Of a stretch of 64,000 bases of DNA, positions 1 through 64,000 are shown piece after piece (positions within the stretch are counted from its first letter, which is position 1; each line of letters starts with the position of its first letter). A model generated the notes under the pieces. The model did not search any database, was not told where the DNA came from, and worked only from the letters and a program-made list of their open reading frames with translations. Made by a program: the position numbers and the translations under genes. Source of the DNA: a bacterium (GTDB taxonomy: Bacteria; Zixibacteria; MSB-5A5; WJJR01). The stretch lies in the NCBI GenBank assembly GCA_021813505.1, contig JAKAKI010000075.1, positions 1 through 64,000 of the forward strand. The letters run 5' to 3'.

Positions 1-1041
1 GCGTCCACGACGTTCTCCAACCTGATCATCGGCGAATGCGGTGACTTCGACGTCGTTCCGTCGACTGTCAACGCCAAGTATCAGAGCGGTTCCAACAACC
101 TCTCCGGTACGAATTCGACCATGAACCTGGTTTACCAGCAGGGTTGCGACACCGGCACCACAACGCTGGCGCGGAAGTACTTTGGTGGCATGACCGCCAT
201 CCAGTGCGCCCCGTCGCCGCGTGCGTGGACGGCCGCCAACGCGGACAAGCTGTTCCCGACTCCGGGCGGTGGCTTCTATGAAGGCTATCTCTATCGTGAG
301 TTGGTGAAGAGTGGATTCGAAGTGATTCCGCCGAGCGCACCGCAAGCCAATGGTGGTGCTGACCTGCATTCGGTGATCGCGTTCGAAAAGGCGGTGACTT
401 TGGCGCCGACGACCGTCAAGCACTACATGATGGGCTTCGTCACCTCGACCGTCGATGCTGCGGATCTGGTCACGCAGACCAAGAAGGCCTGGAAGTACGC
501 GTTTGGCTGGCAGGATATCGTTACGCTCGATACCCTGGCCCCGTCCACGCCGGCTTCCTATCCGTTCTGGGCCTCTGGTTCGCATGCGGACGGTGTTGGC
601 AGCCCGTGCTGCGGTTGCGTGGTGAGCGAGGTCTCTGACCCGAGCGGCCTGTTCAGCCTGACGGCTGGTGCGACCCCGTGCGATGGTACGATCAACTTCG
701 CGGGTAGCACTGCGAATACGTACACGGCGACCTTCCGCGTGACGTCTCCTGGCGGCTGTGCCTCGTCCTACACGGACGATCAGGTCGTGACCATCGTCGT
801 GCAGTCGGCCTGCCAGTGCCCGAGGCAGGGTGATATCAATTCCGACGACGTGATCGACGTGTTTGACGTTATCGGAGTCATCGGCATCGCGTTCAGCGGT
901 GATTTTGATCCGCAGGATCCGGGATGCCCGGCAAAGCGCGGTGACGTGAACAACGATACGGTCACCGACGTGTTCGACGTCATTTACCTGATTGCGACGG
1001 CCTTCTCAGGCGGCGCGCCTCCGGTCAACCCGTGCCTCTAA
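1..1041 (+). CDS. Secreted protein with C-terminal dockerin-like doublet (5' partial)
   Basis: The frame is open from base 1, so the ATG at 121 in the ORF track is an internal methionine and the true start lies outside the window. The visible 346 residues hold a cysteine-containing region (GSPCCGC) and a serine/threonine-rich beta-type stretch. They end in two dockerin-like repeats, GDINSDDVIDVFDVIG and GDVNNDTVTDVFDVIY, each followed by an AFSG segment and bracketed by cysteines (CQCP, PGCP, PCL). Dockerin repeats bind calcium through DxNxD-type loops; the Asp/Asn spacing seen here fits that. The same tail occurs on the protease just downstream and on the protein ending at 34160, pointing to a shared surface-attachment or sorting role (inference). 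The function of the N-terminal part is not recognised. A strong terminator follows. Confidence 0.85.
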   Translation, partial: ASTTFSNLIIGECGDFDVVPSTVNAKYQSGSNNLSGTNSTMNLVYQQGCDTGTTTLARKYFGGMTAIQCAPSPRAWTAANADKLFPTPGGGFYEGYLYRELVKSGFEVIPPSAPQANGGADLHSVIAFEKAVTLAPTTVKHYMMGFVTSTVDAADLVTQTKKAWKYAFGWQDIVTLDTLAPSTPASYPFWASGSHADGVGSPCCGCVVSEVSDPSGLFSLTAGATPCDGTINFAGSTANTYTATFRVTSPGGCASSYTDDQVVTIVVQSACQCPRQGDINSDDVIDVFDVIGVIGIAFSGDFDPQDPGCPAKRGDVNNDTVTDVFDVIYLIATAFSGGAPPVNPCL

Positions 1042-1112
1042 AGGGTGCGATGCCGGACATCAATCGGCCTCTGGCTGGAGTTGAACGGCAGAGTTGAACG
1101 AAGTGAATGACC

Positions 1113-1151
1113 AGTGGGATGCCCTGAACAATCGGGGCATCCCACTCTTTT
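1113..1151 (+). terminator. Rho-independent terminator after dockerin protein
   Basis: A perfect 12-bp stem, AGTGGGATGCCC paired with GGGCATCCCACT, is followed by CTTTT. It lies about 70 bp downstream of the preceding stop codon and ends that transcript. Confidence 0.8.
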
Positions 1152-1400
1152 GAGGGGCAGATGTGCGATAAGCTCCTCTGGTCAAAGACCCAACAGAAGT
1201 GTCAGACGCAGGAATCTATGGGTGGCCAGGTATGAACGGCAGACTATGGAATGTCGGGAGCGTGTGAGCACACGTCCTGCACCAACGCGGAATAGCGGGG
1301 CGGGTGCTCGCATGCGGCCGATGTTCGGAATGCCAGATTCGCCGGATCTTGGGTAAAGGTTTGTGCCAGATTGCAGATATACTTCAATAAGGAGTCCGCT
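1152..1400. other. Intergenic region, no gene supported
   Basis: No ORF here has a ribosome binding site or a recognisable product. The 1114-1356 plus-strand ORF begins inside the terminator stem and has arginine-rich shadow composition. The stretch presumably carries the promoter of the protease gene; a TATACT lies at 1378 but sits too close to the ribosome binding site and has no partner -35 box, so I do not assign it. Confidence 0.5.
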
Positions 1401-3767
1401 ATGAGATTCGCATCACGTGCCTTGGGATCCACTCTGGCCATAGGGGCCGTTTTGACCGCCTTCAGCACGCTGGCCGCGGCGCCACGCTTCGAGCCAGGCG
1501 TCGTCATCGTCAAATTGAAGCCGGGAGCGGCCGCCACGGCGGCGAGGGCCAAAGGCACCATGGCCACCGGCATGGCGACCTTCGACCAGCTCAGTGCGCA
1601 GTATGGCGTGGTCAGCATCGGCAGAACCGTCCCGGCAGCCGCGGCGCTGGCCCCGGCGGCAGATCCCAACCGCCTGGCGGATTTCTTCACGCTCCGTTTG
1701 GCCGATGGGGCCGATGTGCTGGCGACCGTCGCGGCGTTCGCCTCCGATCCCAATGTGCTCCTGGCGGAGCCGAATTACGTGATGCCGATTTACGCGGCGC
1801 CCAATGACCCAATGTACAGCCAGCAATGGACGCACTATCAGAGCTCCGATTACGACATCGATTCCGATAGCGCCTGGATTCTCGAGACCGGTGACTCGAC
1901 GATCCTCATCGGCATCATCGACTCGGGGGTCAAGTTCGACCATCCGGATCTCATCGCCAACGTCTGGGTCAACCCGGGCGAAGATCTTGACGGCGATGGT
2001 GTGGTGTGGGATCCAGATGATGTAGACGGGGTCGATAGTGACGGCGACGGACATATCGACGACTTCATCGGCTGGGATTTCCTCGAGAGCCAGGGCGGGT
2101 GCGACCCCAGCAAGGATGATTGTTTCACCCCCGACAACAACCCCTCGGATATCGCCGGTCATGGAACCCACGTTTCCGGCATCGTGGCCGCGACGACTGA
2201 CAACGCGGTTGGTGTGGCGGGAGTCGCCGGCGGGATGCACACCAAGCATCTTCCCGGGGTCAAGATCATGTGCCTGCGCGCGGGGTTCCTCGGCAGCGAC
2301 GGCAATGGGTATGTCCAGATGGATGCCTGCGCCAGCGCGTTCAATTATGGCGTTGCCCATGGCGCCTCCGTTTTCAATTGCTCGTGGGGTTCCTCCGGCA
2401 GCCTGATCTGGACCGCAGTCGAAAACGCCATCGTGAGCGGGGCTGTTGTGTGCGCCGCCGCCGGCAATGACAACACGTCCAGCATCGGTGCGATTCTCGA
2501 TACCGCCTACGGAGTCATGGTGGTTGCTTCGGTGAACAAGTACGATAACAAGTCCGGTTTCTCCAACTACGGCTCATGGGTTGACATTTGCGCCCCCGGT
2601 GAAGACATCGCCAACACATTCTCGAATCTGGGAGCCGCAGTCTACGCCAACCTTAGCGGCACGTCGATGGCTTCGCCGACCGTTGCCGGTGTCGCCGCGT
2701 TAATCAAATCGCACAAGCCGTCGATGACCGGCCTGCAGATCGACACCATGCTGCTCAACAGCGCCGACACCACCGTATACCTGCACAATCCCGGTTTCCT
2801 CGGCGTGCTGGGACGAGGGCGTGTTAATGCCTATAAGCCGCTCACGCTGCTGAGTACGGCCGATTTCACAGCCGACACGACGTTTGGCCGCGTACCGCTC
2901 ACCGTGCAGTTCACCGACGCTTCGCCCAACGCCCCCAGCGGTCCGTATCTGTATCTGTTTGGTGATGGCGGCTCGGCGGCGACCGCTTCGGCCTCGCACA
3001 CGTACCTGACTCCCGGGCTGAACACAGTCCAGTTCACCGCCACCGGACCGACCGGCCCGCACACGCGCATCCGTCCGGAGATGATTGTGGTGGTGCAGGA
3101 CACGGTTCAGTACCTGCCGGTCAATCTGGAATACCTTGGCTCGGTCGCCGTGCCGGTGCGGTTGCGAAATACGCATGCGATGAAGGATATCACGCTGCCA
3201 TTCCTCCTGTCCGGGACACCAACGATCTACATCGATTCGGTCACGACTGGCGCCCGTACTCCGGGTTGGAATGTCCAAATCGGCTATGATAACCGCTTCT
3301 TCGGGGAAATCGCCGCGCGCCTGACCCCCGGCGCCCTGCCACAGTTGCCGGCCGGCAACGGCATCATTGCCTATCTCTGGATTCGGTCGAGTTTCCCCAA
3401 TTCGGTGGGGCAAACGAAGACAGTCGATTCCGCGGATTTCAACAGCACTTACTGGCTCAGGCTCAAGTCGAGCTGGGCCGATTTCCGCCCTGACTTCGTT
3501 CCCGGAGTCGTGACGATCGTGTCGCCCCCGTGCAGTTGCCCGGATCAGGGGGATGTCCAGAATAACGACCACCTGATCGATGTCTTCGATGTGATTCAGG
3601 AAATCGCCATCGCCTTCAGCGGCGGCAGCGACACGAGTGACCCCGCCTGCCCGACCAGCCGCGGAGATGTCAAGAACGCCGATCATCTCGTCGACGTTTT
3701 TGATGTCATCAAGATGATCGAAATCGCTTTCAGTGGCGGTACAGCGGACGATCCGTGCGCACTATGA
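1401..3767 (+). CDS. Subtilisin-like (S8) serine protease with PKD-like domain and dockerin-like tail
   Basis: This is a secreted 788-aa protease. The start is placed at ATG 1401 because AAGGAG lies 6 bp upstream and the resulting N terminus (MRFASRALGSTLAIGAVL) is a clean signal peptide; the track's upstream methionine at 1371 is not needed. An inhibitor_I9-like propeptide follows (about 30-135). The catalytic triad is complete: Asp174 (IIDSGV), His254 (GHGTHVSG) and Ser422 (SGTSMASPTVAG). An Asp/Gly-rich insertion between Asp and His (DGDG, DSDGDGHIDD) looks calcium-binding. A PKD-like domain (FTDASP, FGDGG), then a beta-sandwich region (about 560-710), precede two cysteine-bracketed dockerin-like repeats. 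A terminator follows. The protease identity is very secure; the role of the tail is inferred. Confidence 0.95.
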   Translation: MRFASRALGSTLAIGAVLTAFSTLAAAPRFEPGVVIVKLKPGAAATAARAKGTMATGMATFDQLSAQYGVVSIGRTVPAAAALAPAADPNRLADFFTLRLADGADVLATVAAFASDPNVLLAEPNYVMPIYAAPNDPMYSQQWTHYQSSDYDIDSDSAWILETGDSTILIGIIDSGVKFDHPDLIANVWVNPGEDLDGDGVVWDPDDVDGVDSDGDGHIDDFIGWDFLESQGGCDPSKDDCFTPDNNPSDIAGHGTHVSGIVAATTDNAVGVAGVAGGMHTKHLPGVKIMCLRAGFLGSDGNGYVQMDACASAFNYGVAHGASVFNCSWGSSGSLIWTAVENAIVSGAVVCAAAGNDNTSSIGAILDTAYGVMVVASVNKYDNKSGFSNYGSWVDICAPGEDIANTFSNLGAAVYANLSGTSMASPTVAGVAALIKSHKPSMTGLQIDTMLLNSADTTVYLHNPGFLGVLGRGRVNAYKPLTLLSTADFTADTTFGRVPLTVQFTDASPNAPSGPYLYLFGDGGSAATASASHTYLTPGLNTVQFTATGPTGPHTRIRPEMIVVVQDTVQYLPVNLEYLGSVAVPVRLRNTHAMKDITLPFLLSGTPTIYIDSVTTGARTPGWNVQIGYDNRFFGEIAARLTPGALPQLPAGNGIIAYLWIRSSFPNSVGQTKTVDSADFNSTYWLRLKSSWADFRPDFVPGVVTIVSPPCSCPDQGDVQNNDHLIDVFDVIQEIAIAFSGGSDTSDPACPTSRGDVKNADHLVDVFDVIKMIEIAFSGGTADDPCAL

Positions 3768-3830
3768 CAGGGCTTGTCGGCTCCCATGGGAGCCGCCTGG
3801 AGTAGGGCACGAGCCCAGCTCAATCCTCGC

Positions 3831-3866
3831 TCAGGCCGGGCCAGTTGGTCCGGCCTGACCGTTTTT
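3831..3866 (+). terminator. Rho-independent terminator after S8 protease
   Basis: TCAGGCCGG pairs with CCGGCCTGA and the stem can extend to 13 bp with a G-T pair and a tiny loop. It is followed by CCGTTTTT. It lies 64 bp downstream of the protease stop codon. Confidence 0.85.
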
Positions 3867-3993
3867 GGAGAAATCCCAAATCCAAAGGGAATTAACTGTT
3901 GACAAGGCTTGCCTCCGCCAGCTTCTTGATGCTGGGTAGGTGTCGGTAACGAGGACACCAGGAGTTGTAGATGCCAATGGGAGGCGAACAGTG

Positions 3994-4971
3994 ATGACAC
4001 AGATCGGAATGAAACGTTTGGGTTTGAGGTTCTTCTTCACGATGGCGTTGTCGAGTCTGGCTTTGAGCTCCGCGTGGGGGTTTCCTGACTCGGTAGCCGT
4101 CGAATCCATGACTGTCCAGGGTGGGACCGCAGGAGTCCGGCTTGGAATCTTCCTCAGCAACGCTGACAGTATTAGTTACATCATACTCCCGCTTGTGATA
4201 CGGAGCGCTTCAGGAACTGCGTCGATTACAGGGCTTGCACTCAAGGCACCCAGCGGTTCCCGCCTTACGGGCAAATTGGATGCTGTTGCCCTATTGAACG
4301 GCTACTTCTTTGAGGATCCCGAAGGGTGCATAAAGGGAACAACCAAGTGGGCAGGACTCAATCCGATTTCCTTCACTGGTGATACTCTGAGCCATGCCGT
4401 GGCTGCTTTGCCTGCAGGATGCCTTTTCGTACGAGGGATGATCGCCCCAGATCACAGCAAATTGCTTCCCCCGGGAACCGACGGAGCCATTCCATTATTC
4501 GCCATAGGAATGGATATTGGAAGCGGTACAGGAACCCTCGAGATCGACACAAGCTGCGCTAATCCTTCGAATCACGTCGTATACAGTGTTGGAATCGCCT
4601 CCCCCCCCCCAAAGGTCGTACCGGCGTTCACCAAGGGGGTCATAACTGTGATTCCGTCGGCAGTGCAGTACCTCGGCGGCGATGGGATCCCTCGCGATTA
4701 CAGTCTGGATCAGAATTATCCCAATCCCTTCAACGCGTCGACGGTGATCAAGTTCAACACCAAGCATGACGGAAACGTCCGCCTTGAAGTGTTCAATATT
4801 CTCGGGCAGAAGGTGGCGACACTCGTGAACGAATTCCGCCACTTCGGTCCGCAGGCCGCAGATTGGGACGGCACAGACGTGAATGGTGCCTCGGTGCCGA
4901 CAGGTCTGTATTTCTATCGATTAGTCACCAGCGACTATACCGACGTCAAGAAGATGGTGTTGCTCAAGTAG
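3994..4971 (+). CDS. Secreted protein with type IX secretion-type C-terminal sorting module
   Basis: This is a 325-aa exported protein of unknown function. The start is set at ATG 3994, with GGGAGG about 9 bp upstream; the preceding GTG at 3991 is an alternative. A signal peptide spans about 1-30. Residues about 35-220 form a beta-rich domain that is clearly homologous to the N-terminal domain of the protein at 32181: both contain LPLVIR or VPLVIR followed by SGxA or GSA, and IDTSCANPSNH or IDTSCADPSNH. The C terminus (YSLDQNYPNPFNAST, then VFNILGQKVATLVN and GLYFYRLVT) matches the type A type IX secretion sorting domain (TIGR04183-like), which is cleaved on export in Bacteroidota. A terminator follows. 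The export route is inferred from the family; no por/spr secretion genes are in this window. Confidence 0.9.
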   Translation: MTQIGMKRLGLRFFFTMALSSLALSSAWGFPDSVAVESMTVQGGTAGVRLGIFLSNADSISYIILPLVIRSASGTASITGLALKAPSGSRLTGKLDAVALLNGYFFEDPEGCIKGTTKWAGLNPISFTGDTLSHAVAALPAGCLFVRGMIAPDHSKLLPPGTDGAIPLFAIGMDIGSGTGTLEIDTSCANPSNHVVYSVGIASPPPKVVPAFTKGVITVIPSAVQYLGGDGIPRDYSLDQNYPNPFNASTVIKFNTKHDGNVRLEVFNILGQKVATLVNEFRHFGPQAADWDGTDVNGASVPTGLYFYRLVTSDYTDVKKMVLLK

Positions 4972-4996
4972 TTAGACGGTACGGCCAGCATTAAGC

Positions 4997-5035
4997 AAAC
5001 CCCGCTACCTGATATCAGGGAGCGGGGTTTCTCTT
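4997..5035 (+). terminator. Rho-independent terminator
   Basis: A 10-bp perfect stem, AAACCCCGCT with AGCGGGGTTT, is followed by CTCTTT. A second small palindrome, CCTGATATCAGG, lies in the loop. It separates the type IX-tailed gene from the hydrolase promoter. Confidence 0.85.
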
Positions 5036-5044
5036 TGGAGTCGC

Positions 5045-5062
5045 ATTGCAACACGTTGCAAT
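5045..5062. promoter_or_regulatory. Palindromic operator upstream of GH35-like hydrolase
   Basis: ATTGCAACACGTTGCAAT is a perfect inverted repeat (7-bp arms, 4-bp centre). It ends 22 bp upstream of a TTGACA -35 box. The size, symmetry and position suit a dimeric helix-turn-helix regulator, for example of the LacI or TetR type. The regulator gene was not found in the window. Confidence 0.5.
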
Positions 5063-5084
5063 TCTTTGATTTACGCGAAATTTC

Positions 5085-5113
5085 TTGACATCCGAGTCGA
5101 TCCTTCGTAAGAT
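5085..5113 (+). promoter_or_regulatory. Sigma-70-type promoter of the GH35-like gene
   Basis: TTGACA (5085-5090), a 17-bp spacer and TAAGAT (5108-5113). The predicted transcription start near 5120 coincides with the track's ATG at 5120, which supports using the later ATG at 5147 as the translation start. Confidence 0.65.
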
Positions 5114-5146
5114 AGCTTTTTGCCAATTTTGGTGAGAAAGGGTGCT

Positions 5147-7387
5147 ATGGAGCAGGCAAAGAGTGATCGCAAGGTTCTAAGTATCGGCGGGGCAAAGGAT
5201 TCCCGCATCTCACTGAAGATCGCCGATCATAAGTTCATCATCGGCAAGGAGGAATTCTATCCCTTCGTAGCTGAGATGCACTACTTCCGGATTCCCAAGC
5301 GGCATTGGTCGGTTTGCTTCGAGCGGATCCGCAGGGCCGAACTGCGCATTATCTCGAGCGCGGTTCCGTGGAGCCTGCACGAATCCCGCCAGGGTTTGTT
5401 CGATTTCGAGGGCACGACCGACCCGGCCAAAGACCTGATTGTTTTTCTGGAGCTCTGCCGGGAATTCGGTTTCCGGATCATCTTAAAGATCGGGCCCTGG
5501 ATCGGCGCTGAGTTTGACCATGGAGGTCTTCCGGAATTCGCACTTCGCCATCCGGAAACCGTCGCCACCGACCCGCAGGGCCAGCCGCTCATGGTCGATC
5601 CCGGAGGCGGTGCCAAGCTGACACCGGTGCCGTCATACTTGAGCGGTCGCATGCAGATTCTGCTCAAGAACTACTACACGGCGCTCTTGGAGAAGATCAA
5701 GAACTACGTCTACCCGCGTGGCCCGGTGTTCATGCTCGAGCTTGACCACGAGACGTCATTCGGTGGCCACATGAACCCCTTTTCGGGCGATTACAATCCC
5801 CACGGATCACTCGCGGCCTACCCGCGTTTCCTGGAAGAGAAGTACACGAGCATCGATCGCGTCAACAAAGCCTACCACGTCAAGTTGAAGGATTTTGCCG
5901 AGGTCGCTCCGCCGACTGCATTCGAGGGCAAATCTCCCGAAGAATATCGCAAGGCGCTCGATTGGGTGGAATTCCGGGAGTGGGTAGTCAACCGCTATGC
6001 GGAATCTGTCGTGGAAGTTCTGTCGCACTCTGAAATCTCCGTCTTGTTCTCCCGGAGTCTCGCATTCCATCGCTCGTACACGCTTCCCGATGTCGCCGGT
6101 GCGAACACCGGCGGACGAGTCGTCTTCACGGCCAATCTCGGATGGGATGCTCCCTTTAACGATAACGTGCGCCGGGCCAGGACGATATCCGGCTGGCAGC
6201 CATCGGGTTACAGCTCACGCCTGGCCGTTGGCCATCACAACGCCGATCCGGTAACCGGGCACCAATTCCGTCCCATCGAAGCGGCCGACACCAAGCGTCT
6301 TTTGATTGCCGCACTCGCCGGCGGTATTCGCGGATTCAACTTCCACATGTTCGTTGGTCGGCCCGGTTGGTACGATGCCGCGCTCGGCTCCGATGGCGCG
6401 ATCCTGCCATCTTATGATATCGTTCGTGATGCTTACGCCCACTTGCCGCGCATTCGCTATGAGTTGATGAAAGACTTCGCTTCGGTCGCCCTGACGAGCT
6501 ACCGGCCCTACTCGCGTACCGCGCTGCTTGGCAACGCGGGGCATTATGCGTACCTCGCCGATCTGGTCGGAGTCGATTTCGACGATATCGCCAACGATAT
6601 GGGTGCTCTAGGTCACGATTACCGTATTCTTGACCTGACCGTTGGCGAGCGGCTTGACGAGTACAAAGTGGTCATCGCCCCGGTGGGAGAGTTCATGGAT
6701 GCGGCGGCGCAGGAGCATCTGGTGGAGCTGGTGAAAAACGGTGCCCACCTGATTCTCTACGGTCTGATCCCGAGATTCGACACGAACTTCGAGCCATGTG
6801 AGATCCTCGCCAATGGGATAGGAATAAAGACCCACGCCGATGCCGGCCTGGTCAACCTTGAGGCGCTCAAGGAGCAATTTACCGTCCGGGCACTTGGCGT
6901 GATCAAAAAGGCGCCGACCAAGGCTGCCAAGATCGCCAAGTCGGGAACCAAGATCTATGGTGTGAGCACCAAATGCGGCAAGGGTATCGCCACCGTCCTC
7001 ACCTTCGCGCCGGGGTCGCGGCTGATGCCGTCGCGTAGCGTCTTCCTTCGCGACGTCCTGGCCATGGGGAAACTGACGTCCGCGATCACCTGTTCCGATC
7101 CCGCGGTGCATGTTGTGGCTCACGCACATGCCAATGGGGCTCTCCTGATGATCTATGACACGTCAGAGACACGCGGTGTTGCTGCGGCGGATGCCACCAA
7201 TTCCGAGCGGACAGTCATCATCAGTCTGGATATTGCGGAAGTGGGAATGGCCGCGCGCAATCTGACCCTCACAGACATCCTCGGCACCCAGGTTCTGGCC
7301 GTCTCCCCCAAGGATCTAAAGGCGGGCATCGAGATTCGTCTGTCTCCCGGCGATTCGCGCTTGTTTGCCGTCGAAAAGAAATCCTAG
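5147..7387 (+). CDS. GH35-like glycoside hydrolase (beta-galactosidase family)
   Basis: This 746-aa protein probably hydrolyses terminal beta-linked sugars. The start is ATG 5147, preceded by AGAAAGGG and lying about 27 bp after the predicted transcription start. The N-terminal TIM-barrel shows GH35-type landmarks: a GEEFYPFVAEMHYFRIP-like entry strand (residues 33-50), GPWIGAEFDHGGLP (116-129) and LELDHETSFGG (198-207), where Glu202 aligns with the acid/base of the family motif ENEYG. A GHF-type cap region with GATase-like features (AHLILYGLIP) and C-terminal beta domains follow. The ENEYG motif is degenerate, so this is a divergent member; GH42 or a GH35 subfamily are alternatives. No signal peptide is visible, so the enzyme is probably cytoplasmic and acts on imported oligosaccharides. 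A palindromic operator upstream suggests sugar-responsive control. Confidence 0.8.
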   Translation: MEQAKSDRKVLSIGGAKDSRISLKIADHKFIIGKEEFYPFVAEMHYFRIPKRHWSVCFERIRRAELRIISSAVPWSLHESRQGLFDFEGTTDPAKDLIVFLELCREFGFRIILKIGPWIGAEFDHGGLPEFALRHPETVATDPQGQPLMVDPGGGAKLTPVPSYLSGRMQILLKNYYTALLEKIKNYVYPRGPVFMLELDHETSFGGHMNPFSGDYNPHGSLAAYPRFLEEKYTSIDRVNKAYHVKLKDFAEVAPPTAFEGKSPEEYRKALDWVEFREWVVNRYAESVVEVLSHSEISVLFSRSLAFHRSYTLPDVAGANTGGRVVFTANLGWDAPFNDNVRRARTISGWQPSGYSSRLAVGHHNADPVTGHQFRPIEAADTKRLLIAALAGGIRGFNFHMFVGRPGWYDAALGSDGAILPSYDIVRDAYAHLPRIRYELMKDFASVALTSYRPYSRTALLGNAGHYAYLADLVGVDFDDIANDMGALGHDYRILDLTVGERLDEYKVVIAPVGEFMDAAAQEHLVELVKNGAHLILYGLIPRFDTNFEPCEILANGIGIKTHADAGLVNLEALKEQFTVRALGVIKKAPTKAAKIAKSGTKIYGVSTKCGKGIATVLTFAPGSRLMPSRSVFLRDVLAMGKLTSAITCSDPAVHVVAHAHANGALLMIYDTSETRGVAAADATNSERTVIISLDIAEVGMAARNLTLTDILGTQVLAVSPKDLKAGIEIRLSPGDSRLFAVEKKS

Positions 7388-7415
7388 CGCTCCAGACAGC
7401 GATTTCCCGAAGCAA

Positions 7416-7446
7416 AAGGTCGGCCAATCATGGCCGGCCTTCTTGT
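7416..7446 (+). terminator. Rho-independent terminator after GH35-like gene
   Basis: AAGGTCGGCCA pairs with TGGCCGGCCTT (one G-T pair) and is followed by CTTGTCTT. It lies about 30 bp after the stop codon. Confidence 0.75.
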
Positions 7447-7701
7447 CTTCCGGGGGGTGCCCTCACTCGATATTTTTCTGTCGATAATCCCGCATAAGCC
7501 GCAACAGGTTGCGGCCAACCCCGTAAGTAGGTAGGGCGTTGTGGAGTCTATGGACGCGGTCCCTTGAGACGCATTCAAGGGCCATGGGACGGCATGATCA
7601 AATCTGAGTTCCGCCATTATCTGTCAGATTCAGCGGGTAATTCCTCCCACCGGGAACCAGCCACGATCCCAGCGGTTAGAAGACCTTTGAACATTTGATG
7701 C

Positions 7702-7730
7702 TTGACAGCAGGGGAAAAGAGTGGTAAAAT
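7702..7730 (+). promoter_or_regulatory. Strong sigma-70-type promoter of htrA
   Basis: TTGACA (7702-7707), 17 bp, TAAAAT (7725-7730), close to ideal. The TTG used by the ORF track as the htrA start is part of this -35 box, so translation must begin downstream. The leader contains a hairpin (GCCGTCC-TTC-GGACGGC, 7754-7770) ahead of the ribosome binding site. Confidence 0.75.
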
Positions 7731-7794
7731 GAAAAATTGTGTCGCAAAAACAGGCCGTCCTTCGGACGGCAGGCGGCCAGCGGGGAGAAGTGGG

Positions 7795-9267
7795 ATGGTC
7801 CGGCATTCGGTTCGTACGGCCACGGCTGCAGGAATCGCTTTCATAGTAGTCTCCATCCTGGTGGGCTTGCCCGCCGGTGCTCCGTACGCGCAGATGGCGC
7901 CGCCCGGAGGCTGGGTCGATGGCCAGGGACACAGTCCCTTTGTGAAAGTTGTCAGCCGTATTAAAGATGCGGTCGTCAACATCTCCGCGGAGAAAGTGGT
8001 CGACGTCCGCCAATACCATAATTTCGATCCGTTCTTCGAAGACTGGTTTGGCCCCAACGAGCCGCGCAGCCGCCAGAAGTCTCTGGGGTCCGGTTTCATC
8101 TTCCGCGCCGATGGTTACATCCTGACGAACTACCACGTCGTCAACGGTGCGGACAACATCACGGTGCGCCTCTCCGATAAGATGGAACTGCCCGGCGAGA
8201 TTGTCGGCACCGATGCCGCCACCGATCTCGCGGTATTGCGGATCAAGGCCGATCACGAATTGCCGGCGATTCCGATGGGCAATTCCGATTCGTTGCTTGT
8301 GGGTGATTGGGTTGTGGCCATCGGCAATCCATTCCCGTCGCAGGGTCTGGACCGCACCGTCACGGTCGGCGTGGTCTCCGCACTGGGCCGCAAAGATCTC
8401 TACTTTGGCGACGAGACGCCGACCTACCAGAATTACATTCAGACCGATGCCTCGATCAATCCGGGAAACTCCGGCGGGCCGCTGGTCAATCTGCGCGGGG
8501 AAGCGGTCGGCATCAATGCCGCGATCGCCAGTCCCAATGGCGCCAACGTCGGCATCGGGTTCGCCATCCCGATCAGTTTCGCCGAGATGGTTGTCCCGGA
8601 TCTGCTGGCCAAGGGCGCCGTGGCCCGTGGCTGGCTGGGAATCCAGCCGCGCGATCTCACTTGGGATGACGCGGAGGCCGAGGGACTCAAGTCGGCCGAC
8701 GGAGTTGTCGTCAACCGTGTGATTGCGAATACGCCGGCCGAGAAGGCCGGACTGCGCGTCGGCGATGTGATCACGGCCGTCGATGGGCGGCGTGTCGAAG
8801 ACGCCCAGAGCTTCATGCAGATCATCTGGCAAACACGGGTCGGCAGCATCGTGAAGCTGGATGTCCTGCGCCGTGGCACCGCACAGACTATCAGCGTCGC
8901 ACTCGATGATCGCAGCAAATACCAGCCCGCTTCCGCCACCGAGGATTCGGCGCCAGTCAGGGAACTGCCCAAATGGCTTGGACTCGAAGTGGCCACCGCC
9001 ACGCAGGACATGGCGGAGGAGTACGGGACGGAATTTCATCCGGGAGTGGTTGTGACGGAAGCCGACCGATCCGGCCCCGCTTACGACAAAGGCATTCGCG
9101 TTGGCATGATCATATCGGAGATTGATCATACGGAAATCAAAAACCGTGCGGACTATCTGGACGTCGTCGGGAAACTGGGTGAGGTCACCCGGCCCGTGTC
9201 GCTCCTGGTCTATGACCGTCGGGGCAACACCGGCTACATCGCGGTCCGCCCGGAACGCAAGAAGTGA
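7795..9267 (+). CDS. htrA: HtrA/DegP-family periplasmic serine protease
   Basis: This is a 490-aa protein quality-control protease and chaperone of the periplasm. The start is ATG 7795: it has GGGGAGAAG a few bases upstream, lies about 58 bp after the predicted transcription start, and yields a signal peptide ending near GAPYA. The track's start at 7702 lies inside the promoter. The trypsin-like domain has a complete triad: His114 (TNYHVV), Asp144 (AATDLAV) and Ser226 (NPGNSGGPL). Two PDZ domains follow (about 275-375 and 395-485), the second more divergent. The sigma factor gene follows within about 25 bp and has no promoter of its own, so the two are probably co-transcribed; this would link envelope stress protease to a housekeeping-type sigma factor (inference). 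Confidence 0.95.
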   Translation: MVRHSVRTATAAGIAFIVVSILVGLPAGAPYAQMAPPGGWVDGQGHSPFVKVVSRIKDAVVNISAEKVVDVRQYHNFDPFFEDWFGPNEPRSRQKSLGSGFIFRADGYILTNYHVVNGADNITVRLSDKMELPGEIVGTDAATDLAVLRIKADHELPAIPMGNSDSLLVGDWVVAIGNPFPSQGLDRTVTVGVVSALGRKDLYFGDETPTYQNYIQTDASINPGNSGGPLVNLRGEAVGINAAIASPNGANVGIGFAIPISFAEMVVPDLLAKGAVARGWLGIQPRDLTWDDAEAEGLKSADGVVVNRVIANTPAEKAGLRVGDVITAVDGRRVEDAQSFMQIIWQTRVGSIVKLDVLRRGTAQTISVALDDRSKYQPASATEDSAPVRELPKWLGLEVATATQDMAEEYGTEFHPGVVVTEADRSGPAYDKGIRVGMIISEIDHTEIKNRADYLDVVGKLGEVTRPVSLLVYDRRGNTGYIAVRPERKK

Positions 9268-9277
9268 ACCTTAAGCC

Positions 9278-9284
9278 AAGGAGG
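9278..9284 (+). promoter_or_regulatory. Strong Shine-Dalgarno that decides the sigma factor start
   Basis: AAGGAGG is a full anti-16S complement. It abuts an ATG at 9285 with no spacing and lies 8 nt before an ACG at 9293. Because no ATG, GTG or TTG occurs in the sigma-factor frame at a proper distance, this site is key evidence that translation starts here and not at the TTG at 9377. Confidence 0.6.
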
Positions 9285-9292
9285 ATGCGGGT

Positions 9293-10150
9293 ACGAGCGT
9301 AAGAACCTCTCGCAAGTACCGGGACGAAGACCGGTCATTAGATCTGTACCTCAAGGAGATTGGGGAGACTCCGCTTTTGACCGCGGCCGAGGAAGTATCC
9401 CTCGCCAAGCGGATCAAGCAGGGCGATCAAACCGCCCTCGAGAGACTCACCAAGGCGAACCTGCGCTTTGTCGTGTCCGTTGCCAAACAGTATCAGAACC
9501 AGGGCCTGTCCCTGGCCGACTTGATCAATGAGGGCAATATCGGACTGATCAAAGCCGCCAAGCGTTTCGATGAAACGCGCGGATTCAAGTTCATCTCGTA
9601 CGCGGTCTGGTGGATTCGTCAGGCGATCCTGCAGGCGTTGGCCGAGCAGTCGCGCATCGTGCGGCTCCCGCTCAACCGGGTCGGAACGCTCCACAAGATC
9701 GGCAAAGTGGCCTCATCCCTCGAACAGGAATATGGCCGCGAACCGTCGCCGGAGGAGATTGCCAAGGAACTGGAACTCTCCGAGTCCGAGGTGTCCGATA
9801 CGCTGAAAATCTCCAATACGCATCTGTCGTTGGATGCGCCGTTCTCCACGTCCGAGGACAACAGTTTGATCGATGTCCTCGAGGACGAGCTCCAGCCCGC
9901 TCCGGATGAATCGCTACTCAAGGAGTCGCTGCGCGTTGAGATCGAAAAATCCCTCGAGACCCTCACGCCGCGCGAGGCCGAAGTAATCAATCTGTATTTC
10001 GGCTTGTCACATGAAAAGGCGCTGACACTGGAAGAGATCGGTGTGCGCTTTTCCCTGACCCGTGAGCGCGTCCGGCAAATCAAGGAGAAAGCCATCCGGC
10101 GCCTGCGCCATGCGTCGCGCAGCAAGTCTCTGCGCGCCTATCTGGACTGA
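9293..10150 (+). CDS. rpoD: RpoD-type (group 1/2) RNA polymerase sigma factor, start codon anomalous
   Basis: This is a short primary-type sigma factor of about 285 aa without region 1.1, as in Bacteroidota-type RpoD. Region 1.2 ([15 protein letters not shown]), region 2 ([50 protein letters not shown]), region 3 ([19 protein letters not shown]) and region 4 ([34 protein letters not shown]) are all intact. The ORF track starts at TTG 9377, which would cut off region 1.2, yet coding clearly extends upstream. In that frame there is no ATG, GTG or TTG after the upstream gene. An ACG at 9293 has ideal spacing from AAGGAGG; alternatively ATG CGG at 9285 (RpoD proteins of this type often begin MR) is the true start and one base is missing before 9300. 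I annotate from 9293. A strong terminator follows. Confidence 0.85.
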
Positions 10151-10182
10151 CCGGTCCAGTTCGACAACACAGAAGGCCATCA

Positions 10183-10217
10183 AGCCCCGTCTCGCGTGAG
10201 TGAGACGGGGTTTTTTT
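10183..10217 (+). terminator. Rho-independent terminator after sigma factor
   Basis: CCCCGTCTC (10185-10193) pairs with GAGACGGGG (10202-10210) and is followed by seven T residues. Confidence 0.95.
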
Positions 10218-10242
10218 CTGGGCGGAGGCGTGTGCGAAATCG

Positions 10243-10378
10243 CCCTCACCCCCGACCCCAGAGGGAGAGGGGAGAAGAACTTTGACTGCGCAACGTCTTC
10301 CGTTTCACGGCAGGCTGCTCCCTCTCCCTTTCACGGCAGGCTGCTCCCTCTCCCTCAGGGAGAGGGTCGGGGTGAGGG
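10243..10378. repeat. Palindromic intergenic element with internal 26-bp tandem duplication
   Basis: The ends are inverted repeats (CCCTCACCCCCGACCCC at 10243-10259 against GGGTCGGGGTGAGGG at 10364-10378). Inside lie two identical 26-bp copies beginning TTTCACGGCAGGCTGCTCCC (10303-10328 and 10329-10354), and CCCTCTCCCT-CAGGGAGAGGG forms a hairpin. The ORFs predicted across it (for example 10200-10538 and 10282-10545) are repeat translations, not genes. REP- or MITE-like. Confidence 0.7.
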
Positions 10379-10430
10379 TGGCTCGGTGCACGGCTATGCC
10401 TTCACCAAGAGCGGACAAATGTCTGCAGAA

Positions 10431-10521
10431 GTGGGAGGGCGAGGCTCCTGCCGAGCCTCTTGTCCGCGCGGAAACAAGGCTCGGCGATCCGCCGCGGCGG
10501 ATCGCCCTCCCGCTCTCCCAC
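10431..10521. repeat. Dispersed palindromic repeat, copy A
   Basis: The 91-bp unit starts GTGGGAG and ends CTCCCAC (terminal inverted repeats). It contains GAGGCTCCTGCCGAGCC, an AAGGCTCGGC echo of it, and the palindrome GATCCGCCGCGGCGGATC. A near-identical left end and right end occur again at 13033-13112. It is intergenic here, between convergent genes. Confidence 0.75.
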
Positions 10522-10548
10522 AATTCAGACCATTCTAATTCGTGAACA

Positions 10549-11961
10549 TCACCCCACCGCAGGCGCGGTGTCGGTGGAGTCAGCCCCGGGCTGGGGCAGG
10601 GGAGTGGCTTCTCGACGGACACGTGAATCGGAGTCCGGTGGCGTTTGATCGGTAACCGGAACGGGCAATGAATCCTTGGGGCGTGTGCCGAAGCGGGTCA
10701 TAATGACGGCACCTGATCCGACGGTCACGACCACATATGCAATCAGAATTGCCAGCGCAAAAAGCGCAATCGCGATTAAACGCAACAGGCCGGTACCGGC
10801 CTCAGTTCCCGCTGCCCAGGCCGCCGCCACCGCCACCAATGAGATCGACTGCAGGATGAGATACCCCATGACCGTGCGGGCCAACGGCGTCTTCAAACCC
10901 AGACTCACGTTTTGATCGATCTTCTCGCCAACCAATAGTCCCACGGCCGCCTGTGCCAACACGATCGCTCCCGCAATCATGAGCGGTACCAGGAAGATTA
11001 CGACCGGGATGCCGATGATGGTCACCAACAAGAGGAGGATCGCCGGAATTGCCAGAAGCTGGGCGAGAATCCCCATGAAGAATGATTTGAAGAACGAACT
11101 CTGGATCTTGTCTTTAACCTTCACCACGTTCCGGGCGGCCAGTGCATGTGCCAGGAGAACCAGGAACGTCCAGAATAGCAGGTTCAAGAGAACCAGTACG
11201 GTCATGGTGGTGGCCGGGTCCACAAGACGGGTCACGCCCCACGGCCGACCGAAGATGTTGACTAACACCTCTTGGCGCGTTCCACCAATGCGTCCACCTG
11301 GTTCCTTCACGATGTCCGACGCGATGACATTTTTGCGCACCGAACCGGCGGACCCGACGTGTACCTGACCGAACGGTGCAACCGCATCTTCGCCTACCTG
11401 GCCGTCGACGTTGACGCTGCCGAATACTGAGACGGCGCTCCCCGTCACTTTTCCCTTGATGTCGACCTGCCCGCCGAAAACACAGATGACATCCCCGCGG
11501 ATGATCTCGTCCTCGGCCACAGTGACATCGGTCGTCAAATGGATGATGTCATCGCGATGAATGTCGATTGGCCCGATCACCATGGGTTCGGGCACGCCTC
11601 GAAGGTCCGGAAAGTTGTCCGGTATCTCGATCCGCACCATGCCCGTTCCCAGATGTTGCCGGCGTCCCGAACGGTCGACCACGGTGGCCCCGCTCGCATC
11701 CACGGTTATTTCTGTAGCATAGATCGAATCGGAGCGATCGGCAATCTTGGGAGCCACAACGGCAGCGGACGAGGGATGCGGGACATGACCGCGCACTGCC
11801 GGTGGCGCCTGCGCCAGCGAGGCGGATGACGCCAGCAGCGAAGCCACGATCGTGGCCGCGCATGACTGGAACCCAGAGCCATGACGGCGCCGGGCGCGTG
11901 GGGGCGTGTCAGTATACGCCCCGCCGCCCAAATCCAGACAGTGTCCTTCCCTGATCGTCAT
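10549..11961 (-). CDS. Polymer-forming (bactofilin-like) domain membrane protein
   Basis: This is a 470-aa exported/integral membrane protein. An N-terminal signal-type segment (about 28-52) is followed by a turn-rich beta-helical region (about 145-235: GDVICVFGGQVDIKGKVTG, SVFGSVNVDGQVGEDAVAPFG) of the polymer-forming cytoskeletal/bactofilin type. Next come four or five hydrophobic helices (about 260-425) containing LLVTIIGIPVVIFLVPL, then a charged Pro-rich tail. It is the third gene of a minus-strand operon with an ECF sigma factor and a DUF4097 protein; the gap to the latter is 10 bp. In other bacteria such trios are linked to envelope stress, but the precise role is unknown. The stop lies next to dispersed palindromic repeats rather than an evident terminator. 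Confidence 0.85.
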   Translation of the reverse strand: MTIREGHCLDLGGGAYTDTPPRARRRHGSGFQSCAATIVASLLASSASLAQAPPAVRGHVPHPSSAAVVAPKIADRSDSIYATEITVDASGATVVDRSGRRQHLGTGMVRIEIPDNFPDLRGVPEPMVIGPIDIHRDDIIHLTTDVTVAEDEIIRGDVICVFGGQVDIKGKVTGSAVSVFGSVNVDGQVGEDAVAPFGQVHVGSAGSVRKNVIASDIVKEPGGRIGGTRQEVLVNIFGRPWGVTRLVDPATTMTVLVLLNLLFWTFLVLLAHALAARNVVKVKDKIQSSFFKSFFMGILAQLLAIPAILLLLVTIIGIPVVIFLVPLMIAGAIVLAQAAVGLLVGEKIDQNVSLGLKTPLARTVMGYLILQSISLVAVAAAWAAGTEAGTGLLRLIAIALFALAILIAYVVVTVGSGAVIMTRFGTRPKDSLPVPVTDQTPPDSDSRVRREATPLPQPGADSTDTAPAVG

Positions 11962-11971
11962 CGGGCTTAGC

Positions 11972-13189
11972 CTATAGCTCTCCCAGCAGAATATCGCCCG
12001 AACTCGTGGAAATCTCCAGTTCGCTGGGTCCGTCCCCCAGACGCCCGCTGAGTTCGTGGCGCGAGTGTTTGCGCACTCTCAAACCGGCATCCACTTGAAT
12101 GTCTCCCGAGTTGCTGGAGAGCCGCACATCACTGACTTCCTTGGCGTTCACATAGACTTTGACGGAGCCGGAAACTGTCTCGCACGCCAGACGGCCTGTT
12201 GACTTGGCCGAACGGACGGTCAGATCGCCGGAGACGGAATGCAGATCAAAACTGCCGCCCTCGTTCTCGACTGTGATCTGGCCCGACGTGGTATTTCCGG
12301 CGACGGTTCCCTTGACTTGTTTGACGAGAATGTCCCCCGACGTGGTCGATGCATCGACATCGCCCGCCACCCCAGCCGCGGTCAGTGAGCCGGAAACTGT
12401 CTCGGCCTTCAGCGTGCTGCCGCAAATGTCGACGTCGACGTCGCCGGATACGGTCTCCGCGTGTACGGGGCCACGGCAATCGGAAACGTGAACGCCGCCG
12501 GAGACAGCAGTGGCTCGGACGCGCGATGACACTCTTTCTGCCGTGACATCACCAGAGACAGAATTGATCTGGATCGGCCCGGAAGTCCCGGTGATGCGTG
12601 CCTCACCCGAAACGCTCGACATTTCACCGGTCGCGCCACTGGGGCCGTGGACATGGAAGCTGACACTGATCGAACGCGACCTTCCGAACAAATCCTGCAG
12701 CCAGTGATTGAAATCACGCCGGTGCTTTACGACAGCCTCGAGCAATCCATCGCTGCCTTCGACCCGGATACCGATCTGATCGCGGATTTCCTTCGCCTCG
12801 GCTTCGTCTCTGGCGCGGACCAAAACGATGATATCCACCGTGGCCTTTGTTCCGGCCGTTGCCGTGTAGGAGACGTCGCCGTTGACGGTCTCCAGATTGA
12901 TATCCGGCGCCGATCCGACTTCGAATGTCTTGGTGTCGGTCAGCCGGAATTCCTCCAGCGCCGAAGCCGGCGAGCTCGCGGCAATAACGATGAGGATCGC
13001 CGAGAGCGATGCCGCAGCGAAGCTCGTGGAAGGGAGGGAGAGGCTCCTGCCGAGCCATGATCTCGCGCGCTGAGAGAGGATCGGCAGTCCGCCGTGGCGG
13101 ATCGCCCTCCCAGATTTCCGTTCAACGATTGGGCTGCCAGCATTCACCGGGTGCCGCTTGCGTCCCTGAATCAGATTCCCAGTTCCCAT
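11972..13189 (-). CDS. Secreted DUF4097-family beta-strand repeat protein
   Basis: This is a 405-aa protein with a right-handed beta-repeat of the DUF4097 (putative adhesin) type. The signature SGDV/SGSL/SGDI turns recur about every 18-20 residues (VSGDVTAE, VSGDVDVDICG, VSGSLTAAG, TSGDILV, TSGQITV, VSGDLTVRS). The start is set at ATG 13189: on the minus strand GAGGAGG lies 7 bp upstream, whereas the track's start (13264) overlaps the preceding gene. This gives an unusually long, arginine-rich n-region before the hydrophobic core (LSAILIVIAASSPASA). Part of that n-region is encoded by copy B of a dispersed intergenic repeat. The gene lies 65 bp downstream of an ECF sigma factor, and the order sigma, DUF4097, polymer-forming protein suggests a sigma-controlled envelope module (inference). 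Confidence 0.85.
   Translation of the reverse strand: MGTGNLIQGRKRHPVNAGSPIVERKSGRAIRHGGLPILSQRARSWLGRSLSLPSTSFAAASLSAILIVIAASSPASALEEFRLTDTKTFEVGSAPDINLETVNGDVSYTATAGTKATVDIIVLVRARDEAEAKEIRDQIGIRVEGSDGLLEAVVKHRRDFNHWLQDLFGRSRSISVSFHVHGPSGATGEMSSVSGEARITGTSGPIQINSVSGDVTAERVSSRVRATAVSGGVHVSDCRGPVHAETVSGDVDVDICGSTLKAETVSGSLTAAGVAGDVDASTTSGDILVKQVKGTVAGNTTSGQITVENEGGSFDLHSVSGDLTVRSAKSTGRLACETVSGSVKVYVNAKEVSDVRLSSNSGDIQVDAGLRVRKHSRHELSGRLGDGPSELEISTSSGDILLGEL
13033..13112. repeat. Dispersed palindromic repeat, copy B, inside a coding region
   Basis: It shares with copy A (10431-10521) the left end GGGAGGG(A/C)GAGGCTCCTGCCGAGCC with one mismatch, and the right end CCGCCGYGGCGGATCGCCCTCCC. Here it falls within the N-terminal coding region of the DUF4097 gene, between its ribosome binding site and the signal-peptide core, and is read in frame without a stop. 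Confidence 0.75.
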
Positions 13190-13254
13190 CTTGGGTCCTC
13201 CTCGAATCGCGCGTTGGTCCCACGGCTGTAGAGGCTCAGCCGCAGGGCCGACCC

Positions 13255-13824
13255 TCAGGTCCAAATCGACTTCAGCTTCTTCTTGAGCAGCTCGCGAGCC
13301 CGGAAAATGCGCGCTTTGACCGTGCCCACTGGCAGCCCAAGCTGATCGGCGATCTCTTCGTACGATTTGTCCTGCTGATGGCGCAGGACGATGACTTCGC
13401 GGTATTTCGGGGGCAGAGACGAGATGGCGTCCTGGATGGTGATTTCGCGGCGCCGCCGGTACAGATTCTCTTCGGGATTCTGCGACCAGTCCGGTACCTC
13501 AAAGCCGACCTCCCCGTCTTTCGTCTGGATAGGTTTGTCCAGCGACAGGGCTTCGATCCGCTTCTTGCGCAGAAAGTCGATGGCGTTGTTGGCGGCGATT
13601 TTGTAGAGCCATGTCGAGAACCGGTACTCGAAGCGGTAGGTCGCCAGCGACCCAAACGCTTTCATGAACGTCTCTTGCACCAGGTCAGCCGACTCGTCAG
13701 GATTCCGCACGATCTTGAAGATCACGTGGTAGATCGACTGACGGTGCCGGTTCAGGAGGTCCCGGTACGCCCGCTGATCACCACCCAATGCTTGTTTGAT
13801 CAACTGCTCGTCCGACTCGGCCAC
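13255..13824 (-). CDS. ECF-type RNA polymerase sigma factor
   Basis: This is a 189-aa extracytoplasmic-function sigma factor. Region 2 (LLNRHRQSIYHVIFKIV, ADLVQETFMKAFGSL, FSTWLYKIAANNAIDFLRKKR) and region 4 (LPPKYREVIVLRHQQDKSYEEIA, LPVGTVKARIFRARELLKKKL) are intact and of RpoE-like type; the lengthened linker (about 95-120) is common. It heads a minus-strand operon with the DUF4097 and polymer-forming proteins. No zinc-binding anti-sigma gene follows it directly, so its control is unclear. The 5' region (13825-13960) has no convincing -35/-10 pair on the minus strand, and autoregulation through an ECF promoter is possible but not shown. Confidence 0.92.
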   Translation of the reverse strand: MAESDEQLIKQALGGDQRAYRDLLNRHRQSIYHVIFKIVRNPDESADLVQETFMKAFGSLATYRFEYRFSTWLYKIAANNAIDFLRKKRIEALSLDKPIQTKDGEVGFEVPDWSQNPEENLYRRRREITIQDAISSLPPKYREVIVLRHQQDKSYEEIADQLGLPVGTVKARIFRARELLKKKLKSIWT

Positions 13825-13960
13825 CTGGCTACCCGCACTTCGAGTTTACGATGTCTCAGACACAATGTTTCGCCCCGGTCGTGGCGGAAGCCACGCCGGG
13901 GGGCCATCCATAATACAAAGGGGACAATAGATAGGCCATTGGAAAGGGAGTATGGCCGGT

Positions 13961-14629
13961 TCACGTTGCGGATTTACCTTTGTTCCTGTTCCTGTGCCGG
14001 TGTCGGTAGAGCCTTTCGGTGAATCCGCCCTCCCTTTCGAAGGAATGGGCCTGGGCGCGTAGCTGCTGATCAAGGAAATAGCAGCACAGGTTCAACAGCG
14101 AGAGCGCAGCGTTGGCGACGAAGACTTCGGGAGCGAAAGGTTCCGGTGGACTGACACGGACAGGCACGGACGAAGTTGACTCGGGAGCGTTTCCGTGCTT
14201 GTCTGTGTCTGTCCGTGTCAGCCCTATCGATCTACGCCGCTCATCACCAACCCAAGTCCGCACCTCCTCCAACGTAGAGCACTTCTTACTCTTGAATCGC
14301 TTGAGTGCGGGATGCTCCGGTACCCACTGCGGCAAGCCCTGCTGTCTCAAGAATTCTTCATAATCTAATCGCAGTTCTTCCAGACTGGCTCTTGCAACGT
14401 TCGTCAACTTTAGTTCCATCTTCTTGGATGTTCCCGACAGTTGACTCCCCTCCGCAATGTTCTGCACACCGCTTCGGGCTGCCTGAACCATCTGGTCCCG
14501 TGTCCGGCCTCGCCTGTCAACGAATTGATCACAGAAACGAACCGTCAGGTCATAGACTAGCTGAGCAATTCGAAAGGACTTGAGCTTTCTATAGCCACCA
14601 TGCTTCGGGATCAGCGATTCATCAGGCAT
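13961..14629 (-). CDS. Four-helix-bundle protein (23S rRNA intervening-sequence protein family) with insertion
   Basis: This 222-aa protein belongs to the IVP/four-helix-bundle family (KLKSFRIAQLVYDLT, RDQMVQAARSGVQNIAEG, NVARASLEELRLDYEEFL). Despite the family name, such genes are mostly found outside rRNA and have no proven function. The C-terminal part (LSLLNLCCYFLDQQLRAQ) is the family's suffix helix. Between the two halves lies a stretch of about 30 residues (GLTRTDTDKHGNAPESTSS) that is encoded by an imperfect DNA palindrome (14151-14221), so the protein appears to have gained a repeat insertion in frame. The next gene (GNAT) ends 2 bp upstream on the same strand, so the two are probably co-transcribed. 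Confidence 0.75.
   Translation of the reverse strand: MPDESLIPKHGGYRKLKSFRIAQLVYDLTVRFCDQFVDRRGRTRDQMVQAARSGVQNIAEGSQLSGTSKKMELKLTNVARASLEELRLDYEEFLRQQGLPQWVPEHPALKRFKSKKCSTLEEVRTWVGDERRRSIGLTRTDTDKHGNAPESTSSVPVRVSPPEPFAPEVFVANAALSLLNLCCYFLDQQLRAQAHSFEREGGFTERLYRHRHRNRNKGKSAT
14151..14221. repeat. Inverted repeat inserted in the IVP-like gene
   Basis: CTGACACGGAC (14151-14161) pairs perfectly with GTCCGTGTCAG (14211-14221), and GCACGGA (14164-14170) with TCCGTGC (14192-14198). The DNA could form a long imperfect hairpin, and the whole unit is translated in frame between two conserved helices. Confidence 0.6.
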
Positions 14630-14630
14630 T

Positions 14631-15140
14631 TCAGATCAGCCCCTTCCCCATCACCACGCTCCGATACGTCTTCCCCGGCCACTGCACGGTTGTGACCTCG
14701 TGATAGCCATGGCGCTCGTAGTAGTCGATCAGTTCCGTTGCCGGCTCGGCTGTGTCGAGCAGCAATTCCGCAAATCCGTTTTCACCAGCCCATGTTTCGG
14801 CCGCCGACAATAGGGCTGATCCAATACCTTTTCCCTGAAGCTCCGGTGCGACTGCAAACTGATGGATGGTGGCGACACCCGGCTTGTTGAAGTGGGGGCA
14901 GACTGAGTCGGTGTGGGTTCCACGGACTACAATCGTGCCAGCCAAGTCAGAACCCACGGTCGCCATAAAGCATGTCCCCCACGCCGCCCGCTGCGCGGTG
15001 ACCTCAGGCGTCTGATCGACGGCGGTGAAGTTGAGCCCGCGCGCGCCCAACGGCGCGTAGGCGCGATGGATCAACTCTGTGAGTGCTTCAATTGAATCGC
15101 TCTCGGCGAGGCGGCGTATGCATAGTTCTGCAGAGGTCAT
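14631..15140 (-). CDS. GNAT-family N-acetyltransferase
   Basis: This 169-aa protein is predicted to transfer acetyl from acetyl-CoA to an amine of unknown identity. The start is placed at the internal methionine at 15140 (MTSAELCIRRLAESD), where homology to GNAT proteins begins; the 40 residues added by the track start (15260) are Cys/Pro/His-rich and look non-coding. Motif A of the fold is visible (HQFAVAPELQGKGIGSALL), with the acetyl-CoA-binding Q/RxxGxG/A sequence QGKGIG. Motif B covers YYERHGYHEV. No strong ribosome binding site is seen, so the exact start is uncertain. It lies directly upstream of the IVP-like gene. Confidence 0.8.
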   Translation of the reverse strand: MTSAELCIRRLAESDSIEALTELIHRAYAPLGARGLNFTAVDQTPEVTAQRAAWGTCFMATVGSDLAGTIVVRGTHTDSVCPHFNKPGVATIHQFAVAPELQGKGIGSALLSAAETWAGENGFAELLLDTAEPATELIDYYERHGYHEVTTVQWPGKTYRSVVMGKGLI

Positions 15141-15478
15141 CGGAGTTCGGTCATGATACGAAGTGCCTATTCGGCAGGGACACGAATTCGGAGACCCGTC
15201 TGGGCCAAAGTCGCTCAGCCAGTGGTGAGGCCGCTCCCTATTGAGTGGGAAGCGCCCCATTAGGTCCCCCCGTACGATCTTTCTCCTTACCTGACGCGCT
15301 CATTTAACTCTTTGCATTTCAATATGTTAGCGAATTAAATCCACGCCCGCTCTACCGGCAAGCCCCTTGCGATGGCCTAAAGCAGGTGAAACCTGCCGTT
15401 TGGCGGGCCGATAATATCCCTGGGGGAATAGCAGCCCGCTTACCTCGGGGACATCAGGTTCTCGGAGGGAGAGCGGAC

Positions 15479-15619
15479 ATGACCAAGCAGCGTAAATCCG
15501 GGTTGAGACGGCGGCAAAAAGCGTACTGGCATCTGTATGCCTTACAAAATCTCAACTCAGAGAAGTTCATCAAAGTGGTCGACAAGATTCTGAAGAATGA
15601 GTTCCACCTGATAAAATAG
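15479..15619 (+). CDS. Small basic protein of 46 aa
   Basis: The track ORF 15386-15619 very likely starts at ATG 15479, because GGAGGGAG lies 7-8 bp upstream and everything before it looks non-coding. The product is Lys/Arg-rich at the N terminus (MTKQRKSGLRRRQKAYWHL) followed by a predicted helix (NLNSEKFIKVVDKILKNE). No family is recognised. It stands alone between the divergent GNAT gene and the M23 peptidase. The 338-bp region upstream (15141-15478) contains a weak TTGCAT-17-TTAAAT promoter candidate at 15312-15340 and a GC-rich stem-loop (GCAGGT-GAA-ACCTGC). The good ribosome binding site and compact basic composition argue that it is real. Confidence 0.55.
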   Translation: MTKQRKSGLRRRQKAYWHLYALQNLNSEKFIKVVDKILKNEFHLIK

Positions 15620-15797
15620 GACCAGCGGTCCCAACCCGCACGCCGCAACTTTGTATAACAGTCCATGCAGGGATCGCTACCCCTGAAAGGGGGCTTGGTT
15701 GACAGGACAGGGATTGTCTTCTTGGGGCGCAGTTCGGCGTCTAACTCATTTGCATATAAGGCGTTGGGTGTTGGGCAACCAACCGCCAATCTTTCTC

Positions 15798-15826
15798 TTG
15801 ACAACCTAAAGGGCGGGAAATATCCT
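15798..15826 (+). promoter_or_regulatory. Sigma-70-type promoter of M23 peptidase gene
   Basis: TTGACA (15798-15803), 17-bp spacer, TATCCT (15821-15826). The spacer and -10 box overlap an inverted repeat (GGCGGGA-AATA-TCCTGCC, 15811-15828) that could serve as an operator. The predicted start near 15833 leaves a leader of about 44 nt. Confidence 0.55.
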
Positions 15827-15876
15827 GCCGCGGCTTTTGGCTGAACGGATTTCGGCCAGAGGGGAGTTGGGAACGG

Positions 15877-16821
15877 ATGAAACTGGCGGGCAAGTACCAT
15901 TTCATGGTGATTCCACCATCAACTGATGGTGTGCGCCAATTTACTATTCCACAATGGATCGTACCGAGTGCTATCAGCGCTTCTGCACTTTTGATCGCCA
16001 TCACAGTGATCTTGAGCTTCCTTGCGGCACGTAACGTTTCTCGCGCTGAACGGCTCGATTCGCAGGTTATTGAGAACATCACACTTCGGACCCAACTGTC
16101 CGATCTGACCCGGGATCTGTCGGTACTTCGCAAGCAACTGGCAGTTCTGGAAGAGTCCGAGAAGCGGGTGCGCATGGTCTTTGGGCTCCCGGAGATCAGC
16201 CCGGCGGTCCGGGCTCTGGGCACTGGCGGGTCGGTTGTCCCGTTCGCCTCATCTCCGAGCGCCCTGGACTTGCAGACATATAATGTCGAGTCCGAGGTCG
16301 ATCGTCTCCTCCGCCGCTGCTCGTTTGAACGGGAGAATTACGACGCAATCTATCAGGAATTGCTCCACCGCAAGGACCGGCTCGATTGCACACCGTCAGT
16401 CTATCCATTGAATGGATACTTGGCGCGCGGTTTCGGGGTGAAGCCGGATCCGTTCACGGGTGAAAACCGTTTGCACAGCGGCCTCGATATCGCGGCCAGC
16501 AGCGGCACGCCGGTGCATGCCACCGCTGACGGGCGGGTCGAATCAGCAGAGTATCAGCCCCAATTCGGCAATCTGATCACATTGGACCATGGCAATGGGA
16601 TTGAGACTTGCTATGGCCATCTCTCCCGATTCGCCGTCAAGGCCAAAGCCAAGGTACGCCGTGGCGACATCATTGGTTATGTCGGCAACACCGGCTATTC
16701 CACTGGACCGCACTGCCATTACGAGGTCCACATCAACGGCCGCGCCGTCAACCCGCTGAACTACGTTTGCAGCGGCTATAACCTCGCCGCCCTCCCGGTG
16801 TCGTCGGTCGCAAATCAGTAA
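15877..16821 (+). CDS. Membrane-anchored M23-family peptidase (murein hydrolase)
   Basis: This 314-aa cell-wall endopeptidase is anchored by one N-terminal transmembrane helix (about 28-51: IVPSAISASALLIAITVILSF). A coiled coil (about 55-100) of the kind that spaces periplasmic M23 enzymes away from the membrane follows. The C-terminal LytM domain (about 180-300) has the complete zinc-binding set: His200 and Asp204 (HSGLD), the His248 of YGHLS, and His279/His281 of HCHYEV, so it should be an active endopeptidase rather than a degenerate EnvC-like activator. AGGGGAG lies upstream of the ATG at 15877, and a strong promoter precedes the gene. A terminator follows, so it is monocistronic. Confidence 0.92.
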   Translation: MKLAGKYHFMVIPPSTDGVRQFTIPQWIVPSAISASALLIAITVILSFLAARNVSRAERLDSQVIENITLRTQLSDLTRDLSVLRKQLAVLEESEKRVRMVFGLPEISPAVRALGTGGSVVPFASSPSALDLQTYNVESEVDRLLRRCSFERENYDAIYQELLHRKDRLDCTPSVYPLNGYLARGFGVKPDPFTGENRLHSGLDIAASSGTPVHATADGRVESAEYQPQFGNLITLDHGNGIETCYGHLSRFAVKAKAKVRRGDIIGYVGNTGYSTGPHCHYEVHINGRAVNPLNYVCSGYNLAALPVSSVANQ

Positions 16822-16846
16822 GACCAACTTCGAGCGTTCTGACTGG

Positions 16847-16875
16847 GGGCACGGGATTCCGTGCCCTTCTTTTTT
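16847..16875 (+). terminator. Rho-independent terminator after M23 peptidase
   Basis: GGGCACGG (16847-16854) pairs with CCGTGCCC (16859-16866) and is followed by TTCTTTTTT. Confidence 0.9.
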
Positions 16876-17051
16876 GACGGGTTTGAGGTGAACCGGAATC
16901 AGGCTAAGCCTGGCGAAATGCCATACCCGGGTCACTTTCTTGCGATCATTTCAAAAAATTTTATACGATCTTATAGGCCGCCCCGTTGTATGTTGTTTGA
17001 AGGTGCGCGAATCTTTTTGAGGACGCCCTTGTTGTTGTATTGGGATCAGTG

Positions 17052-17777
17052 ATGTCGAAACGGAAGACGACAACCGAACGCCCCAAACGTCCCCGCCCGC
17101 CCAAATCGGCCGGGGAACGGCCCCCTGTTGCCACGGCGCGAGTCCCGGCACCGGTGCTCCCTATAGAGCCACCGGACGACGAAAACGACGAGACCCATAT
17201 TAAAGAGGTCATCAAAGAGGTTCAGGCCGGCAAGGGCCATCTCTTCCGCGAGATTATCGACCGCTACCGCTCCCAAGTCACCGGGATCGCGTTCAAGATG
17301 GTTGGCGACTACGACGACGCCAAAGACATAACGCAGATGGTCTTCGTGAAGACCTTCTACAATATCAACCGTTTCGATGCCACGAAGCGATTCTCCACCT
17401 GGCTGTACCGGATCGCGGTCAATGCGTCCATCGATTACATCCGCAAGTTCAAGAAGCACAAGTTCGAGGAGCTCGATGATCTGACCGAGCCACGAGACGC
17501 GCCGCTCCAGACGCAGACTCCCGAACAGGTTTACCGCCTCAAGGAGTTGCGTGAATACGTCCTCAAAGCCGCGCGCAAGCTCAACGAGAAGCAGTACACG
17601 GCGTTCGTGCTCAAGGACCTCGAGGGCCTGGATATCGACGAAATCGCCCAGATCATGGGCATGCCCCAGGCCACCGTGCGCTGGTATCTCCATCGGGCGC
17701 GCAAGCACTTGCGCACCGACCTTCGCCGCCACTTCGGCCCGATTCTCAACAAACTGGGTATCATCGACCACTCTTGA
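17052..17777 (+). CDS. Sigma-70 family (ECF-type) RNA polymerase sigma factor
   Basis: This 241-aa sigma factor has a long charged, proline-rich N-terminal extension (1-55) before region 2 (FREIIDRYRSQVTGIAFKM, DAKDITQMVFVKTFYNI, FSTWLYRIAVNASIDYIRKF). Region 4 is ARKLNEKQYTAFVLKDLEGLDIDEIA, then MPQATVRWYLHRARKHLR. ATG 17052 is preferred over the track's TTG at 17040. The DUF3987-like GDYDDAKDI boundary is unremarkable. No anti-sigma gene is adjacent; the next gene is a metal-dependent hydrolase 143 bp away. AT-rich DNA upstream (16940-16975) contains TTGCGA-16-TATACG, a weak promoter candidate. Confidence 0.9.
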   Translation: MSKRKTTTERPKRPRPPKSAGERPPVATARVPAPVLPIEPPDDENDETHIKEVIKEVQAGKGHLFREIIDRYRSQVTGIAFKMVGDYDDAKDITQMVFVKTFYNINRFDATKRFSTWLYRIAVNASIDYIRKFKKHKFEELDDLTEPRDAPLQTQTPEQVYRLKELREYVLKAARKLNEKQYTAFVLKDLEGLDIDEIAQIMGMPQATVRWYLHRARKHLRTDLRRHFGPILNKLGIIDHS

Positions 17778-17920
17778 TGACCCGGCCCGGCCAGACTCGT
17801 CTGGTCACGAAATCCGCGAGTGGGCAGGTCTCTCCTCTCTGACTGCCGTTAGCGGTTGCAAGGGAACGGGTCTGCCATATATTGGTGATCCCGTATGAGG
17901 CTGACGCAAAGGAGGGAATG

Positions 17921-18607
17921 ATGCCCACTGTTCAATACTTGTCGCATTCGTGTTTCCTCGTCAAAGCCGGCGGACGCACGCTCGTGATTGATCCGTTCTT
18001 CACGGGCAATCCCAAGGCTACCGTCAAGGCGGCTGACATCAAGGCCGACTACCTTCTCTTGACCCACGCCCACGGCGATCATCTCGGTGACGGGCTGGAG
18101 ATCGCCAAGCGCTGCAAGGCGACAGTCATCGCCGCCAACGAACTGGCCATCTATTGCTCGATGAAAGGCGCCAATGCGCACCCCATGCACATCGGCGGTG
18201 GCCATGACTTTGACTTCGGCCGGGTCAAACTGACGATTGCCCATCACAGTTCCGCCGCATCGAATGCCACCGGGTTCGATTACGTCGGCAATCCCTGCGG
18301 ATTCCTCATCATGGCTGAGGGCAAGACGCTGTATCACGCGGGCGACACCGGATTGTTCTACGACATGAAATTGATTGGCGAAATGCACTCGGTGGATCTG
18401 GCACTGCTGCCGATCGGTGATAACTTCACGATGGGCGTCGATGATGCTGTCAAGGCCGTCGAATTGATGCGGCCCAAACAGGTCGTGCCCATGCATTACA
18501 ACACCTTCGATCTCATCAAAGCCGACCCTCAGAAGTTTGCAACGGGTGCCGAACGGCATGGTGCGAAGGCAACTGTACTCCAGATAGGAGAGAGTCTCAG
18601 TTACTGA
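17921..18607 (+). CDS. UPF0173 metallo-beta-lactamase-fold hydrolase
   Basis: This 228-aa cytoplasmic protein has a metallo-beta-lactamase fold of the UPF0173 (YtkL-like) type. Zinc ligands are visible in LLTHAHGDHLGDG (HxHxDH), HHSS, AGDTG and MHYNTF. The substrate is unknown in the family. The start is placed at the second of two tandem ATGs (17921), because AAAGGAGG is 5-6 nt upstream of it but too close to the first. The AsmA-like gene begins 9 bp after the stop, so the two are likely to be in one transcript with the envelope genes that follow. Confidence 0.9.
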   Translation: MPTVQYLSHSCFLVKAGGRTLVIDPFFTGNPKATVKAADIKADYLLLTHAHGDHLGDGLEIAKRCKATVIAANELAIYCSMKGANAHPMHIGGGHDFDFGRVKLTIAHHSSAASNATGFDYVGNPCGFLIMAEGKTLYHAGDTGLFYDMKLIGEMHSVDLALLPIGDNFTMGVDDAVKAVELMRPKQVVPMHYNTFDLIKADPQKFATGAERHGAKATVLQIGESLSY

Positions 18608-18615
18608 ACAATCCT

Positions 18616-21054
18616 ATGTCCCGCCCGCTCAAATTCGCCATCTGGTGTGTCGCGATCGTCCTGATCCTGCTGATCTCAGCGGTCGTTGTGGTCAAGGCCG
18701 TGTTCACGCGTGAACGCATTCTGACCATGCTCACCCCCAAGCTCGAGGAGGCGATCAACCGGAAGATGGCCATCGCCGATGCCGGCATTTCGTTTTGGGG
18801 CGGCGTCGGTGTCTGGCTCGGCGACGTCACGATCGAGAACAAGCCCGGCTATTCATTGCAGCCGCTGTTGGCCATACACAAAGTCGAGTTCAAGGCGCGC
18901 ATGCTGCCGCTTCTGATTGGCCAGGTCCGTCTCGACCGCGTCCATCTGGAATCCCCCTCGCTGCTTTTGGAGTTCGACGGCATCGGCCACTCTAACGTCT
19001 CAGACTTCATCCGTCGTCCGCGCACCTCCACCGGCGCCGTGGTCCCGGTCTCCCCGGAGAGTGTTCTGGCTGCCCCGCTTCCCGTGGGCAATATCGTCTT
19101 GAGTGACGGCGAGCTCATCATCGACTATTACAAGAGCCAGCGCCGTATTGACGTGCATGGGATTCGACTGGCAGTGACCGCCGACAACGGCCTGCGCCCG
19201 CAGTCGATCAGCATCACCGCCGACCTGGCGGTCGATTCCTTCTCGGTTTCCGATCCGGCCCGTGACTGGTCGGTTCCCGAGGGCATCCCTCATGCCTATG
19301 GCGCAGGCCGCCTCGATACCTCGGAGAAGTCGATCACCTTCGATTCGCTCATGGTCAGCGCTTTCGGTTCCGTGATCTCGCTGCAAGGGGCGGTGCGCGC
19401 CAATCCCGGCATCACCGAAATCCAGTTCAACGCCAACCTCGCGCCAATTGAGATTAGCGACGTTGTCAAACAGCTCCACCATGCGGGTTTTCTGAAGATT
19501 CCGCCTGAAATCGAAGGAAAGATCTCCGGTGACATGCAGGCCAATGTGGCTCTCCCGTTGCCTGCAGCCACGACCCCGGACTGGCTGGTGCGTTTTGATC
19601 TGACCGACATTCGCTACCGCCCGGAAGGCTGGCGCGATCCTTTGACCATTCCCCGCATCGAACTGCGTGGCGAGGCACAGACAATATCCTGGACGATGAC
19701 GTCTGGGAAGATACCGGGCGGAACGTTCTCCATGTCCGGGGCCATCGACAAAGTGTTCTATCAGAATCCCGATTTATCGGCGCACCTGGCGATCGAGTGT
19801 GATTCTGCCTCCGCGGTTTGCCTGCCTCTAAAAAAGGGCGGGCCCTCGGCTGGCGGCGATCTCCACCTCGACGTCAATGCGTTCGGTCCGGTGAAAGCTT
19901 GGCGAGGCATGCGGTTCAATGGCCGGTGCACCTCCGAAAAACTGCTGGTCACCAACCGAACCTGGGCCGTCGATACGGTGACACTCGCCATGGATTGGGA
20001 ATTGAACGGGCATGATCTCACGTTACACCGGACCGATTGGCGGGCTGGCTCGTCCGTCGGCCATCTGACCGGTGCTGTCGCGGAATTGACACCGTCGGTT
20101 CTTGCCAGCTTCAAGACGTTGGACGTGCCGAGGGCCAGGCTCGATCTCAATTGCCCGTATCTAAATCTCGACGAGTTTATCGGCGACTCCACACAAACTC
20201 CGGAGGTGGCGGAGCAGAGCGAACCGCAATCATCAGTCCCGGTGATCTCCGCTGACGGGCAGATTTCTTGCGATACGCTTCGCTATTCGCAGATGAACTT
20301 CACCGAGGTGCGTTCACCATTTACACTTCGCGACAATGTCCTGAACTTCGAGCCCGCGTCCGCAAGACTTTTCGAGGGACCCTCGATCGGTGCTCTTCGC
20401 TGGGAGATTGCCGACTGGCAGTCACCCCGCTTCGCGGCAGAGCTGCGCGCCGATTCGGTCCAGGCGGACAGCCTGGTGACGCGCTTCTTCGGTTGGCCAA
20501 ATGCGGTAGATGGGCAGATCGACTTCGCCGGCCAGTTCAGCGGTATCGGCAGAAATCGAGCGCAAATCGTCCCAACCTTGATCGGTGCCGGGAGAATGAC
20601 CATGCGCACCGGCACGCTGGACTCACTGCCGTTTCTGGACAGCGTGGGTGCCGCTCTCGGACTGCCTGCATTGAAACGCCCCCGCCCGTTTCACGATCTG
20701 CTGGTGACGTTTAAGATCGTCAATGAGCGAATCGTGACCGATAGTCTCCGGTTTGCCACTGATGATGCGCGCTGGAGCGCGATCGGCAGCTACGGTTTCG
20801 ACCAGACTCTCGATTACAATGTCGGTGTCACGCTTCTGCCCGGACGGACTTCTGGGCTGGCGACACTTCTCAAAGGATCGCAACTCCGCTTCGGTCTTAG
20901 CGGGAGCACCTCGAACTTGAAAGTCGATCTCGACGTCAAGAGTGCGGGGCGGGCGCTGATCGAAAATCTTCTGACCCCCAGGAGTGATTCGACCGAAGGC
21001 AATGCCACGGTGGACGACCTGCTAAAGTCACTGTTCCGAAAGAAGAAGCCGTGA
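18616..21054 (+). CDS. AsmA-like inner-membrane protein (bridge-type lipid transfer family)
   Basis: This 812-aa protein has one N-terminal membrane helix (about 6-30) and a very long periplasmic beta-rich domain of the AsmA/TamB/YhdP superfamily. Features seen are the opening FTRERILTMLTPKLEEAINRK, the repeated pattern of short amphipathic strands, and the C-terminal AsmA_2-like block (GQIDFAGQFSGIGRNRAQIV, TLDSLPFLDSVGAALGLP). AsmA-like proteins are now viewed as bridges for phospholipid transfer to the outer membrane; a role here is family-based inference. Its GTG-overlapped downstream neighbour is an MA-type peptidase and then lipid A and LPS genes, a fitting context. Confidence 0.85.
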   Translation: MSRPLKFAIWCVAIVLILLISAVVVVKAVFTRERILTMLTPKLEEAINRKMAIADAGISFWGGVGVWLGDVTIENKPGYSLQPLLAIHKVEFKARMLPLLIGQVRLDRVHLESPSLLLEFDGIGHSNVSDFIRRPRTSTGAVVPVSPESVLAAPLPVGNIVLSDGELIIDYYKSQRRIDVHGIRLAVTADNGLRPQSISITADLAVDSFSVSDPARDWSVPEGIPHAYGAGRLDTSEKSITFDSLMVSAFGSVISLQGAVRANPGITEIQFNANLAPIEISDVVKQLHHAGFLKIPPEIEGKISGDMQANVALPLPAATTPDWLVRFDLTDIRYRPEGWRDPLTIPRIELRGEAQTISWTMTSGKIPGGTFSMSGAIDKVFYQNPDLSAHLAIECDSASAVCLPLKKGGPSAGGDLHLDVNAFGPVKAWRGMRFNGRCTSEKLLVTNRTWAVDTVTLAMDWELNGHDLTLHRTDWRAGSSVGHLTGAVAELTPSVLASFKTLDVPRARLDLNCPYLNLDEFIGDSTQTPEVAEQSEPQSSVPVISADGQISCDTLRYSQMNFTEVRSPFTLRDNVLNFEPASARLFEGPSIGALRWEIADWQSPRFAAELRADSVQADSLVTRFFGWPNAVDGQIDFAGQFSGIGRNRAQIVPTLIGAGRMTMRTGTLDSLPFLDSVGAALGLPALKRPRPFHDLLVTFKIVNERIVTDSLRFATDDARWSAIGSYGFDQTLDYNVGVTLLPGRTSGLATLLKGSQLRFGLSGSTSNLKVDLDVKSAGRALIENLLTPRSDSTEGNATVDDLLKSLFRKKKP

Positions 21055-22058
21055 TTGCGGCCGATGGCCATCCGCGGATGCCCTGGCTGGCCGCGGTGAT
21101 CGTGGCCTTCATCCTCTTGATGAACGGTCCCCGATCTGCCGCGCTCGATCATCCCTTCGAGTCGCATTTCGCCATTGTGGTTTCAGGAGCTGACTCCGCC
21201 CTCGCCAGACAGACGGTGGCCGTCCTCACCAAGTCGCACCAGGAGATGGCGAGCGCGAGTGGTGTCTGGCTCCCGGATACCGTTCGTGTCGTCTTTGTTG
21301 GCCGGCTGCAATCATTCGATTCCATTGTTGGCGGGCACTTTCCGGACTGGGGAGTTGCGTGTGCGGTGGCCGGGGAGAACCTGATTGCGGTGCGCTCTCC
21401 ACGCGACTATCCCATCACGCAGGCGATCCCAGAAGTCTTGTCCCATGAGCTGGCGCACTTGCATTTCGAGGCGGTTGTGGGCCATCACCGCCCGCCCCGT
21501 TGGATGAACGAAGGTTACGCCCAGCAGTTCGCCCACGAGTGGAAGTACGGTGACGATTGGATCGTGGCGCGCGCGGTCTTCATGGATCAGGCGCTGGCGC
21601 TGGAGGATATCGATGGCGTCAATTCATTCCGGGATGCCAAAGCCCGGCTTGCCTATGCTGAGTCGTATCTCGCCATGGGGTATTTCCTCAAGACCTACGG
21701 CTGGGAAGGACTCATGCTCCTCGGCCGCAGCCTACGGGAGGGCGGCGGCTGGAATGATGGATTCAAGGCGGTGACCGGAGCAGACTACGTCACGTTTCAA
21801 AAGGAATTCGCCAAGCATCTGAGAGATAATTACAGTTGGGCGGCGTTTCTCGGCGATACAGTGCTCTTTTGGATTCTGCTCGTCGTGATCTTCATTGTGC
21901 TGTACGTGATGAAACGCCGGCGCGCCGCACTCAAACTCGCCGACTGGGACCGTCAGGAAAAAATCGAGGACGTCCTGTACTCTCCCTTCGGAAAAGCTCC
22001 CGAACAGCCGGGTGAATCGCCCGCTCCAGAAGACGAACCGCCACCCGCTACTCGCTGA
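21051..22058 (+). CDS. Membrane-anchored MA-type zinc metallopeptidase
   Basis: This 335-aa gluzincin-like protein carries the zinc motif HELAH (residues 132-136) with a downstream Glu154 (PRWMNEGYAQ) as third ligand, as in peptidase_MA-like proteins. The GTG start at 21051 overlaps the AsmA stop by 4 bp (GTGA), which signals translational coupling. An N-terminal signal/anchor (11-25) precedes an extracytoplasmic domain, and a second transmembrane helix near residues 268-288 (FLGDTVLFWILLVVIFIVLYV) leads to a short basic cytoplasmic tail. The catalytic domain should face the periplasm. Its substrate is unknown; coupling to AsmA and lipid A genes suggests envelope maintenance (inference). Confidence 0.85.
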   Translation: MIAADGHPRMPWLAAVIVAFILLMNGPRSAALDHPFESHFAIVVSGADSALARQTVAVLTKSHQEMASASGVWLPDTVRVVFVGRLQSFDSIVGGHFPDWGVACAVAGENLIAVRSPRDYPITQAIPEVLSHELAHLHFEAVVGHHRPPRWMNEGYAQQFAHEWKYGDDWIVARAVFMDQALALEDIDGVNSFRDAKARLAYAESYLAMGYFLKTYGWEGLMLLGRSLREGGGWNDGFKAVTGADYVTFQKEFAKHLRDNYSWAAFLGDTVLFWILLVVIFIVLYVMKRRRAALKLADWDRQEKIEDVLYSPFGKAPEQPGESPAPEDEPPPATR

Positions 22059-22065
22059 GCCCATC

Positions 22066-22938
22066 GTGCGATATCGTCTCGAGTACATCACCCTTTGGAT
22101 TCTCAAGTGGATTGCCAATATCCTGCCCGCAAGTATGGCGCACCGGGTCGGAGCGGCATTGGGATCACTCGTTGGTTTCGTTTGGCGATCCCGCCGCGCC
22201 ATAGCGGAGGACAATGTCCGCAGGGCATTCGGATACGATGAGAACTCGATCGCGCCGGCAACCATCGTCTCTGAGACATTCCGAAACCTGGGTCGCACGA
22301 CCTTCGAGATTCTCCACCTGACTCAAATGAGGCACGAAGATCTCCTGCAATGCATTGACGGCCGTGAGGCCGCACCCTGGTTGGACTGGGCGCACCAGCA
22401 GGGGAAAGGCGCTCTGCTTGTTTCCGGACATTTCGGCAACTGGGAATTGCTCGGCGCCTGGATTCGCGCGATGGGCTATCCGGTTGACTTCGTTGTTAAG
22501 CCCGTACGTAATCCCCTCGTCGACCGGCTCTACAATGAATGCCGTGCATCCATGGACGTCGGCATCATCCACACCCAGGTCGCGACCAAGGGGATTCTGA
22601 AATCACTCCAGGCGAAACGCTTTGTGGCGATCCTGGCGGATCAGCATTCCGGCGCCGAGGGCATTGATGTCGAGTTCTTCGGACGGCAGGCGTCGACACC
22701 GCGCGGCCCCGCGGTGCTCGCCCTCAAGTTTGGGTGTCCGTTGCTGACTGGTGTGCTGGAACGGCTCGAGGGCAGTCGCTACGTCGCCCACGTCGATGGG
22801 CCGATCGAGTATTCTCCTACGGGAGACCAGGAATCTGACGTTCGCGCGATCACCGGCGAAATCGCCCGGCGGCTCGAAGGACACATCCGCAAGACGCCAT
22901 CCCAATGGCTGTGGACTCATCGGCGATGGAGAGATTGA
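22066..22938 (+). CDS. LpxL/HtrB-like lysophospholipid/lipid A acyltransferase
   Basis: This is a membrane-associated acyltransferase of the LpxL family (about 290 aa). The start is placed at GTG 22066, where the family's usual opening (RYRLEYITLWILKWI) begins; the track's GTG 22012 would add 18 residues overlapping the upstream gene. The HxxxxE motif (SGHFGNWE) holds the catalytic His and Glu, and ADQHSGAEGIDVEFFG is a conserved family segment. The C terminus is WLWTHRRWRD, as expected. It adds a secondary acyl chain to lipid A in Gram-negative bacteria, so it supports a diderm organism. The heptosyltransferase starts 4 bp downstream. Confidence 0.9.
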   Translation: MRYRLEYITLWILKWIANILPASMAHRVGAALGSLVGFVWRSRRAIAEDNVRRAFGYDENSIAPATIVSETFRNLGRTTFEILHLTQMRHEDLLQCIDGREAAPWLDWAHQQGKGALLVSGHFGNWELLGAWIRAMGYPVDFVVKPVRNPLVDRLYNECRASMDVGIIHTQVATKGILKSLQAKRFVAILADQHSGAEGIDVEFFGRQASTPRGPAVLALKFGCPLLTGVLERLEGSRYVAHVDGPIEYSPTGDQESDVRAITGEIARRLEGHIRKTPSQWLWTHRRWRD

Positions 22939-22941
22939 TCG

Positions 22942-24006
22942 ATGCCTGATCGGTGTGTTGTCCGCGCTCCGAACTGGGTCGGCGATGCAGTAATGGCATT
23001 GCCATTCTTCATTTCATTGCGGCAAAACATCGGACCTGATGCCCACATCGCCTGTCTGTGCCGGCCTCCGTTGGCATCGCTGTACCGGCAAGTGCCCGAG
23101 ATCAGCGAAGTGATTGAACTCGATGAATCCCTCGGGGTGCATGGCTGGTGCTCCATTCGTTATAACGGTCGGAGACTGAGGGACAGGCAATTCGATGCCG
23201 CATTCTGTCTGCCCACGTCATTCGGATCGGCGCTGATGTTCTGGCTGGCGCGGATCTCAGCACGTTACGGACACGCCGCCGATGCGAGACGGTTTTTGCT
23301 GACGCGATCACTCCCGTACGATCCCGATGGCCGCCGTCCGCATCGTGCCGAAGGATACCTCAGCCTGCTTTCCCTGCGCTGGCCGAATCCCGTCCTCTCG
23401 CGGCAGCTCCGTTTTGAGCCCGGTACGGAGGCGTCGAGCCAAGTCGACGCGCTCATGGCAGGAACGCGGGCGAATGGTTCGATCCCGCTATTGGCTATAG
23501 CGCCCGGTGCCGCCCAACCCAACAAGATGTGGATGCTGCCGAACTTTGCCGCGGTTGCATCACGCTGGATCGATGAATTGCACGGCCATGTTGTTCTCGT
23601 CGGCGCAGACGCTGACAAGGAGCGTTGCGATGAGTTGGCCGCCATCGCGGCACCCAGAAATATCCGAAACCTTGCCGGGGCCGGCGATCTGCCTGTTGCC
23701 GCAGAGATCATCCGGCGCGCCCAGGTATTCGTGGGCAACGATTCCGGCCTCGCGCATCTGGCCGCCGCGGTCGGAACGCGAGTCGTCGTGATCTCCGGCC
23801 CCGGCGACCCGACCGAAGTGGCTCCGTTCTCCTCGCATGCCGTAACGGTGAGGCATCCAGTCTTCTGCTCACCCTGCTTCAAGAACTACTGCTGGCGAAA
23901 AGACAAGCCCCTCGAGTGCTTAACTGAGATCTCCGCAGAAGACGTATGGACGCACGTTGTGTCGTTCGCAAGATCGGCAACTCCTGATTCGGAGAGCCAG
24001 CAGTAA
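22942..24006 (+). CDS. waaF: WaaF-like ADP-heptose:LPS heptosyltransferase (GT9)
   Basis: This 354-aa glycosyltransferase of family GT9 is predicted to add heptose to the LPS inner core. Motifs: N-terminal VRAPNWVGDAVMALPFF; C-terminal nucleotide-sugar domain IAPGAAQPNKMWMLPNFAAV, and FVGNDSGLAHLAAAVGTRVV followed by SGPGDPTEVAPFS. These match the WaaF subgroup. Tightly linked to the LpxL-like gene (4 bp) and followed by a PfkB kinase. The heptose donor can be supplied by HldA and HldC encoded at 34849-36423. Confidence 0.9.
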   Translation: MPDRCVVRAPNWVGDAVMALPFFISLRQNIGPDAHIACLCRPPLASLYRQVPEISEVIELDESLGVHGWCSIRYNGRRLRDRQFDAAFCLPTSFGSALMFWLARISARYGHAADARRFLLTRSLPYDPDGRRPHRAEGYLSLLSLRWPNPVLSRQLRFEPGTEASSQVDALMAGTRANGSIPLLAIAPGAAQPNKMWMLPNFAAVASRWIDELHGHVVLVGADADKERCDELAAIAAPRNIRNLAGAGDLPVAAEIIRRAQVFVGNDSGLAHLAAAVGTRVVVISGPGDPTEVAPFSSHAVTVRHPVFCSPCFKNYCWRKDKPLECLTEISAEDVWTHVVSFARSATPDSESQQ

Positions 24007-24054
24007 TAGCAATCGAAGATCTCCTCGTCACTCCGATCGCGCTTCAGGAAATCT

Positions 24055-24930
24055 ATGCAAATAGCAATCATTGGTTCGGTCAACTGCGATGAGGTCTGGA
24101 CCGTCGAAGGCCGGCACCGCCGTGGCTGGGGTGGAATCCTGTACAATATCGCGGCGCTGGCACAGCATCTCCCGACGAAGGCGACAGTGCTTCCAATTGC
24201 CCGGCTTGGCCGCGATGCCCAGCGCCCGGTCGGCCGATGGTTGCGTACTCTGCGGCAGGTGGATACGTCCGCGCTGCTGCCGATGGCGCGTGCCGGCAAC
24301 CTCTGTGAGATGCGCTACAAGAACGCCGATGAGCGCTACGAACGGCTGCTTCACAGGGTTCCTCCTCTGACGTATTCCGACCTCCACCCGGCACTCACGG
24401 CGGAATTGATTCTGGTGAATTTCATTTCCGGAAACGATATCACGATCGGGGCATTGGAACGATTGCGCCGTGATTACAGAGGTCTGATCTACATGGACAT
24501 CCACAGTTATCTTCTGGGCCGCCGTCGCGACGCCACCCGTTTCGCGCGCCGGCCCACTGGCTGGCGGCGCATCCTCGCCTGCGCAGATGTCCTCCAAATG
24601 AACGAAGTGGAATTCGCGACTCTCTCGGGGCAACCTGCGTCGCCCCAATCTGTCTTGGAGTGGACCACTGAAACGATGGCTTCGATGAAGTGCCGGTGCA
24701 TGATGGTCACCCTCGGGGCACTCGGCTCCTACTGTCTGACTCGCCGGAAAGAAAGGTGGAGGCTGAGGCACTTCCCCTCGGGACATCGTCCCCGTGGTGC
24801 CGATCCCACTGGATGCGGCGACACCTTTTCGGGACTTTGGATCGCCTCCTGGGTGAGAAACTCCGACCTGCTCGAATGCGCCCGCATCGCGACGACAGGT
24901 GCCGCGAAGCCGATCCGGCCAATGGCCTAA
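24055..24930 (+). CDS. PfkB-family carbohydrate kinase
   Basis: This is a 291-aa ribokinase-fold sugar kinase. The N-terminal GSVNCDEVWTVEG and GGILYNIAALAQHLP match the PfkB substrate-binding region, and DPTGCGDTFSGLWIASWV (about 258-275) is the PfkB signature with the catalytic Asp in TGCGDTF. The C terminus is short (GAAKPIRPMA) compared with most family members, so a small truncation is possible. The substrate cannot be inferred from the sequence; the position after the heptosyltransferase suggests a sugar involved in envelope glycans, but it is not the HldA enzyme, which is encoded elsewhere in the window. Confidence 0.8.
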   Translation: MQIAIIGSVNCDEVWTVEGRHRRGWGGILYNIAALAQHLPTKATVLPIARLGRDAQRPVGRWLRTLRQVDTSALLPMARAGNLCEMRYKNADERYERLLHRVPPLTYSDLHPALTAELILVNFISGNDITIGALERLRRDYRGLIYMDIHSYLLGRRRDATRFARRPTGWRRILACADVLQMNEVEFATLSGQPASPQSVLEWTTETMASMKCRCMMVTLGALGSYCLTRRKERWRLRHFPSGHRPRGADPTGCGDTFSGLWIASWVRNSDLLECARIATTGAAKPIRPMA

Positions 24931-25021
24931 ACCTTCTCTCAGGCGTGTTGACTCGGACGACAGCCGGACATTAGTTTCCCCCGCCGTGCACTGACACGGC
25001 TGCTCTTTCACGGGAGGGTTA

Positions 25022-26464
25022 ATGAAAGACAGGCTGAAAACTGCCATCGACTACCTGAAATCCAAGGGTGCATCTTATGGCGATATCCGGTATGTCCGCA
25101 CGACCGCAGAGAATATCAAGGTCACCAATGAAACAGTCGATACGCTCGCACATGATGTCAGCCAGGGATTCGGCATCCGGGTCCTCGCCGATGGCGCGTG
25201 GGGGTTCGCGTCCTCTGCCATTTGCACCCAAGGCGAAATGCGCAAAGTCGCCAACCGTGCTCTGCAGATCGCCAAAGCCAGTGCCCTGACTCAACGTGAG
25301 AAAGTCAAACTGGCCGACGTCGAACCATACGTGGACCGCTACGAGACCACGGTGGCCACTGATCCCTTCGATGTAAAACTCGCGCGGAAACTCGACTTGC
25401 TTCTGGGCGTGAACAAGATCCTGACCAAAGGATCCAAGGTTCGCGTCGCCGAATCCTCGATGGATTTCTACCGGACCGAAAAGATGTTTCTCTCAACCGA
25501 GGGGGCGGACATTGAACAGGTCCTGACCGAGAGCGGCGCCGGGTACACCGCGACCGCGGTCGAGTCGGGCGAAGTGCAGCGGAGATCGTATCCGAATTCC
25601 CACCGGGGCGACTTCGGGACCGGCGGTTACGAACTGATCGAACGGATGAAGCTCCTCGATCACGCCGAGCGTGTTCGGGAGGAAGCCGTCGCGCTCCTGA
25701 CCGCGCCAGTTTGCCCGTCGGGTCCGCGGACGATCATCATTGATTCATCGCAAATGGCACTCCAGGTTCATGAATCCTGTGGCCACCCGACAGAACTCGA
25801 CCGGGTTCTTGGCACCGAAATCTCGCTGGCCGGCGGGAGCTTTCTGACACTCGATAAGCGGGGGAAACTCCGCTATGGCTCCAGGATCGTCAACATTGTC
25901 GCCGATGCGACTTGTCCCGGCGGCTTGGGTTCCTTCGGATACGATGACGAGGGAGTCAAGGCCCAGCGCTTTGATCTGGTGCGCGAGGGGATGTTCGTCG
26001 GTTACCTGACGTCGCGCGAAACCGCGCCGATTTTAGGTGAGCGGTCGAACGGAACGATGCGTGCCGACGGCTGGAACCGTCTGCCGCTGATTCGCATGAC
26101 CAATATCAATCTGGAGCCGGGCACGGCCGTTTACAACGACTTGCTGGCAGACTCGGATGGCGCCTTGCTCTTGGATACAAACAAGTCGTGGTCAATCGAT
26201 GACCAGCGGCTCAACTTCCAGTTCGGCCTCGAAGCGGCCTGGGAGATCCGTGGCGGCAAGAAGGGGCAGTTGTACAAAAACCCGGTCTACACCGGCATCA
26301 CACCGGAGTTTTGGAACTCCTGCGATGCGATTTGCAATCGCGACAGTTGGCACGTCTGGGGTGTGCCGAATTGCGGCAAGGGGGAACCGATGCAGACTGC
26401 GCGCGTGGCGCATGGTGCGTCGCCGGCGCGTTTCCGTAATGTCATGGTGGGGGTGGGCCAATGA
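25022..26464 (+). CDS. tldD: TldD-like metalloprotease subunit
   Basis: This 480-aa protein is the zinc-bearing subunit of the heterodimeric TldD/TldE protease, which degrades unfolded peptides and matures some RiPPs and acts on CcdA. The HExxxH motif is visible (HESCGH, His250-Glu251-His255), with the family C-terminal cysteines in GVPNCGKGEPMQTARVAHG. Length is normal. A good ribosome binding site (GGGAGGG) precedes ATG 25022. It overlaps pmbA by 4 bp (ATGA), so the two subunits are translationally coupled, as expected for a complex. Confidence 0.95.
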   Translation: MKDRLKTAIDYLKSKGASYGDIRYVRTTAENIKVTNETVDTLAHDVSQGFGIRVLADGAWGFASSAICTQGEMRKVANRALQIAKASALTQREKVKLADVEPYVDRYETTVATDPFDVKLARKLDLLLGVNKILTKGSKVRVAESSMDFYRTEKMFLSTEGADIEQVLTESGAGYTATAVESGEVQRRSYPNSHRGDFGTGGYELIERMKLLDHAERVREEAVALLTAPVCPSGPRTIIIDSSQMALQVHESCGHPTELDRVLGTEISLAGGSFLTLDKRGKLRYGSRIVNIVADATCPGGLGSFGYDDEGVKAQRFDLVREGMFVGYLTSRETAPILGERSNGTMRADGWNRLPLIRMTNINLEPGTAVYNDLLADSDGALLLDTNKSWSIDDQRLNFQFGLEAAWEIRGGKKGQLYKNPVYTGITPEFWNSCDAICNRDSWHVWGVPNCGKGEPMQTARVAHGASPARFRNVMVGVGQ

Positions 26465-27813
26465 TCGGCACCGACAAAATCCACAGCATGTTGCAGGCGG
26501 CACTCGATCTGAATATGGGCGATCAAGCCGATGCCGTCTTTCTCGGCTCCGAATCCGGACTCACACGATTCGCGAACTCCACGATCCATCAAAACGTCGC
26601 CGAGACACAGAGCAAGGTCTACTTCCGCGTTGCAATAGGGAAGAAGCTTGGCGTCGCCTCGACCAACTCGTTCACCGGCGCCGATCTCAAACGCGCCTAC
26701 AAGAGCGCGGCGAAAATCGCCAAGGTCCAAAGAGAGAATCCGCACTTCGTCTCGCTTCCCAAGCCCGCGGTCTATCCCACGATGGACACATTCTTCGAAG
26801 GGACCGCCAAGTTCACGCCGCGCCAACGGGCGATGAAAGTGAAATCCATCATCGACCGGGCCGGTCGCAAAAATTGCACCGTGGCGGGTTCACTCTCAAG
26901 CGGATCCGGCGAACTTGCCGTGGTCAATACGCTCGGCGTCAAAGCCTATCAGCGAATCTCCAGTTCCTCGGTGAACGTCATTGCAATGGGAGCGACGTCA
27001 TCCGGTTACGCCGAAGGACTGTCGCGCAACGTCGAGGATCTGGATTTTCGCGCCATCGCGGGCACGGCGGTTGACCGAGCCGTGCGTTGTGCCAACCCTG
27101 TGGAAATGCCCCCCGGCGAATACGAGGTTATCCTCGAGCCGGCGGCGGTCGCTTCGCTGATCGAATGGGTCAACTACATCGGATTCGGTTCCAAGCCGTT
27201 CCAGGAAAACACATCCTTCATGGCCGGACGCCTAGGCGAGAAGATCACCGGCGACGCGGTCACCATCTATGACGACGGTACAGACCCCACGGCGATCGCA
27301 TTCCCGTTCGATTTTGAAGGTGTTCCCAAACGCAAAGTGGAACTCATCACGAACGGTGTGGCCAAAGGGGTCGTCTACGACTCGATTACGGCTGTCCGCG
27401 GAGGATGTGAATCAACCGGGCACGCGCTGACTCCGGATGCTTCCGGAGAAGGCGGATTGGCCCTCAACGTATTCGTGCAAACCGGCAAATCCTCTCTGCC
27501 CGAGATGATCGCCAATGTCGAGAATGGGCTTCTGGTCACCCGGTTCCACTACATCAACGGTTTCATCGACACACCACATGCCGTGTTGACCGGGATGACA
27601 CGCGACGGCCTCATGCAGATCAAGAACGGCCGGCTCAAGGGCGGCGTGAAGAACCTGCGCTTTACCGACAGCATCCTGCGCGCCTTTGGCACCGTCAAGG
27701 CGCTTTCAGCGGAGCGCCAGTTGATCAACGCCTGGTGGGATTCGCTTGGCTGTATCTCCGCCCCGGCCATGCATCTTGGGTCATTCCGGTTCACCGGGCA
27801 GACCGATTTCTAA
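26461..27813 (+). CDS. pmbA: TldE/PmbA-like subunit
   Basis: This 450-aa protein is the partner of TldD. It lacks the HExxxH zinc motif, as do all TldE/PmbA proteins. Family segments include ALDLNMGDQADAVFLGSES, YEVILEPAAVASLIEWV, NTSFMAGRLGEKI and GLLVTRFHYINGFID. The ATGA overlap at 26461-26464 couples its translation to tldD. It is followed by a GC-rich hairpin (27937-27963) and the tandem-repeat secreted protein, which has its own ribosome binding site. Confidence 0.93.
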   Translation: MIGTDKIHSMLQAALDLNMGDQADAVFLGSESGLTRFANSTIHQNVAETQSKVYFRVAIGKKLGVASTNSFTGADLKRAYKSAAKIAKVQRENPHFVSLPKPAVYPTMDTFFEGTAKFTPRQRAMKVKSIIDRAGRKNCTVAGSLSSGSGELAVVNTLGVKAYQRISSSSVNVIAMGATSSGYAEGLSRNVEDLDFRAIAGTAVDRAVRCANPVEMPPGEYEVILEPAAVASLIEWVNYIGFGSKPFQENTSFMAGRLGEKITGDAVTIYDDGTDPTAIAFPFDFEGVPKRKVELITNGVAKGVVYDSITAVRGGCESTGHALTPDASGEGGLALNVFVQTGKSSLPEMIANVENGLLVTRFHYINGFIDTPHAVLTGMTRDGLMQIKNGRLKGGVKNLRFTDSILRAFGTVKALSAERQLINAWWDSLGCISAPAMHLGSFRFTGQTDF

Positions 27814-27936
27814 GCGGTTCCGGCGGTTGTTTCGCCGTCGGCGAGCCGGTTACGATGAGCGCAATGGCAGCATCTGATTGCAGCGTGAAGGTTTATGAAA
27901 CTTGCCCTGCTGTTGTCCGTATTTGGCTATTGATTG

Positions 27937-27963
27937 CCCGGCAGGGGTGCCAACCCTGCCGGG
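27937..27963. repeat. GC-rich hairpin downstream of pmbA
   Basis: CCCGGCAGGG pairs perfectly with CCCTGCCGGG around a 7-nt loop. No T-tract follows, so it is a stem-loop or REP-like unit and not a classical terminator. It lies in the 197-bp gap before the next gene. Confidence 0.5.
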
Positions 27964-28010
27964 ACAGTCAGGGAACGACGCCGGACAGTCATCAGGAAGG
28001 TTGATGCAGG

Positions 28011-29798
28011 ATGGTAAAGTGTAAACCGACGGTCGCAATCGCAATTCTAAGCGCTATCTGCCTTTTCGCCCCCTCCTCCGCTGTTGGAAACGACACCACA
28101 ATTGAGCTCAAACGTGTCGCTGCGGGTGAAGTCCAATCCACATTCTTTGCCGTCAAAAGTCCTCTCTCAGTTCGAATCGAAGCCGTCGGTGGCCAGTGGG
28201 AGGGCAGCGACCACATGTTCGCCTACGCATGGGTCATTGATGCCCAGACGCGCGACATGGTATGGTCGATGGACGAAGAAATCACCGGCGGTATTAAGGG
28301 TTCAAAGTGGTTGCGGCGTTACGATGAGAAGACCGGCCTCAAACCGGGAACGTACGAACTCTTCTTTTACGCGGGGCGGCCCGGCTTCCTGGATGGCGGG
28401 GCGGACTTCGAAAGTCTCTCCCAAGCGCTCAAGGCCCTGGGACGCTGGCTCAATGACCACAGCAAGGACATCAAAGACTCGCGCTTCGGCACGGAATTGA
28501 CTGAGAAGTGTTTTGTCCGTCTCACCGGCGACGCGAACTTTTTGGCCCCAGTGGCATCTCCAACTACTACAACGCCCGTCGTCAGTCTGCTGCAACCCGG
28601 TGAGAACGCCTACTTGAGCAAGGGATTTTCGCTGTCGTCTGACGCCGATTTCCAGGTCTACTCGGTGGGTGAGTACTCAGAGTCGAGTGACCACATGGTC
28701 GACTGGGGATGGATTATCAACGCCCGTAATCGAAACCACGTGTGGGAAATGGACGGACGGAACACCGATTGGGCAGGAGGGGCCGAGAAGAATCGCCGCT
28801 TCCGCGATCGCATCCACCTCAAAGCCGGCGACTACGTAGCTTTCTACGTCACCGACGACTCGCACACACCCGATGGCTGGAACGCCGATCCTCCGTACGA
28901 TCCCGATGCCTGGGGGCTTCAGATCATCCCGCTTGCGGCCGGCGACCGCGCCAAAGTCAGACCCTACACAGAGTCCCGCCAGCCGGACGCGATCGTGCGT
29001 CTGGTCGGCATCGGCGACAACGAACTCAAGTCCGCGGCGTTCCGTGTCTCACGGCCGTCCAGCCTGCGGGTATACGCCATCGGCGAAGAAGATCGTTTTA
29101 ATGACCGCATGGCGGACAATGCCTGGATCGTCCGCGCCGGACGCTCCTCCAAGATATGGACCATGACACCTGATAACACGCAGCCCGCCGGCGGCGCTGC
29201 CAAGAATCGGCTGTTCGACGGAGTCGTGTCCTTCGATCCGGGCGATTACGTTGTCTACTACGCGTCCGACGGCTCGCACTCCTACGCCGGAGGCTGGAAC
29301 TCAGACCCGCCTTATGATCAAAAATCGTACGGCGTGACCATCTACCAAGGCGATTCCGCCGGGGCATCCGCGCAGGTCGTTTCCATCGCGCAAACTGATA
29401 TCGCGAAGCCCAACGTCCTGGCCGAAGTCACGCATGTGCGTGACGACGAAGAACGGAAGACGTCATTCTCGCTGACGTCTCCCACGCGTGTTCACATTCA
29501 CGCGGTGGGGGAGGGAACACGGGGCGGGATGGCCGATTATGGCTGGATCGAAAACGACCTCACCGGTGACGTTGTTTGGGAAATGACCTACCGGAAAACG
29601 GTCCATGCCGGAGGCGCTGAAAAGAACCGTTCTGTGGACCAGACGATCCTGCTCGACAAGGGAGAGTACATCGTCCATTACACCACCGATGGCTCACATG
29701 CCTTTGGCGACTGGAATGATACGCCCCCCGATGACCCCGCCTTCTGGGGTATCGTCGTCAGTCGAGCCGAGAGGTCCGGCGACGAAATTCCCCGCTGA
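28011..29798 (+). CDS. Secreted protein of four tandem ~140-aa repeats, unknown family
   Basis: A 595-aa exported protein with a clear signal peptide (MVKCKPTVAIAILSAICLF, cleaved near SSAVG). The rest is four divergent copies of one domain (about 28-175, 190-320, 335-460 and 475-590). Each copy shows a core of the form: strand pattern F-x-V-xSPSxVRIYAVGE, then D-x-MxDYGWI, VWEMxxxxTxxAGGAxKNR, AGDYVxYYxxDGSH, and WNxxPPDDPxxWGIxI. The first copy is the most divergent (it lacks the AGGAxKNR core). I do not recognise the family; the all-beta, repeated architecture suggests extracellular binding, perhaps carbohydrate or calcium. The gene is monocistronic and convergent with a Ser/Thr kinase gene. 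Alternative: a periplasmic sensor-type repeat. Confidence 0.85.
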   Translation: MVKCKPTVAIAILSAICLFAPSSAVGNDTTIELKRVAAGEVQSTFFAVKSPLSVRIEAVGGQWEGSDHMFAYAWVIDAQTRDMVWSMDEEITGGIKGSKWLRRYDEKTGLKPGTYELFFYAGRPGFLDGGADFESLSQALKALGRWLNDHSKDIKDSRFGTELTEKCFVRLTGDANFLAPVASPTTTTPVVSLLQPGENAYLSKGFSLSSDADFQVYSVGEYSESSDHMVDWGWIINARNRNHVWEMDGRNTDWAGGAEKNRRFRDRIHLKAGDYVAFYVTDDSHTPDGWNADPPYDPDAWGLQIIPLAAGDRAKVRPYTESRQPDAIVRLVGIGDNELKSAAFRVSRPSSLRVYAIGEEDRFNDRMADNAWIVRAGRSSKIWTMTPDNTQPAGGAAKNRLFDGVVSFDPGDYVVYYASDGSHSYAGGWNSDPPYDQKSYGVTIYQGDSAGASAQVVSIAQTDIAKPNVLAEVTHVRDDEERKTSFSLTSPTRVHIHAVGEGTRGGMADYGWIENDLTGDVVWEMTYRKTVHAGGAEKNRSVDQTILLDKGEYIVHYTTDGSHAFGDWNDTPPDDPAFWGIVVSRAERSGDEIPR

Positions 29799-29841
29799 CG
29801 GCCAAGTTTCTTGTGATCAATAGGGTAGTGCGGATGCTGAA

Positions 29842-29857
29842 CTGACAAACCTGTCAG
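29842..29857. terminator. Weak hairpin between convergent genes
   Basis: CTGACA-AACC-TGTCAG is a short perfect hairpin with no T-tract, located between the stop codons of the repeat protein and of the kinase gene, overlapping the latter's stop. Confidence 0.3.
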
Positions 29858-31827
29858 AATAGCTCCGTGAAGTGCGGATCCAGCGACACCTCGATTGCCG
29901 ATGGGGAGCGCGGCAACGTCAGCGCTTCGTCCAATAGAGCCTTTGTTTCAGGACCGGGAGCGACCCAGGACAGCGCGCAGGCGCCGTAGAAGGCGACGAG
30001 GCCATCCTTGGAGTCAAGTTCACGCGCCATCAGCGCCAGTGTTCGCGCCCTCCCGCCGTCGCCCATTGCCCCAGTAGCGATGGCCTCGATGGCTCGCGGA
30101 TATGGATCCGTTGGGTCGCGCCGGCCGAGCTGGTTGGACTCCTCACGGGACCGCTGAAACGACGCGACGGCTTGCTCCTCGTTCTTGAGCAAACGCTGGG
30201 TCAGTCCCATGTAGTAGCAAGCGAGAAAGGAAAACGTCTGATCGCCACAGGCCGAAGAGAACGACTCCGCCGCCATCGCGTGGTTCTTCTCGAGTAATCC
30301 CAGAAGCCCAACGTCTACCAACGTATTCGGATCACCCTGAAACTGCAGCGATTGTTGGAAACTCCTGCGTGCCGGACCGAATTCGCCTGCCGCCCGTTGC
30401 GCCATCGCGAGATCGTAGTAGGCCCGCCCTGACTTGCGATCAAGGCCGATGGCTTCCTGCGCCAGCGTGGCGCTCAGAGCGTAATCCTTGCGGTAGTAGT
30501 AGATCCGCGCCAAGAGCAACGCGGCGTCCAGATTGTCCTCCTGGAGCTTGCGCGTTTCCTGTGCGGCATGTTCCGCTTCCGTGAGGTCATGTGCTTCCAC
30601 GGCGCACCAGCCCAGCGACAGATGCGCGGCGACATACTTTGTATCAAGCTCGATCGCGCGCACAAAGCACTCACGCGCGCCGGTGAATTCCCGCCGCATC
30701 ATGTGAATGCGGCCCAGCGAGCGGTGGGTCTCCGGACGCTCGGGATCCAGATCCAGCGCCTGGCGGCAATACATCTCCGCACGGGCCAGCACGGAGAGTG
30801 AGCGCTCGAAATACGACATGTACCGGAAAATGGCCACGTCCGCCAGGCCGGCGTACGCCAGTGCGAATCGCGGATCGGCCTCTTTGGCGGCGCGGAACTC
30901 CTCCTCCGCCCAGTCCATATCTTGTTTGGTCGAGCCTTCATAATAGCGCAGGCCGCGCCGGTAGTGTTCGAGGACCTTGCCGGCTGGGAGCGTGCTCAAC
31001 GTGGTGACAGCCCCCGGCGCGCCATCGGACGCGGCGATCAGGGTCCGCTCCATCTCCGCCGCCGTGGCGTACCGGTAACCGGGCTGCGTCGCGAGAGCGC
31101 GCATCAACATCGGCGCCAGAAACTTCGGGGGCTCCGGGAAGACGAAGGCTGGTTCGGCCGCCTTCTCGCTCAGAATCGCATACGAATACGCGTAGTAATT
31201 CTGCCACTCGAACGGGTGCCGCCCGGTTCCCAACTCGTACAACACAGCGCCGGCCGAGAACACATCGGACTGGGGCGTGAGTTTCTTGTTCAGGACATGC
31301 TCAGGCGAGGCGTACCCTGGAGTCACGCCGATGGTCGAGGAGGTGAAGTCCTTGTGGCGCGCGAGGCCAAAATCGACCAGCTTGGGAACGAAGGACTTTG
31401 TGAGGAGAATATTCCGCGGCGAAATATCGCCATGGACAATGCCCTGGCGATGCGCCTCGGCCAATCCGCTCACGATTCCCAGGGCGACGGCACGGTACTC
31501 CTCCCACGTGCGGATCCCCGTCTCCATGAAGTCGGTCAGCGGCGGTCCGTCGACCAGCTCCATGAAGATGAATCCATGCTCCTCATCGACATCGTAGACC
31601 GCGGCCACATTGGGGTGCCGCAGCTTGGCGGCGATCTGCGCCTCCTTGACCGCTTTTGAGACGCCCGACTTTGATTTCATCTTGCCCGCCTCCAGGATCT
31701 TCAACGCCCAAGGAGTCTGCAATCGGGTGTTGAATACCTGGTACACAGCCGCGAAACCCCCCTCACCGAGCCTCTCGCCGAGCTGAATGTGATCTGGGAG
31801 ATGGGAGATGATGGCGTCTCGGTCCAT
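29854..31827 (-). CDS. Ser/Thr protein kinase with C-terminal TPR region
   Basis: This 657-aa protein has a Hanks-type kinase domain (about 15-270) and no visible transmembrane segment, then TPR-like repeats (about 290-600). The kinase has the glycine loop GERLGEGGFAAVY, Lys43 in ALKILE, the catalytic loop HGDISPRN (Asp134, Asn139), DFG (152-154) and SDVFSAGAVLYELGTG. The loop reads HGD rather than HRD, so it is a non-RD-type kinase. Repeats are recognisable from PERPETHRSLGRIHMMRREF and AAHLSLGWCAVEAHDLTEAE. Divergent from the dockerin-tailed protein at 32181. The substrate is unknown; TPRs suggest protein-protein interactions. Confidence 0.9.
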   Translation of the reverse strand: MDRDAIISHLPDHIQLGERLGEGGFAAVYQVFNTRLQTPWALKILEAGKMKSKSGVSKAVKEAQIAAKLRHPNVAAVYDVDEEHGFIFMELVDGPPLTDFMETGIRTWEEYRAVALGIVSGLAEAHRQGIVHGDISPRNILLTKSFVPKLVDFGLARHKDFTSSTIGVTPGYASPEHVLNKKLTPQSDVFSAGAVLYELGTGRHPFEWQNYYAYSYAILSEKAAEPAFVFPEPPKFLAPMLMRALATQPGYRYATAAEMERTLIAASDGAPGAVTTLSTLPAGKVLEHYRRGLRYYEGSTKQDMDWAEEEFRAAKEADPRFALAYAGLADVAIFRYMSYFERSLSVLARAEMYCRQALDLDPERPETHRSLGRIHMMRREFTGARECFVRAIELDTKYVAAHLSLGWCAVEAHDLTEAEHAAQETRKLQEDNLDAALLLARIYYYRKDYALSATLAQEAIGLDRKSGRAYYDLAMAQRAAGEFGPARRSFQQSLQFQGDPNTLVDVGLLGLLEKNHAMAAESFSSACGDQTFSFLACYYMGLTQRLLKNEEQAVASFQRSREESNQLGRRDPTDPYPRAIEAIATGAMGDGGRARTLALMARELDSKDGLVAFYGACALSWVAPGPETKALLDEALTLPRSPSAIEVSLDPHFTELF

Positions 31828-32012
31828 GGGGGGGAGGACCTGTCCTTCTTGATTCAGGTCGTTGAAGTGCCTGTTTGCTCAACTCATGGCTCGCAAAATA
31901 GCTATTGGCAATCGGGTAATCAACGGCCACCAGGGGCGGGCCGGACACAGCCAGGCGCAAAGAGGTCGGCCTGGCCGGCCGCGCCACGCCGGCTGAGGGG
32001 ATGAAAACCCGC

Positions 32013-32052
32013 TTGCCGTCTCCGAAAAGTGAATTATATTGCAACGTAATTC
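32013..32052 (+). promoter_or_regulatory. Promoter with overlapping palindrome upstream of 32181
   Basis: TTGCCG (32013-32018), 16-bp spacer, TATATT (32035-32040). A 22-bp inverted repeat GAATTA-N10-TAATTC (32031-32052) overlaps the -10 box and could be an operator. The rest of the 353-bp intergenic stretch 31828-32180 holds the divergent kinase upstream region; I see no other gene in it. The transcript leader would be about 135 nt. Confidence 0.4.
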
Positions 32053-32180
32053 ATCCGCTTTCGTATGGTGAACTAACAGTTTGCCGGTCGTCTCGCGGGA
32101 TCAACAGGTAGGAAACATAAACATCGCGGCCGAGTTCGTAGTACGGCCGCGCATCCCACCGCAAGCGGGGGAGGTGCAAA

Positions 32181-34160
32181 ATGCCCCGAATGAAAACATG
32201 GATTAGCTCTGCGAGAAGAATCGCCGGTGCGGCAATTGTCGGAGTCACGGTCCTTAGCGGGCCGGTGGTACTGGCCACCATGTCAGTTGTGGTCGACGAC
32301 AAAACCCTATCTGCGGCTTCAACCAATGTCAACATCGGGATCCGGCTGACCAACGACGCGGACCTCAAGGCGGTTGTCGTGCCCTTGGTGATACGCACAG
32401 TCACTGGTTCGGCCTTCATTTCGAGAATGCAACTCCTCTTTGGCGAGCGGCTGGCGCCTGGTGCAATACTCGAAATCTCTGCGCGTAATCACTACGCAAC
32501 TGCCACCGGATCCTGCAAACCGGGAGGGCTCGGTCCACTTTCCTTCAATGATGGCGCGTCCCATCCCGTGGGGTCATCTCCCGAGGGTGCGATGTTTGCC
32601 CGAGTGACCACGCTGGGTGCAAACCTGACGGCCGGGGCCGATGTGGCCGGCTCAATGATCCTGAACGTTGATCTGACCGAGGGTGCCGGGAGCTTCGACA
32701 TCGACACCTCTTGCGCGGATCCTTCCAACCATCTGGCGTTCCAAAGGTCCACGGAGGCGTTCGCGTTCGCGCCTTCGTTTTCTACAGGCACCATCACCGT
32801 GAGGAATTACGTGGTGACCAACCTCAATGATGCCGGCCCCGGATCGTTGCGGTCCGCAATCGAATTCGCCAACTCCAACCCAGGCAGTGACACCATCACG
32901 TTCACCGTCACGGGGGCGCTCAATCTGGTCTCTCTCCTTCCTGCTCTGACAGACGCCGGGACTGTCATTCTCGGCTTCACCGCGCCGACCGCGGCCTTCC
33001 CTGATCATCCCACGTTTAGTCTTAACGGTCCCTTGTCGACCCCCGGGGCCGGACTGGTAATACAATCGGGAGGGAATCGGATAGAGGGGCTCAAGATTCG
33101 CAGTTTCGATGGGCCCGGAATCGCCATCACTGGTGCAACGTCATTGCAGAACACGATCAGCGGCTGCCACTTCTATTCGAATACTGGCCTGGGAATCGAT
33201 CTGGGGAATGATGGAGTCACGCCAAACGATCCCGGCGACATCGACACCGGACCCAATTTGTTGAACAATTCCCCGGTCTTTACCGCCATCACGGAAGACC
33301 CGCCGGGCACGTTTGTCCTCAGCGGCACCGCGTCGGCGTTCGCGCGCGTCGAGTTGTATCTGGCCGGAATGACCGGAGATGCCGGATTCCCCCCCGATGC
33401 CAATCAACATGGTCCCTCATGGCTGTATCTGGCCTCCGCCACGGCGGGACCTACCGGTCTGTTCAGTCTGGGCCCAATCACTCAGCCCGAATGGGCTCTT
33501 GTCACAGCGACCAGCACTGATTCGTCACGCAACACCTCTGAGTTCTCGGAGAACAAATACCTGGCGCCTGATCCGATGACAATCACCGGGTACAGTGAGA
33601 CGCCGCCACCCCTCATGGGTGCGCTGTCGCAGCCGTCGGTGTCGCCCGCGCTGCAGCTCAAGGTATACAGCCCGGCTGATTCAGTCGGACACGTCGACTC
33701 CATCGGTCCAAACTTCAACACCTTTGGCGCAAGAGCCACCTATGATTCCCTAACGGATTTCAATCTCGGTGGCAAACCCGACTCACGCGTGCGCATCGCG
33801 TCCCCGGACACCGGGACGTACACGATCAAGTACATTCTGATTGGCAGCCCTGGGGATTATCTGACCGGCATCGGCATCGATGGTCACGCCGAGATTCAAC
33901 AGGCCGTGTCGTTTGTCTCGCCGGCGCAGATCATCCCCACGACTTACGAGTTCACGCCCCGCGTGCGTGGTGAGCTGAATCAGGATGGCGTCGTCGATGT
34001 CTTCGACGTGATCGCCTCGATCGAGATCGTTTTCAGCGGCGCGCCGATGCCGAGCCCGCCGGAGTTGATCGACGTCAACTGCGATGTGCTGGCCGATGTC
34101 TTTGATGTGATCTATCTGATTGATTACGCTTTCAGCGGTGGATCCGAACCCTGTCCGTAA
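32181..34160 (+). CDS. Secreted beta-helix protein with dockerin-like doublet
   Basis: A 659-aa exported protein starting at ATG 32181, with GGGGGAGG upstream and a signal peptide (about 12-36). Its N-terminal ~190 aa domain is homologous to that of the protein at 3994 (VPLVIRTVTGSA, IDTSCADPSNH). A right-handed beta-helix-like region follows (about 205-390: NLNDAGPGSLRSAI, GNRIEGLKIRSFDGPGI, NTISGCHFYSNTGLGIDL), typical of CSLREA/pectate-lyase-fold surface proteins. A further beta domain and a dockerin-like pair (GELNQDGVVDVFDVIAS, DVNCDVLADVFDVIYL) end the protein. Compared with other copies, the second dockerin unit replaces the usual GDVxN start with VNCD. Surface attachment is inferred. 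Confidence 0.88.
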   Translation: MPRMKTWISSARRIAGAAIVGVTVLSGPVVLATMSVVVDDKTLSAASTNVNIGIRLTNDADLKAVVVPLVIRTVTGSAFISRMQLLFGERLAPGAILEISARNHYATATGSCKPGGLGPLSFNDGASHPVGSSPEGAMFARVTTLGANLTAGADVAGSMILNVDLTEGAGSFDIDTSCADPSNHLAFQRSTEAFAFAPSFSTGTITVRNYVVTNLNDAGPGSLRSAIEFANSNPGSDTITFTVTGALNLVSLLPALTDAGTVILGFTAPTAAFPDHPTFSLNGPLSTPGAGLVIQSGGNRIEGLKIRSFDGPGIAITGATSLQNTISGCHFYSNTGLGIDLGNDGVTPNDPGDIDTGPNLLNNSPVFTAITEDPPGTFVLSGTASAFARVELYLAGMTGDAGFPPDANQHGPSWLYLASATAGPTGLFSLGPITQPEWALVTATSTDSSRNTSEFSENKYLAPDPMTITGYSETPPPLMGALSQPSVSPALQLKVYSPADSVGHVDSIGPNFNTFGARATYDSLTDFNLGGKPDSRVRIASPDTGTYTIKYILIGSPGDYLTGIGIDGHAEIQQAVSFVSPAQIIPTTYEFTPRVRGELNQDGVVDVFDVIASIEIVFSGAPMPSPPELIDVNCDVLADVFDVIYLIDYAFSGGSEPCP

Positions 34161-34174
34161 GGGCGTGATGAGAA

Positions 34175-34196
34175 GGCCGGACAGGAGTGTCCGGCC
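34175..34196. repeat. GGCCGGACA hairpin, dispersed repeat copy 1
   Basis: GGCCGGACA-GGAG-TGTCCGGCC, a perfect 9-bp stem 15 bp after the preceding stop codon. It is the first of four related hairpins (others at 38268, 39616 and 41443). No T-tract follows; a second half-unit (TGTCCGGCCTCTC) lies at about 34230. Confidence 0.6.
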
Positions 34197-34444
34197 CACC
34201 AATTGATAGCGATATCGGTAGGCCCCACTCTTGTCCGGCCTCTCGCATTCACGACGGTGATGGTCTCTCAACACGCCGGTAGGTTTTGGCCATGGGTCCT
34301 GGAATAATCGAAGAAGAGGCAGACTTGACTGTTTGCCTCATCTGGTATTGGCGGAATCTCGGAGATTCAGTCGACCGCACGCTCTGATCCGTGTTCTGCC
34401 AATCGTGCGCGCGGCATGGCAGCCCGACGGACGGGCCGATGCCG

Positions 34445-34747
34445 TCACCGAGGTGACTGAAACCCGATATTCTTCTCGTCACCGTCACCAGGGACTTTGA
34501 TCGGGCCATGGGTCGTCTCGAATTTCTTGATATTGTCTTCGAGCGCCCGGTGCAGCATCTTGGCGTGCGCCGGGGTCATGATGATCCGGGCGTAAACCTT
34601 GGCCTTGGGAGTCCCCGGTGTCATCCGGGCGAAATCGATCACGAACTCCTGCGGCGAGTGGACAATCAGCGCGAGATTCGAATAGATGCCTTCCGATTCC
34701 GGTTCCTTAAGTTCAATGCTAATCTGCTGTTGCGGTCCGGCCTGCAC
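34445..34747 (-). CDS. DUF3467 protein
   Basis: This 100-aa protein of unknown function is recognisable as DUF3467 by ISIELKEPESEGIYSNLALI, HSPQEFVIDFARMTPGTPKAKVYARIIMTP and HAKMLHRALEDNIKKFE. The start is moved to GTG 34747 because AAGGAGG lies 8 bp upstream on the minus strand, and because the family begins near QQQISIE; the 25 extra N-terminal residues in the track are not conserved-looking. It is divergent from hldA and monocistronic. It is small and cytoplasmic; role unknown. Confidence 0.85.
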   Translation of the reverse strand: MQAGPQQQISIELKEPESEGIYSNLALIVHSPQEFVIDFARMTPGTPKAKVYARIIMTPAHAKMLHRALEDNIKKFETTHGPIKVPGDGDEKNIGFQSPR

Positions 34748-34848
34748 AGTGCGTTCCTCCTTGCCCCATGGGTGCAGGTTATGCCAACAAGGCCGCAAAG
34801 TCAACCACCCGGCCCCGGCCAACTGCCATCGCGCAGGTACGATAACCC

Positions 34849-35880
34849 ATGAATGAATCCCTTCACGTTCAGATCGAAGACTTGCTGACCCGCTTCGGCA
34901 GCGCGCGCGTGGTCGTCCTGGGTGACGTCATGCTCGACGAATACTGGTGGGGCTCGGTCGACCGCATTTCCCCAGAGGCGCCCGTCCCCGTAGTCTCGGT
35001 CGAACGTAAGGGCACCAAGCTGGGTGGCGCGGCCAACGTCTCGCTCAACGTGTGCTCGCTGGGCGGATCGGTCAAGACAGTAAGCGTGGTCGGCGATGAT
35101 GCAGCAGGGGAGACACTGAGAAGTCTGCTGAGAGACAAGGGACTTCCGGATGGCGGTGTGATCGTGACCGCCGATCGTCCCACAACGGTCAAGACGCGCA
35201 TCGTGGCTCAGCATCAGCAGATCGTACGCGCCGACATCGAAACCACCGAGGAGATCCACACAGCACTGCTCGAGAAGGTTTGGGCCGCCTACTTCGATGC
35301 CATGCAGGATGCCTCCGGCGTCATTATCTCGGATTACGGCAAGGGCATCATCAATGGCACACTTCTGCCACGCGTGATCGACTGGGCCCGCAGCAACGGC
35401 CGCTTCGTGGTTGTCGATCCGAAAGAGACGCACTTCTTCTCGTACCGGAATGTGACCACACTCACTCCCAATCATCATGAGGCTGGGTTTGTGGCCGGCC
35501 GCCGCCTGCGCGATGACGCTACGGTCCGCTCGGTCGGATTCGAGCTTCTGCAACGTCTCGAATCGGATTCGCTCCTGATCACGCTTGGCGAGCGCGGCAT
35601 GGCGCTGTTCGAACCTCCTGATCGTCTGACCACGATTCCTACCGTTGCCGACAAAGTGTTTGATGTCACCGGCGCGGGTGACACGGTGATCGCGACCGTG
35701 GCTATGTGCCTGGCTTCAGGTGGCACAATGCTCCAAGCCGCGTACACTGCGAACATCGCCGCAGGGCAGGTCATCAAGGAGGTAGGCACGTCACAGACCA
35801 CGGTCGAGGCGATCCGACACGCCGTCGGTCAGATCCCTTCGCCGATCTTTCATACATCCGAGGGACATTCGAGAGCATAA
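34849..35880 (+). CDS. hldA: D-glycero-beta-D-manno-heptose-7-phosphate kinase (HldA-type)
   Basis: This 343-aa ribokinase-fold kinase phosphorylates heptose-7-phosphate at C1 in ADP-heptose synthesis. Family landmarks are LGDVMLDEYWWGSVDRISPEAPVPVV, KLGGAANVSLNV, SDYGKGIIN and the catalytic VTGAGDTVIATVA. Length is that of the standalone kinase rather than the fused HldE. The adenylyltransferase gene hldC begins 21 bp after its stop, so the pathway is split over two genes. It is divergent from the DUF3467 gene, and their shared 100-bp gap should contain both promoters. Confidence 0.92.
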   Translation: MNESLHVQIEDLLTRFGSARVVVLGDVMLDEYWWGSVDRISPEAPVPVVSVERKGTKLGGAANVSLNVCSLGGSVKTVSVVGDDAAGETLRSLLRDKGLPDGGVIVTADRPTTVKTRIVAQHQQIVRADIETTEEIHTALLEKVWAAYFDAMQDASGVIISDYGKGIINGTLLPRVIDWARSNGRFVVVDPKETHFFSYRNVTTLTPNHHEAGFVAGRRLRDDATVRSVGFELLQRLESDSLLITLGERGMALFEPPDRLTTIPTVADKVFDVTGAGDTVIATVAMCLASGGTMLQAAYTANIAAGQVIKEVGTSQTTVEAIRHAVGQIPSPIFHTSEGHSRA

Positions 35881-35901
35881 AACATTGAATATCAATTGAT
35901 T

Positions 35902-36423
35902 ATGAAAGCGTCGACCGCTCGTACTGCCAGCAATCAAGTGCCGAGGAAAAGACTCGCCGCCATGGCTCGAATCTGGCGCCGCAAGGGACGCCGGGTTGTC
36001 TTCACCAACGGCGTTTTCGACATCATCCACTCCGGGCATGTCGAACTGCTGACCAAGGCGAAGTCCTGGGGGGATATCCTTGTAGTAGGCATCAACTCCG
36101 ATCTCTCCACCCGCCGCCTCAAAGGAGCGAGCCGGCCCATCAACTGCCAGCGCGATCGTGCGCGGGTGCTGGGGACGCTCAAGCCGGTAGATTTTGTCTG
36201 CGTTTTTCCGGAAGACACGCCTCTGAACTTGATCAAGGCGATCCGTCCTGACGTTCTGGTTAAAGGCTCAGAATACACAACCGGGGCGATCGTCGGAGCC
36301 GACGAGGTCAAGTCCTGGAACGGCAAGGTGCGCCGGTTTCGCATGAAACCGGGTTACTCGACTTCCGCGATCGAACAGCGCATCCTCGGCGGCTCAAACT
36401 CTACCCCTCACCACTCACGTTAA
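35902..36423 (+). CDS. hldC: D-glycero-beta-D-manno-heptose 1-phosphate adenylyltransferase (HldC/RfaE2)
   Basis: A 173-aa nucleotidyltransferase that makes ADP-heptose. Its motifs are VVFTNGVFDIIHSGHVELL (HxGH of the cytidylyltransferase superfamily), RPINCQRDRARVLGTLKPVDFV, FPEDTPLNLIKAIRPDVLVKG, and GYSTSAIEQRI at the C terminus. ATG 35902 is preferred to the track's TTG at 35896. The first 25 residues are less conserved. It works with HldA encoded directly upstream; the product is the donor for the WaaF-like enzyme at 22942. Confidence 0.92.
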   Translation: MKASTARTASNQVPRKRLAAMARIWRRKGRRVVFTNGVFDIIHSGHVELLTKAKSWGDILVVGINSDLSTRRLKGASRPINCQRDRARVLGTLKPVDFVCVFPEDTPLNLIKAIRPDVLVKGSEYTTGAIVGADEVKSWNGKVRRFRMKPGYSTSAIEQRILGGSNSTPHHSR

Positions 36424-36591
36424 GTCATTACAGATAAATAGCTTAAATGATATTTCGACTGGTCTTGCGGACATTTCTCTTGACAGGTTGGGCGCCAAGC
36501 GCCTTGGTTCGTATCAAAGCAAGGCCCATCTGGGCCGGATTCCGGTGTTTTCCCGGGAACCGGTGAATGAGTCTTTGTTTGTGATTTGGTT

Positions 36592-37695
36592 ATGGTCAAG
36601 AAGACAAGTTCGCCAGCCCAAAGCCACGCCAAGCGGCTCGGAGCCCTCCGGAAACGGATGGCGCTCGAGGACTTGGATTATGTCCTGATTACCGAGCCTT
36701 CCCAAGTCCGGTATCTCGCGGGATTCACAGGTTCCAACGCGCTCTTGCTGGTGGGACAGCGTAACGCCCACTTCCTGAGCGATCCGCGCTACCGGACCCA
36801 GGCCAAATCCGAAGTCAAGGGCGCCAGGGTCAGCATCGTGCTGGGTGATTTGCTCGACCAGCTTCCCAATGTCGATTCGTTCAAGGGCCGCCGCAGCAAG
36901 ATTGGGTACGAATCGCATCTGATCAGCGAGCGGCGCGCAGAGAAGCTTCGCGAGGTCCTTCCCAAGGCGCTATGGGTCAGCTTCGATGACCTGATCGCGC
37001 CCCTGTCCCAGGTCAAAGATGCCACCGAGATTGCGGCCATCGAAGAGGCTGCCCGGATCGCCGATCAGGGACTGGCTTGCGTGATGGCCCTGATCCAGCC
37101 GGGAATCCGCGAACGTGACATCGCGGCGGAACTCGAATACCAGATGCAAATGGCGGGGTCCGAGAAAGTGGCTTTCGAGACGATTGTCGCGTCTGGACCA
37201 CGCTCTGCGTTACCGCACGGACGAGCATCGATGCGCAAGCTCGCCAAAGGCGATTTCGTCACTCTCGATTTCGGCGCCACCGTCAAAGGCTATGTCTCCG
37301 ACATTACGCGCACTTTCGTTATTGGCAATCCCAGCGCACGCCAGCGCCGCGTCTACGATTTGATCTATCGGGCTCAGCAGACCGCCACGCGCGCGGCCCG
37401 TCCCGGCGTAGCCTGTGCCGATCTTGATAAGGCCGCCCGGATGGTGATCGCCAAGGCCGGCCAGGGGAGGTACTTTGAACATGGCTTGGGCCATGGCATC
37501 GGATTGGCCGTCCACGAAGGTCCAGCGGTCAATTCCAAGAGCAAGACAGTTCTGCGGCCGGGCATGGTGATCACGATTGAACCCGGCGTGTATTACCCAG
37601 GATGGGGTGGTGTCCGCATCGAAGATGACGTCGCGATCACGCCAGGCGGTCACCGGGTTTTGACGCGCTCGGAGCGCAAATTGGTCGTGCTGTAA
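36592..37695 (+). CDS. Xaa-Pro aminopeptidase-like M24 peptidase
   Basis: This 367-aa M24B metallopeptidase cleaves N-terminal residues next to proline. The creatinase N-terminal domain (about 15-135: YVLITEPSQVRYLAGFTGSNALLLV, FLSDPRYRTQA) precedes the pita-bread domain with all five metal ligands: the two Asp of LDFGATVKGYVSDITRTF, His of GHGIGLAVHEGP, the Glu of TIEPGVYYPGWGG and the Glu of VRIEDDVAIT. ATG 36592 is preferred over the TTG at 36586. The gap to accB is 50 bp, but the genes are functionally unrelated. Confidence 0.92.
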   Translation: MVKKTSSPAQSHAKRLGALRKRMALEDLDYVLITEPSQVRYLAGFTGSNALLLVGQRNAHFLSDPRYRTQAKSEVKGARVSIVLGDLLDQLPNVDSFKGRRSKIGYESHLISERRAEKLREVLPKALWVSFDDLIAPLSQVKDATEIAAIEEAARIADQGLACVMALIQPGIRERDIAAELEYQMQMAGSEKVAFETIVASGPRSALPHGRASMRKLAKGDFVTLDFGATVKGYVSDITRTFVIGNPSARQRRVYDLIYRAQQTATRAARPGVACADLDKAARMVIAKAGQGRYFEHGLGHGIGLAVHEGPAVNSKSKTVLRPGMVITIEPGVYYPGWGGVRIEDDVAITPGGHRVLTRSERKLVVL

Positions 37696-37745
37696 CGGCA
37701 CTGGGTGGTTAACAGTGTTTCCCATCCTTCGGGAAGGGGGCAGAT

Positions 37746-38240
37746 ATGAATGAGAAGACAATCCGCAAGCTGATTCATTTAGTCGAGGAATCAGATATAG
37801 AATCGCTGGAGATCCGGCGTTGGTTCCGCACGGTCAAGATCACCAAACGCCATGCTAACAACCACAACGGCACCGCCTCGACTGCCTCCGCCAAGCTCGT
37901 GGATATCCCGCTGCCGGTCGCCGCGACCCCTCCAGGGCCCGTGGCTGTGGCCGCACCGGCGCCCGTCGAGAGGCCCGGTGCAACTCTGCCGACGAATCTC
38001 ATCGAAATCAAGGCGCCCATGGTTGGGACGTTTTACAGGGCTCCGTCTCCCGGTGCTCCGCCTTTTGTGAAACCCGATCAGACCATCGCGCCCGGCGATG
38101 TGCTGTGTATCATCGAAGCCATGAAGCTGATGAATGAGATTGACGCGGAACAGGGCGGCAAGATCGTGAAGGTCCTGGTCGAAGACGCACACCCGGTTGA
38201 ATTCGGCCAGCCTCTCTTCCTGCTCGATCCGGCTGGCTGA
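37746..38240 (+). CDS. accB: Biotin carboxyl carrier protein of acetyl-CoA carboxylase
   Basis: This 164-aa carrier carries biotin on Lys127 within the motif EAMKLMN. The N-terminal helix (MNEKTIRKLIHLVEESDIESLEI) is the family's, and an Ala/Pro-rich flexible linker (about 50-80) joins it to the biotinyl domain (IEIKAPMVGTFYRAPSPGAPPF, followed by GDVLCIIEAMKLMNEI). It is the carrier subunit for fatty-acid synthesis. Its usual partner accC lies 3.4 kb downstream, separated by pilT, a small protein gene and repeats, a disrupted arrangement compared with most genomes. A terminator follows directly. Confidence 0.95.
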   Translation: MNEKTIRKLIHLVEESDIESLEIRRWFRTVKITKRHANNHNGTASTASAKLVDIPLPVAATPPGPVAVAAPAPVERPGATLPTNLIEIKAPMVGTFYRAPSPGAPPFVKPDQTIAPGDVLCIIEAMKLMNEIDAEQGGKIVKVLVEDAHPVEFGQPLFLLDPAG

Positions 38241-38267
38241 ACCCCCTTCTAACACCCACGAATTCGC

Positions 38268-38300
38268 AGGCCGGACAGTCCGCCGTCCGGCCTTTCTTTG
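38268..38300 (+). terminator. GGCCGGAC hairpin terminator after accB (repeat copy 2)
   Basis: AGGCCGGAC pairs with GTCCGGCCT and is followed by TTCTTTG. It belongs to the dispersed GGCCGGACA hairpin family, and the AATTCGC flank matches other copies. Confidence 0.7.
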
Positions 38301-38421
38301 CTTACCCACTTCGTCTTCACCTGCCCCAACGTCCTGCCGATAAGACATGGAGAGGGACCCGAGGGCGAAGATCCATTGGGCTCGGGTCCGTATCCCCATC
38401 CTAAAGACGAGGGCCTAAACC

Positions 38422-39561
38422 ATGTTGCTCAAAGAACTACTGGCGGAAATGATTGCCCGACAGGCGTCTGACTTGCACTTGCGGGTCGGTGTTCAGCCGA
38501 CACTGCGAATCGACGGCCGTTTGACCCCGATTGAAACAGATTGTCCCACGATCGAAGGGGTCAATGAAATGCTGGCTCAGATTCTCACCGAAGACCAGAA
38601 ACGCCGCTTCGAAGCGCGCAATGAGATGGACCTGGCCCTTAGCGTGGCCCGTATGGGACGGTTTCGTGTGAACATTTACCGACAGCGCGGCACCGTGGGT
38701 CTGGCAATCCGTTCGGTCAACACGATCGTACCCTCCTTTTCCGAGCTAAACCTTCCCGAAGTGATCAAGAAACTCTGCCAGGAACGGCGTGGCTTGATTA
38801 TCGTCACCGGTACGACCGGTTCGGGCAAGTCCACGACGCTGGCGTCAATGATCGAAGAGATCAACCGCTCGCGGTCCGAGAACATCGTGACCATCGAGGA
38901 TCCCATCGAGTACATCCATAAGGACATGGAGAGTGTCATCGCGCAACGCGAAGTTGGCTGCGACACCGAATCCTTCGCGGCCGCCCTGCGTCACGCTTTT
39001 CGTCAGGACCCGGATGTCATTCTAATCGGAGAAATCCGCGATCTGGAGACGATGATGATCGCCCTGACCGCGGCCGATACCGGGCATCTGGTTTTGACCA
39101 CGCTCCACACGTTGAACGCCATTGAGACGATCTCGCGTATCATCTCGTTCTTCCCGCCCCACCAGCACCAGCAGATCCGACTTCTGCTCTCAGGCACTCT
39201 GTCGGCGATCATCTCCCAGCGGCTGCTGCCTCGCTGTGACGGCCCCGGCCGAGTGCCGGCCATCGAAGTTCTGGTCGGCACGGGTACGATCCGCGACGCC
39301 ATTCTCGACCCCGAGAAGACATCCATGATCTACGATTTGATCGAAAGCGGCAGCGTTCAGTACGGCATGCAGACTTTCGACCAGTCGATCATGCGCTGGT
39401 ACCGCCTGAATGTCATCTCCTATGAAATGGCGATGTCCCAGGCCTCCAACCCCGACGACTTCGACCTGCGCGTCAAGGGCATCACCGGCGCCGCCGACCG
39501 GGGATGGAGCGAGTTCCAGCAGGTCAGCCCGACGCCTGCCGCAAAGAAGACGACCGTCTAA
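38422..39561 (+). CDS. pilT: PilT-type twitching-motility ATPase
   Basis: This 379-aa hexameric ATPase powers type IV pilus retraction. Motifs are Walker A GTTGSGKST (about 131-139), Asp box VTIEDPIEYIH, Walker B PDVILIGEIRDLETM, and His box LTTLHTLNA. The N-terminal PAS-like domain starts MLLKELLAEMIARQASDLHL. The aspartate/lysine residues typical of PilT (AIRSVNTIVPSF) are present. No other pil genes are in the window. It is bounded by dispersed hairpins on both sides, so it is monocistronic. Confidence 0.95.
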   Translation: MLLKELLAEMIARQASDLHLRVGVQPTLRIDGRLTPIETDCPTIEGVNEMLAQILTEDQKRRFEARNEMDLALSVARMGRFRVNIYRQRGTVGLAIRSVNTIVPSFSELNLPEVIKKLCQERRGLIIVTGTTGSGKSTTLASMIEEINRSRSENIVTIEDPIEYIHKDMESVIAQREVGCDTESFAAALRHAFRQDPDVILIGEIRDLETMMIALTAADTGHLVLTTLHTLNAIETISRIISFFPPHQHQQIRLLLSGTLSAIISQRLLPRCDGPGRVPAIEVLVGTGTIRDAILDPEKTSMIYDLIESGSVQYGMQTFDQSIMRWYRLNVISYEMAMSQASNPDDFDLRVKGITGAADRGWSEFQQVSPTPAAKKTTV

Positions 39562-39615
39562 CCTGGCGCTCTTCAGATGCCGGTTTGACCCGGCCCGCCA
39601 GATCATTGTATTCGT

Positions 39616-39639
39616 AGGCCGGACACTCCTGTCCGGCCT
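39616..39639 (+). terminator. GGCCGGACA hairpin after pilT (repeat copy 3)
   Basis: AGGCCGGACA-CTCC-TGTCCGGCCT is a perfect 10-bp stem with a TCT tract after it, flanked by TTCGT. It is about 55 bp after the pilT stop codon. Confidence 0.7.
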
Positions 39640-39697
39640 TCTCACTATCACCCCCTCCAAAGGCGCGAAGATTCCTTCGAACCGCAGAATTTTCCAG

Positions 39698-39726
39698 TTG
39701 ACATGGCCACTTTCTGAGAATATTTC
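39698..39726 (+). promoter_or_regulatory. Promoter candidate upstream of an unassigned leader
   Basis: TTGACA (39698-39703), 17 bp and TATTTC (39721-39726). The -10 box is weak (3/6) but the -35 and spacing are ideal. It would transcribe a leader of about 310 nt before the small zinc-ribbon gene at 40043. Confidence 0.4.
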
Positions 39727-40042
39727 AGGCGGCCCGAAAGAGCCGAGGGGAGGCTAATCAAGCGTCCGAATGCACCGATGAATTATGCGGAAACACAGAT
39801 GGGGGGATCGTGGTTTCTCCCCTGCGGTGGACCGTAGTGGCAGCGACCGGCAAAGGAGGTGGTCGTCAGCGGAACGTGTCATCACCGTGCAGATTCGACG
39901 TTAATCTTTCATTCGTGGGAAGACCAGGCTTGAGACAATTCTTGCGCGCTGTGGCGATTGCTCATGGGGGGCGATCGCAGGGTTCCACCGCCCGTCGTAT
40001 GGGCTAACCTGGGTGCCTACGGCACACCATCGAGGTCGTATC
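39727..40042 (+). other. 316-bp stretch without an ORF, possible transcribed leader or ncRNA
   Basis: No ORF with a ribosome binding site is supported. The sequence contains short self-complementary GC stretches (for example GGGGGGATC and GGTTTCTCCCC) and lies between the candidate promoter at 39698 and the ATG at 40043. I compared it by eye with riboswitch, hammerhead, tmRNA and RNase P signatures and found no match. It may be a structured leader or unrelated spacer. Confidence 0.3.
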
Positions 40043-40216
40043 ATGCGTTTCTGTGAGTTCTGCGGCGAGGAAATCGAAGGCACGCCCTACCGGCGAAAGA
40101 AACACGCGTACTGTTCCAAGACGTGCGCCGACGAACACGAATTCGAAATCTTCGATGAGGACGACGAAGAAAGCGAAGTCGAATTGGAAGAGGAAGATGA
40201 GGACGAGCGGTACTAA
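40043..40216 (+). CDS. Small zinc-ribbon protein with acidic tail (57 aa)
   Basis: ATG 40043 begins MRFCEFCGEEIEGTPYRRKK, a CxxC half followed by YCSKTCADEHEF (a second CxxxC half), as in small TRASH/zinc-ribbon proteins. The rest is a run of Asp/Glu (FDEDDEESEVELEEEDEDE). The track's ATG at 40013 adds 10 residues and is less likely. The Zn-knuckle plus acidic tail resembles small RNA-polymerase- or nucleic-acid-associated proteins, but no function can be assigned. A terminator follows 48 bp downstream, supporting independent transcription. Confidence 0.6.
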   Translation: MRFCEFCGEEIEGTPYRRKKHAYCSKTCADEHEFEIFDEDDEESEVELEEEDEDERY

Positions 40217-40263
40217 TCCGCCCAGCGCCCCCGACAATTCCCCGGCCCACACAGGCAACCTCC

Positions 40264-40296
40264 AGACGGCCGCGCGCAAGTGCGGCTGTCTTTTTT
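40264..40296 (+). terminator. Rho-independent terminator after the zinc-ribbon gene
   Basis: AGACGGCCGC pairs with GCGGCTGTCT (one G-T pair) and is followed by TTTTTT. Confidence 0.85.
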
Positions 40297-40321
40297 GGTG
40301 CAATCGGGAGGGAGTCTTGCA

Positions 40322-40412
40322 ATGTGGCGCGGGCGCCTCGCCCGCGATCACCGCGCAGCGGTGATTTGAATGCGCGCTCCGCGCGCACGCGGGCGAGGCG
40401 CCCGCGCCACAT
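40322..40412. repeat. 91-bp perfect palindromic element with two internal hairpins
   Basis: The 25-bp arms ATGTGGCGCGGGCGCCTCGC... (40322-40346) and its perfect reverse complement (40388-40412) enclose two hairpins, ATCACCGC-GCA-GCGGTGAT (40347-40365) and TGCGCGC-TCC-GCGCGCA (40371-40387). As RNA or single-stranded DNA it would fold into a three-way junction. The predicted ORFs across it are repeat translations. A REP-like or cruciform-forming element. Confidence 0.85.
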
Positions 40413-40464
40413 CTAAGAGAAGTGCTTCATTTGCTGACGCTACGGAGAAGGTGTAACCCATCTA

Positions 40465-40492
40465 CCCGGTCTGATTTGCAACCCATCCGCCC
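40465..40492. repeat. 28-bp direct repeat, left copy
   Basis: An exact 28-bp copy beginning CCCGGTCTGATTTGCAACCC; the other copy is at 41528-41555, so the two flank the 40552 gene. The local sequence also contains an imperfect tandem (AACCCATCTACCCGGTCTG then AACCCATCCGCCCGGTCTG), as in transposon ends that carry several transposase-binding sites. Confidence 0.7.
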
Positions 40493-40551
40493 GGTCTGTA
40501 AAGGTGTCGCCACCGCCCGACTCATTCCTATATTGAACGACAGAACGAGCT

Positions 40552-41340
40552 ATGCCGACGATACGGAACATACTTCTAATGGCGTTGACGGTAATCGTCA
40601 TCTCTGGCGTGGCGAGCGCGGGATCGGGTCGCGTGGATTCATCCGGTTATCGCCTGGCTTTGGCGGCAGCACTGGCCTCGCCGGACTCACCACGCGGGGC
40701 GATCTCCCGAGACGTCGCAGATGCTTTCGCAGCCGCGTTGCCAACGAGACTTATCCAGGAGGAATTTGAATTTGCGGGGGGAGACCCATCGGAGGCAATC
40801 GGGTGGAACATACACTTCGATAGCATGCCCGCTCCCTGGGACACGGCACGGCAGGTGTGGGCTTTCTATACAACCACGCACACCCGGGGTCTCGTGATGA
40901 TCCTGGAGCGTCAAGGCAAGACAGTCCGGTTCTGTTCACAAAAGGGTGCTTTGGAATCTCTTATGATGCCTGTCGTCCGAGTTTCCGGCGGTGACAAGAT
41001 CGGCATTGATGGGTCGGTAGTCACAGTTCTTGGTTTTTGGAGTCGCAAGATGAACTTGGGCGCGGAAATCCTCTCATGGGATGGGGCACAGTGTGATCTT
41101 CTCTCACCATGTGAGGATTCGCAAGCGGAGCGGCCATGTTCGGGTCTCCTCATGGGTCGCGAATGGCGGTACGAGAATTTCAGCGGCGATGGAATGTTGG
41201 AACTTGTCGTCGATCCAGCGGATTGGGAAGTGCGCGAACTGGGGAAGCAGGCGGACAAGCCTGTGGCTGTCTTCAGATATGACAAAGCCCGACACGCGTT
41301 TGTGCGGATTCCCGTTGACGTTCCGCCACTGACTAAGTGA
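40552..41340 (+). CDS. Exported protein of unknown function
   Basis: A 262-aa protein with a signal peptide (MPTIRNILLMALTVIVISGVASA). The mature part contains three cysteines near CDLLSPCEDSQAERPC and hydrophobic beta strands; no family is recognised. It has no lipobox and no transmembrane segment after the signal. It is bracketed by 28-bp direct repeats and by palindromic elements, so it may be an inserted cargo gene. Codon use and GC content are broadly like the neighbours but the region around it is repeat-rich. No clear ribosome binding site is seen (GACAGAACGAGC), so the start is uncertain. Confidence 0.65.
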   Translation: MPTIRNILLMALTVIVISGVASAGSGRVDSSGYRLALAAALASPDSPRGAISRDVADAFAAALPTRLIQEEFEFAGGDPSEAIGWNIHFDSMPAPWDTARQVWAFYTTTHTRGLVMILERQGKTVRFCSQKGALESLMMPVVRVSGGDKIGIDGSVVTVLGFWSRKMNLGAEILSWDGAQCDLLSPCEDSQAERPCSGLLMGREWRYENFSGDGMLELVVDPADWEVRELGKQADKPVAVFRYDKARHAFVRIPVDVPPLTK

Positions 41341-41442
41341 GGTCAGCTCGACCGCAATTAACCGCCACCATGGGCACCTTTTCCCGCGGACGGTGCCCCA
41401 CCGGAGAGTGGGTTGAAAAACCATCACCTTCGTGAATTCGAG

Positions 41443-41470
41443 AGGCCGGACACTCTTGTCCGGCCTTTTT
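41443..41470 (+). terminator. GGCCGGACA hairpin terminator (repeat copy 4)
   Basis: AGGCCGGACA-CTCT-TGTCCGGCCT is followed by TTTT, a complete terminator of the dispersed hairpin family, with a GAATTCG flank. It is about 100 bp after the preceding gene. Confidence 0.75.
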
Positions 41471-41527
41471 CAACACGCCCGGAGGGTGGGGCGCCATGTT
41501 GTCTCACCTGAATGTGTCGCTCATGTG

Positions 41528-41555
41528 CCCGGTCTGATTTGCAACCCATCCGCCC
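41528..41555. repeat. 28-bp direct repeat, right copy
   Basis: Identical to 40465-40492. The rest of 41341-41646 (306 bp) contains the terminator at 41443 and the accC upstream region, and no gene. Confidence 0.7.
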
Positions 41556-41646
41556 CGGTTTATCCCCGCCGGAATTGCTTTGTCCTCGACCGTTCCTGTT
41601 GCTTTCTTTCCGGGGCGGTATAGTGACCGTGAGAGGGCGATAGCTG

Positions 41647-43065
<1,419 letters not shown>

Positions 43066-43140
43066 TTGACAACTGCTCTGCAGCGGCGCTTGCACCTCGG
43101 AAGCGCCGTGACTATTTTGCCGGTCTATCCGGGAGGGACT

Positions 43141-43521
43141 GTGATTAAGGATAACCTGTTGTACACGAAAGAACACGAGTGGCTGAGTATCGATGGCCAG
43201 GACGCGACTGTCGGCGTCACCGACTTTGCCCAGAACGAATTGGGTGATATTGTCTTCGTCGAATTGCCCGCCAAGGGTACAAAGGTTGTGGCCGGCGCGC
43301 CGTTCGGAACGATCGAGGCTGTCAAGACGGTGGCGGAACTCTACGCGCCCGTCTCGGGTGAGATAGTTGCCGTCAACCAGAAGCTGCTCGATGAAGCGAT
43401 CCTGGTAAACACCGATTGTTACGGCGCCGGTTGGATGATCAAAATCCGCGTGAGTGATCCCCAGGAAGCCAAGAAGCTCTTGTCCGCTGCTGAGTACGGC
43501 GAAATGATTGCCTCTCATTAA
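43141..43521 (+). CDS. gcvH: Glycine cleavage system H protein
   Basis: This 126-aa carrier shuttles the aminomethyl group on lipoyl-Lys62 (motif GTIEAVKTVAEL). The start is GTG 43141, with GGGAGG 4-5 bp upstream and the family's opening (TKEHEW) soon after; the track's start at 43066 would add 25 unlikely residues. Neighbours are gcvPA, a thioredoxin-like gene and gcvPB, so the glycine decarboxylase loop is encoded here except for GcvT and lipoamide dehydrogenase. Confidence 0.95.
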   Translation: MIKDNLLYTKEHEWLSIDGQDATVGVTDFAQNELGDIVFVELPAKGTKVVAGAPFGTIEAVKTVAELYAPVSGEIVAVNQKLLDEAILVNTDCYGAGWMIKIRVSDPQEAKKLLSAAEYGEMIASH

Positions 43522-43550
43522 TCGCATCTGCAACCCAGACCCCAAGGACC

Positions 43551-44966
43551 ATGGAATACACATCACACACTGATCAATCACGGCGCGAGATGCTGGCCGC
43601 AATCGGCGTCCGGAGTCTCGACGAGTTGTTCAAAGCCATACCGGCCGATGTCCGCCAGAAGGCGCCGTTGCGCCTGCCGGACGGCCTGTCACAAGCCGAA
43701 GTGGATTCGCTGCTCGAATCGTTGGCCGGACAGAACGCGGCTGCTCCGGAGGTGGTCTCGTACCTCGGCGGAGGAATCTACAATCATCATGTTCCCGCGG
43801 CGGTCGATGCGGTCTCGTTCCGATCGGAATTCTACACAGCCTACACACCCTACCAGCCGGAAGTCGCGCAGGGGACACTGCAGGCCACCTACGAATTCCA
43901 ATCCATGATTCGCCGCCTGACCGGAATGGACGTCGCCCAGGCTTCGCTCTATGATGTCGGATCCGCACTGGCCGAAGCCGCGCTCGTCGCCATCGCCCAG
44001 ACCGGCCGACGGAAGCTGATCATCGCCGGCACATTGAATCCTCGGTTCCGGAGCGTGCTCGACACATACCTGTCGGCACAGAATGCGCTTATCGATGTCG
44101 CCATCGGCAGCGACGGACGTACCGATTTCGCCAAGCTCAGTGCGTTAACCGATGATCAGACCGCGGCCGTGATCATGCCCTCGCCGAACTACTTCGGCTC
44201 GCTCGAGCGATGGGATGAAGGCGCCAAAGTCGCGCATCGTCACGGGGCGTTGTTTGTCACCGTCTTCTATCCCATCTCCCTGGGACTTATCAAGCCACCC
44301 GGAGACTGTGGCGCCGACATCGCGGTCGGTGAAGGCCAGTCACTCGGCAATCCGCCCTCATTCGGTGGACCGCTGCTGGGACTCTTCGCGATCAAAAAGG
44401 AATTCATTCGCCGGCTGCCGGGACGGCTGATTGGCCGCTCGGTCGATGCACTTGGACAAACCGCATACGTGATGACCCTGCAGACTCGCGAGCAGCACAT
44501 CCGCCGCGAAAAGGCTACCTCCAACATCTGCACAGCACAGGCCCTGCTCGCGACCCGAGCAGCAATCTACATGGCCCTCTTGGGCAAACAGGGCATCGTC
44601 CAGTTGGCCCGGACCTGCTCCGAGCGGGCGCATTATCTCGCCTCGCGCATTGCTGCTCTCAAAGGCTACTCTATCCCCTTTGGCGCTTCGTTTTTCAATG
44701 AGTTTGTCGTCGAGGCGCCGGTTGCGGCCCGCGTGGTCCTGGAGCAGTTGCGCCGACGCGGAATCATCGGTGGCATCGAGCTCGGTGGACGTTTCCCTGG
44801 GTTTGATCGCCGTCTCTTAGTCAGTGTGACAGAGCGTCACTCGCCGGCCATGCTGGATCGGCTGGTCGAGGAATTGCGCAGCGCCGCTTCCGGCACGGCA
44901 ACCGATATGCCCGCGAAGCCGACGTCATACTCCGGACGGGACATGACAGCCTCAGAGCGGCGTTAA
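43551..44966 (+). CDS. gcvPA: Glycine dehydrogenase subunit 1 (P1)
   Basis: This 471-aa protein is the N-terminal half of the P protein, as a separate alpha subunit. Features: MEYTSHTDQSRREMLAAIGV, then LGGGIYNHHVPAAVDAV and SYLG; FYTAYTPYQPEVAQGTLQATYEFQSMI; NICTAQALLA. It lacks the PLP lysine, which resides in GcvPB. The tail (SGTATDMPAKPTSYSGR) is not conserved. The stop codon overlaps the next gene's start (TAATG). Confidence 0.95.
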   Translation: MEYTSHTDQSRREMLAAIGVRSLDELFKAIPADVRQKAPLRLPDGLSQAEVDSLLESLAGQNAAAPEVVSYLGGGIYNHHVPAAVDAVSFRSEFYTAYTPYQPEVAQGTLQATYEFQSMIRRLTGMDVAQASLYDVGSALAEAALVAIAQTGRRKLIIAGTLNPRFRSVLDTYLSAQNALIDVAIGSDGRTDFAKLSALTDDQTAAVIMPSPNYFGSLERWDEGAKVAHRHGALFVTVFYPISLGLIKPPGDCGADIAVGEGQSLGNPPSFGGPLLGLFAIKKEFIRRLPGRLIGRSVDALGQTAYVMTLQTREQHIRREKATSNICTAQALLATRAAIYMALLGKQGIVQLARTCSERAHYLASRIAALKGYSIPFGASFFNEFVVEAPVAARVVLEQLRRRGIIGGIELGGRFPGFDRRLLVSVTERHSPAMLDRLVEELRSAASGTATDMPAKPTSYSGRDMTASERR

Positions 44967-45892
44967 TGACAGTGACGTTGAACTTGCATTCAGTTATGAT
45001 CAAGTCGCTTTCAAAGATTGCCGTTCTCGTCTTCTGCCTGGCGTTCCTGCCCACTCTCGCGCAGAGCGCCTCCAAGACGGGAGCGGCGCTTCCCGACTCG
45101 ATCACTTGGAATCTGACGCTGGAAGCCGCGCTGAAGTTGGCGGCTGACTCCGGCCGGCACGTCATCGCCGATTTCTTCACCGACTGGTGCAAGTGGTGCA
45201 AAGTGCAGGATGAATCCACCTTCACCGACGCGCGCGTCATTGCGCTTGGCCCGCGTTTCTACTTCGCGCGCATCAACGCCGAAGTCGATACTACGAATGC
45301 CTTGAGATACGGAGTTAATGGTTACCCCACCGTCATCCTCTTTGACAAGACCGGTGCCGAGGTGGATCGGATCGTCGGCTATCTCCGGCCCGAGGAGTTC
45401 GTTGCCACGATCGAAGATTACCTCGAGGGGATTGGGACCAAAGCAGCTCTGGAAACCAAGTCGCGCGAGAACCCTCAGGATTTGGGACTTCGGTTTCAAT
45501 TGGTCATGAAATACGAGGGCCGCGGTGACTTCGCTATGGCCCGGGCGCAGATCCAGCAGATTATGATCTCCGATCCCGACAATAATTCCAAGGTCACCGA
45601 CAAGGCGATGTTCGAACTTGCCGTGATGGACCGAAAAGAGAAGAACTGGTATAAGTCCATCGAAGGCTTCCGCAAGTTCATCAAGAAGTTCCCCGGCTCG
45701 AAAATGCGTGAGGATGCGGGAACCTATATCCCCTGGCTGTATGCCAAGGCCGGTGACAAGAAACAGGCGTTGAAATTCTATAAGGAATTTCTCGACGAAT
45801 TTTCCGGGTCATCGCAGACGGGCTGGGTCAAAGATCAGATCAAGATTCTCGAAGCCCCGGCCGACAGCAACGCAGCGAAGACAAGCGGCTAA
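44966..45892 (+). CDS. Secreted thioredoxin-like protein with TPR-like C terminus
   Basis: A 308-aa exported protein. ATG 44966 overlaps the gcvPA stop (TAATG); ATG 44996, which begins the signal peptide directly (MIKSLSKIAVLVFCLAF), is an alternative. After the signal comes a thioredoxin domain with the active-site pair WCKWC in FFTDWCKWCKVQDEST and the cis-Pro in NGYPTVILFD. Then come helical, TPR-like repeats (about 175-300: ARAQIQQIMISDPDNNSKV). The protein resembles DUF255/thioredoxin-TPR periplasmic oxidoreductases. It is inserted between gcvPA and gcvPB, a position with no metabolic logic that I can see. Confidence 0.88.
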   Translation: MTVTLNLHSVMIKSLSKIAVLVFCLAFLPTLAQSASKTGAALPDSITWNLTLEAALKLAADSGRHVIADFFTDWCKWCKVQDESTFTDARVIALGPRFYFARINAEVDTTNALRYGVNGYPTVILFDKTGAEVDRIVGYLRPEEFVATIEDYLEGIGTKAALETKSRENPQDLGLRFQLVMKYEGRGDFAMARAQIQQIMISDPDNNSKVTDKAMFELAVMDRKEKNWYKSIEGFRKFIKKFPGSKMREDAGTYIPWLYAKAGDKKQALKFYKEFLDEFSGSSQTGWVKDQIKILEAPADSNAAKTSG

Positions 45893-45921
45893 ACATCCCG
45901 ATCATCATCGAGGCTGAAATC

Positions 45922-47379
45922 ATGGATTCGAAACTGGGCAGGACGATATTCGACATTTCGCATGCGAACACCATCGGCGTGACGCCCCCGGTTCCCGGCG
46001 TGGCTGCCTCTGACAAGTCATGGCAGATACCTGCGGAATTCCTCCGCGAGTCTGAGATCGACTGGCCCGAGGTCTCCGAGCCGGAAGTCGTGCGGCATTA
46101 CATCCAGCTCTCGACATTGAATCACCATATCGACAAGGACACCTACCCCCTGGGGTCGTGCACAATGAAGTACAACCCCAAGATCAACGACCGCGCGGCG
46201 TCGCTGCCCGGTTTTGTCGGATTGCATCCGGAGACTCCGGATGCCGACTGCCAGGGTGCGCTCCAATTGATGTGGGAACTGGCGCAGGACCTGGCCGAGA
46301 TCACCGGGATGGATGACGTCCGCCTGCAGCCGTCCGCCGGTGCTCAGGGTGAAATGGTGGGGCTGCTGATCGCCCGCGCTTACCATAAACAACATGGCCA
46401 GGACCGCCGCACCGTGATCATCCCCGATTCATCGCACGGCACCAATCCGGCTTCCGTGACCCTCTCAGGTTTCGAGCCGGTACCGATCAAGTCCAACGCG
46501 GAAGGTCTGGTTAATCCCGATGTGCTCGCGTCTGTCCTGGATGAAACGACCGCGTGCATCATGCTCACCAACCCGAACACGCTGGGGCTTTTCGAGCGTG
46601 AGATCAAACGCATTGTCGACATGGCGCATGCGAAGGGCGCGCTGGTCTACAACGACGGTGCCAACACGAACGCGCTTTTGGGCCTGGCCCGCGCCGGCGA
46701 CATGGGCTTCGATGTCCTGCACCTGAATCTGCACAAAACGTTTTCCACGCCCCATGGTGGAGGCGGACCCGGCGCCGCGGCAGTCGGTGTGAAGAAACAT
46801 CTGATCCCATTCCTGCCCGGCCCCGCAATTGTCCGCTCGGAAACCAATGGCATCGTGCAATTCAAACGCCAGAGCCCCGATCCGCTCTCGATTGGCTCGG
46901 TCCACACGTTCTTCGGCAACTTCGGCGTCCTGGTACGCGCATACACATACATCCGTTCGCTCGGCGCGCCCGGGCTCAGACGCGTGGCGGAAGATTCGAT
47001 TCTGAATGCCAATTACCTCCGCACCCTGATCAAGGATGCCTACGATATCCCGCATGCCGGTCCGTGCATGCACGAGTTTGTCGCGTCAGCGTCCCGGCAA
47101 AAAAAGAACGGCGTCCGCGGTGGGCAAATCGCCAAGCGTCTCCTGGATTTTGGTGTGCATCCGCCGACGGTCTATTTCCCCCTGATCGTACCCGAAGCGC
47201 TCATGATCGAACCGACGGAGACCGAGAGCAAAGAACGCATCGACGCTTACGCCGCTGCGCTCCTCGCGATCGCCAAAGAAGCCGAGACCAATCCCGATTT
47301 CGTCAACGCGGCTCCCCACACGACCCGCGTGCGCAAAATCGACGAAGCCCGCGCGGCACGCGATCTCGACGTCGGATGA
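45922..47379 (+). CDS. gcvPB: Glycine dehydrogenase subunit 2 (P2)
   Basis: This 485-aa protein is the PLP-binding half of the P protein. The PLP lysine lies near residue 271 in HLNLHKTFSTPHGGGGPG. Other motifs are NHHIDKDTYPLGSCTMKYNPK, TGMDDVRLQPSAGAQGE and TNPNTLGLFE. With GcvPA it decarboxylates glycine and passes the aminomethyl group to GcvH. It closes the gcv set and is followed by a terminator. Confidence 0.96.
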   Translation: MDSKLGRTIFDISHANTIGVTPPVPGVAASDKSWQIPAEFLRESEIDWPEVSEPEVVRHYIQLSTLNHHIDKDTYPLGSCTMKYNPKINDRAASLPGFVGLHPETPDADCQGALQLMWELAQDLAEITGMDDVRLQPSAGAQGEMVGLLIARAYHKQHGQDRRTVIIPDSSHGTNPASVTLSGFEPVPIKSNAEGLVNPDVLASVLDETTACIMLTNPNTLGLFEREIKRIVDMAHAKGALVYNDGANTNALLGLARAGDMGFDVLHLNLHKTFSTPHGGGGPGAAAVGVKKHLIPFLPGPAIVRSETNGIVQFKRQSPDPLSIGSVHTFFGNFGVLVRAYTYIRSLGAPGLRRVAEDSILNANYLRTLIKDAYDIPHAGPCMHEFVASASRQKKNGVRGGQIAKRLLDFGVHPPTVYFPLIVPEALMIEPTETESKERIDAYAAALLAIAKEAETNPDFVNAAPHTTRVRKIDEARAARDLDVG

Positions 47380-47409
47380 AATCGGGTTCCGAATCCGACC
47401 GATTTGTAT

Positions 47410-47433
47410 GGGCGTATTGCATACGCCCCTTTT
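47410..47433 (+). terminator. Rho-independent terminator after gcvPB
   Basis: GGGCGTAT-TGC-ATACGCCC is followed by CTTTT. It marks the boundary between core metabolism and the accessory island. Confidence 0.85.
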
Positions 47434-47510
47434 CGCTTGCCCCGGCGCCGGACTTTCGAAGTTAAGAAATCCTTGCGATAGAGGTACTGAGGGCAGATCA
47501 TATAGCCCTG

Positions 47511-50500
47511 ATGCCAGCACCTCCACTGATCCTTGATCTCGTTGAGCGGTTCGGTGCTCACAGCGACGCCTACCGTTCCGGCCAGTACAACGAAACCCAG
47601 CTCCGGCGTGAGTTTCTCGATCCATTCTTTGGAGCACTCGGTTGGGACGTGAACAACGCGCAAGGATATGCGGAAGCTTACAAGGACGTCATTCACGAGG
47701 ATGCAATCAAAGTCGGAAGTGCGACCAAGGCTCCCGACTACTGTTTCCGGACCGGGGGCGCGCGTAAGTTCTTCGTTGAGGCCAAAAAACCCTCGGTAAA
47801 TCTTAAAGAGGATCCCAGTGCCGCCTACCAACTCAGGCGTTATGCCTGGTCGGCGAAGCTGCCCCTGTCGATTCTTACGGACTTCGAAGAATTTGCTGTC
47901 TACGACTGCCGCGTAAAACCCGCGCTCTCCGACAATCCATCCAAGGGGCGCACGCTCTATTTCACCTACACGGACTATCCCGCCCGTTGGGACGAGATCG
48001 CAGCGAGCTTTTCGAGGGACTCGGTCCTGAAGGGATCGTTTGACAAGTATGCGGAATCGACCAAGGCCAAGAAGGGAACCGCCGAAGTGGACGCGGCTTT
48101 CCTGGAAGAAATCGAATCCTGGCGTGACCTGCTGGCCCGCAATATCGCCCTCCGCAATCCCAAGCTGTCACAGAGAGAACTGAACTTCGCGGTGCAGCGC
48201 ACCATCGACCGGCTGATCTTCTTGCGCATTGCAGAAGATCGAGGTGTCGAGGAATACGCGACATTACGTGCCCTGCTGAACGGCACCAACTGCTACAAGC
48301 GCCTGCGCGAGCTTTATTACTCTGCGGATCACAAGTACAACTCCGGCCTGTTTCACTTCGAACCCGAAAAGGGCCGCAACGAGGCACCGGATGATCTGAC
48401 TCCAAAACTGACCATTGATGACAAACCACTCAAAGACATCATAAAGCGGCTTTATTACCCTGACAGCCCGTACGAGTTCGCGGTCCTGCCGGCGGACATC
48501 CTGGGCCAGGTCTACGAGCAATTCCTGGGCAAGGTGATTCGGCTCACCGGTGGCCACCGGGCAGTAGTCGAAGACAAGCCGGAGGTCAAGAAGGCCGGCG
48601 GTGTATTCTACACGCCGGGCTACATCGTGGACTACATCGTCTCCCATACCTTGGGTGCCATTCTCAAACCTGAGTCCGGCCAGGGGGAGCCAAGCGTCAA
48701 GGATGTCGCGAAGCTGCGCGTCCTTGATCCTGCGTGCGGGTCGGGATCGTTTCTCATTGCGGCGTATCAGTACCTGCTCGACTGGCACCATAAAGCCTAT
48801 ATCGCCGATGATCCGGAGAAACACGCAACAGGCAGGAATCCGAAATTGTATCGGGCGCAGGGCGGATGGCGGCTGACCACGGCCGAGCGCAAACGAATCC
48901 TCCTGGCGAACATTTACGGCGTCGACATCGACATTCAGGCCGTGGAAGTCACCAAGCTTTCACTCCTTTTGAAGGTGCTGGAGGGAGAATCAGGCGAAAC
49001 ACTCGCCAGCCAATTGAAGTTTCTGCATGAGCGTGCACTTCCCGACCTGGGGGATAACATCAAATGGGGTAATTCCCTCATCGGCCCCGAGTTCTACAAA
49101 CAGCAGGAACTTGGCTTGATGGGAGAAGCAGATCGTTACCGGGTCAATGTCTTCGACTGGAAAGACCAATTCCCGGCAGTGATGAGCCGTGGGGGATTCG
49201 ACGTGATTATCGGCAATCCCCCCTATATCCGGATTCAAGCGCTGAAAGAGTGGGCGCCGCTTGAAGTTGAGTATTACAAAGAGCGGTACAAGTCGGCGGG
49301 CAAAGGCAATTACGACATCTATGTCGTCTTCGTCGAACGCGCCCACTCCCTTCTGAACAAGACAGGCCGGCTCGGCTTCATTTTGCCGCACAAGTTCTTC
49401 AACGCCCAGTATGGTGAGCCTCTGCGCCAGATCCTGGCAGACGGCCGGCACTTGGAGCACGTCGTCCACTTTGGTGATCAGCAGGTCTTCACCGGGGCAA
49501 CGACATACACTTGCCTGATGTTCCTCGGAATGACGGCGAGCGATGTAGTACAAGTTTCCAAAGTGGACGACTTGGTCGCGTGGCGAAACGGGACCCAACC
49601 GCCGCAAGGGTCCATCGAAAGCGCTAAGATCACCCACGCAGAATGGAATTTCGTGGTGGGGCAGGGCAGTCGACTGTTTGATAGGCTTCGAGCAATGCCC
49701 GTTAAATTGGGGGATGTGGCCGGACGAATGGCCCAGGGCATTAGGACGAGTGCGAACGAAATCTTTGTGCTCGACACGGTGGCCGTGAAGCGGAAGACCA
49801 TCACTGCACGCTCCTTGGCTCTCGACGCGGAGGTGGAACTCGAGTCGGGGATCGCCCAGTGCTTCCTATTGGGCCGCGAAATCCGACGCTACTACATCGC
49901 TGATTCGGCGAAGACTGTCATCATACCTTATCGAATTGTCAGTGGTCACTCAGTTTTGATTTCGGAACAAGAAATGCAGAAGAGTTTCCCGCGGACGTTT
50001 GAGTATCTCTCGGACAATAAGAAGGCATTGGAAAATCGCGAACGGGGCAGAATGAGAGGTCTGTACTGGTACGCGTTTTCGAGGCTACAGAACATTGAGA
50101 TCATGAAGTCTTCGAAGATTCTTGTGCCTGATATTGCTGCAGGGGCTTCGTTCGCATGGGACGAGAAGGGAGAGTACGCCTTCACGAGCGGCTACGGCAT
50201 AACATTTCGGGAGGGCATGAAGGAATCTCCCAAGTACATCCTGGGGCTGCTGAACAGTAAGGTGTTGGACTTCTACCTGAAGCGTATCAGCACAACAATG
50301 CGGGGTGGCTTCTTCCGGTACTTCACCCAATTCCTTGAACAACTTCCGATTCGACGTGTGGATTTCTCCGTGCCGGACGATAGGTCCAAGCACGACCGCA
50401 TGGTTGAGCAGGTTGATCGCATGCTATTGCTTCAACAGGAATTCAGTGAAGCCAAGACAGACCATGAAAGAACTTCGCTTCAGCGGCAGATTGACGTGAC

Positions 50501-50612
50501 AGACAAAATGATTGACGGGTTGGTGTATGAGTTGTATGGGTTGAGCGATGAGGAGGTTGCCGTCGTCGAGCAACCAGAGGGGGGCGACCGGGACCGGGAG
50601 AGGCCGGAATGA
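47511..50612 (+). CDS. Type IIG restriction-modification enzyme (fused nuclease-methyltransferase, Eco57I/MmeI-like)
   Basis: This 1033-aa protein combines cutting and methylation. The N-terminal nuclease domain shows a PD-(D/E)xK arrangement (PD at 75-76, EAK at 90-92). A helical linker and the gamma-class-like N6-adenine methyltransferase follow, with motif I DPACGSGSF near residue 405 and motif IV NPPY near 567. The C-terminal half (about 700-1000) is the target-recognition region, containing YSRLQNIEIM-like and LLNSKVLDFYLK segments seen in Eco57I-type TRDs. It should act alone, cutting at a set distance from its site and modifying one strand. No separate methyltransferase or second restriction gene is present. 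The island position, followed by IS and RhuM remnants, suggests horizontal acquisition. Confidence 0.9.
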   Translation: MPAPPLILDLVERFGAHSDAYRSGQYNETQLRREFLDPFFGALGWDVNNAQGYAEAYKDVIHEDAIKVGSATKAPDYCFRTGGARKFFVEAKKPSVNLKEDPSAAYQLRRYAWSAKLPLSILTDFEEFAVYDCRVKPALSDNPSKGRTLYFTYTDYPARWDEIAASFSRDSVLKGSFDKYAESTKAKKGTAEVDAAFLEEIESWRDLLARNIALRNPKLSQRELNFAVQRTIDRLIFLRIAEDRGVEEYATLRALLNGTNCYKRLRELYYSADHKYNSGLFHFEPEKGRNEAPDDLTPKLTIDDKPLKDIIKRLYYPDSPYEFAVLPADILGQVYEQFLGKVIRLTGGHRAVVEDKPEVKKAGGVFYTPGYIVDYIVSHTLGAILKPESGQGEPSVKDVAKLRVLDPACGSGSFLIAAYQYLLDWHHKAYIADDPEKHATGRNPKLYRAQGGWRLTTAERKRILLANIYGVDIDIQAVEVTKLSLLLKVLEGESGETLASQLKFLHERALPDLGDNIKWGNSLIGPEFYKQQELGLMGEADRYRVNVFDWKDQFPAVMSRGGFDVIIGNPPYIRIQALKEWAPLEVEYYKERYKSAGKGNYDIYVVFVERAHSLLNKTGRLGFILPHKFFNAQYGEPLRQILADGRHLEHVVHFGDQQVFTGATTYTCLMFLGMTASDVVQVSKVDDLVAWRNGTQPPQGSIESAKITHAEWNFVVGQGSRLFDRLRAMPVKLGDVAGRMAQGIRTSANEIFVLDTVAVKRKTITARSLALDAEVELESGIAQCFLLGREIRRYYIADSAKTVIIPYRIVSGHSVLISEQEMQKSFPRTFEYLSDNKKALENRERGRMRGLYWYAFSRLQNIEIMKSSKILVPDIAAGASFAWDEKGEYAFTSGYGITFREGMKESPKYILGLLNSKVLDFYLKRISTTMRGGFFRYFTQFLEQLPIRRVDFSVPDDRSKHDRMVEQVDRMLLLQQEFSEAKTDHERTSLQRQIDVTDKMIDGLVYELYGLSDEEVAVVEQPEGGDRDRERPE

Positions 50613-50701
50613 AACCATTGTGATGGACGCCCCATGCGGAAGACAGACCGCGGTATAGGGATATCGATCGGGATGAAGTCGAAATAACCGGAACCATCCC
50701 C

Positions 50702-50731
50702 TTGACACAAGGATTTTGGTCCAGTTAGACT
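50702..50731 (+). promoter_or_regulatory. Promoter immediately upstream of 50738, possible leaderless start
   Basis: TTGACA (50702-50707), 18-bp spacer and TAGACT (50726-50731). The expected transcription start (about 6-8 nt after the -10 box) coincides with the ATG at 50738, and no Shine-Dalgarno precedes the ATG. Together these suggest a leaderless transcript. Confidence 0.4.
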
Positions 50732-50737
50732 CAGGGT

Positions 50738-51403
50738 ATGGGCGCAAAGCGTTTCCGCCAAACGACAGTTGACTGGTGGACAAGCGTCCGGGAACAATTC
50801 AAGTGGGAAATTCCCACCGTGTTGATCGCCGGAATCGTTGGTTGGTTCTGGCCGTTCTTAACAGTGAGAGGTGATGTCGTTTCTGCTGTAGTTCATGTTA
50901 TTATCGCGTTTGCCGCCATTCTAGTTGTAGTATGGGTTTTTCATTTTCTTCGTGCACCTCTAAAGATCACACTAAAGGAGCAGGGAATCAGGATCGCCGG
51001 ATTGGAAGATGAACTTGAGAAATGGCAGGGGAAATGCGAGTCGCATCATGATCCTTGGGACTTCCCGATCTGGGATGCAATCCAGTACATCTTGAAGGAG
51101 ACTGCCTACGGAAGCAACAAATGGTGGAGTTACATTTCATCCGATCTACTCCGGGCCGCACGCGCTGGCAGGATTCGGGTTTGGGGACGACGCACGCTAT
51201 CCAACTCGTACGAGAAGATAACCGTTCGAGAATTGCAGAGGGCATATTTCGAAGTGCAGCCGTCGGACCCAGGCGGGAAGATACGAATATTCGCACGAGA
51301 TGACGAAAGTTCCAGCAACGAATATTACTGGTATGATGGACGGTTCTCCCGTGTAGAGATCGAACGGGAATTCGCATCGCGTCAGGCGACGAGCGTTTCA
51401 TAA
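50738..51403 (+). CDS. Two-transmembrane protein with cytoplasmic helical/soluble domain, unknown function
   Basis: A 221-aa protein with two adjacent transmembrane helices (about 25-43 and 48-68: IPTVLIAGIVGWFWPFL, SAVVHVIIAFAAILVVVWV), a short coiled coil (IRIAGLEDELEKW) and a C-terminal domain of about 125 residues. In that domain PIWDAIQYILKE, the WWSYISSDLLRAARAGRIRVWGR segment and ITVRELQRAYFEV recall small membrane-bound hypothetical proteins of phage and mobile elements. It lies 125 bp after the type IIG gene and just before an IS1595 remnant whose transposase overlaps its 3' end by 22 bp, so the C terminus may have been altered by insertion. A companion-defence role is possible but unproven. 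Confidence 0.65.
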   Translation: MGAKRFRQTTVDWWTSVREQFKWEIPTVLIAGIVGWFWPFLTVRGDVVSAVVHVIIAFAAILVVVWVFHFLRAPLKITLKEQGIRIAGLEDELEKWQGKCESHHDPWDFPIWDAIQYILKETAYGSNKWWSYISSDLLRAARAGRIRVWGRRTLSNSYEKITVRELQRAYFEVQPSDPGGKIRIFARDDESSSNEYYWYDGRFSRVEIEREFASRQATSVS

Positions 51404-51615
51404 GACAGGGCCTTTGAGCTTATGAGTCCGATGATTGTGTCGCGGAAGATGATGTGGGACTTCTCCCGGTTGATGAAACGGAAAGCCCGTTCCTCAAGGT
51501 AGGCGGGAAGATGCTTGGCGGACAGATGATGATAGCTCCCTATGACAGGGCGTTTCAAGAGACTCCACACGTTTTCGATCCTGTTGGTGTGCACCTTGCC
51601 GCGCACCCATTCCTC
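51382..51615 (-). pseudogene. IS1595-family transposase C-terminal remnant
   Basis: The minus-strand ORF 51382-51822 encodes the family's C-terminal segment only in its last ~75 codons (WVRGKVHTNRIENVWSLLKR, VIGSYHHLSAKHLPAYLEE), which is typical of the IS1595 DDE transposase. The N-terminal two-thirds, with the zinc-finger and first catalytic residues, are missing, and the upstream part of the ORF (TQRRPPTHSSGGMNRSP) is not transposase-like. It is therefore a decayed element. It abuts the 3' end of the two-TM gene. Confidence 0.75.
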
Positions 51616-51820
51616 TGCTGGTTCGTGGGGCCATCGACCTTTCGGATCACCTCGCCAGTTCCGAGGGCAACAATCTTGCAATCGGAATGCTCTTGGATTC
51701 GTGAGGCCGCAGGGTGACCGGTTCATCCCACCCGAAGAGTGGGTGGGTGGCCTTCGTTGGGTTGGTGGGGCCACCCTTCCAGGAGCACAATCTGTGATCT
51801 TATAGACCGAGCTGCATAAC

Positions 51821-52205
51821 ATGCGAAAGTCGGCGTCACATCACAGCACTGGCATGAAGAAAGGTGCCGGAACCGCACCTTCCGCATCGCCCGATGGCAT
51901 CGGCGCGCCAGCGGGAGAAAGCCAGATAGTCCTCTATCGCACTTTGGACGGGGGCGCGCCTGTCGAAGTTCGGCTTGTGAAGGAATCTGTCTGGCTTACT
52001 CAGAAGCAGATGGCGGTCTTGTTCGACACAGAACGCAGCGTGATCACCAAGCATCTGCGCAACGTCTTCGCGACAGGCGAGTTGGGCGAAAAAGGCAATG
52101 TGCAAAAAATGCACATTCCCGGTTCAGATACGCACGTTGCCTTCTACCATTTCGAAGCCATATTCTCTGTCGGTCACCGTGTGAACTCCAGGCGGGGCAC
52201 CACGG
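51821..52205 (+). pseudogene. Truncated RhuM-family protein
   Basis: The ORF 51821-52450 begins like RhuM/virulence-associated DNA-binding proteins: a variable lead-in, then VWLTQKQMAVLFDTERSVITKHLRN, FATGELGEKGNVQKMHIPGS and AIFSVGHRVNSRRGT. Homology stops at VNSRRGT where family members continue with a conserved FRIWAT block. The rest of the ORF is Arg/Ser/Pro-rich and unlike RhuM, so the gene is broken. RhuM genes frequently accompany restriction-modification systems and genomic islands, which fits the type IIG gene next door. Confidence 0.7.
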
Positions 52206-52597
52206 CAACTACCGAGGGATCCTCGGTGGATCAAAGAAAAGGTCGGCAATCGGCCCGACGGCACCAGGTGCGTTTCCGGCAGCGCCCTCGTTGCGATGAC
52301 CCTGCTCATCGCAGCAAGCCGGCCTGCAGAAAAGGCCGTCCTCTGCCGCGTTCTCGTCAATCTCATCAGATGGGACACCCCATAGAGAAGCCGCAGCCAA
52401 GCGTAACACCCCACAGTCCTTGGTTCCCGCTGCGGTCTGCCCTGATTTGAGTTCACGACGCGGATGATCAGAGGAGTTCCTCTGCTCGGCATCGGTCCCA
52501 CAGAATCATAGCAGGCTCTACGCCAGCCTTCCACCGCCGTTCTTGACCTGCCCCCCCAGCCCATCTTCATTGTCCCCTGCGTCATCGCGCAGCAATC
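52206..52597. other. Decayed 3' part of the RhuM region, no intact gene
   Basis: Within this ~390-bp stretch the RhuM frame stays open but without recognisable homology. No ribosome binding site or alternative gene is supported. The right edge of the accessory island probably lies here, since the ABC-transporter gene at 52598 starts immediately afterwards. Confidence 0.5.
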
Positions 52598-54088
52598 ATG
52601 AGATGGACCCTCACCGATGTTTCGTTTCATTTCCCCACTGCGGATGGGCGGTTTGTCGATGCGCTGAACGGCGTCTCCCTCACGATTGCTCAGGGTGAGC
52701 GTCTGGCCCTCATTGGGTCCAATGGCTCCGGGAAATCCACACTGGCACGGATGCTCGCCGGATTGCTGCCACCCTCGAGTGGCCAAATGTTGATCACTCG
52801 GGATCCGAATGATTCCGCTCATTCCCCGACGGACGACCAGTCGATGGCCGCCCTCGTATTCCAGGGTCCCGACGACAACTTGATTGCCGAGACGGTCGCC
52901 CAGGAAATCGCCTTGGCGTCGGAACACGCAGGTCATTCACGTATCGACGATCGACAAGTTGGGGGACTCCTCGACGAGTATGGGCTCGCTCATCTGCGCG
53001 ACTGGCCCACGCAGCAGTTGTCGGGAGGGGAGAAGCAGAAGCTCGCGATTGCGTGCGCCTTCGCCTCGGGACGTGACCTGATTATCCTCGACGAACCCAC
53101 CTCGCATCTGGACCCGCCGGGCCGGCGCGAGTTGCTGGAGTATCTACTAAGCGATACCCGCCAATCGCCGAATCGGCCAGCGCTGGTATTGATCACCCAG
53201 TACATCGCTGACGCACGGCGTTTCCCCCATGTGGTTGTGCTCGAATCCGGGCGGATCATCTTCGATGGCCCTCCCGATCAATGGCCGGGCATTACGCCCT
53301 CGGTAGTTCCCAACTTGCCTCAACCAGTCACGAGTGACGAGCACCCGGTGATTGTTCGCACCCGGAATCTGAGTCAACTGGCCCAGGACCGTTGGCCCCT
53401 CCCCAACAATCCACTGACAGATATTTCCGTGGATATCCGCGCGGGCGATGCGATCGGACTGTGCGGTCCCATCGGTTGCGGCAAGAGCACGCTCGCGTAT
53501 CATCTGGCCGGGCTGTTCGATTCATATGGGGGAGTGATCGAGAAGTCATGGACGGGCTCCTGCGGACTCCCGCCGGCACTCATGATCCAATTCCCAGAGC
53601 GGCAGTTGTTCTGTCCGACCGTTGGCGAGGATGTTGCCTTCGGACCCAGGGCGCGCGGCAGCGAAATCGACGGAGCAAAGGATAAGGCCGGGGCGGCCCT
53701 CGACATGTTGGGATTGCCGTCCGCGCACTTCGCCCGCCGCTCGCCATTCGATCTGTCGGCCGGCCAGCAGCGCCGCGTAGGGATGGCGGGCGTGACCGCC
53801 TGCCCTGCGCCGCTGTACATCCTCGATGAACCGACCGCGGCGCTGGATGCCGATGGACTGGATAGACTCCAGAGTGTGCTCGCGGATTGGCGTAAAACCG
53901 GCATCGCTTACCTCATCATCTCCCACGACCTGGATTGGCTGGCATATGTAACCCACAGAGCATGGGTTATGAACTCAGGGAGCGTGGTCTTCGATGGCGA
54001 ATGGACTGATATGAGACACCTGGCACCGATTCTCCAATCCATTGGTTTCGCCAATGACAGTGCTGCTCTTGGAGTTCGGCCTTCCTGA
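52598..54088 (+). CDS. Fused double-ATPase of an energy-coupling factor-type ABC transporter (EcfA-like)
   Basis: This 496-aa protein has two complete ABC ATPase domains. The first has Walker A GSNGSGKST (40-48), Q-loop VFQGPDDNLIAETVAQEI, signature LSGGEKQK and Walker B LIILDEPTSHLD. The second has GPIGCGKST (about 289-297), FPERQLFCPTVGEDVAFG, signature LSAGQQRR and LYILDEPTAALD. The VFQxPDxQ-like Q-loops match cobalt/ECF-type ATPases for vitamin or metal uptake. In this family the membrane partners EcfT and an S component are required, and neither is adjacent; the pyrR operon follows 195 bp later. The ATG at 52598 has no obvious Shine-Dalgarno. Confidence 0.88.
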   Translation: MRWTLTDVSFHFPTADGRFVDALNGVSLTIAQGERLALIGSNGSGKSTLARMLAGLLPPSSGQMLITRDPNDSAHSPTDDQSMAALVFQGPDDNLIAETVAQEIALASEHAGHSRIDDRQVGGLLDEYGLAHLRDWPTQQLSGGEKQKLAIACAFASGRDLIILDEPTSHLDPPGRRELLEYLLSDTRQSPNRPALVLITQYIADARRFPHVVVLESGRIIFDGPPDQWPGITPSVVPNLPQPVTSDEHPVIVRTRNLSQLAQDRWPLPNNPLTDISVDIRAGDAIGLCGPIGCGKSTLAYHLAGLFDSYGGVIEKSWTGSCGLPPALMIQFPERQLFCPTVGEDVAFGPRARGSEIDGAKDKAGAALDMLGLPSAHFARRSPFDLSAGQQRRVGMAGVTACPAPLYILDEPTAALDADGLDRLQSVLADWRKTGIAYLIISHDLDWLAYVTHRAWVMNSGSVVFDGEWTDMRHLAPILQSIGFANDSAALGVRPS

Positions 54089-54121
54089 CACCCCTCCCGA
54101 AAAAGCTGTGGATTTGACCCG

Positions 54122-54189
54122 GTTGGGCCGTTAGCTTCTTGCGGCCCTTTTAATTCGACCCTGTGAAGTCGAAAAAGCAACGGCCCAAC
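54122..54189 (+). promoter_or_regulatory. Nested stem-loop region upstream of pyrR
   Basis: GTTGGGCCGTT (54122-54132) pairs perfectly with AACGGCCCAAC (54179-54189) and can extend with GCTT/AAGC. An alternative hairpin, GGGCCG (54125-54130) with CGGCCC (54142-54147), is directly followed by CTTTTAATT, which looks like a terminator. A third hairpin, TTCGAC-GTCGAA, sits in the loop. The two main folds share the first arm and are mutually exclusive. This may be the terminator of the ATPase gene or an attenuator of the pyr operon. Confidence 0.5.
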
Positions 54190-54213
54190 GATGTCACTCA
54201 CAGTGTATACTGA

Positions 54214-54885
<672 letters not shown>

Positions 54886-54927
54886 ACGATACCGAAAGCG
54901 CTTACCAGACACGGTGAAACGAATACA

Positions 54928-55980
54928 ATGACCAAGACCAAAACCGCCGACACGCCCGCGGAGACTCCGCACCAGAGCGTCTCCGGCAACGCCGCTCAAA
55001 ATCGTCCCGCTCAAACGGATTCGGCGACCGATGGCCGTCTCCGCATACGCCATCTTCTGGGGCTCGAGGGCGTTTGCCGCGAGGACATCGAACGAATCCT
55101 CACGACCGCCGAATCGTTCAAAGAAGTGTTGGACCGGCCCATCAAGAAGGTTCCACCACTGCGGGGCCAGACCGTCGTCAACCTCTTCTACGAACCATCA
55201 ACGCGCACGCGCATCTCCTTCGAATTGGCAGAGAAGCGCCTCTCTGCCGACGTCGTGAATTTCACGGCGTCGACGTCGTCGGTGACCAAAGGCGAATCGC
55301 TCCGCGATACGGTCAAAAACATTCTGGCGATGAGGACCGACGTTATCGTGATCCGCCATCCCTCGCCCGGCGCACCTCATTTCCTGACGCGTGCCACCGA
55401 TGCCATTGTATTGAATGCCGGTGATGGTTCGCACGAACATCCGACGCAGGGTCTGCTTGACATTTACACGATCTGGGAACGCTGGCGCGATCTGCGCGGC
55501 AAGCGCGTGCTGATTGTGGGTGATGTCGCACACTCACGGGTGGCGCGTTCCAACATCTGGGGACTGCTGACAATGGGTGCCGAAGTCGCGATCTGCGGAC
55601 CGGCCACACTCATTCCCAGATCATTCTCTGACTATGGCGTCGAAGTGTACACCGATATCGACAAGGCGCTGGACCGTGGTGTCGATGCCATCAACGTCCT
55701 GCGCATCCAGCGTGAACGCCAGGGTTCGGCGTTCCTGCCGTCGTTGCGCGAATACTCACGTCTGTTTGGAATCGATTCTGAACGCGCACGGCGCCTCCGC
55801 CCCGGTGCACTCGTCATGCACCCCGGTCCGATGAATCGCGGCGTGGAAATCACCTCCGAAGTCGCCGACGGCGCCAATTCGGTCATTCTCGATCAGGTGA
55901 CCAACGGACTCGCCGTTCGCATGGCAGCCCTCTATCTGTTGTGCGGTGGTCAGGCGACACCGGGTCGGGAGGGCGAATGA
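54928..55980 (+). CDS. pyrB: Aspartate carbamoyltransferase catalytic subunit
   Basis: This 350-aa enzyme forms carbamoyl-aspartate in pyrimidine synthesis. Signatures are YEPSTRTRISFE (carbamoyl-phosphate site), GDGSHEHPTQGLLDIYT, KRVLIVGDVAHSRVARSN and MHPGPMNRGVEI. The N terminus carries a non-conserved extension of about 25 residues (KTKTADTPAETPHQSVSG). No pyrI regulatory subunit is adjacent. It overlaps pyrC by 4 bp (ATGA), indicating translational coupling in the pyr operon. Confidence 0.95.
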   Translation: MTKTKTADTPAETPHQSVSGNAAQNRPAQTDSATDGRLRIRHLLGLEGVCREDIERILTTAESFKEVLDRPIKKVPPLRGQTVVNLFYEPSTRTRISFELAEKRLSADVVNFTASTSSVTKGESLRDTVKNILAMRTDVIVIRHPSPGAPHFLTRATDAIVLNAGDGSHEHPTQGLLDIYTIWERWRDLRGKRVLIVGDVAHSRVARSNIWGLLTMGAEVAICGPATLIPRSFSDYGVEVYTDIDKALDRGVDAINVLRIQRERQGSAFLPSLREYSRLFGIDSERARRLRPGALVMHPGPMNRGVEITSEVADGANSVILDQVTNGLAVRMAALYLLCGGQATPGREGE

Positions 55981-57362
55981 AAAAAGAGCAGCCCACCGCG
56001 GCCATCCGCGCGATTGTCGGCGGACGAGTCATTGATCCGGCAACGGGTTATGATGGTGTTGCCGACATTCTGATCACCAATGGACAGGTGGAACGGATTG
56101 GACGCGGCATCGCCTCCGGCATTCCGGACGATGCGGTCATTCATGCCGAGGGAATGATTGTCGCTCCCGGATTTATTGATCTCCATACGCACCTCCGTGA
56201 ACCGGGACGCGAAGACGAAGAGACGGTCGAGACCGGGTCCGCCGCCGGGGTCAGCGGCGGATTCACGACGCTCTGCTGCATGCCCAACACTGAGCCGGCC
56301 ATTGCGGATCAGGAGACCGTGCGCTTCGTGGTCGACCGGGCTCAATCGGCACCAGGAAAAGTTCACCCCATCGGCTCAATCACCCGTGATCGCAAGGGCG
56401 AATCACTTGCCGAGATTGCGGACATGGTGGCTGCCGGAGCGGTGGCGTTCTCCGACGATGGCGCGCCGGTCGCCAATGCCGGCCTACTGCGCCGCGCCAT
56501 GGAATACGCGCAGATGTTCGACGTCACTTTGGTCTCCCACTGTGAAACACCGGATCTGTCGCGTGACGGCGTTATGCACGAAGGTTCGGTATCAACGAAA
56601 TTGGGTCTGCGGGGTATCCCGGCGATTTCCGAGGAAATCTGCGTGGCGCGTGATATCGCCCTGGCGCGAATGACCGGCTGCCGTTTGCACATCGCGCATC
56701 TCTCCACCGCCGGATCGGTGGAATTGGTGCGCGCCGCCAAAGCTGTCGGTGTCCGCGTGACGGCCGAGGTCACGCCGCATCATCTCATGCTGACGGACGA
56801 TCTGGTTGCACGGGATTTCGATCCCCTCCTGAAAGTCAACCCGCCCTTGCGGACGAAGGAAGACGTCGCGGCCTTGCGCGAGGGACTGCTGGACGGCACA
56901 ATCGACTGCATCGCCACCGATCATGCTCCCCACGCGGAACAGGAGAAGGATGGCGAATTCGATCTGGCGCCCTTCGGTATGATCGGTCTGGAAACCGCGC
57001 TCGGTGTTTGTCAGCGGGCCTTGATCGATAATGGCCTGGCCGACTGGCCCTTCCTGATCGATTGCCTGACGCGCCGTGCCGCACGCGTGTTTGGACTCAA
57101 CGCCGGACGAATCGAACCAGGCGCACCGGCGGACATCGTTTGTTTCGATCCTCAGGCTCAGTGGGAAGTCACTCTGTCGTCCCTGAAATCGAAGTCCAAA
57201 AATTCGCCGTATGTCGGCTGGACCCTGACCGGGGTCGTACGCGCCACGATCGTCGATGGTCAACTGGTATACCGGAATCTCTTGAATGCTGAATCGGCGC
57301 CGGCGACAGCCCGGGCCCGCGCCACCACCTCCAAAACAGCAGGCTCACCGGCCCGCCGTTGA
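55977..57362 (+). CDS. pyrC: Dihydroorotase
   Basis: A 461-aa amidohydrolase that closes the dihydroorotate ring. The start is ATG 55977, overlapping the pyrB stop and preceded by GGGAGGG; the track's start at 55941 is not needed. Metal-binding residues appear in DLHTHLREPGREDEE (HxH), the carboxylated-lysine region, HLSTAGSVEL, TDHAPHAEQEK and the catalytic Asp there. Class I (long) dihydroorotase type. The C terminus ends in a short Ala/Thr tail. A DegT aminotransferase follows 12 bp later. Confidence 0.95.
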   Translation: MKKEQPTAAIRAIVGGRVIDPATGYDGVADILITNGQVERIGRGIASGIPDDAVIHAEGMIVAPGFIDLHTHLREPGREDEETVETGSAAGVSGGFTTLCCMPNTEPAIADQETVRFVVDRAQSAPGKVHPIGSITRDRKGESLAEIADMVAAGAVAFSDDGAPVANAGLLRRAMEYAQMFDVTLVSHCETPDLSRDGVMHEGSVSTKLGLRGIPAISEEICVARDIALARMTGCRLHIAHLSTAGSVELVRAAKAVGVRVTAEVTPHHLMLTDDLVARDFDPLLKVNPPLRTKEDVAALREGLLDGTIDCIATDHAPHAEQEKDGEFDLAPFGMIGLETALGVCQRALIDNGLADWPFLIDCLTRRAARVFGLNAGRIEPGAPADIVCFDPQAQWEVTLSSLKSKSKNSPYVGWTLTGVVRATIVDGQLVYRNLLNAESAPATARARATTSKTAGSPARR

Positions 57363-57374
57363 AGGGAAAAGACA

Positions 57375-58472
57375 GTGAACGTTCCGTTTCTCGATTTGAA
57401 AGCCCAGTACGTCTCAATCAAGCAGGAGATCGATGCCGCGGTCGGCTCCGTTCTGAGCAGTTGCCAATTCGTCCTCGGGGCGCACGTCAAAGAATTCGAA
57501 GAGAATTTTGCGCGCTATTGCGGCGTCAAGCATTGCATCGCCGTCGATACCGGGACATCCGCGCTCCATCTTGCGTTGCTGGCCGCGGGCATCGGGCCCG
57601 GTGATGAGGTGATCACCGCAGCGAACACATTCATTGCGACCTGCGAAGCCATTTCGTATTGTGGCGCAATTCCCGTCCTGGTCGACATGGACGAGAAGAC
57701 GTACAACATCAATCCGAAGCTGGTCAAGGCGGCCATTACGCCCAAGACCAAGGCGATTATTCCGGTTCATCTCTATGGCCGTCCCGCCCCGATGGCCGAA
57801 ATCAACGCGATTGCCAAGGATGCCGGCCTGGTCGTGATCGAAGACGCCTGCCAGGCGCATGGCGCGACCTACAAAGATCGGCCGGCCGGGTCATGGGGCC
57901 AGTCCGGGTGTTTCTCGTTTTACCCCGGCAAGAATCTCGGCGCCTACGGTGAGGGAGGAGCGGTCGTTACCAATGACGATGCCGCCGCCGAATTCATGCG
58001 GCTCCTGCGCGATCACGGTTCGAAACAGAAGTACCACCACGACGCCATCGGGTACAACTACCGTATGGAGGGTTTGCAGGGCGCCATTCTCAACGTGAAG
58101 TTGAAGCACCTCCCCGAATGGAATCGCCTGCGCCGCGCCCACGCCGACCGCTATCGCCAGAAACTGGCGGGCGCCAATCTCATGCTGCCGCCTCCCGATG
58201 ATGATTCGCAATCGGTGTATCACATATTCGCGGTTCAGGTGGATGACCGCTCGCGTTTCCAGGATGATCTGAAGGAAGAGGGAATCGGCACGCTGATCCA
58301 TTACCCGATCCCGGTGCACCGGCAAAAAGCTTACGCCCACCTGACGTGGCCATCGTATCCGGTGACAGAACGCCAGGCGGGGCGCATCGTGTCGCTGCCG
58401 ATGTTCGCCGAGCTCACGGACGAGCAGATCGACCACGTGGCCGCGGCCGCGCGGCGGTCGGTCGATCTATGA
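57375..58472 (+). CDS. DegT/DnrJ/EryC1-family sugar aminotransferase
   Basis: This 365-aa PLP aminotransferase acts on a nucleotide-keto sugar. The PLP lysine is Lys186 in FYPGKNLGAYGEGGAVVTND, and other family segments are GTGTSALHLALLAAGIGPGDEVI (seen as DTGTSALHLALL), IIPVHLYGRPAPMAEI and RDHGSKQKYHHDAIGYNYRM. It starts at GTG 57375, with AGGGAA upstream. It opens a glycan cluster of GT39-like, GT2 and GT4 genes. It probably makes an amino-deoxy sugar for surface polysaccharide or a glycoprotein; the exact sugar cannot be told. Confidence 0.93.
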   Translation: MNVPFLDLKAQYVSIKQEIDAAVGSVLSSCQFVLGAHVKEFEENFARYCGVKHCIAVDTGTSALHLALLAAGIGPGDEVITAANTFIATCEAISYCGAIPVLVDMDEKTYNINPKLVKAAITPKTKAIIPVHLYGRPAPMAEINAIAKDAGLVVIEDACQAHGATYKDRPAGSWGQSGCFSFYPGKNLGAYGEGGAVVTNDDAAAEFMRLLRDHGSKQKYHHDAIGYNYRMEGLQGAILNVKLKHLPEWNRLRRAHADRYRQKLAGANLMLPPPDDDSQSVYHIFAVQVDDRSRFQDDLKEEGIGTLIHYPIPVHRQKAYAHLTWPSYPVTERQAGRIVSLPMFAELTDEQIDHVAAAARRSVDL

Positions 58473-58498
58473 GTGGCTCGGAGCCAAAGCACTAACGA

Positions 58499-60712
58499 AT
58501 GACAAAGAAAGACGTCAGGAAGCCGGCGCAAAGTTCACCACCGCGTGCCGCAGACCGCCCGTTTTGGTGGGCGGGATGGGCGCGCCGATTCGAGGACAAA
58601 CGCTGGCGGCTCGGCGCGATTCTGTTGGTGGTGGTCCTGGCGGCGACCATCCGGCTCATCGATCTCGGTGCCGATCCGCCCCTCGATGTTTCCTGGAGCC
58701 AGGATCTATTCACCGATCCACCCCAGTACACGTCGTACGCCCGCAATGCGGTTGTCTTCGGGTCGTGGAATCCTCTCCATGATGACCGGCTCGTCTTCTT
58801 CCAGAAGAACGTCACCGGTTTTCTCGCCTACCTGCTTTTCACGGTGACGGGTTCCGGGATTACCGCGTCGCACTTGCTCGCGGTGCTCATCAATCTGGCC
58901 GGCATCTTGTTCCTCTGCTGGGGAGTCGGCCGGGCGTTCGGTGATCTCGCTGGCGCTGCGGCGGGAATCTTCCTCGGTGTGAATTATCTTTTCGCCAGCT
59001 ATGGCCGCCTGCCGTTTCTCGAGGTCGCCTCCAATGCCACGCTCGCATTCGCCTTCTTCGCCATCATCGCCTGTGTGCGCCGATGGTGGTGGGCAATCCT
59101 CGGCGGTGTCGTGGCGGGTGTGGGAACTTTCTTCGGCAAAGTCACGGCTCTACATGCTGCACCGGTTATGCTCCTGGCGTTCGCGCTGGTTGGCTGGCAG
59201 GCGCGCGACGAAACGAAACTGCAGCGCTGGGGACGCCCCTTGGGATATGGGGCGGGAATGGGACTTGTCGCCATTCTCTGGTATCTCTTCGCCTACCTGC
59301 CCGCATCGTCAGAAGTTCTCGCCTATCTTAAAGAGCAATCGGTACAACTTTACGGGACGCCGATCGGCTTCTCGTCGCTGAAGGGATTCTTCACCCAGTG
59401 GTTTTCCTTCGGGATGAACACGGGTCTGTTTACCTGGGCGCCGATTCTGACGGTCGCTGGATTGATGGCGATGGCGTGGATGGCCGTGCGTTACATGCGC
59501 GGCAAGTCGTGGAGTGACTTCCTGTCGGGCCTCCCACCCGCTGTGCTCGTGCTGGTCGGGTGGTTCTGGTCGGCGTACGCGGCCCTGATGCCATTCAACT
59601 ACCGTCCCGTGCGCTACCAGATCGTCCTTCTCTATCCTTTGGCCGGAGTGGCTGCATGGCTCATCGCCGAATGGGCGACGTCGCGGCGCGCCGCCGAGCC
59701 CAAACGTAGCGCAGCTTCGTGGTACGCGGTGCCTGTCGTCGGCATCATTCTGGCCACCGGTATGCAGCACATGGCGTTTTCCTACTGGTTCAACCAGCTG
59801 CGTCCCGAGTCTCAGATCCAGGGGGCGATGACGGCATTGGTGCTGGGCTTGCTCGCTGGGGCATTCTGGGTGTGGCTCTCCCGCCGGGAAGCTCCCCATA
59901 ATCCAGCGCGAGGCAGATTGCGCGGCATTCTGGAACTCCTCGCCGCCCTGGTGCTCGTCGCGTTCCTGATCGATCAGGGACGTCATTTCATCCGCTGGTG
60001 GTCAGCGCCACAATACGCGCTACAGAGCGCCAACAAGGATTTGGAAACGGTTCTGGGTGCCGGGGCCATTGTGACCGGTGGGTATGGCACAGCGCTGACC
60101 CAAACCGGCCGCCACGGCAATTTCCCCGCGATGTTCGGCGTGGCGCACGCCGATCCCGAATTCTTCAAGAAGTACCCCGTCACCCACGTCGCCATAGTCG
60201 ACGTGGCGGACGAACCGTTCTTCAAGGACTACAAACCAATCGCCGATCAGGCGGAGCGGGTGGCGACCTACTCGGTGCGGAATCTGCCGATCACCATCTT
60301 CCGCGTTGCTGAATTGGGTGGAAACCCCCAGGCATCCACCTACAAGCAATCGGCGTTCGAACGAATGCAACTGCGCATTCGCGGCTGGGGCGTGGATTCC
60401 CTCCTGGCGCAGGCGCCCAACTGGGTGAGGGATTCCGCCGACTGCTTCAGCGGCTGGCGATGGCTGGGTGACCTGTTCGCGCGATATGGCGCCGCGGACA
60501 AGGCGCTGGATGCCTACCAGCGAGCGACAACGTTCTTCCCCGACGACTACATGCTGTGGGCCCAGATGGGCGACGTCGCGTGGGAAGTCTACCGTAAAGG
60601 TGCGGGAAATGAGATGCGCGACCGCGCGGCCAATGCCTGGCGCCGCGCCCAGCTTCTCAATCCGCGAAACCCCCAATTGGCTGAGCGGCTTGCTCAGGTC
60701 AGAGGACGATGA
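58499..60712 (+). CDS. GT39-like polytopic membrane glycosyltransferase
   Basis: This 737-aa protein resembles the PMT/ArnT (GT39/GT83) family: a short cytoplasmic N terminus, then an opening transmembrane helix (about 38-55: LGAILLVVVLAATIRLIDLG), an Asp-containing first extracytoplasmic loop (GADPPLDVSWSQDLFTDPPQ) as in the catalytic loop of the fold, and about 10 more helices to residue ~490. The C-terminal ~200 residues are soluble and periplasmic, ending in a TPR-like segment (DLFARYGAADKALDAYQRATTF). It should transfer a lipid-linked sugar to a periplasmic acceptor. It overlaps the next GT2 gene by 4 bp (ATGA). Confidence 0.85.
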   Translation: MTKKDVRKPAQSSPPRAADRPFWWAGWARRFEDKRWRLGAILLVVVLAATIRLIDLGADPPLDVSWSQDLFTDPPQYTSYARNAVVFGSWNPLHDDRLVFFQKNVTGFLAYLLFTVTGSGITASHLLAVLINLAGILFLCWGVGRAFGDLAGAAAGIFLGVNYLFASYGRLPFLEVASNATLAFAFFAIIACVRRWWWAILGGVVAGVGTFFGKVTALHAAPVMLLAFALVGWQARDETKLQRWGRPLGYGAGMGLVAILWYLFAYLPASSEVLAYLKEQSVQLYGTPIGFSSLKGFFTQWFSFGMNTGLFTWAPILTVAGLMAMAWMAVRYMRGKSWSDFLSGLPPAVLVLVGWFWSAYAALMPFNYRPVRYQIVLLYPLAGVAAWLIAEWATSRRAAEPKRSAASWYAVPVVGIILATGMQHMAFSYWFNQLRPESQIQGAMTALVLGLLAGAFWVWLSRREAPHNPARGRLRGILELLAALVLVAFLIDQGRHFIRWWSAPQYALQSANKDLETVLGAGAIVTGGYGTALTQTGRHGNFPAMFGVAHADPEFFKKYPVTHVAIVDVADEPFFKDYKPIADQAERVATYSVRNLPITIFRVAELGGNPQASTYKQSAFERMQLRIRGWGVDSLLAQAPNWVRDSADCFSGWRWLGDLFARYGAADKALDAYQRATTFFPDDYMLWAQMGDVAWEVYRKGAGNEMRDRAANAWRRAQLLNPRNPQLAERLAQVRGR

Positions 60713-62229
60713 ACAAACCCTACACCGGCGGCAAGATCGACGTTTCGGTCGTGATCCCCGCCCACAACGAAGAGGCCAACGTTGGCCCGCTGCTCGAACA
60801 GTTCAACGAATTGTCTAAACGCGTACGTTTCGGATTTGAGGTCATCGTTGTCGATGACGGCTCTACCGACAGAACTCGGGCTCGGCTTGTTGATGCCCAG
60901 CGTGTCCACCGTTTCCTCCGCGTCGTTGCGGTTCCGTATCGGCGCGGACTGACCGAAGCGCTGCAGGCCGGATTCGGAATCGCACAAGGTGCGATCGTAG
61001 TCTTCTATCCCGCCGACCGGCAATTCCATCCCAACGATATCCCCAAGATGATCGACAAGGTGCGCGAGGGATACGATCTTGTGACCGGGCGGAAAATCGG
61101 CCTGTACAACAAGCGCGTTGTGTCCGGCCTGTATAGCCGCCTCTCGCGCTGGCTGTTTCCATCGATCAGCGTGACGGATCTCAATTCGGTCAAGGCGTTC
61201 CGGCGTGAAATGATCGATGTCTTCGACTACCGGCACGATTGGCACCGTTTCTGGGTGGCCATCGTAGCGGAGCAGGGATACCGCGTGGCAGAGGTCGATG
61301 TCACCCTCTACCCGCGCCCGGCAGGACGGTCAAAATTCGGCTTCTTGCGGATTCCCAGCGGCGTGCTCGACCTGATGGCGGTGAAATTCCAGTATCACAC
61401 GTTGCGCCGCCCTCTGTGGTACTTCGGAATGACCGGATCCTTCCTGCTGCTGATCGGACTACTACTGGGATTGCTCGCATTGTACCAGCGATTCGTCCTG
61501 AAGAACGCATTTCGTCCTCTGTTGTACTTGGTGATGATGCTGGGAATTTCCGGCGTCGTCTTCTTCACACTCGGTTTCCTGGCGGAAGCCGTCGCCGGCA
61601 TCAGGCAGCAGCTCGATTCACTGCGCGGACGTCCCAAGTTCCGCCTCTACCATCCGGCTCCCCCGGGAAGCACGACCGCACAGATATCGTCAGTGCCCAT
61701 CGCCGATGTCCATCCTCCTCGACGGGAGGAAGAGATAAGGCCGAGCGTACCACAGGACCGTGAGCGCGGCAGACAACGTGGTGGTCCGAGAGGACAACGG
61801 CCCCCCGAACGGCGGGGCGATTCCCACAGGAGACGCGGGCCGGATCAACGCGAGGGACGCCCGCCATTCACGCGGCCGCCGATCGCGGGTCAGCCGCCGA
61901 CGCCGGCGCCATCCGAAACTCTCTCGACAAGCGTGGATCGCGATGAGGAACTCGAAACACCAATTACGAGGTCTGTCCCGGCTACGCCCATCGCCGCACC
62001 GGATTCCGAAACGTTCGGCTTTGAGCGCCACGACCGCGCTCCGGGTTTCAGCTCACGAGAAACCGAGGCCGGAATCACAGAGGAGCCTCCTGAGACTGAC
62101 GATCGACATCGGGCCCAGTCAGAGAAACCGGACGATCCGGAACACGCACCGGTAGTTTCCGAACCATCACCGGCGCCGGCGACCGTGCCGGTCAAACGCC
62201 CACAGTATGGGCGACGCAACCGTCCGTGA
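60709..62229 (+). CDS. GT2 glycosyltransferase with two transmembrane helices and a disordered C-terminal tail
   Basis: A 506-aa protein. The N-terminal GT-A domain (about 8-240) has VSVVIPAHNEEANVGPLLEQF, EVIVVDDGSTDRTRARL and the catalytic YPADRQFHPNDIP (DxD-like). Two membrane helices (about 243-265 and 273-300: FLLLIGLLLGLLALY, LYLVMMLGISGVVFFTLGF) make it a DPM1-like polyprenyl-phosphate mannosyltransferase or similar. Residues about 325-506 are low complexity, rich in Arg/Pro/Glu (RERGRQRGGPRGQRPPERRG), and are not part of the catalytic family. ATGA overlaps at the 5' end couple it to the GT39-like gene, consistent with making its lipid-linked donor. Confidence 0.88.
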   Translation: MNKPYTGGKIDVSVVIPAHNEEANVGPLLEQFNELSKRVRFGFEVIVVDDGSTDRTRARLVDAQRVHRFLRVVAVPYRRGLTEALQAGFGIAQGAIVVFYPADRQFHPNDIPKMIDKVREGYDLVTGRKIGLYNKRVVSGLYSRLSRWLFPSISVTDLNSVKAFRREMIDVFDYRHDWHRFWVAIVAEQGYRVAEVDVTLYPRPAGRSKFGFLRIPSGVLDLMAVKFQYHTLRRPLWYFGMTGSFLLLIGLLLGLLALYQRFVLKNAFRPLLYLVMMLGISGVVFFTLGFLAEAVAGIRQQLDSLRGRPKFRLYHPAPPGSTTAQISSVPIADVHPPRREEEIRPSVPQDRERGRQRGGPRGQRPPERRGDSHRRRGPDQREGRPPFTRPPIAGQPPTPAPSETLSTSVDRDEELETPITRSVPATPIAAPDSETFGFERHDRAPGFSSRETEAGITEEPPETDDRHRAQSEKPDDPEHAPVVSEPSPAPATVPVKRPQYGRRNRP

Positions 62230-63433
62230 GGTGCTTCACGTGGCTGGCGCCGCCGAATCTGTGGATGTCCTCTATCTGACTCACAATTATCCGCGCAATC
62301 GCGGAGACTTTGCCGGGCGGTTTATTGCCAGGCTCGCGCAGCAATCGTCCGCGCGTGGCATTCGCATCGGCGTTCTCGCGCCCCATCATCCCGGCGCCGA
62401 ATTGTCCGAGGTTATGGACGGGATTGGCGTTCGGCGGTTTCGCTACGCGCCCGATGCGCGGGAGACGCTGGCCTACCGAGGCGATCTCGGCAAGCTCCAG
62501 TTGATCGGCGACCGGAGTATCGCCGCACACATGCGCTTCTTCCGATGCTTCGCGCAGACAGCCGCAGCAGAGATCACGCGATTGAAGCCGGGGGTGATCC
62601 ATGCTCATTGGTGGATTCCCGCCGGATGGGTGGCCAGGGGGCTCGACTTCAAGGGTCGTTTGATCGTCACTTTGCACGGCACCGATCTTCGCCTCCTTCA
62701 GCGCAAGCGATGGCTGCGTCCGCTCGCCGGAAGAGTGTTCGCCAGCGCGGCGGTGATCACCGTCGTGTCGAACTGGCTGGCCGGCTTTTTGCGAAACGCT
62801 TATCCGGATATTGCCGGGAAGATCCATGTCCTGCCCATGCCCCCGGATGATCAATTGTTTGTGCGCGGACCGTCCAGATCTTCTGCAGGACGGCCTCCAG
62901 TCATCGTCTCGGTCACGCGCTTCACAACCCAGAAACGCAATGATGTGCTGCTCAAGTCCCTCGCTCGCTTGAAAGGGGAGGGGCTCGCTTTCAAGGCTCG
63001 GTTGATCGGGGAGGGTCCGTTGCGCGCCCAACTGCTCGCGCAGATCGCATCGACCGGACTGGCAGACTCGGTCGAGCTTGTGGAGCCGATGCCACAATCA
63101 CAACTCGCCGGAGAGTATCAATCCGCCGATCTTGTCGTGATCACCTCCGTCGATGAGGGGTTCGGCATGGCCCTGCTCGAAGCACAATTGTGTGGCACGT
63201 TGGCGGTGGGCGTACGCTCCGGTGGATTGACTGACATCGCCGAGCATGGCCGCACGGGGCTGTTGGCCCGGCCGGATGATCCGGGGGACTTGGCCCTGGT
63301 CCTGAACGAGGCCCTGAGGAATGATGAGTTGCGCCGGACCCTGGCGGAAGCCGGGCATGCCTCGGCGATGGAGCGATTCTCATCGAGCAAGATCATCGAT
63401 CAGTTTTGCCGCTGGTACAAAGGTGGGTCATGA
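62207..63433 (+). CDS. GT4-family glycosyltransferase
   Basis: This 408-aa GT-B glycosyltransferase has the N-terminal LTHNYPRNRGDFAGRFI and IHAHWWIPAGWVA, and the C-terminal GT4 motif VVITSVDEGFGMALLEAQLCGTLAVG with ExFGxxxxE. It probably adds sugars in cytoplasmic assembly of a polysaccharide or lipid-linked glycan. The ATG at 62207 overlaps the GT2 gene by 23 bp; a later start (GTG 62231) is possible. The next gene overlaps by ATGA. Confidence 0.92.
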   Translation: MGDATVREVLHVAGAAESVDVLYLTHNYPRNRGDFAGRFIARLAQQSSARGIRIGVLAPHHPGAELSEVMDGIGVRRFRYAPDARETLAYRGDLGKLQLIGDRSIAAHMRFFRCFAQTAAAEITRLKPGVIHAHWWIPAGWVARGLDFKGRLIVTLHGTDLRLLQRKRWLRPLAGRVFASAAVITVVSNWLAGFLRNAYPDIAGKIHVLPMPPDDQLFVRGPSRSSAGRPPVIVSVTRFTTQKRNDVLLKSLARLKGEGLAFKARLIGEGPLRAQLLAQIASTGLADSVELVEPMPQSQLAGEYQSADLVVITSVDEGFGMALLEAQLCGTLAVGVRSGGLTDIAEHGRTGLLARPDDPGDLALVLNEALRNDELRRTLAEAGHASAMERFSSSKIIDQFCRWYKGGS

Positions 63434-64000
63434 CATCGCCACTGCCGGCCCAGACCGTTGTGCCCTCGGATGGCGATTTGCCACGTGCCGGTGGTTCCCC
63501 GTGGAAGCGCTGGCTCACGATCATCACAGTGGCGGTGGTGGGTTATTTCCTCGTCCGCTCCATCGTTTCGCAGTGGGATGCGGTTTCCCATTACCAATGG
63601 TCACTTAGGTGGGATTGGCTGCTGCTTTCCGCCGCACTCGTCTGGATCGATTTTGTAGTCCTGATTCTGCTGTGGCGATTTATACTCACGCGAATCGGTC
63701 AGCACACCATGCCCTTCTGGACAGCGTACCGTGTCTGGTTCTTGTCCAATTTCGGCAAATATCTTCCCGGCAAAGTTTGGACGGTCATGGGTATGGTCGT
63801 CTTGCTTAAGGCCGAAGGGTACTCTGCCGCACCGGTTTTGGTCTCTGCCATTCTCAATCAGGCCCTATCCATCCTTTCGGGGCTGGCCCTGTCGGTGATT
63901 GTGCTGGGAGCTGGAACATTCGGCAACATCCCGGTCCCCGTGCTCGCGGGGATCGCCGTTTTGCTTCTCGCCATTCTGTACCCGCCGCTCCTGCAGTGGG
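63430..64000 (+). CDS. UPF0104/lysylphosphatidylglycerol synthase-type flippase-like membrane protein (3' partial)
   Basis: This frame is open from ATG 63430 (overlapping the GT4 stop by ATGA) to the window's end and is absent from the ORF track because it has no stop codon inside the window. The 190 visible residues start with a soluble leader, then TM segments (WLTIITVAVVGYFLV, WLLLSAALVWIDFVVLILL) and the family's conserved WFLSNFGKYLPGKVWTV block, followed by more helices (VLVSAILNQALSILSGLALS). That motif is characteristic of the UPF0104/LPG_synthase_TM family, which includes flippases. In a glycosyltransferase cluster it may flip a lipid-linked glycan (inference). Confidence 0.85.
   Translation, partial: MTSPLPAQTVVPSDGDLPRAGGSPWKRWLTIITVAVVGYFLVRSIVSQWDAVSHYQWSLRWDWLLLSAALVWIDFVVLILLWRFILTRIGQHTMPFWTAYRVWFLSNFGKYLPGKVWTVMGMVVLLKAEGYSAAPVLVSAILNQALSILSGLALSVIVLGAGTFGNIPVPVLAGIAVLLLAILYPPLLQW

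Follow-up and report, generated by a model that had tools for sequence, protein, structure and literature searches.

A conserved ACG codon as the probable translation start of a primary sigma factor gene in a family of uncultured bacteria, probably Zixibacteria

The window, by which we mean the whole stretch of 64,000 nucleotides that was analysed, carries a protease gene of the htrA/degP type followed, on the same strand, by the gene of a sigma factor that has no orthodox start codon (ATG, GTG or TTG) at the expected place. The features to which we refer are the following:

7702..9267, + strand: htrA/degP-type protease gene, as given in the table of open reading frames (ORFs); its end lies 25 nt 5′ of the ACG at 9293
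9278..9284, + strand: Shine-Dalgarno (SD) sequence AAGGAGG, read directly; duplex with the 16S tail of about -11.4 kcal/mol
9285..9290, + strand: ATG CGG, out of frame; judged non-functional, as it adjoins the SD and is not conserved
9293..9295, + strand: ACG, the proposed translation start of the sigma factor, 8 nt after the SD, with U at -1 and A at +4
9293..10150, + strand: primary sigma factor gene of the RpoD/SigA type, 285 amino acids, with regions 1.2, 2, 3 and 4 and without region 1.1
9335..9430, + strand: segment coding for sigma region 1.2 (PF00140, residues 15-46), which starts 5′ of the TTG at 9377 and spans it
9377..9379, + strand: internal TTG chosen by ORF callers, judged not to be the start; the same codon is CTC in one relative (G005, see below)
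10185..10217, + strand: likely intrinsic terminator after the sigma gene, CCCCGTCTC..GAGACGGGG followed by a T run, found by inspection only

The sigma frame, which ends at position 10150, is open from just past an in-frame TAA at 9272-9274, itself located 3′ of the htrA stop codon (9265-9267). Reading of the sequence and of its translation found no ATG, GTG or TTG in this frame between the TAA and region 1.2; the first such codon is the TTG at 9377, inside region 1.2. A preliminary description, made from the letters alone, had reported this absence from the htrA stop onwards and had placed region 1.2 upstream of the TTG used by the ORF track, and both statements hold, the PF00140 match beginning at 9335 and thus before 9377. 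It was also correct in setting a perfect AAGGAGG 8 nt before the ACG at 9293 and directly on the ATG CGG at 9285, which belongs to another frame, reads MRVRA and runs into a TAA at 9300 after five codons. As assessed by tblastn, htrA lies upstream of the sigma gene at all loci of the order and at nearly all of the other loci examined in the class.

Read from the ACG, the protein matches the Pfam families for sigma regions 1.2 (residues 15-46), 2, 3 and 4, in each case above the cut-off. Its best NCBIfam matches carry RpoD names, but score under the full-length curated cut-offs, and structures of SigA/RpoD proteins are matched as well, SigA at 6e-84. A search of the whole genome, which is 97% complete, returned the sigma gene as the only RpoD-type homologue, the next match being 35% identical; the other Sigma70_r2 matches are distinct from the primary sigma factor, and a second, normally started copy of RpoD was sought in the same search and not found. 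The nearest named relatives are labelled Zixibacteria or Zixiibacteriota, with Calditrichaeota at a similar distance, which makes the assignment to that phylum probable. In its length of about 285 residues, its RpoD-like regions 1.2 to 4 and its lack of region 1.1, the protein resembles the short primary sigma factors of the Bacteroidetes type; in the loci from Bacteroidota that were examined, however, ATG AGG stands at the start.

To follow the start codon among relatives we used nine genomes of the order, eight of which hold the sigma gene: six belong to the family of the window (G000 to G005; separate assemblies, from four genera) and two to a sister family, f2 (G007 and G008). The arrangement AGGAGG-N(6-8)-ACG-AGC occurs in six out of six family genomes, none of which has ATG, GTG or TTG at the position of the ACG; in full, AGGAGG is followed by 6-8 variable bases ending in GGT and then by ACG AGC GT(A/C). 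The upstream sequence and the length of the spacer vary between these leaders, whereas the ACG, the range of SD spacing and the frame are kept. The SD duplexes have energies of -10 to -12 kcal/mol and place codon 1 within the usual spacing window; in G004 the duplex of best energy extends further, its AGGAGG core being 6 nt from the ACG. No other codon of the start stretch combines conservation and good spacing with being one substitution away from ATG, as the ACG does. Codon 3 (GTA/GTC) was considered as the start used in the family and rejected, as it is variable and lies 12-14 nt from the SD.

The preliminary description had offered two explanations, initiation at the ACG or loss of one base between 9285 and 9300, through a real frameshift or a fault of assembly, with the ATG CGG at 9285 as the true start. 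The comparison decides for the first, the ACG being conserved in all six genomes together with its spacing and its frame. The second, which we extend to sequencing errors, draws on the position of ATG CGG directly after the SD and on the -1 relation of its frame to the sigma frame; against it, the same frame and the same ACG recur in five other assemblies, the ATG is absent from G002, G003 and G005, and in the window it abuts the SD without a spacer, and we reject a missing base or a frameshift as extremely improbable. The preliminary description had also suggested that a start with Met-Arg would match homologues of this sigma type and had advised an alignment of the N terminus with close homologues. 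In that alignment the ACG is aligned and invariant in the six family genomes, and the two order-mates have ATC. The match to a Met-Arg start did not materialize: close homologues begin with M-A or M-S (GTG GCT, TTG GCN, ACG AGC), the second residue of the sigma protein is Ser/Ala, like that of most class members, and the N terminus MRITKQ was seen only in distant sequences of the Ignavibacteria type. The recurrence of the SD together with ACG AGC in all six family genomes goes beyond chance, and the lack of an orthodox start is a real property of the gene and not an assembly error.

In G004 the ATG corresponding to 9285 is in frame (ATG GGT ACG), two codons 5′ of the ACG and 0 nt from the SD core. 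Such an ATG could be the start used in G004, and possibly the ancestral one, in which case the ACG would be an internal Thr codon; the other five genomes, however, have no in-frame ATG, GTG or TTG near the SD, and the ATG of G004 follows immediately on AGGAGG, which makes this a very unlikely reading. In both genomes of f2, the codon aligned with the ACG is ATC. A GTG two codons 3′ of it is a possible alternative start in G007, where G008 has GTA, and the AGGGGGT sequence conserved in f2 favours ATC as the start in both. The ATC codons also bear on the idea that C-to-U editing of the mRNA converts ACG to AUG. Plastid genes likewise have ACG at translation starts, edited there to AUG (PMC9845219), and editing would explain how ACG is tolerated in a presumably essential gene; it has not been observed in bacteria, however (PMC9845219), and C-to-U conversion cannot turn the ATC of the order-mates into AUG. 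The ATC of f2 therefore argues against editing at the sigma start, unlike in plastids, and we consider it highly improbable.

In 89 other genomes of the class, the sigma gene starts with GTG (58), TTG (29) or ATG (2). An avoidance of ATG across the class that would be specific to the sigma gene was rejected, since rpsL of the class also uses TTG or GTG; for the same reason, the GTG and TTG starts of the sigma gene in other members of the class are uninformative. The starts of rpsL, which codes for ribosomal protein S12, are worth recording in themselves: TTG or GTG was found in nearly all of the class genomes matched, which is unusual for a highly expressed gene.

Across five species, codons 1-28 do not differ in the amino acids that they specify, while synonymous substitutions appear from the third codon onwards (GTA/GTC, AGA/CGC, ACC/ACT/ACA). 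This pattern indicates that the region is translated and that selection acts on it at the protein level. Initiation at the internal TTG (9377) would yield a sigma factor that lacks a large part of region 1.2. In its favour, the TTG is orthodox and is preceded in the window, at a distance of 9 nt, by GGGGAG, and in G001 a TAG upstream (see below) would leave it as the only start. Yet the codon is CTC in G005, GGGGAG becomes GGCGAA in three other species and GGGGAA in one, region 1.2 is a defining conserved part, and strict purifying selection acts on the protein encoded by codons 1-28; a start at the TTG is in our view highly improbable. From the leaders and alignments described, the ACG at 9293 is very probably the start of the sigma gene.

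In the sigma gene of G001 (L010, contig C90), a TAG stands where codon 25, in region 1.2, would otherwise specify Glu. The gene differs from that of G000 at 30 bases, and all differences are synonymous except this nonsense change; the htrA gene upstream of it in G001 is split between two reading frames. Since the TAG is the sole non-synonymous difference and the adjacent htrA is also disrupted in frame, we read the TAG as a fault of the assembly or else as a lesion of very recent origin; both the TAG and the split of htrA are probably assembly errors.

The invariance of the ACG should not be given too much weight. Among the conserved codons of the sigma gene, about 30% show no difference between the five species, and C is kept at 12 of the 60 four-fold sites that have C; taken alone, the invariance of the ACG is not extreme and is compatible with chance. 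The argument rests on the absence of an orthodox start and on the SD tracking the ACG. A special conservation of codons 1-22, 14 of which are identical, was rejected because it is matched elsewhere in the sigma gene. An RNA hairpin over the start (GGUAC..GUACC) was also rejected: folding is no better than that of shuffled sequences (z -0.4), the relatives fold differently, and they offer no covariation to count.

The rarity of such starts in the family was assessed on frames running from stop to stop, taken from 1.43 Mb of G000 and 1.12 Mb of G003 and matched between the two. Pairs were retained as orthologs if they were reciprocal-best, did not overlap and reached at least 45% identity; there were 303, including a few shadow frames. 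An aligned orthodox start was present near the conserved start in 205 of the 303 pairs (in G000, 147 ATG, 38 GTG and 20 TTG). Reading of 36 flagged pairs left only four real genes without an orthodox start, namely the sigma gene, infC, a gene for an ABC permease and prfB; prfB was flagged through its known programmed frameshift, and with it set aside three genes are truly without a usable orthodox start. The family does, then, use a few non-canonical starts, ATC in infC and the permease gene, and ACG in the sigma gene only among these pairs. The permease, of an amino-acid ABC transporter (G000:C66:110207-110887, - strand; L286), has a conserved ATC start behind an SD of the GGAGG type, found in G000, G001, G003, G004, G005 and G006 (also L287, L289, L291, L292; G003:C8 at about 439264), with an orthodox codon four codons after the ATC in G000 and G001. 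As for prfB (release factor 2; G000:C9), the programmed +1 frameshift site (CTT TGA C) is kept in both G000 and G003.

The initiator tRNAs are of the ordinary type with anticodon CAU; a motif search for an initiator tRNA whose anticodon would be CGU, and which could thus act as a suppressor, found CAU initiators only. Initiation factor IF3 is present and intact, and most of its residues of known importance are conserved (Y75, R99, K110, R131, R133, E134, H137 and R168 among the conserved positions). Its gene, infC, starts with ATC, ATT or ATA in nine out of nine genomes of the order (L120-L128), which is the classical autoregulatory arrangement. The IF3 of these genomes carries a low-complexity C-terminal extension that is absent from E. 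coli IF3.

At bases 1 and 2 of the codon, IF3 accepts nothing but Watson-Crick pairs in vitro (PMC10158994), and on this account ACG may be too weak to serve a presumably essential gene without help from its context. The context recalls infC: the start belongs to the class of codons discriminated by IF3, the SD is good, and E. coli infC has the same GGT before its ATT start and an A after the codon. In the anticodon loop of the initiator tRNA, A37 and U33 could presumably pair with the U (-1) and the A (+4) that flank the sigma start and are conserved. The two starts differ in that ACG mispairs at base 2, whereas the AUU or AUC of infC mispairs at base 3; moreover, infC regulates itself, whereas the product here is a sigma factor and a link to IF3 would be cross-regulation.

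We propose that ordinary fMet-tRNA (CAU) reads the ACG at 9293 and that the strong SD 6-8 nt upstream keeps the 30S subunit on the site, while the C·A mismatch at the second codon position would expose the complex to rejection by IF3. Only a small fraction of the 30S complexes would then initiate, and the sigma factor would be made at a low rate. Selection would keep the weak start, which would cap synthesis of the primary sigma factor. Synthesis would probably also be tied to the activity of IF3, as infC is for itself, and a shortage of IF3 relative to ribosomes would raise the levels of IF3 and of the sigma factor alike. What we infer here is the codon actually used, the inefficiency of initiation and the role of IF3 as controller. 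The whole explanation, with conserved and inefficient initiation at ACG, rescue by a strong SD and probable repression by IF3, has in our estimate a probability of about 0.72. Taken separately, an inefficient start maintained by selection is a likely component, and an effect of start-codon choice on the abundance of the primary sigma factor, which the preliminary description had raised, is plausible; real control by IF3 is possible but tentative.

The ACG could also be merely tolerated, with the strong SD and coupling to htrA compensating for it and with neither a regulatory role nor control by IF3. The SD is strong in all genomes, the end of htrA, the usual neighbour, is 25 nt upstream, and the clade also has ATC in the permease gene and TTG even in rpsL, so that weak starts are common. 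This view does not readily explain why the single transition to ATG was never fixed in six genomes in which most synonymous codons diverged, nor why non-canonical starts are otherwise common to only infC and one permease in 303 pairs, and we hold it to be rather unlikely. A weak ACG maintained behind a strong SD suggests instead that production of the sigma factor is deliberately held down.

The closest known case is sigR of Streptomyces, which starts with GTC, and in which exchange of that codon to ATG, or a defective IF3, leads to overproduction of the sigma factor (PMC5472188). Both are sigma genes with a conserved start other than ATG, GTG or TTG, misannotated by ORF callers, in organisms whose infC start is also non-canonical. 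They differ in that the product of sigR is a stress sigma factor, paired with an anti-sigma factor, and repression of sigR by IF3 was demonstrated experimentally (PMC5472188), whereas the gene in the window codes for a primary sigma factor and has ACG, and its repression by IF3 is a proposal. A conserved, IF3-controlled, non-canonical start on a sigma gene is thus already known from sigR; the present case differs in the primary sigma factor and in the ACG. It is conceivable, if somewhat doubtful, that an IF3-sensitive start, ACG or ATC depending on the family, is found on the primary sigma gene of the whole order and ties global transcription capacity to initiation fidelity through the device that IF3 uses for itself.

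In practice, callers that assume ATG, GTG or TTG would remove much of region 1.2 from the primary sigma factor throughout the family. ACG is among the codons that IF3 should reject and has nevertheless persisted in a presumably essential gene, and the leader offers a natural and portable means of asking whether bacteria couple transcription capacity to the fidelity of translation initiation. Two more genes with a sigma-70 region 2 lie near the primary sigma gene in the window, at 13255-13824 (- strand) and 17256-17447 (+ strand), the former of which looks like an ECF sigma factor. After the sigma gene, at about 10310-10370, the window also contains short imperfect direct repeats (TTTCACGGCAGGCTGCTCCCTCTCCCT).
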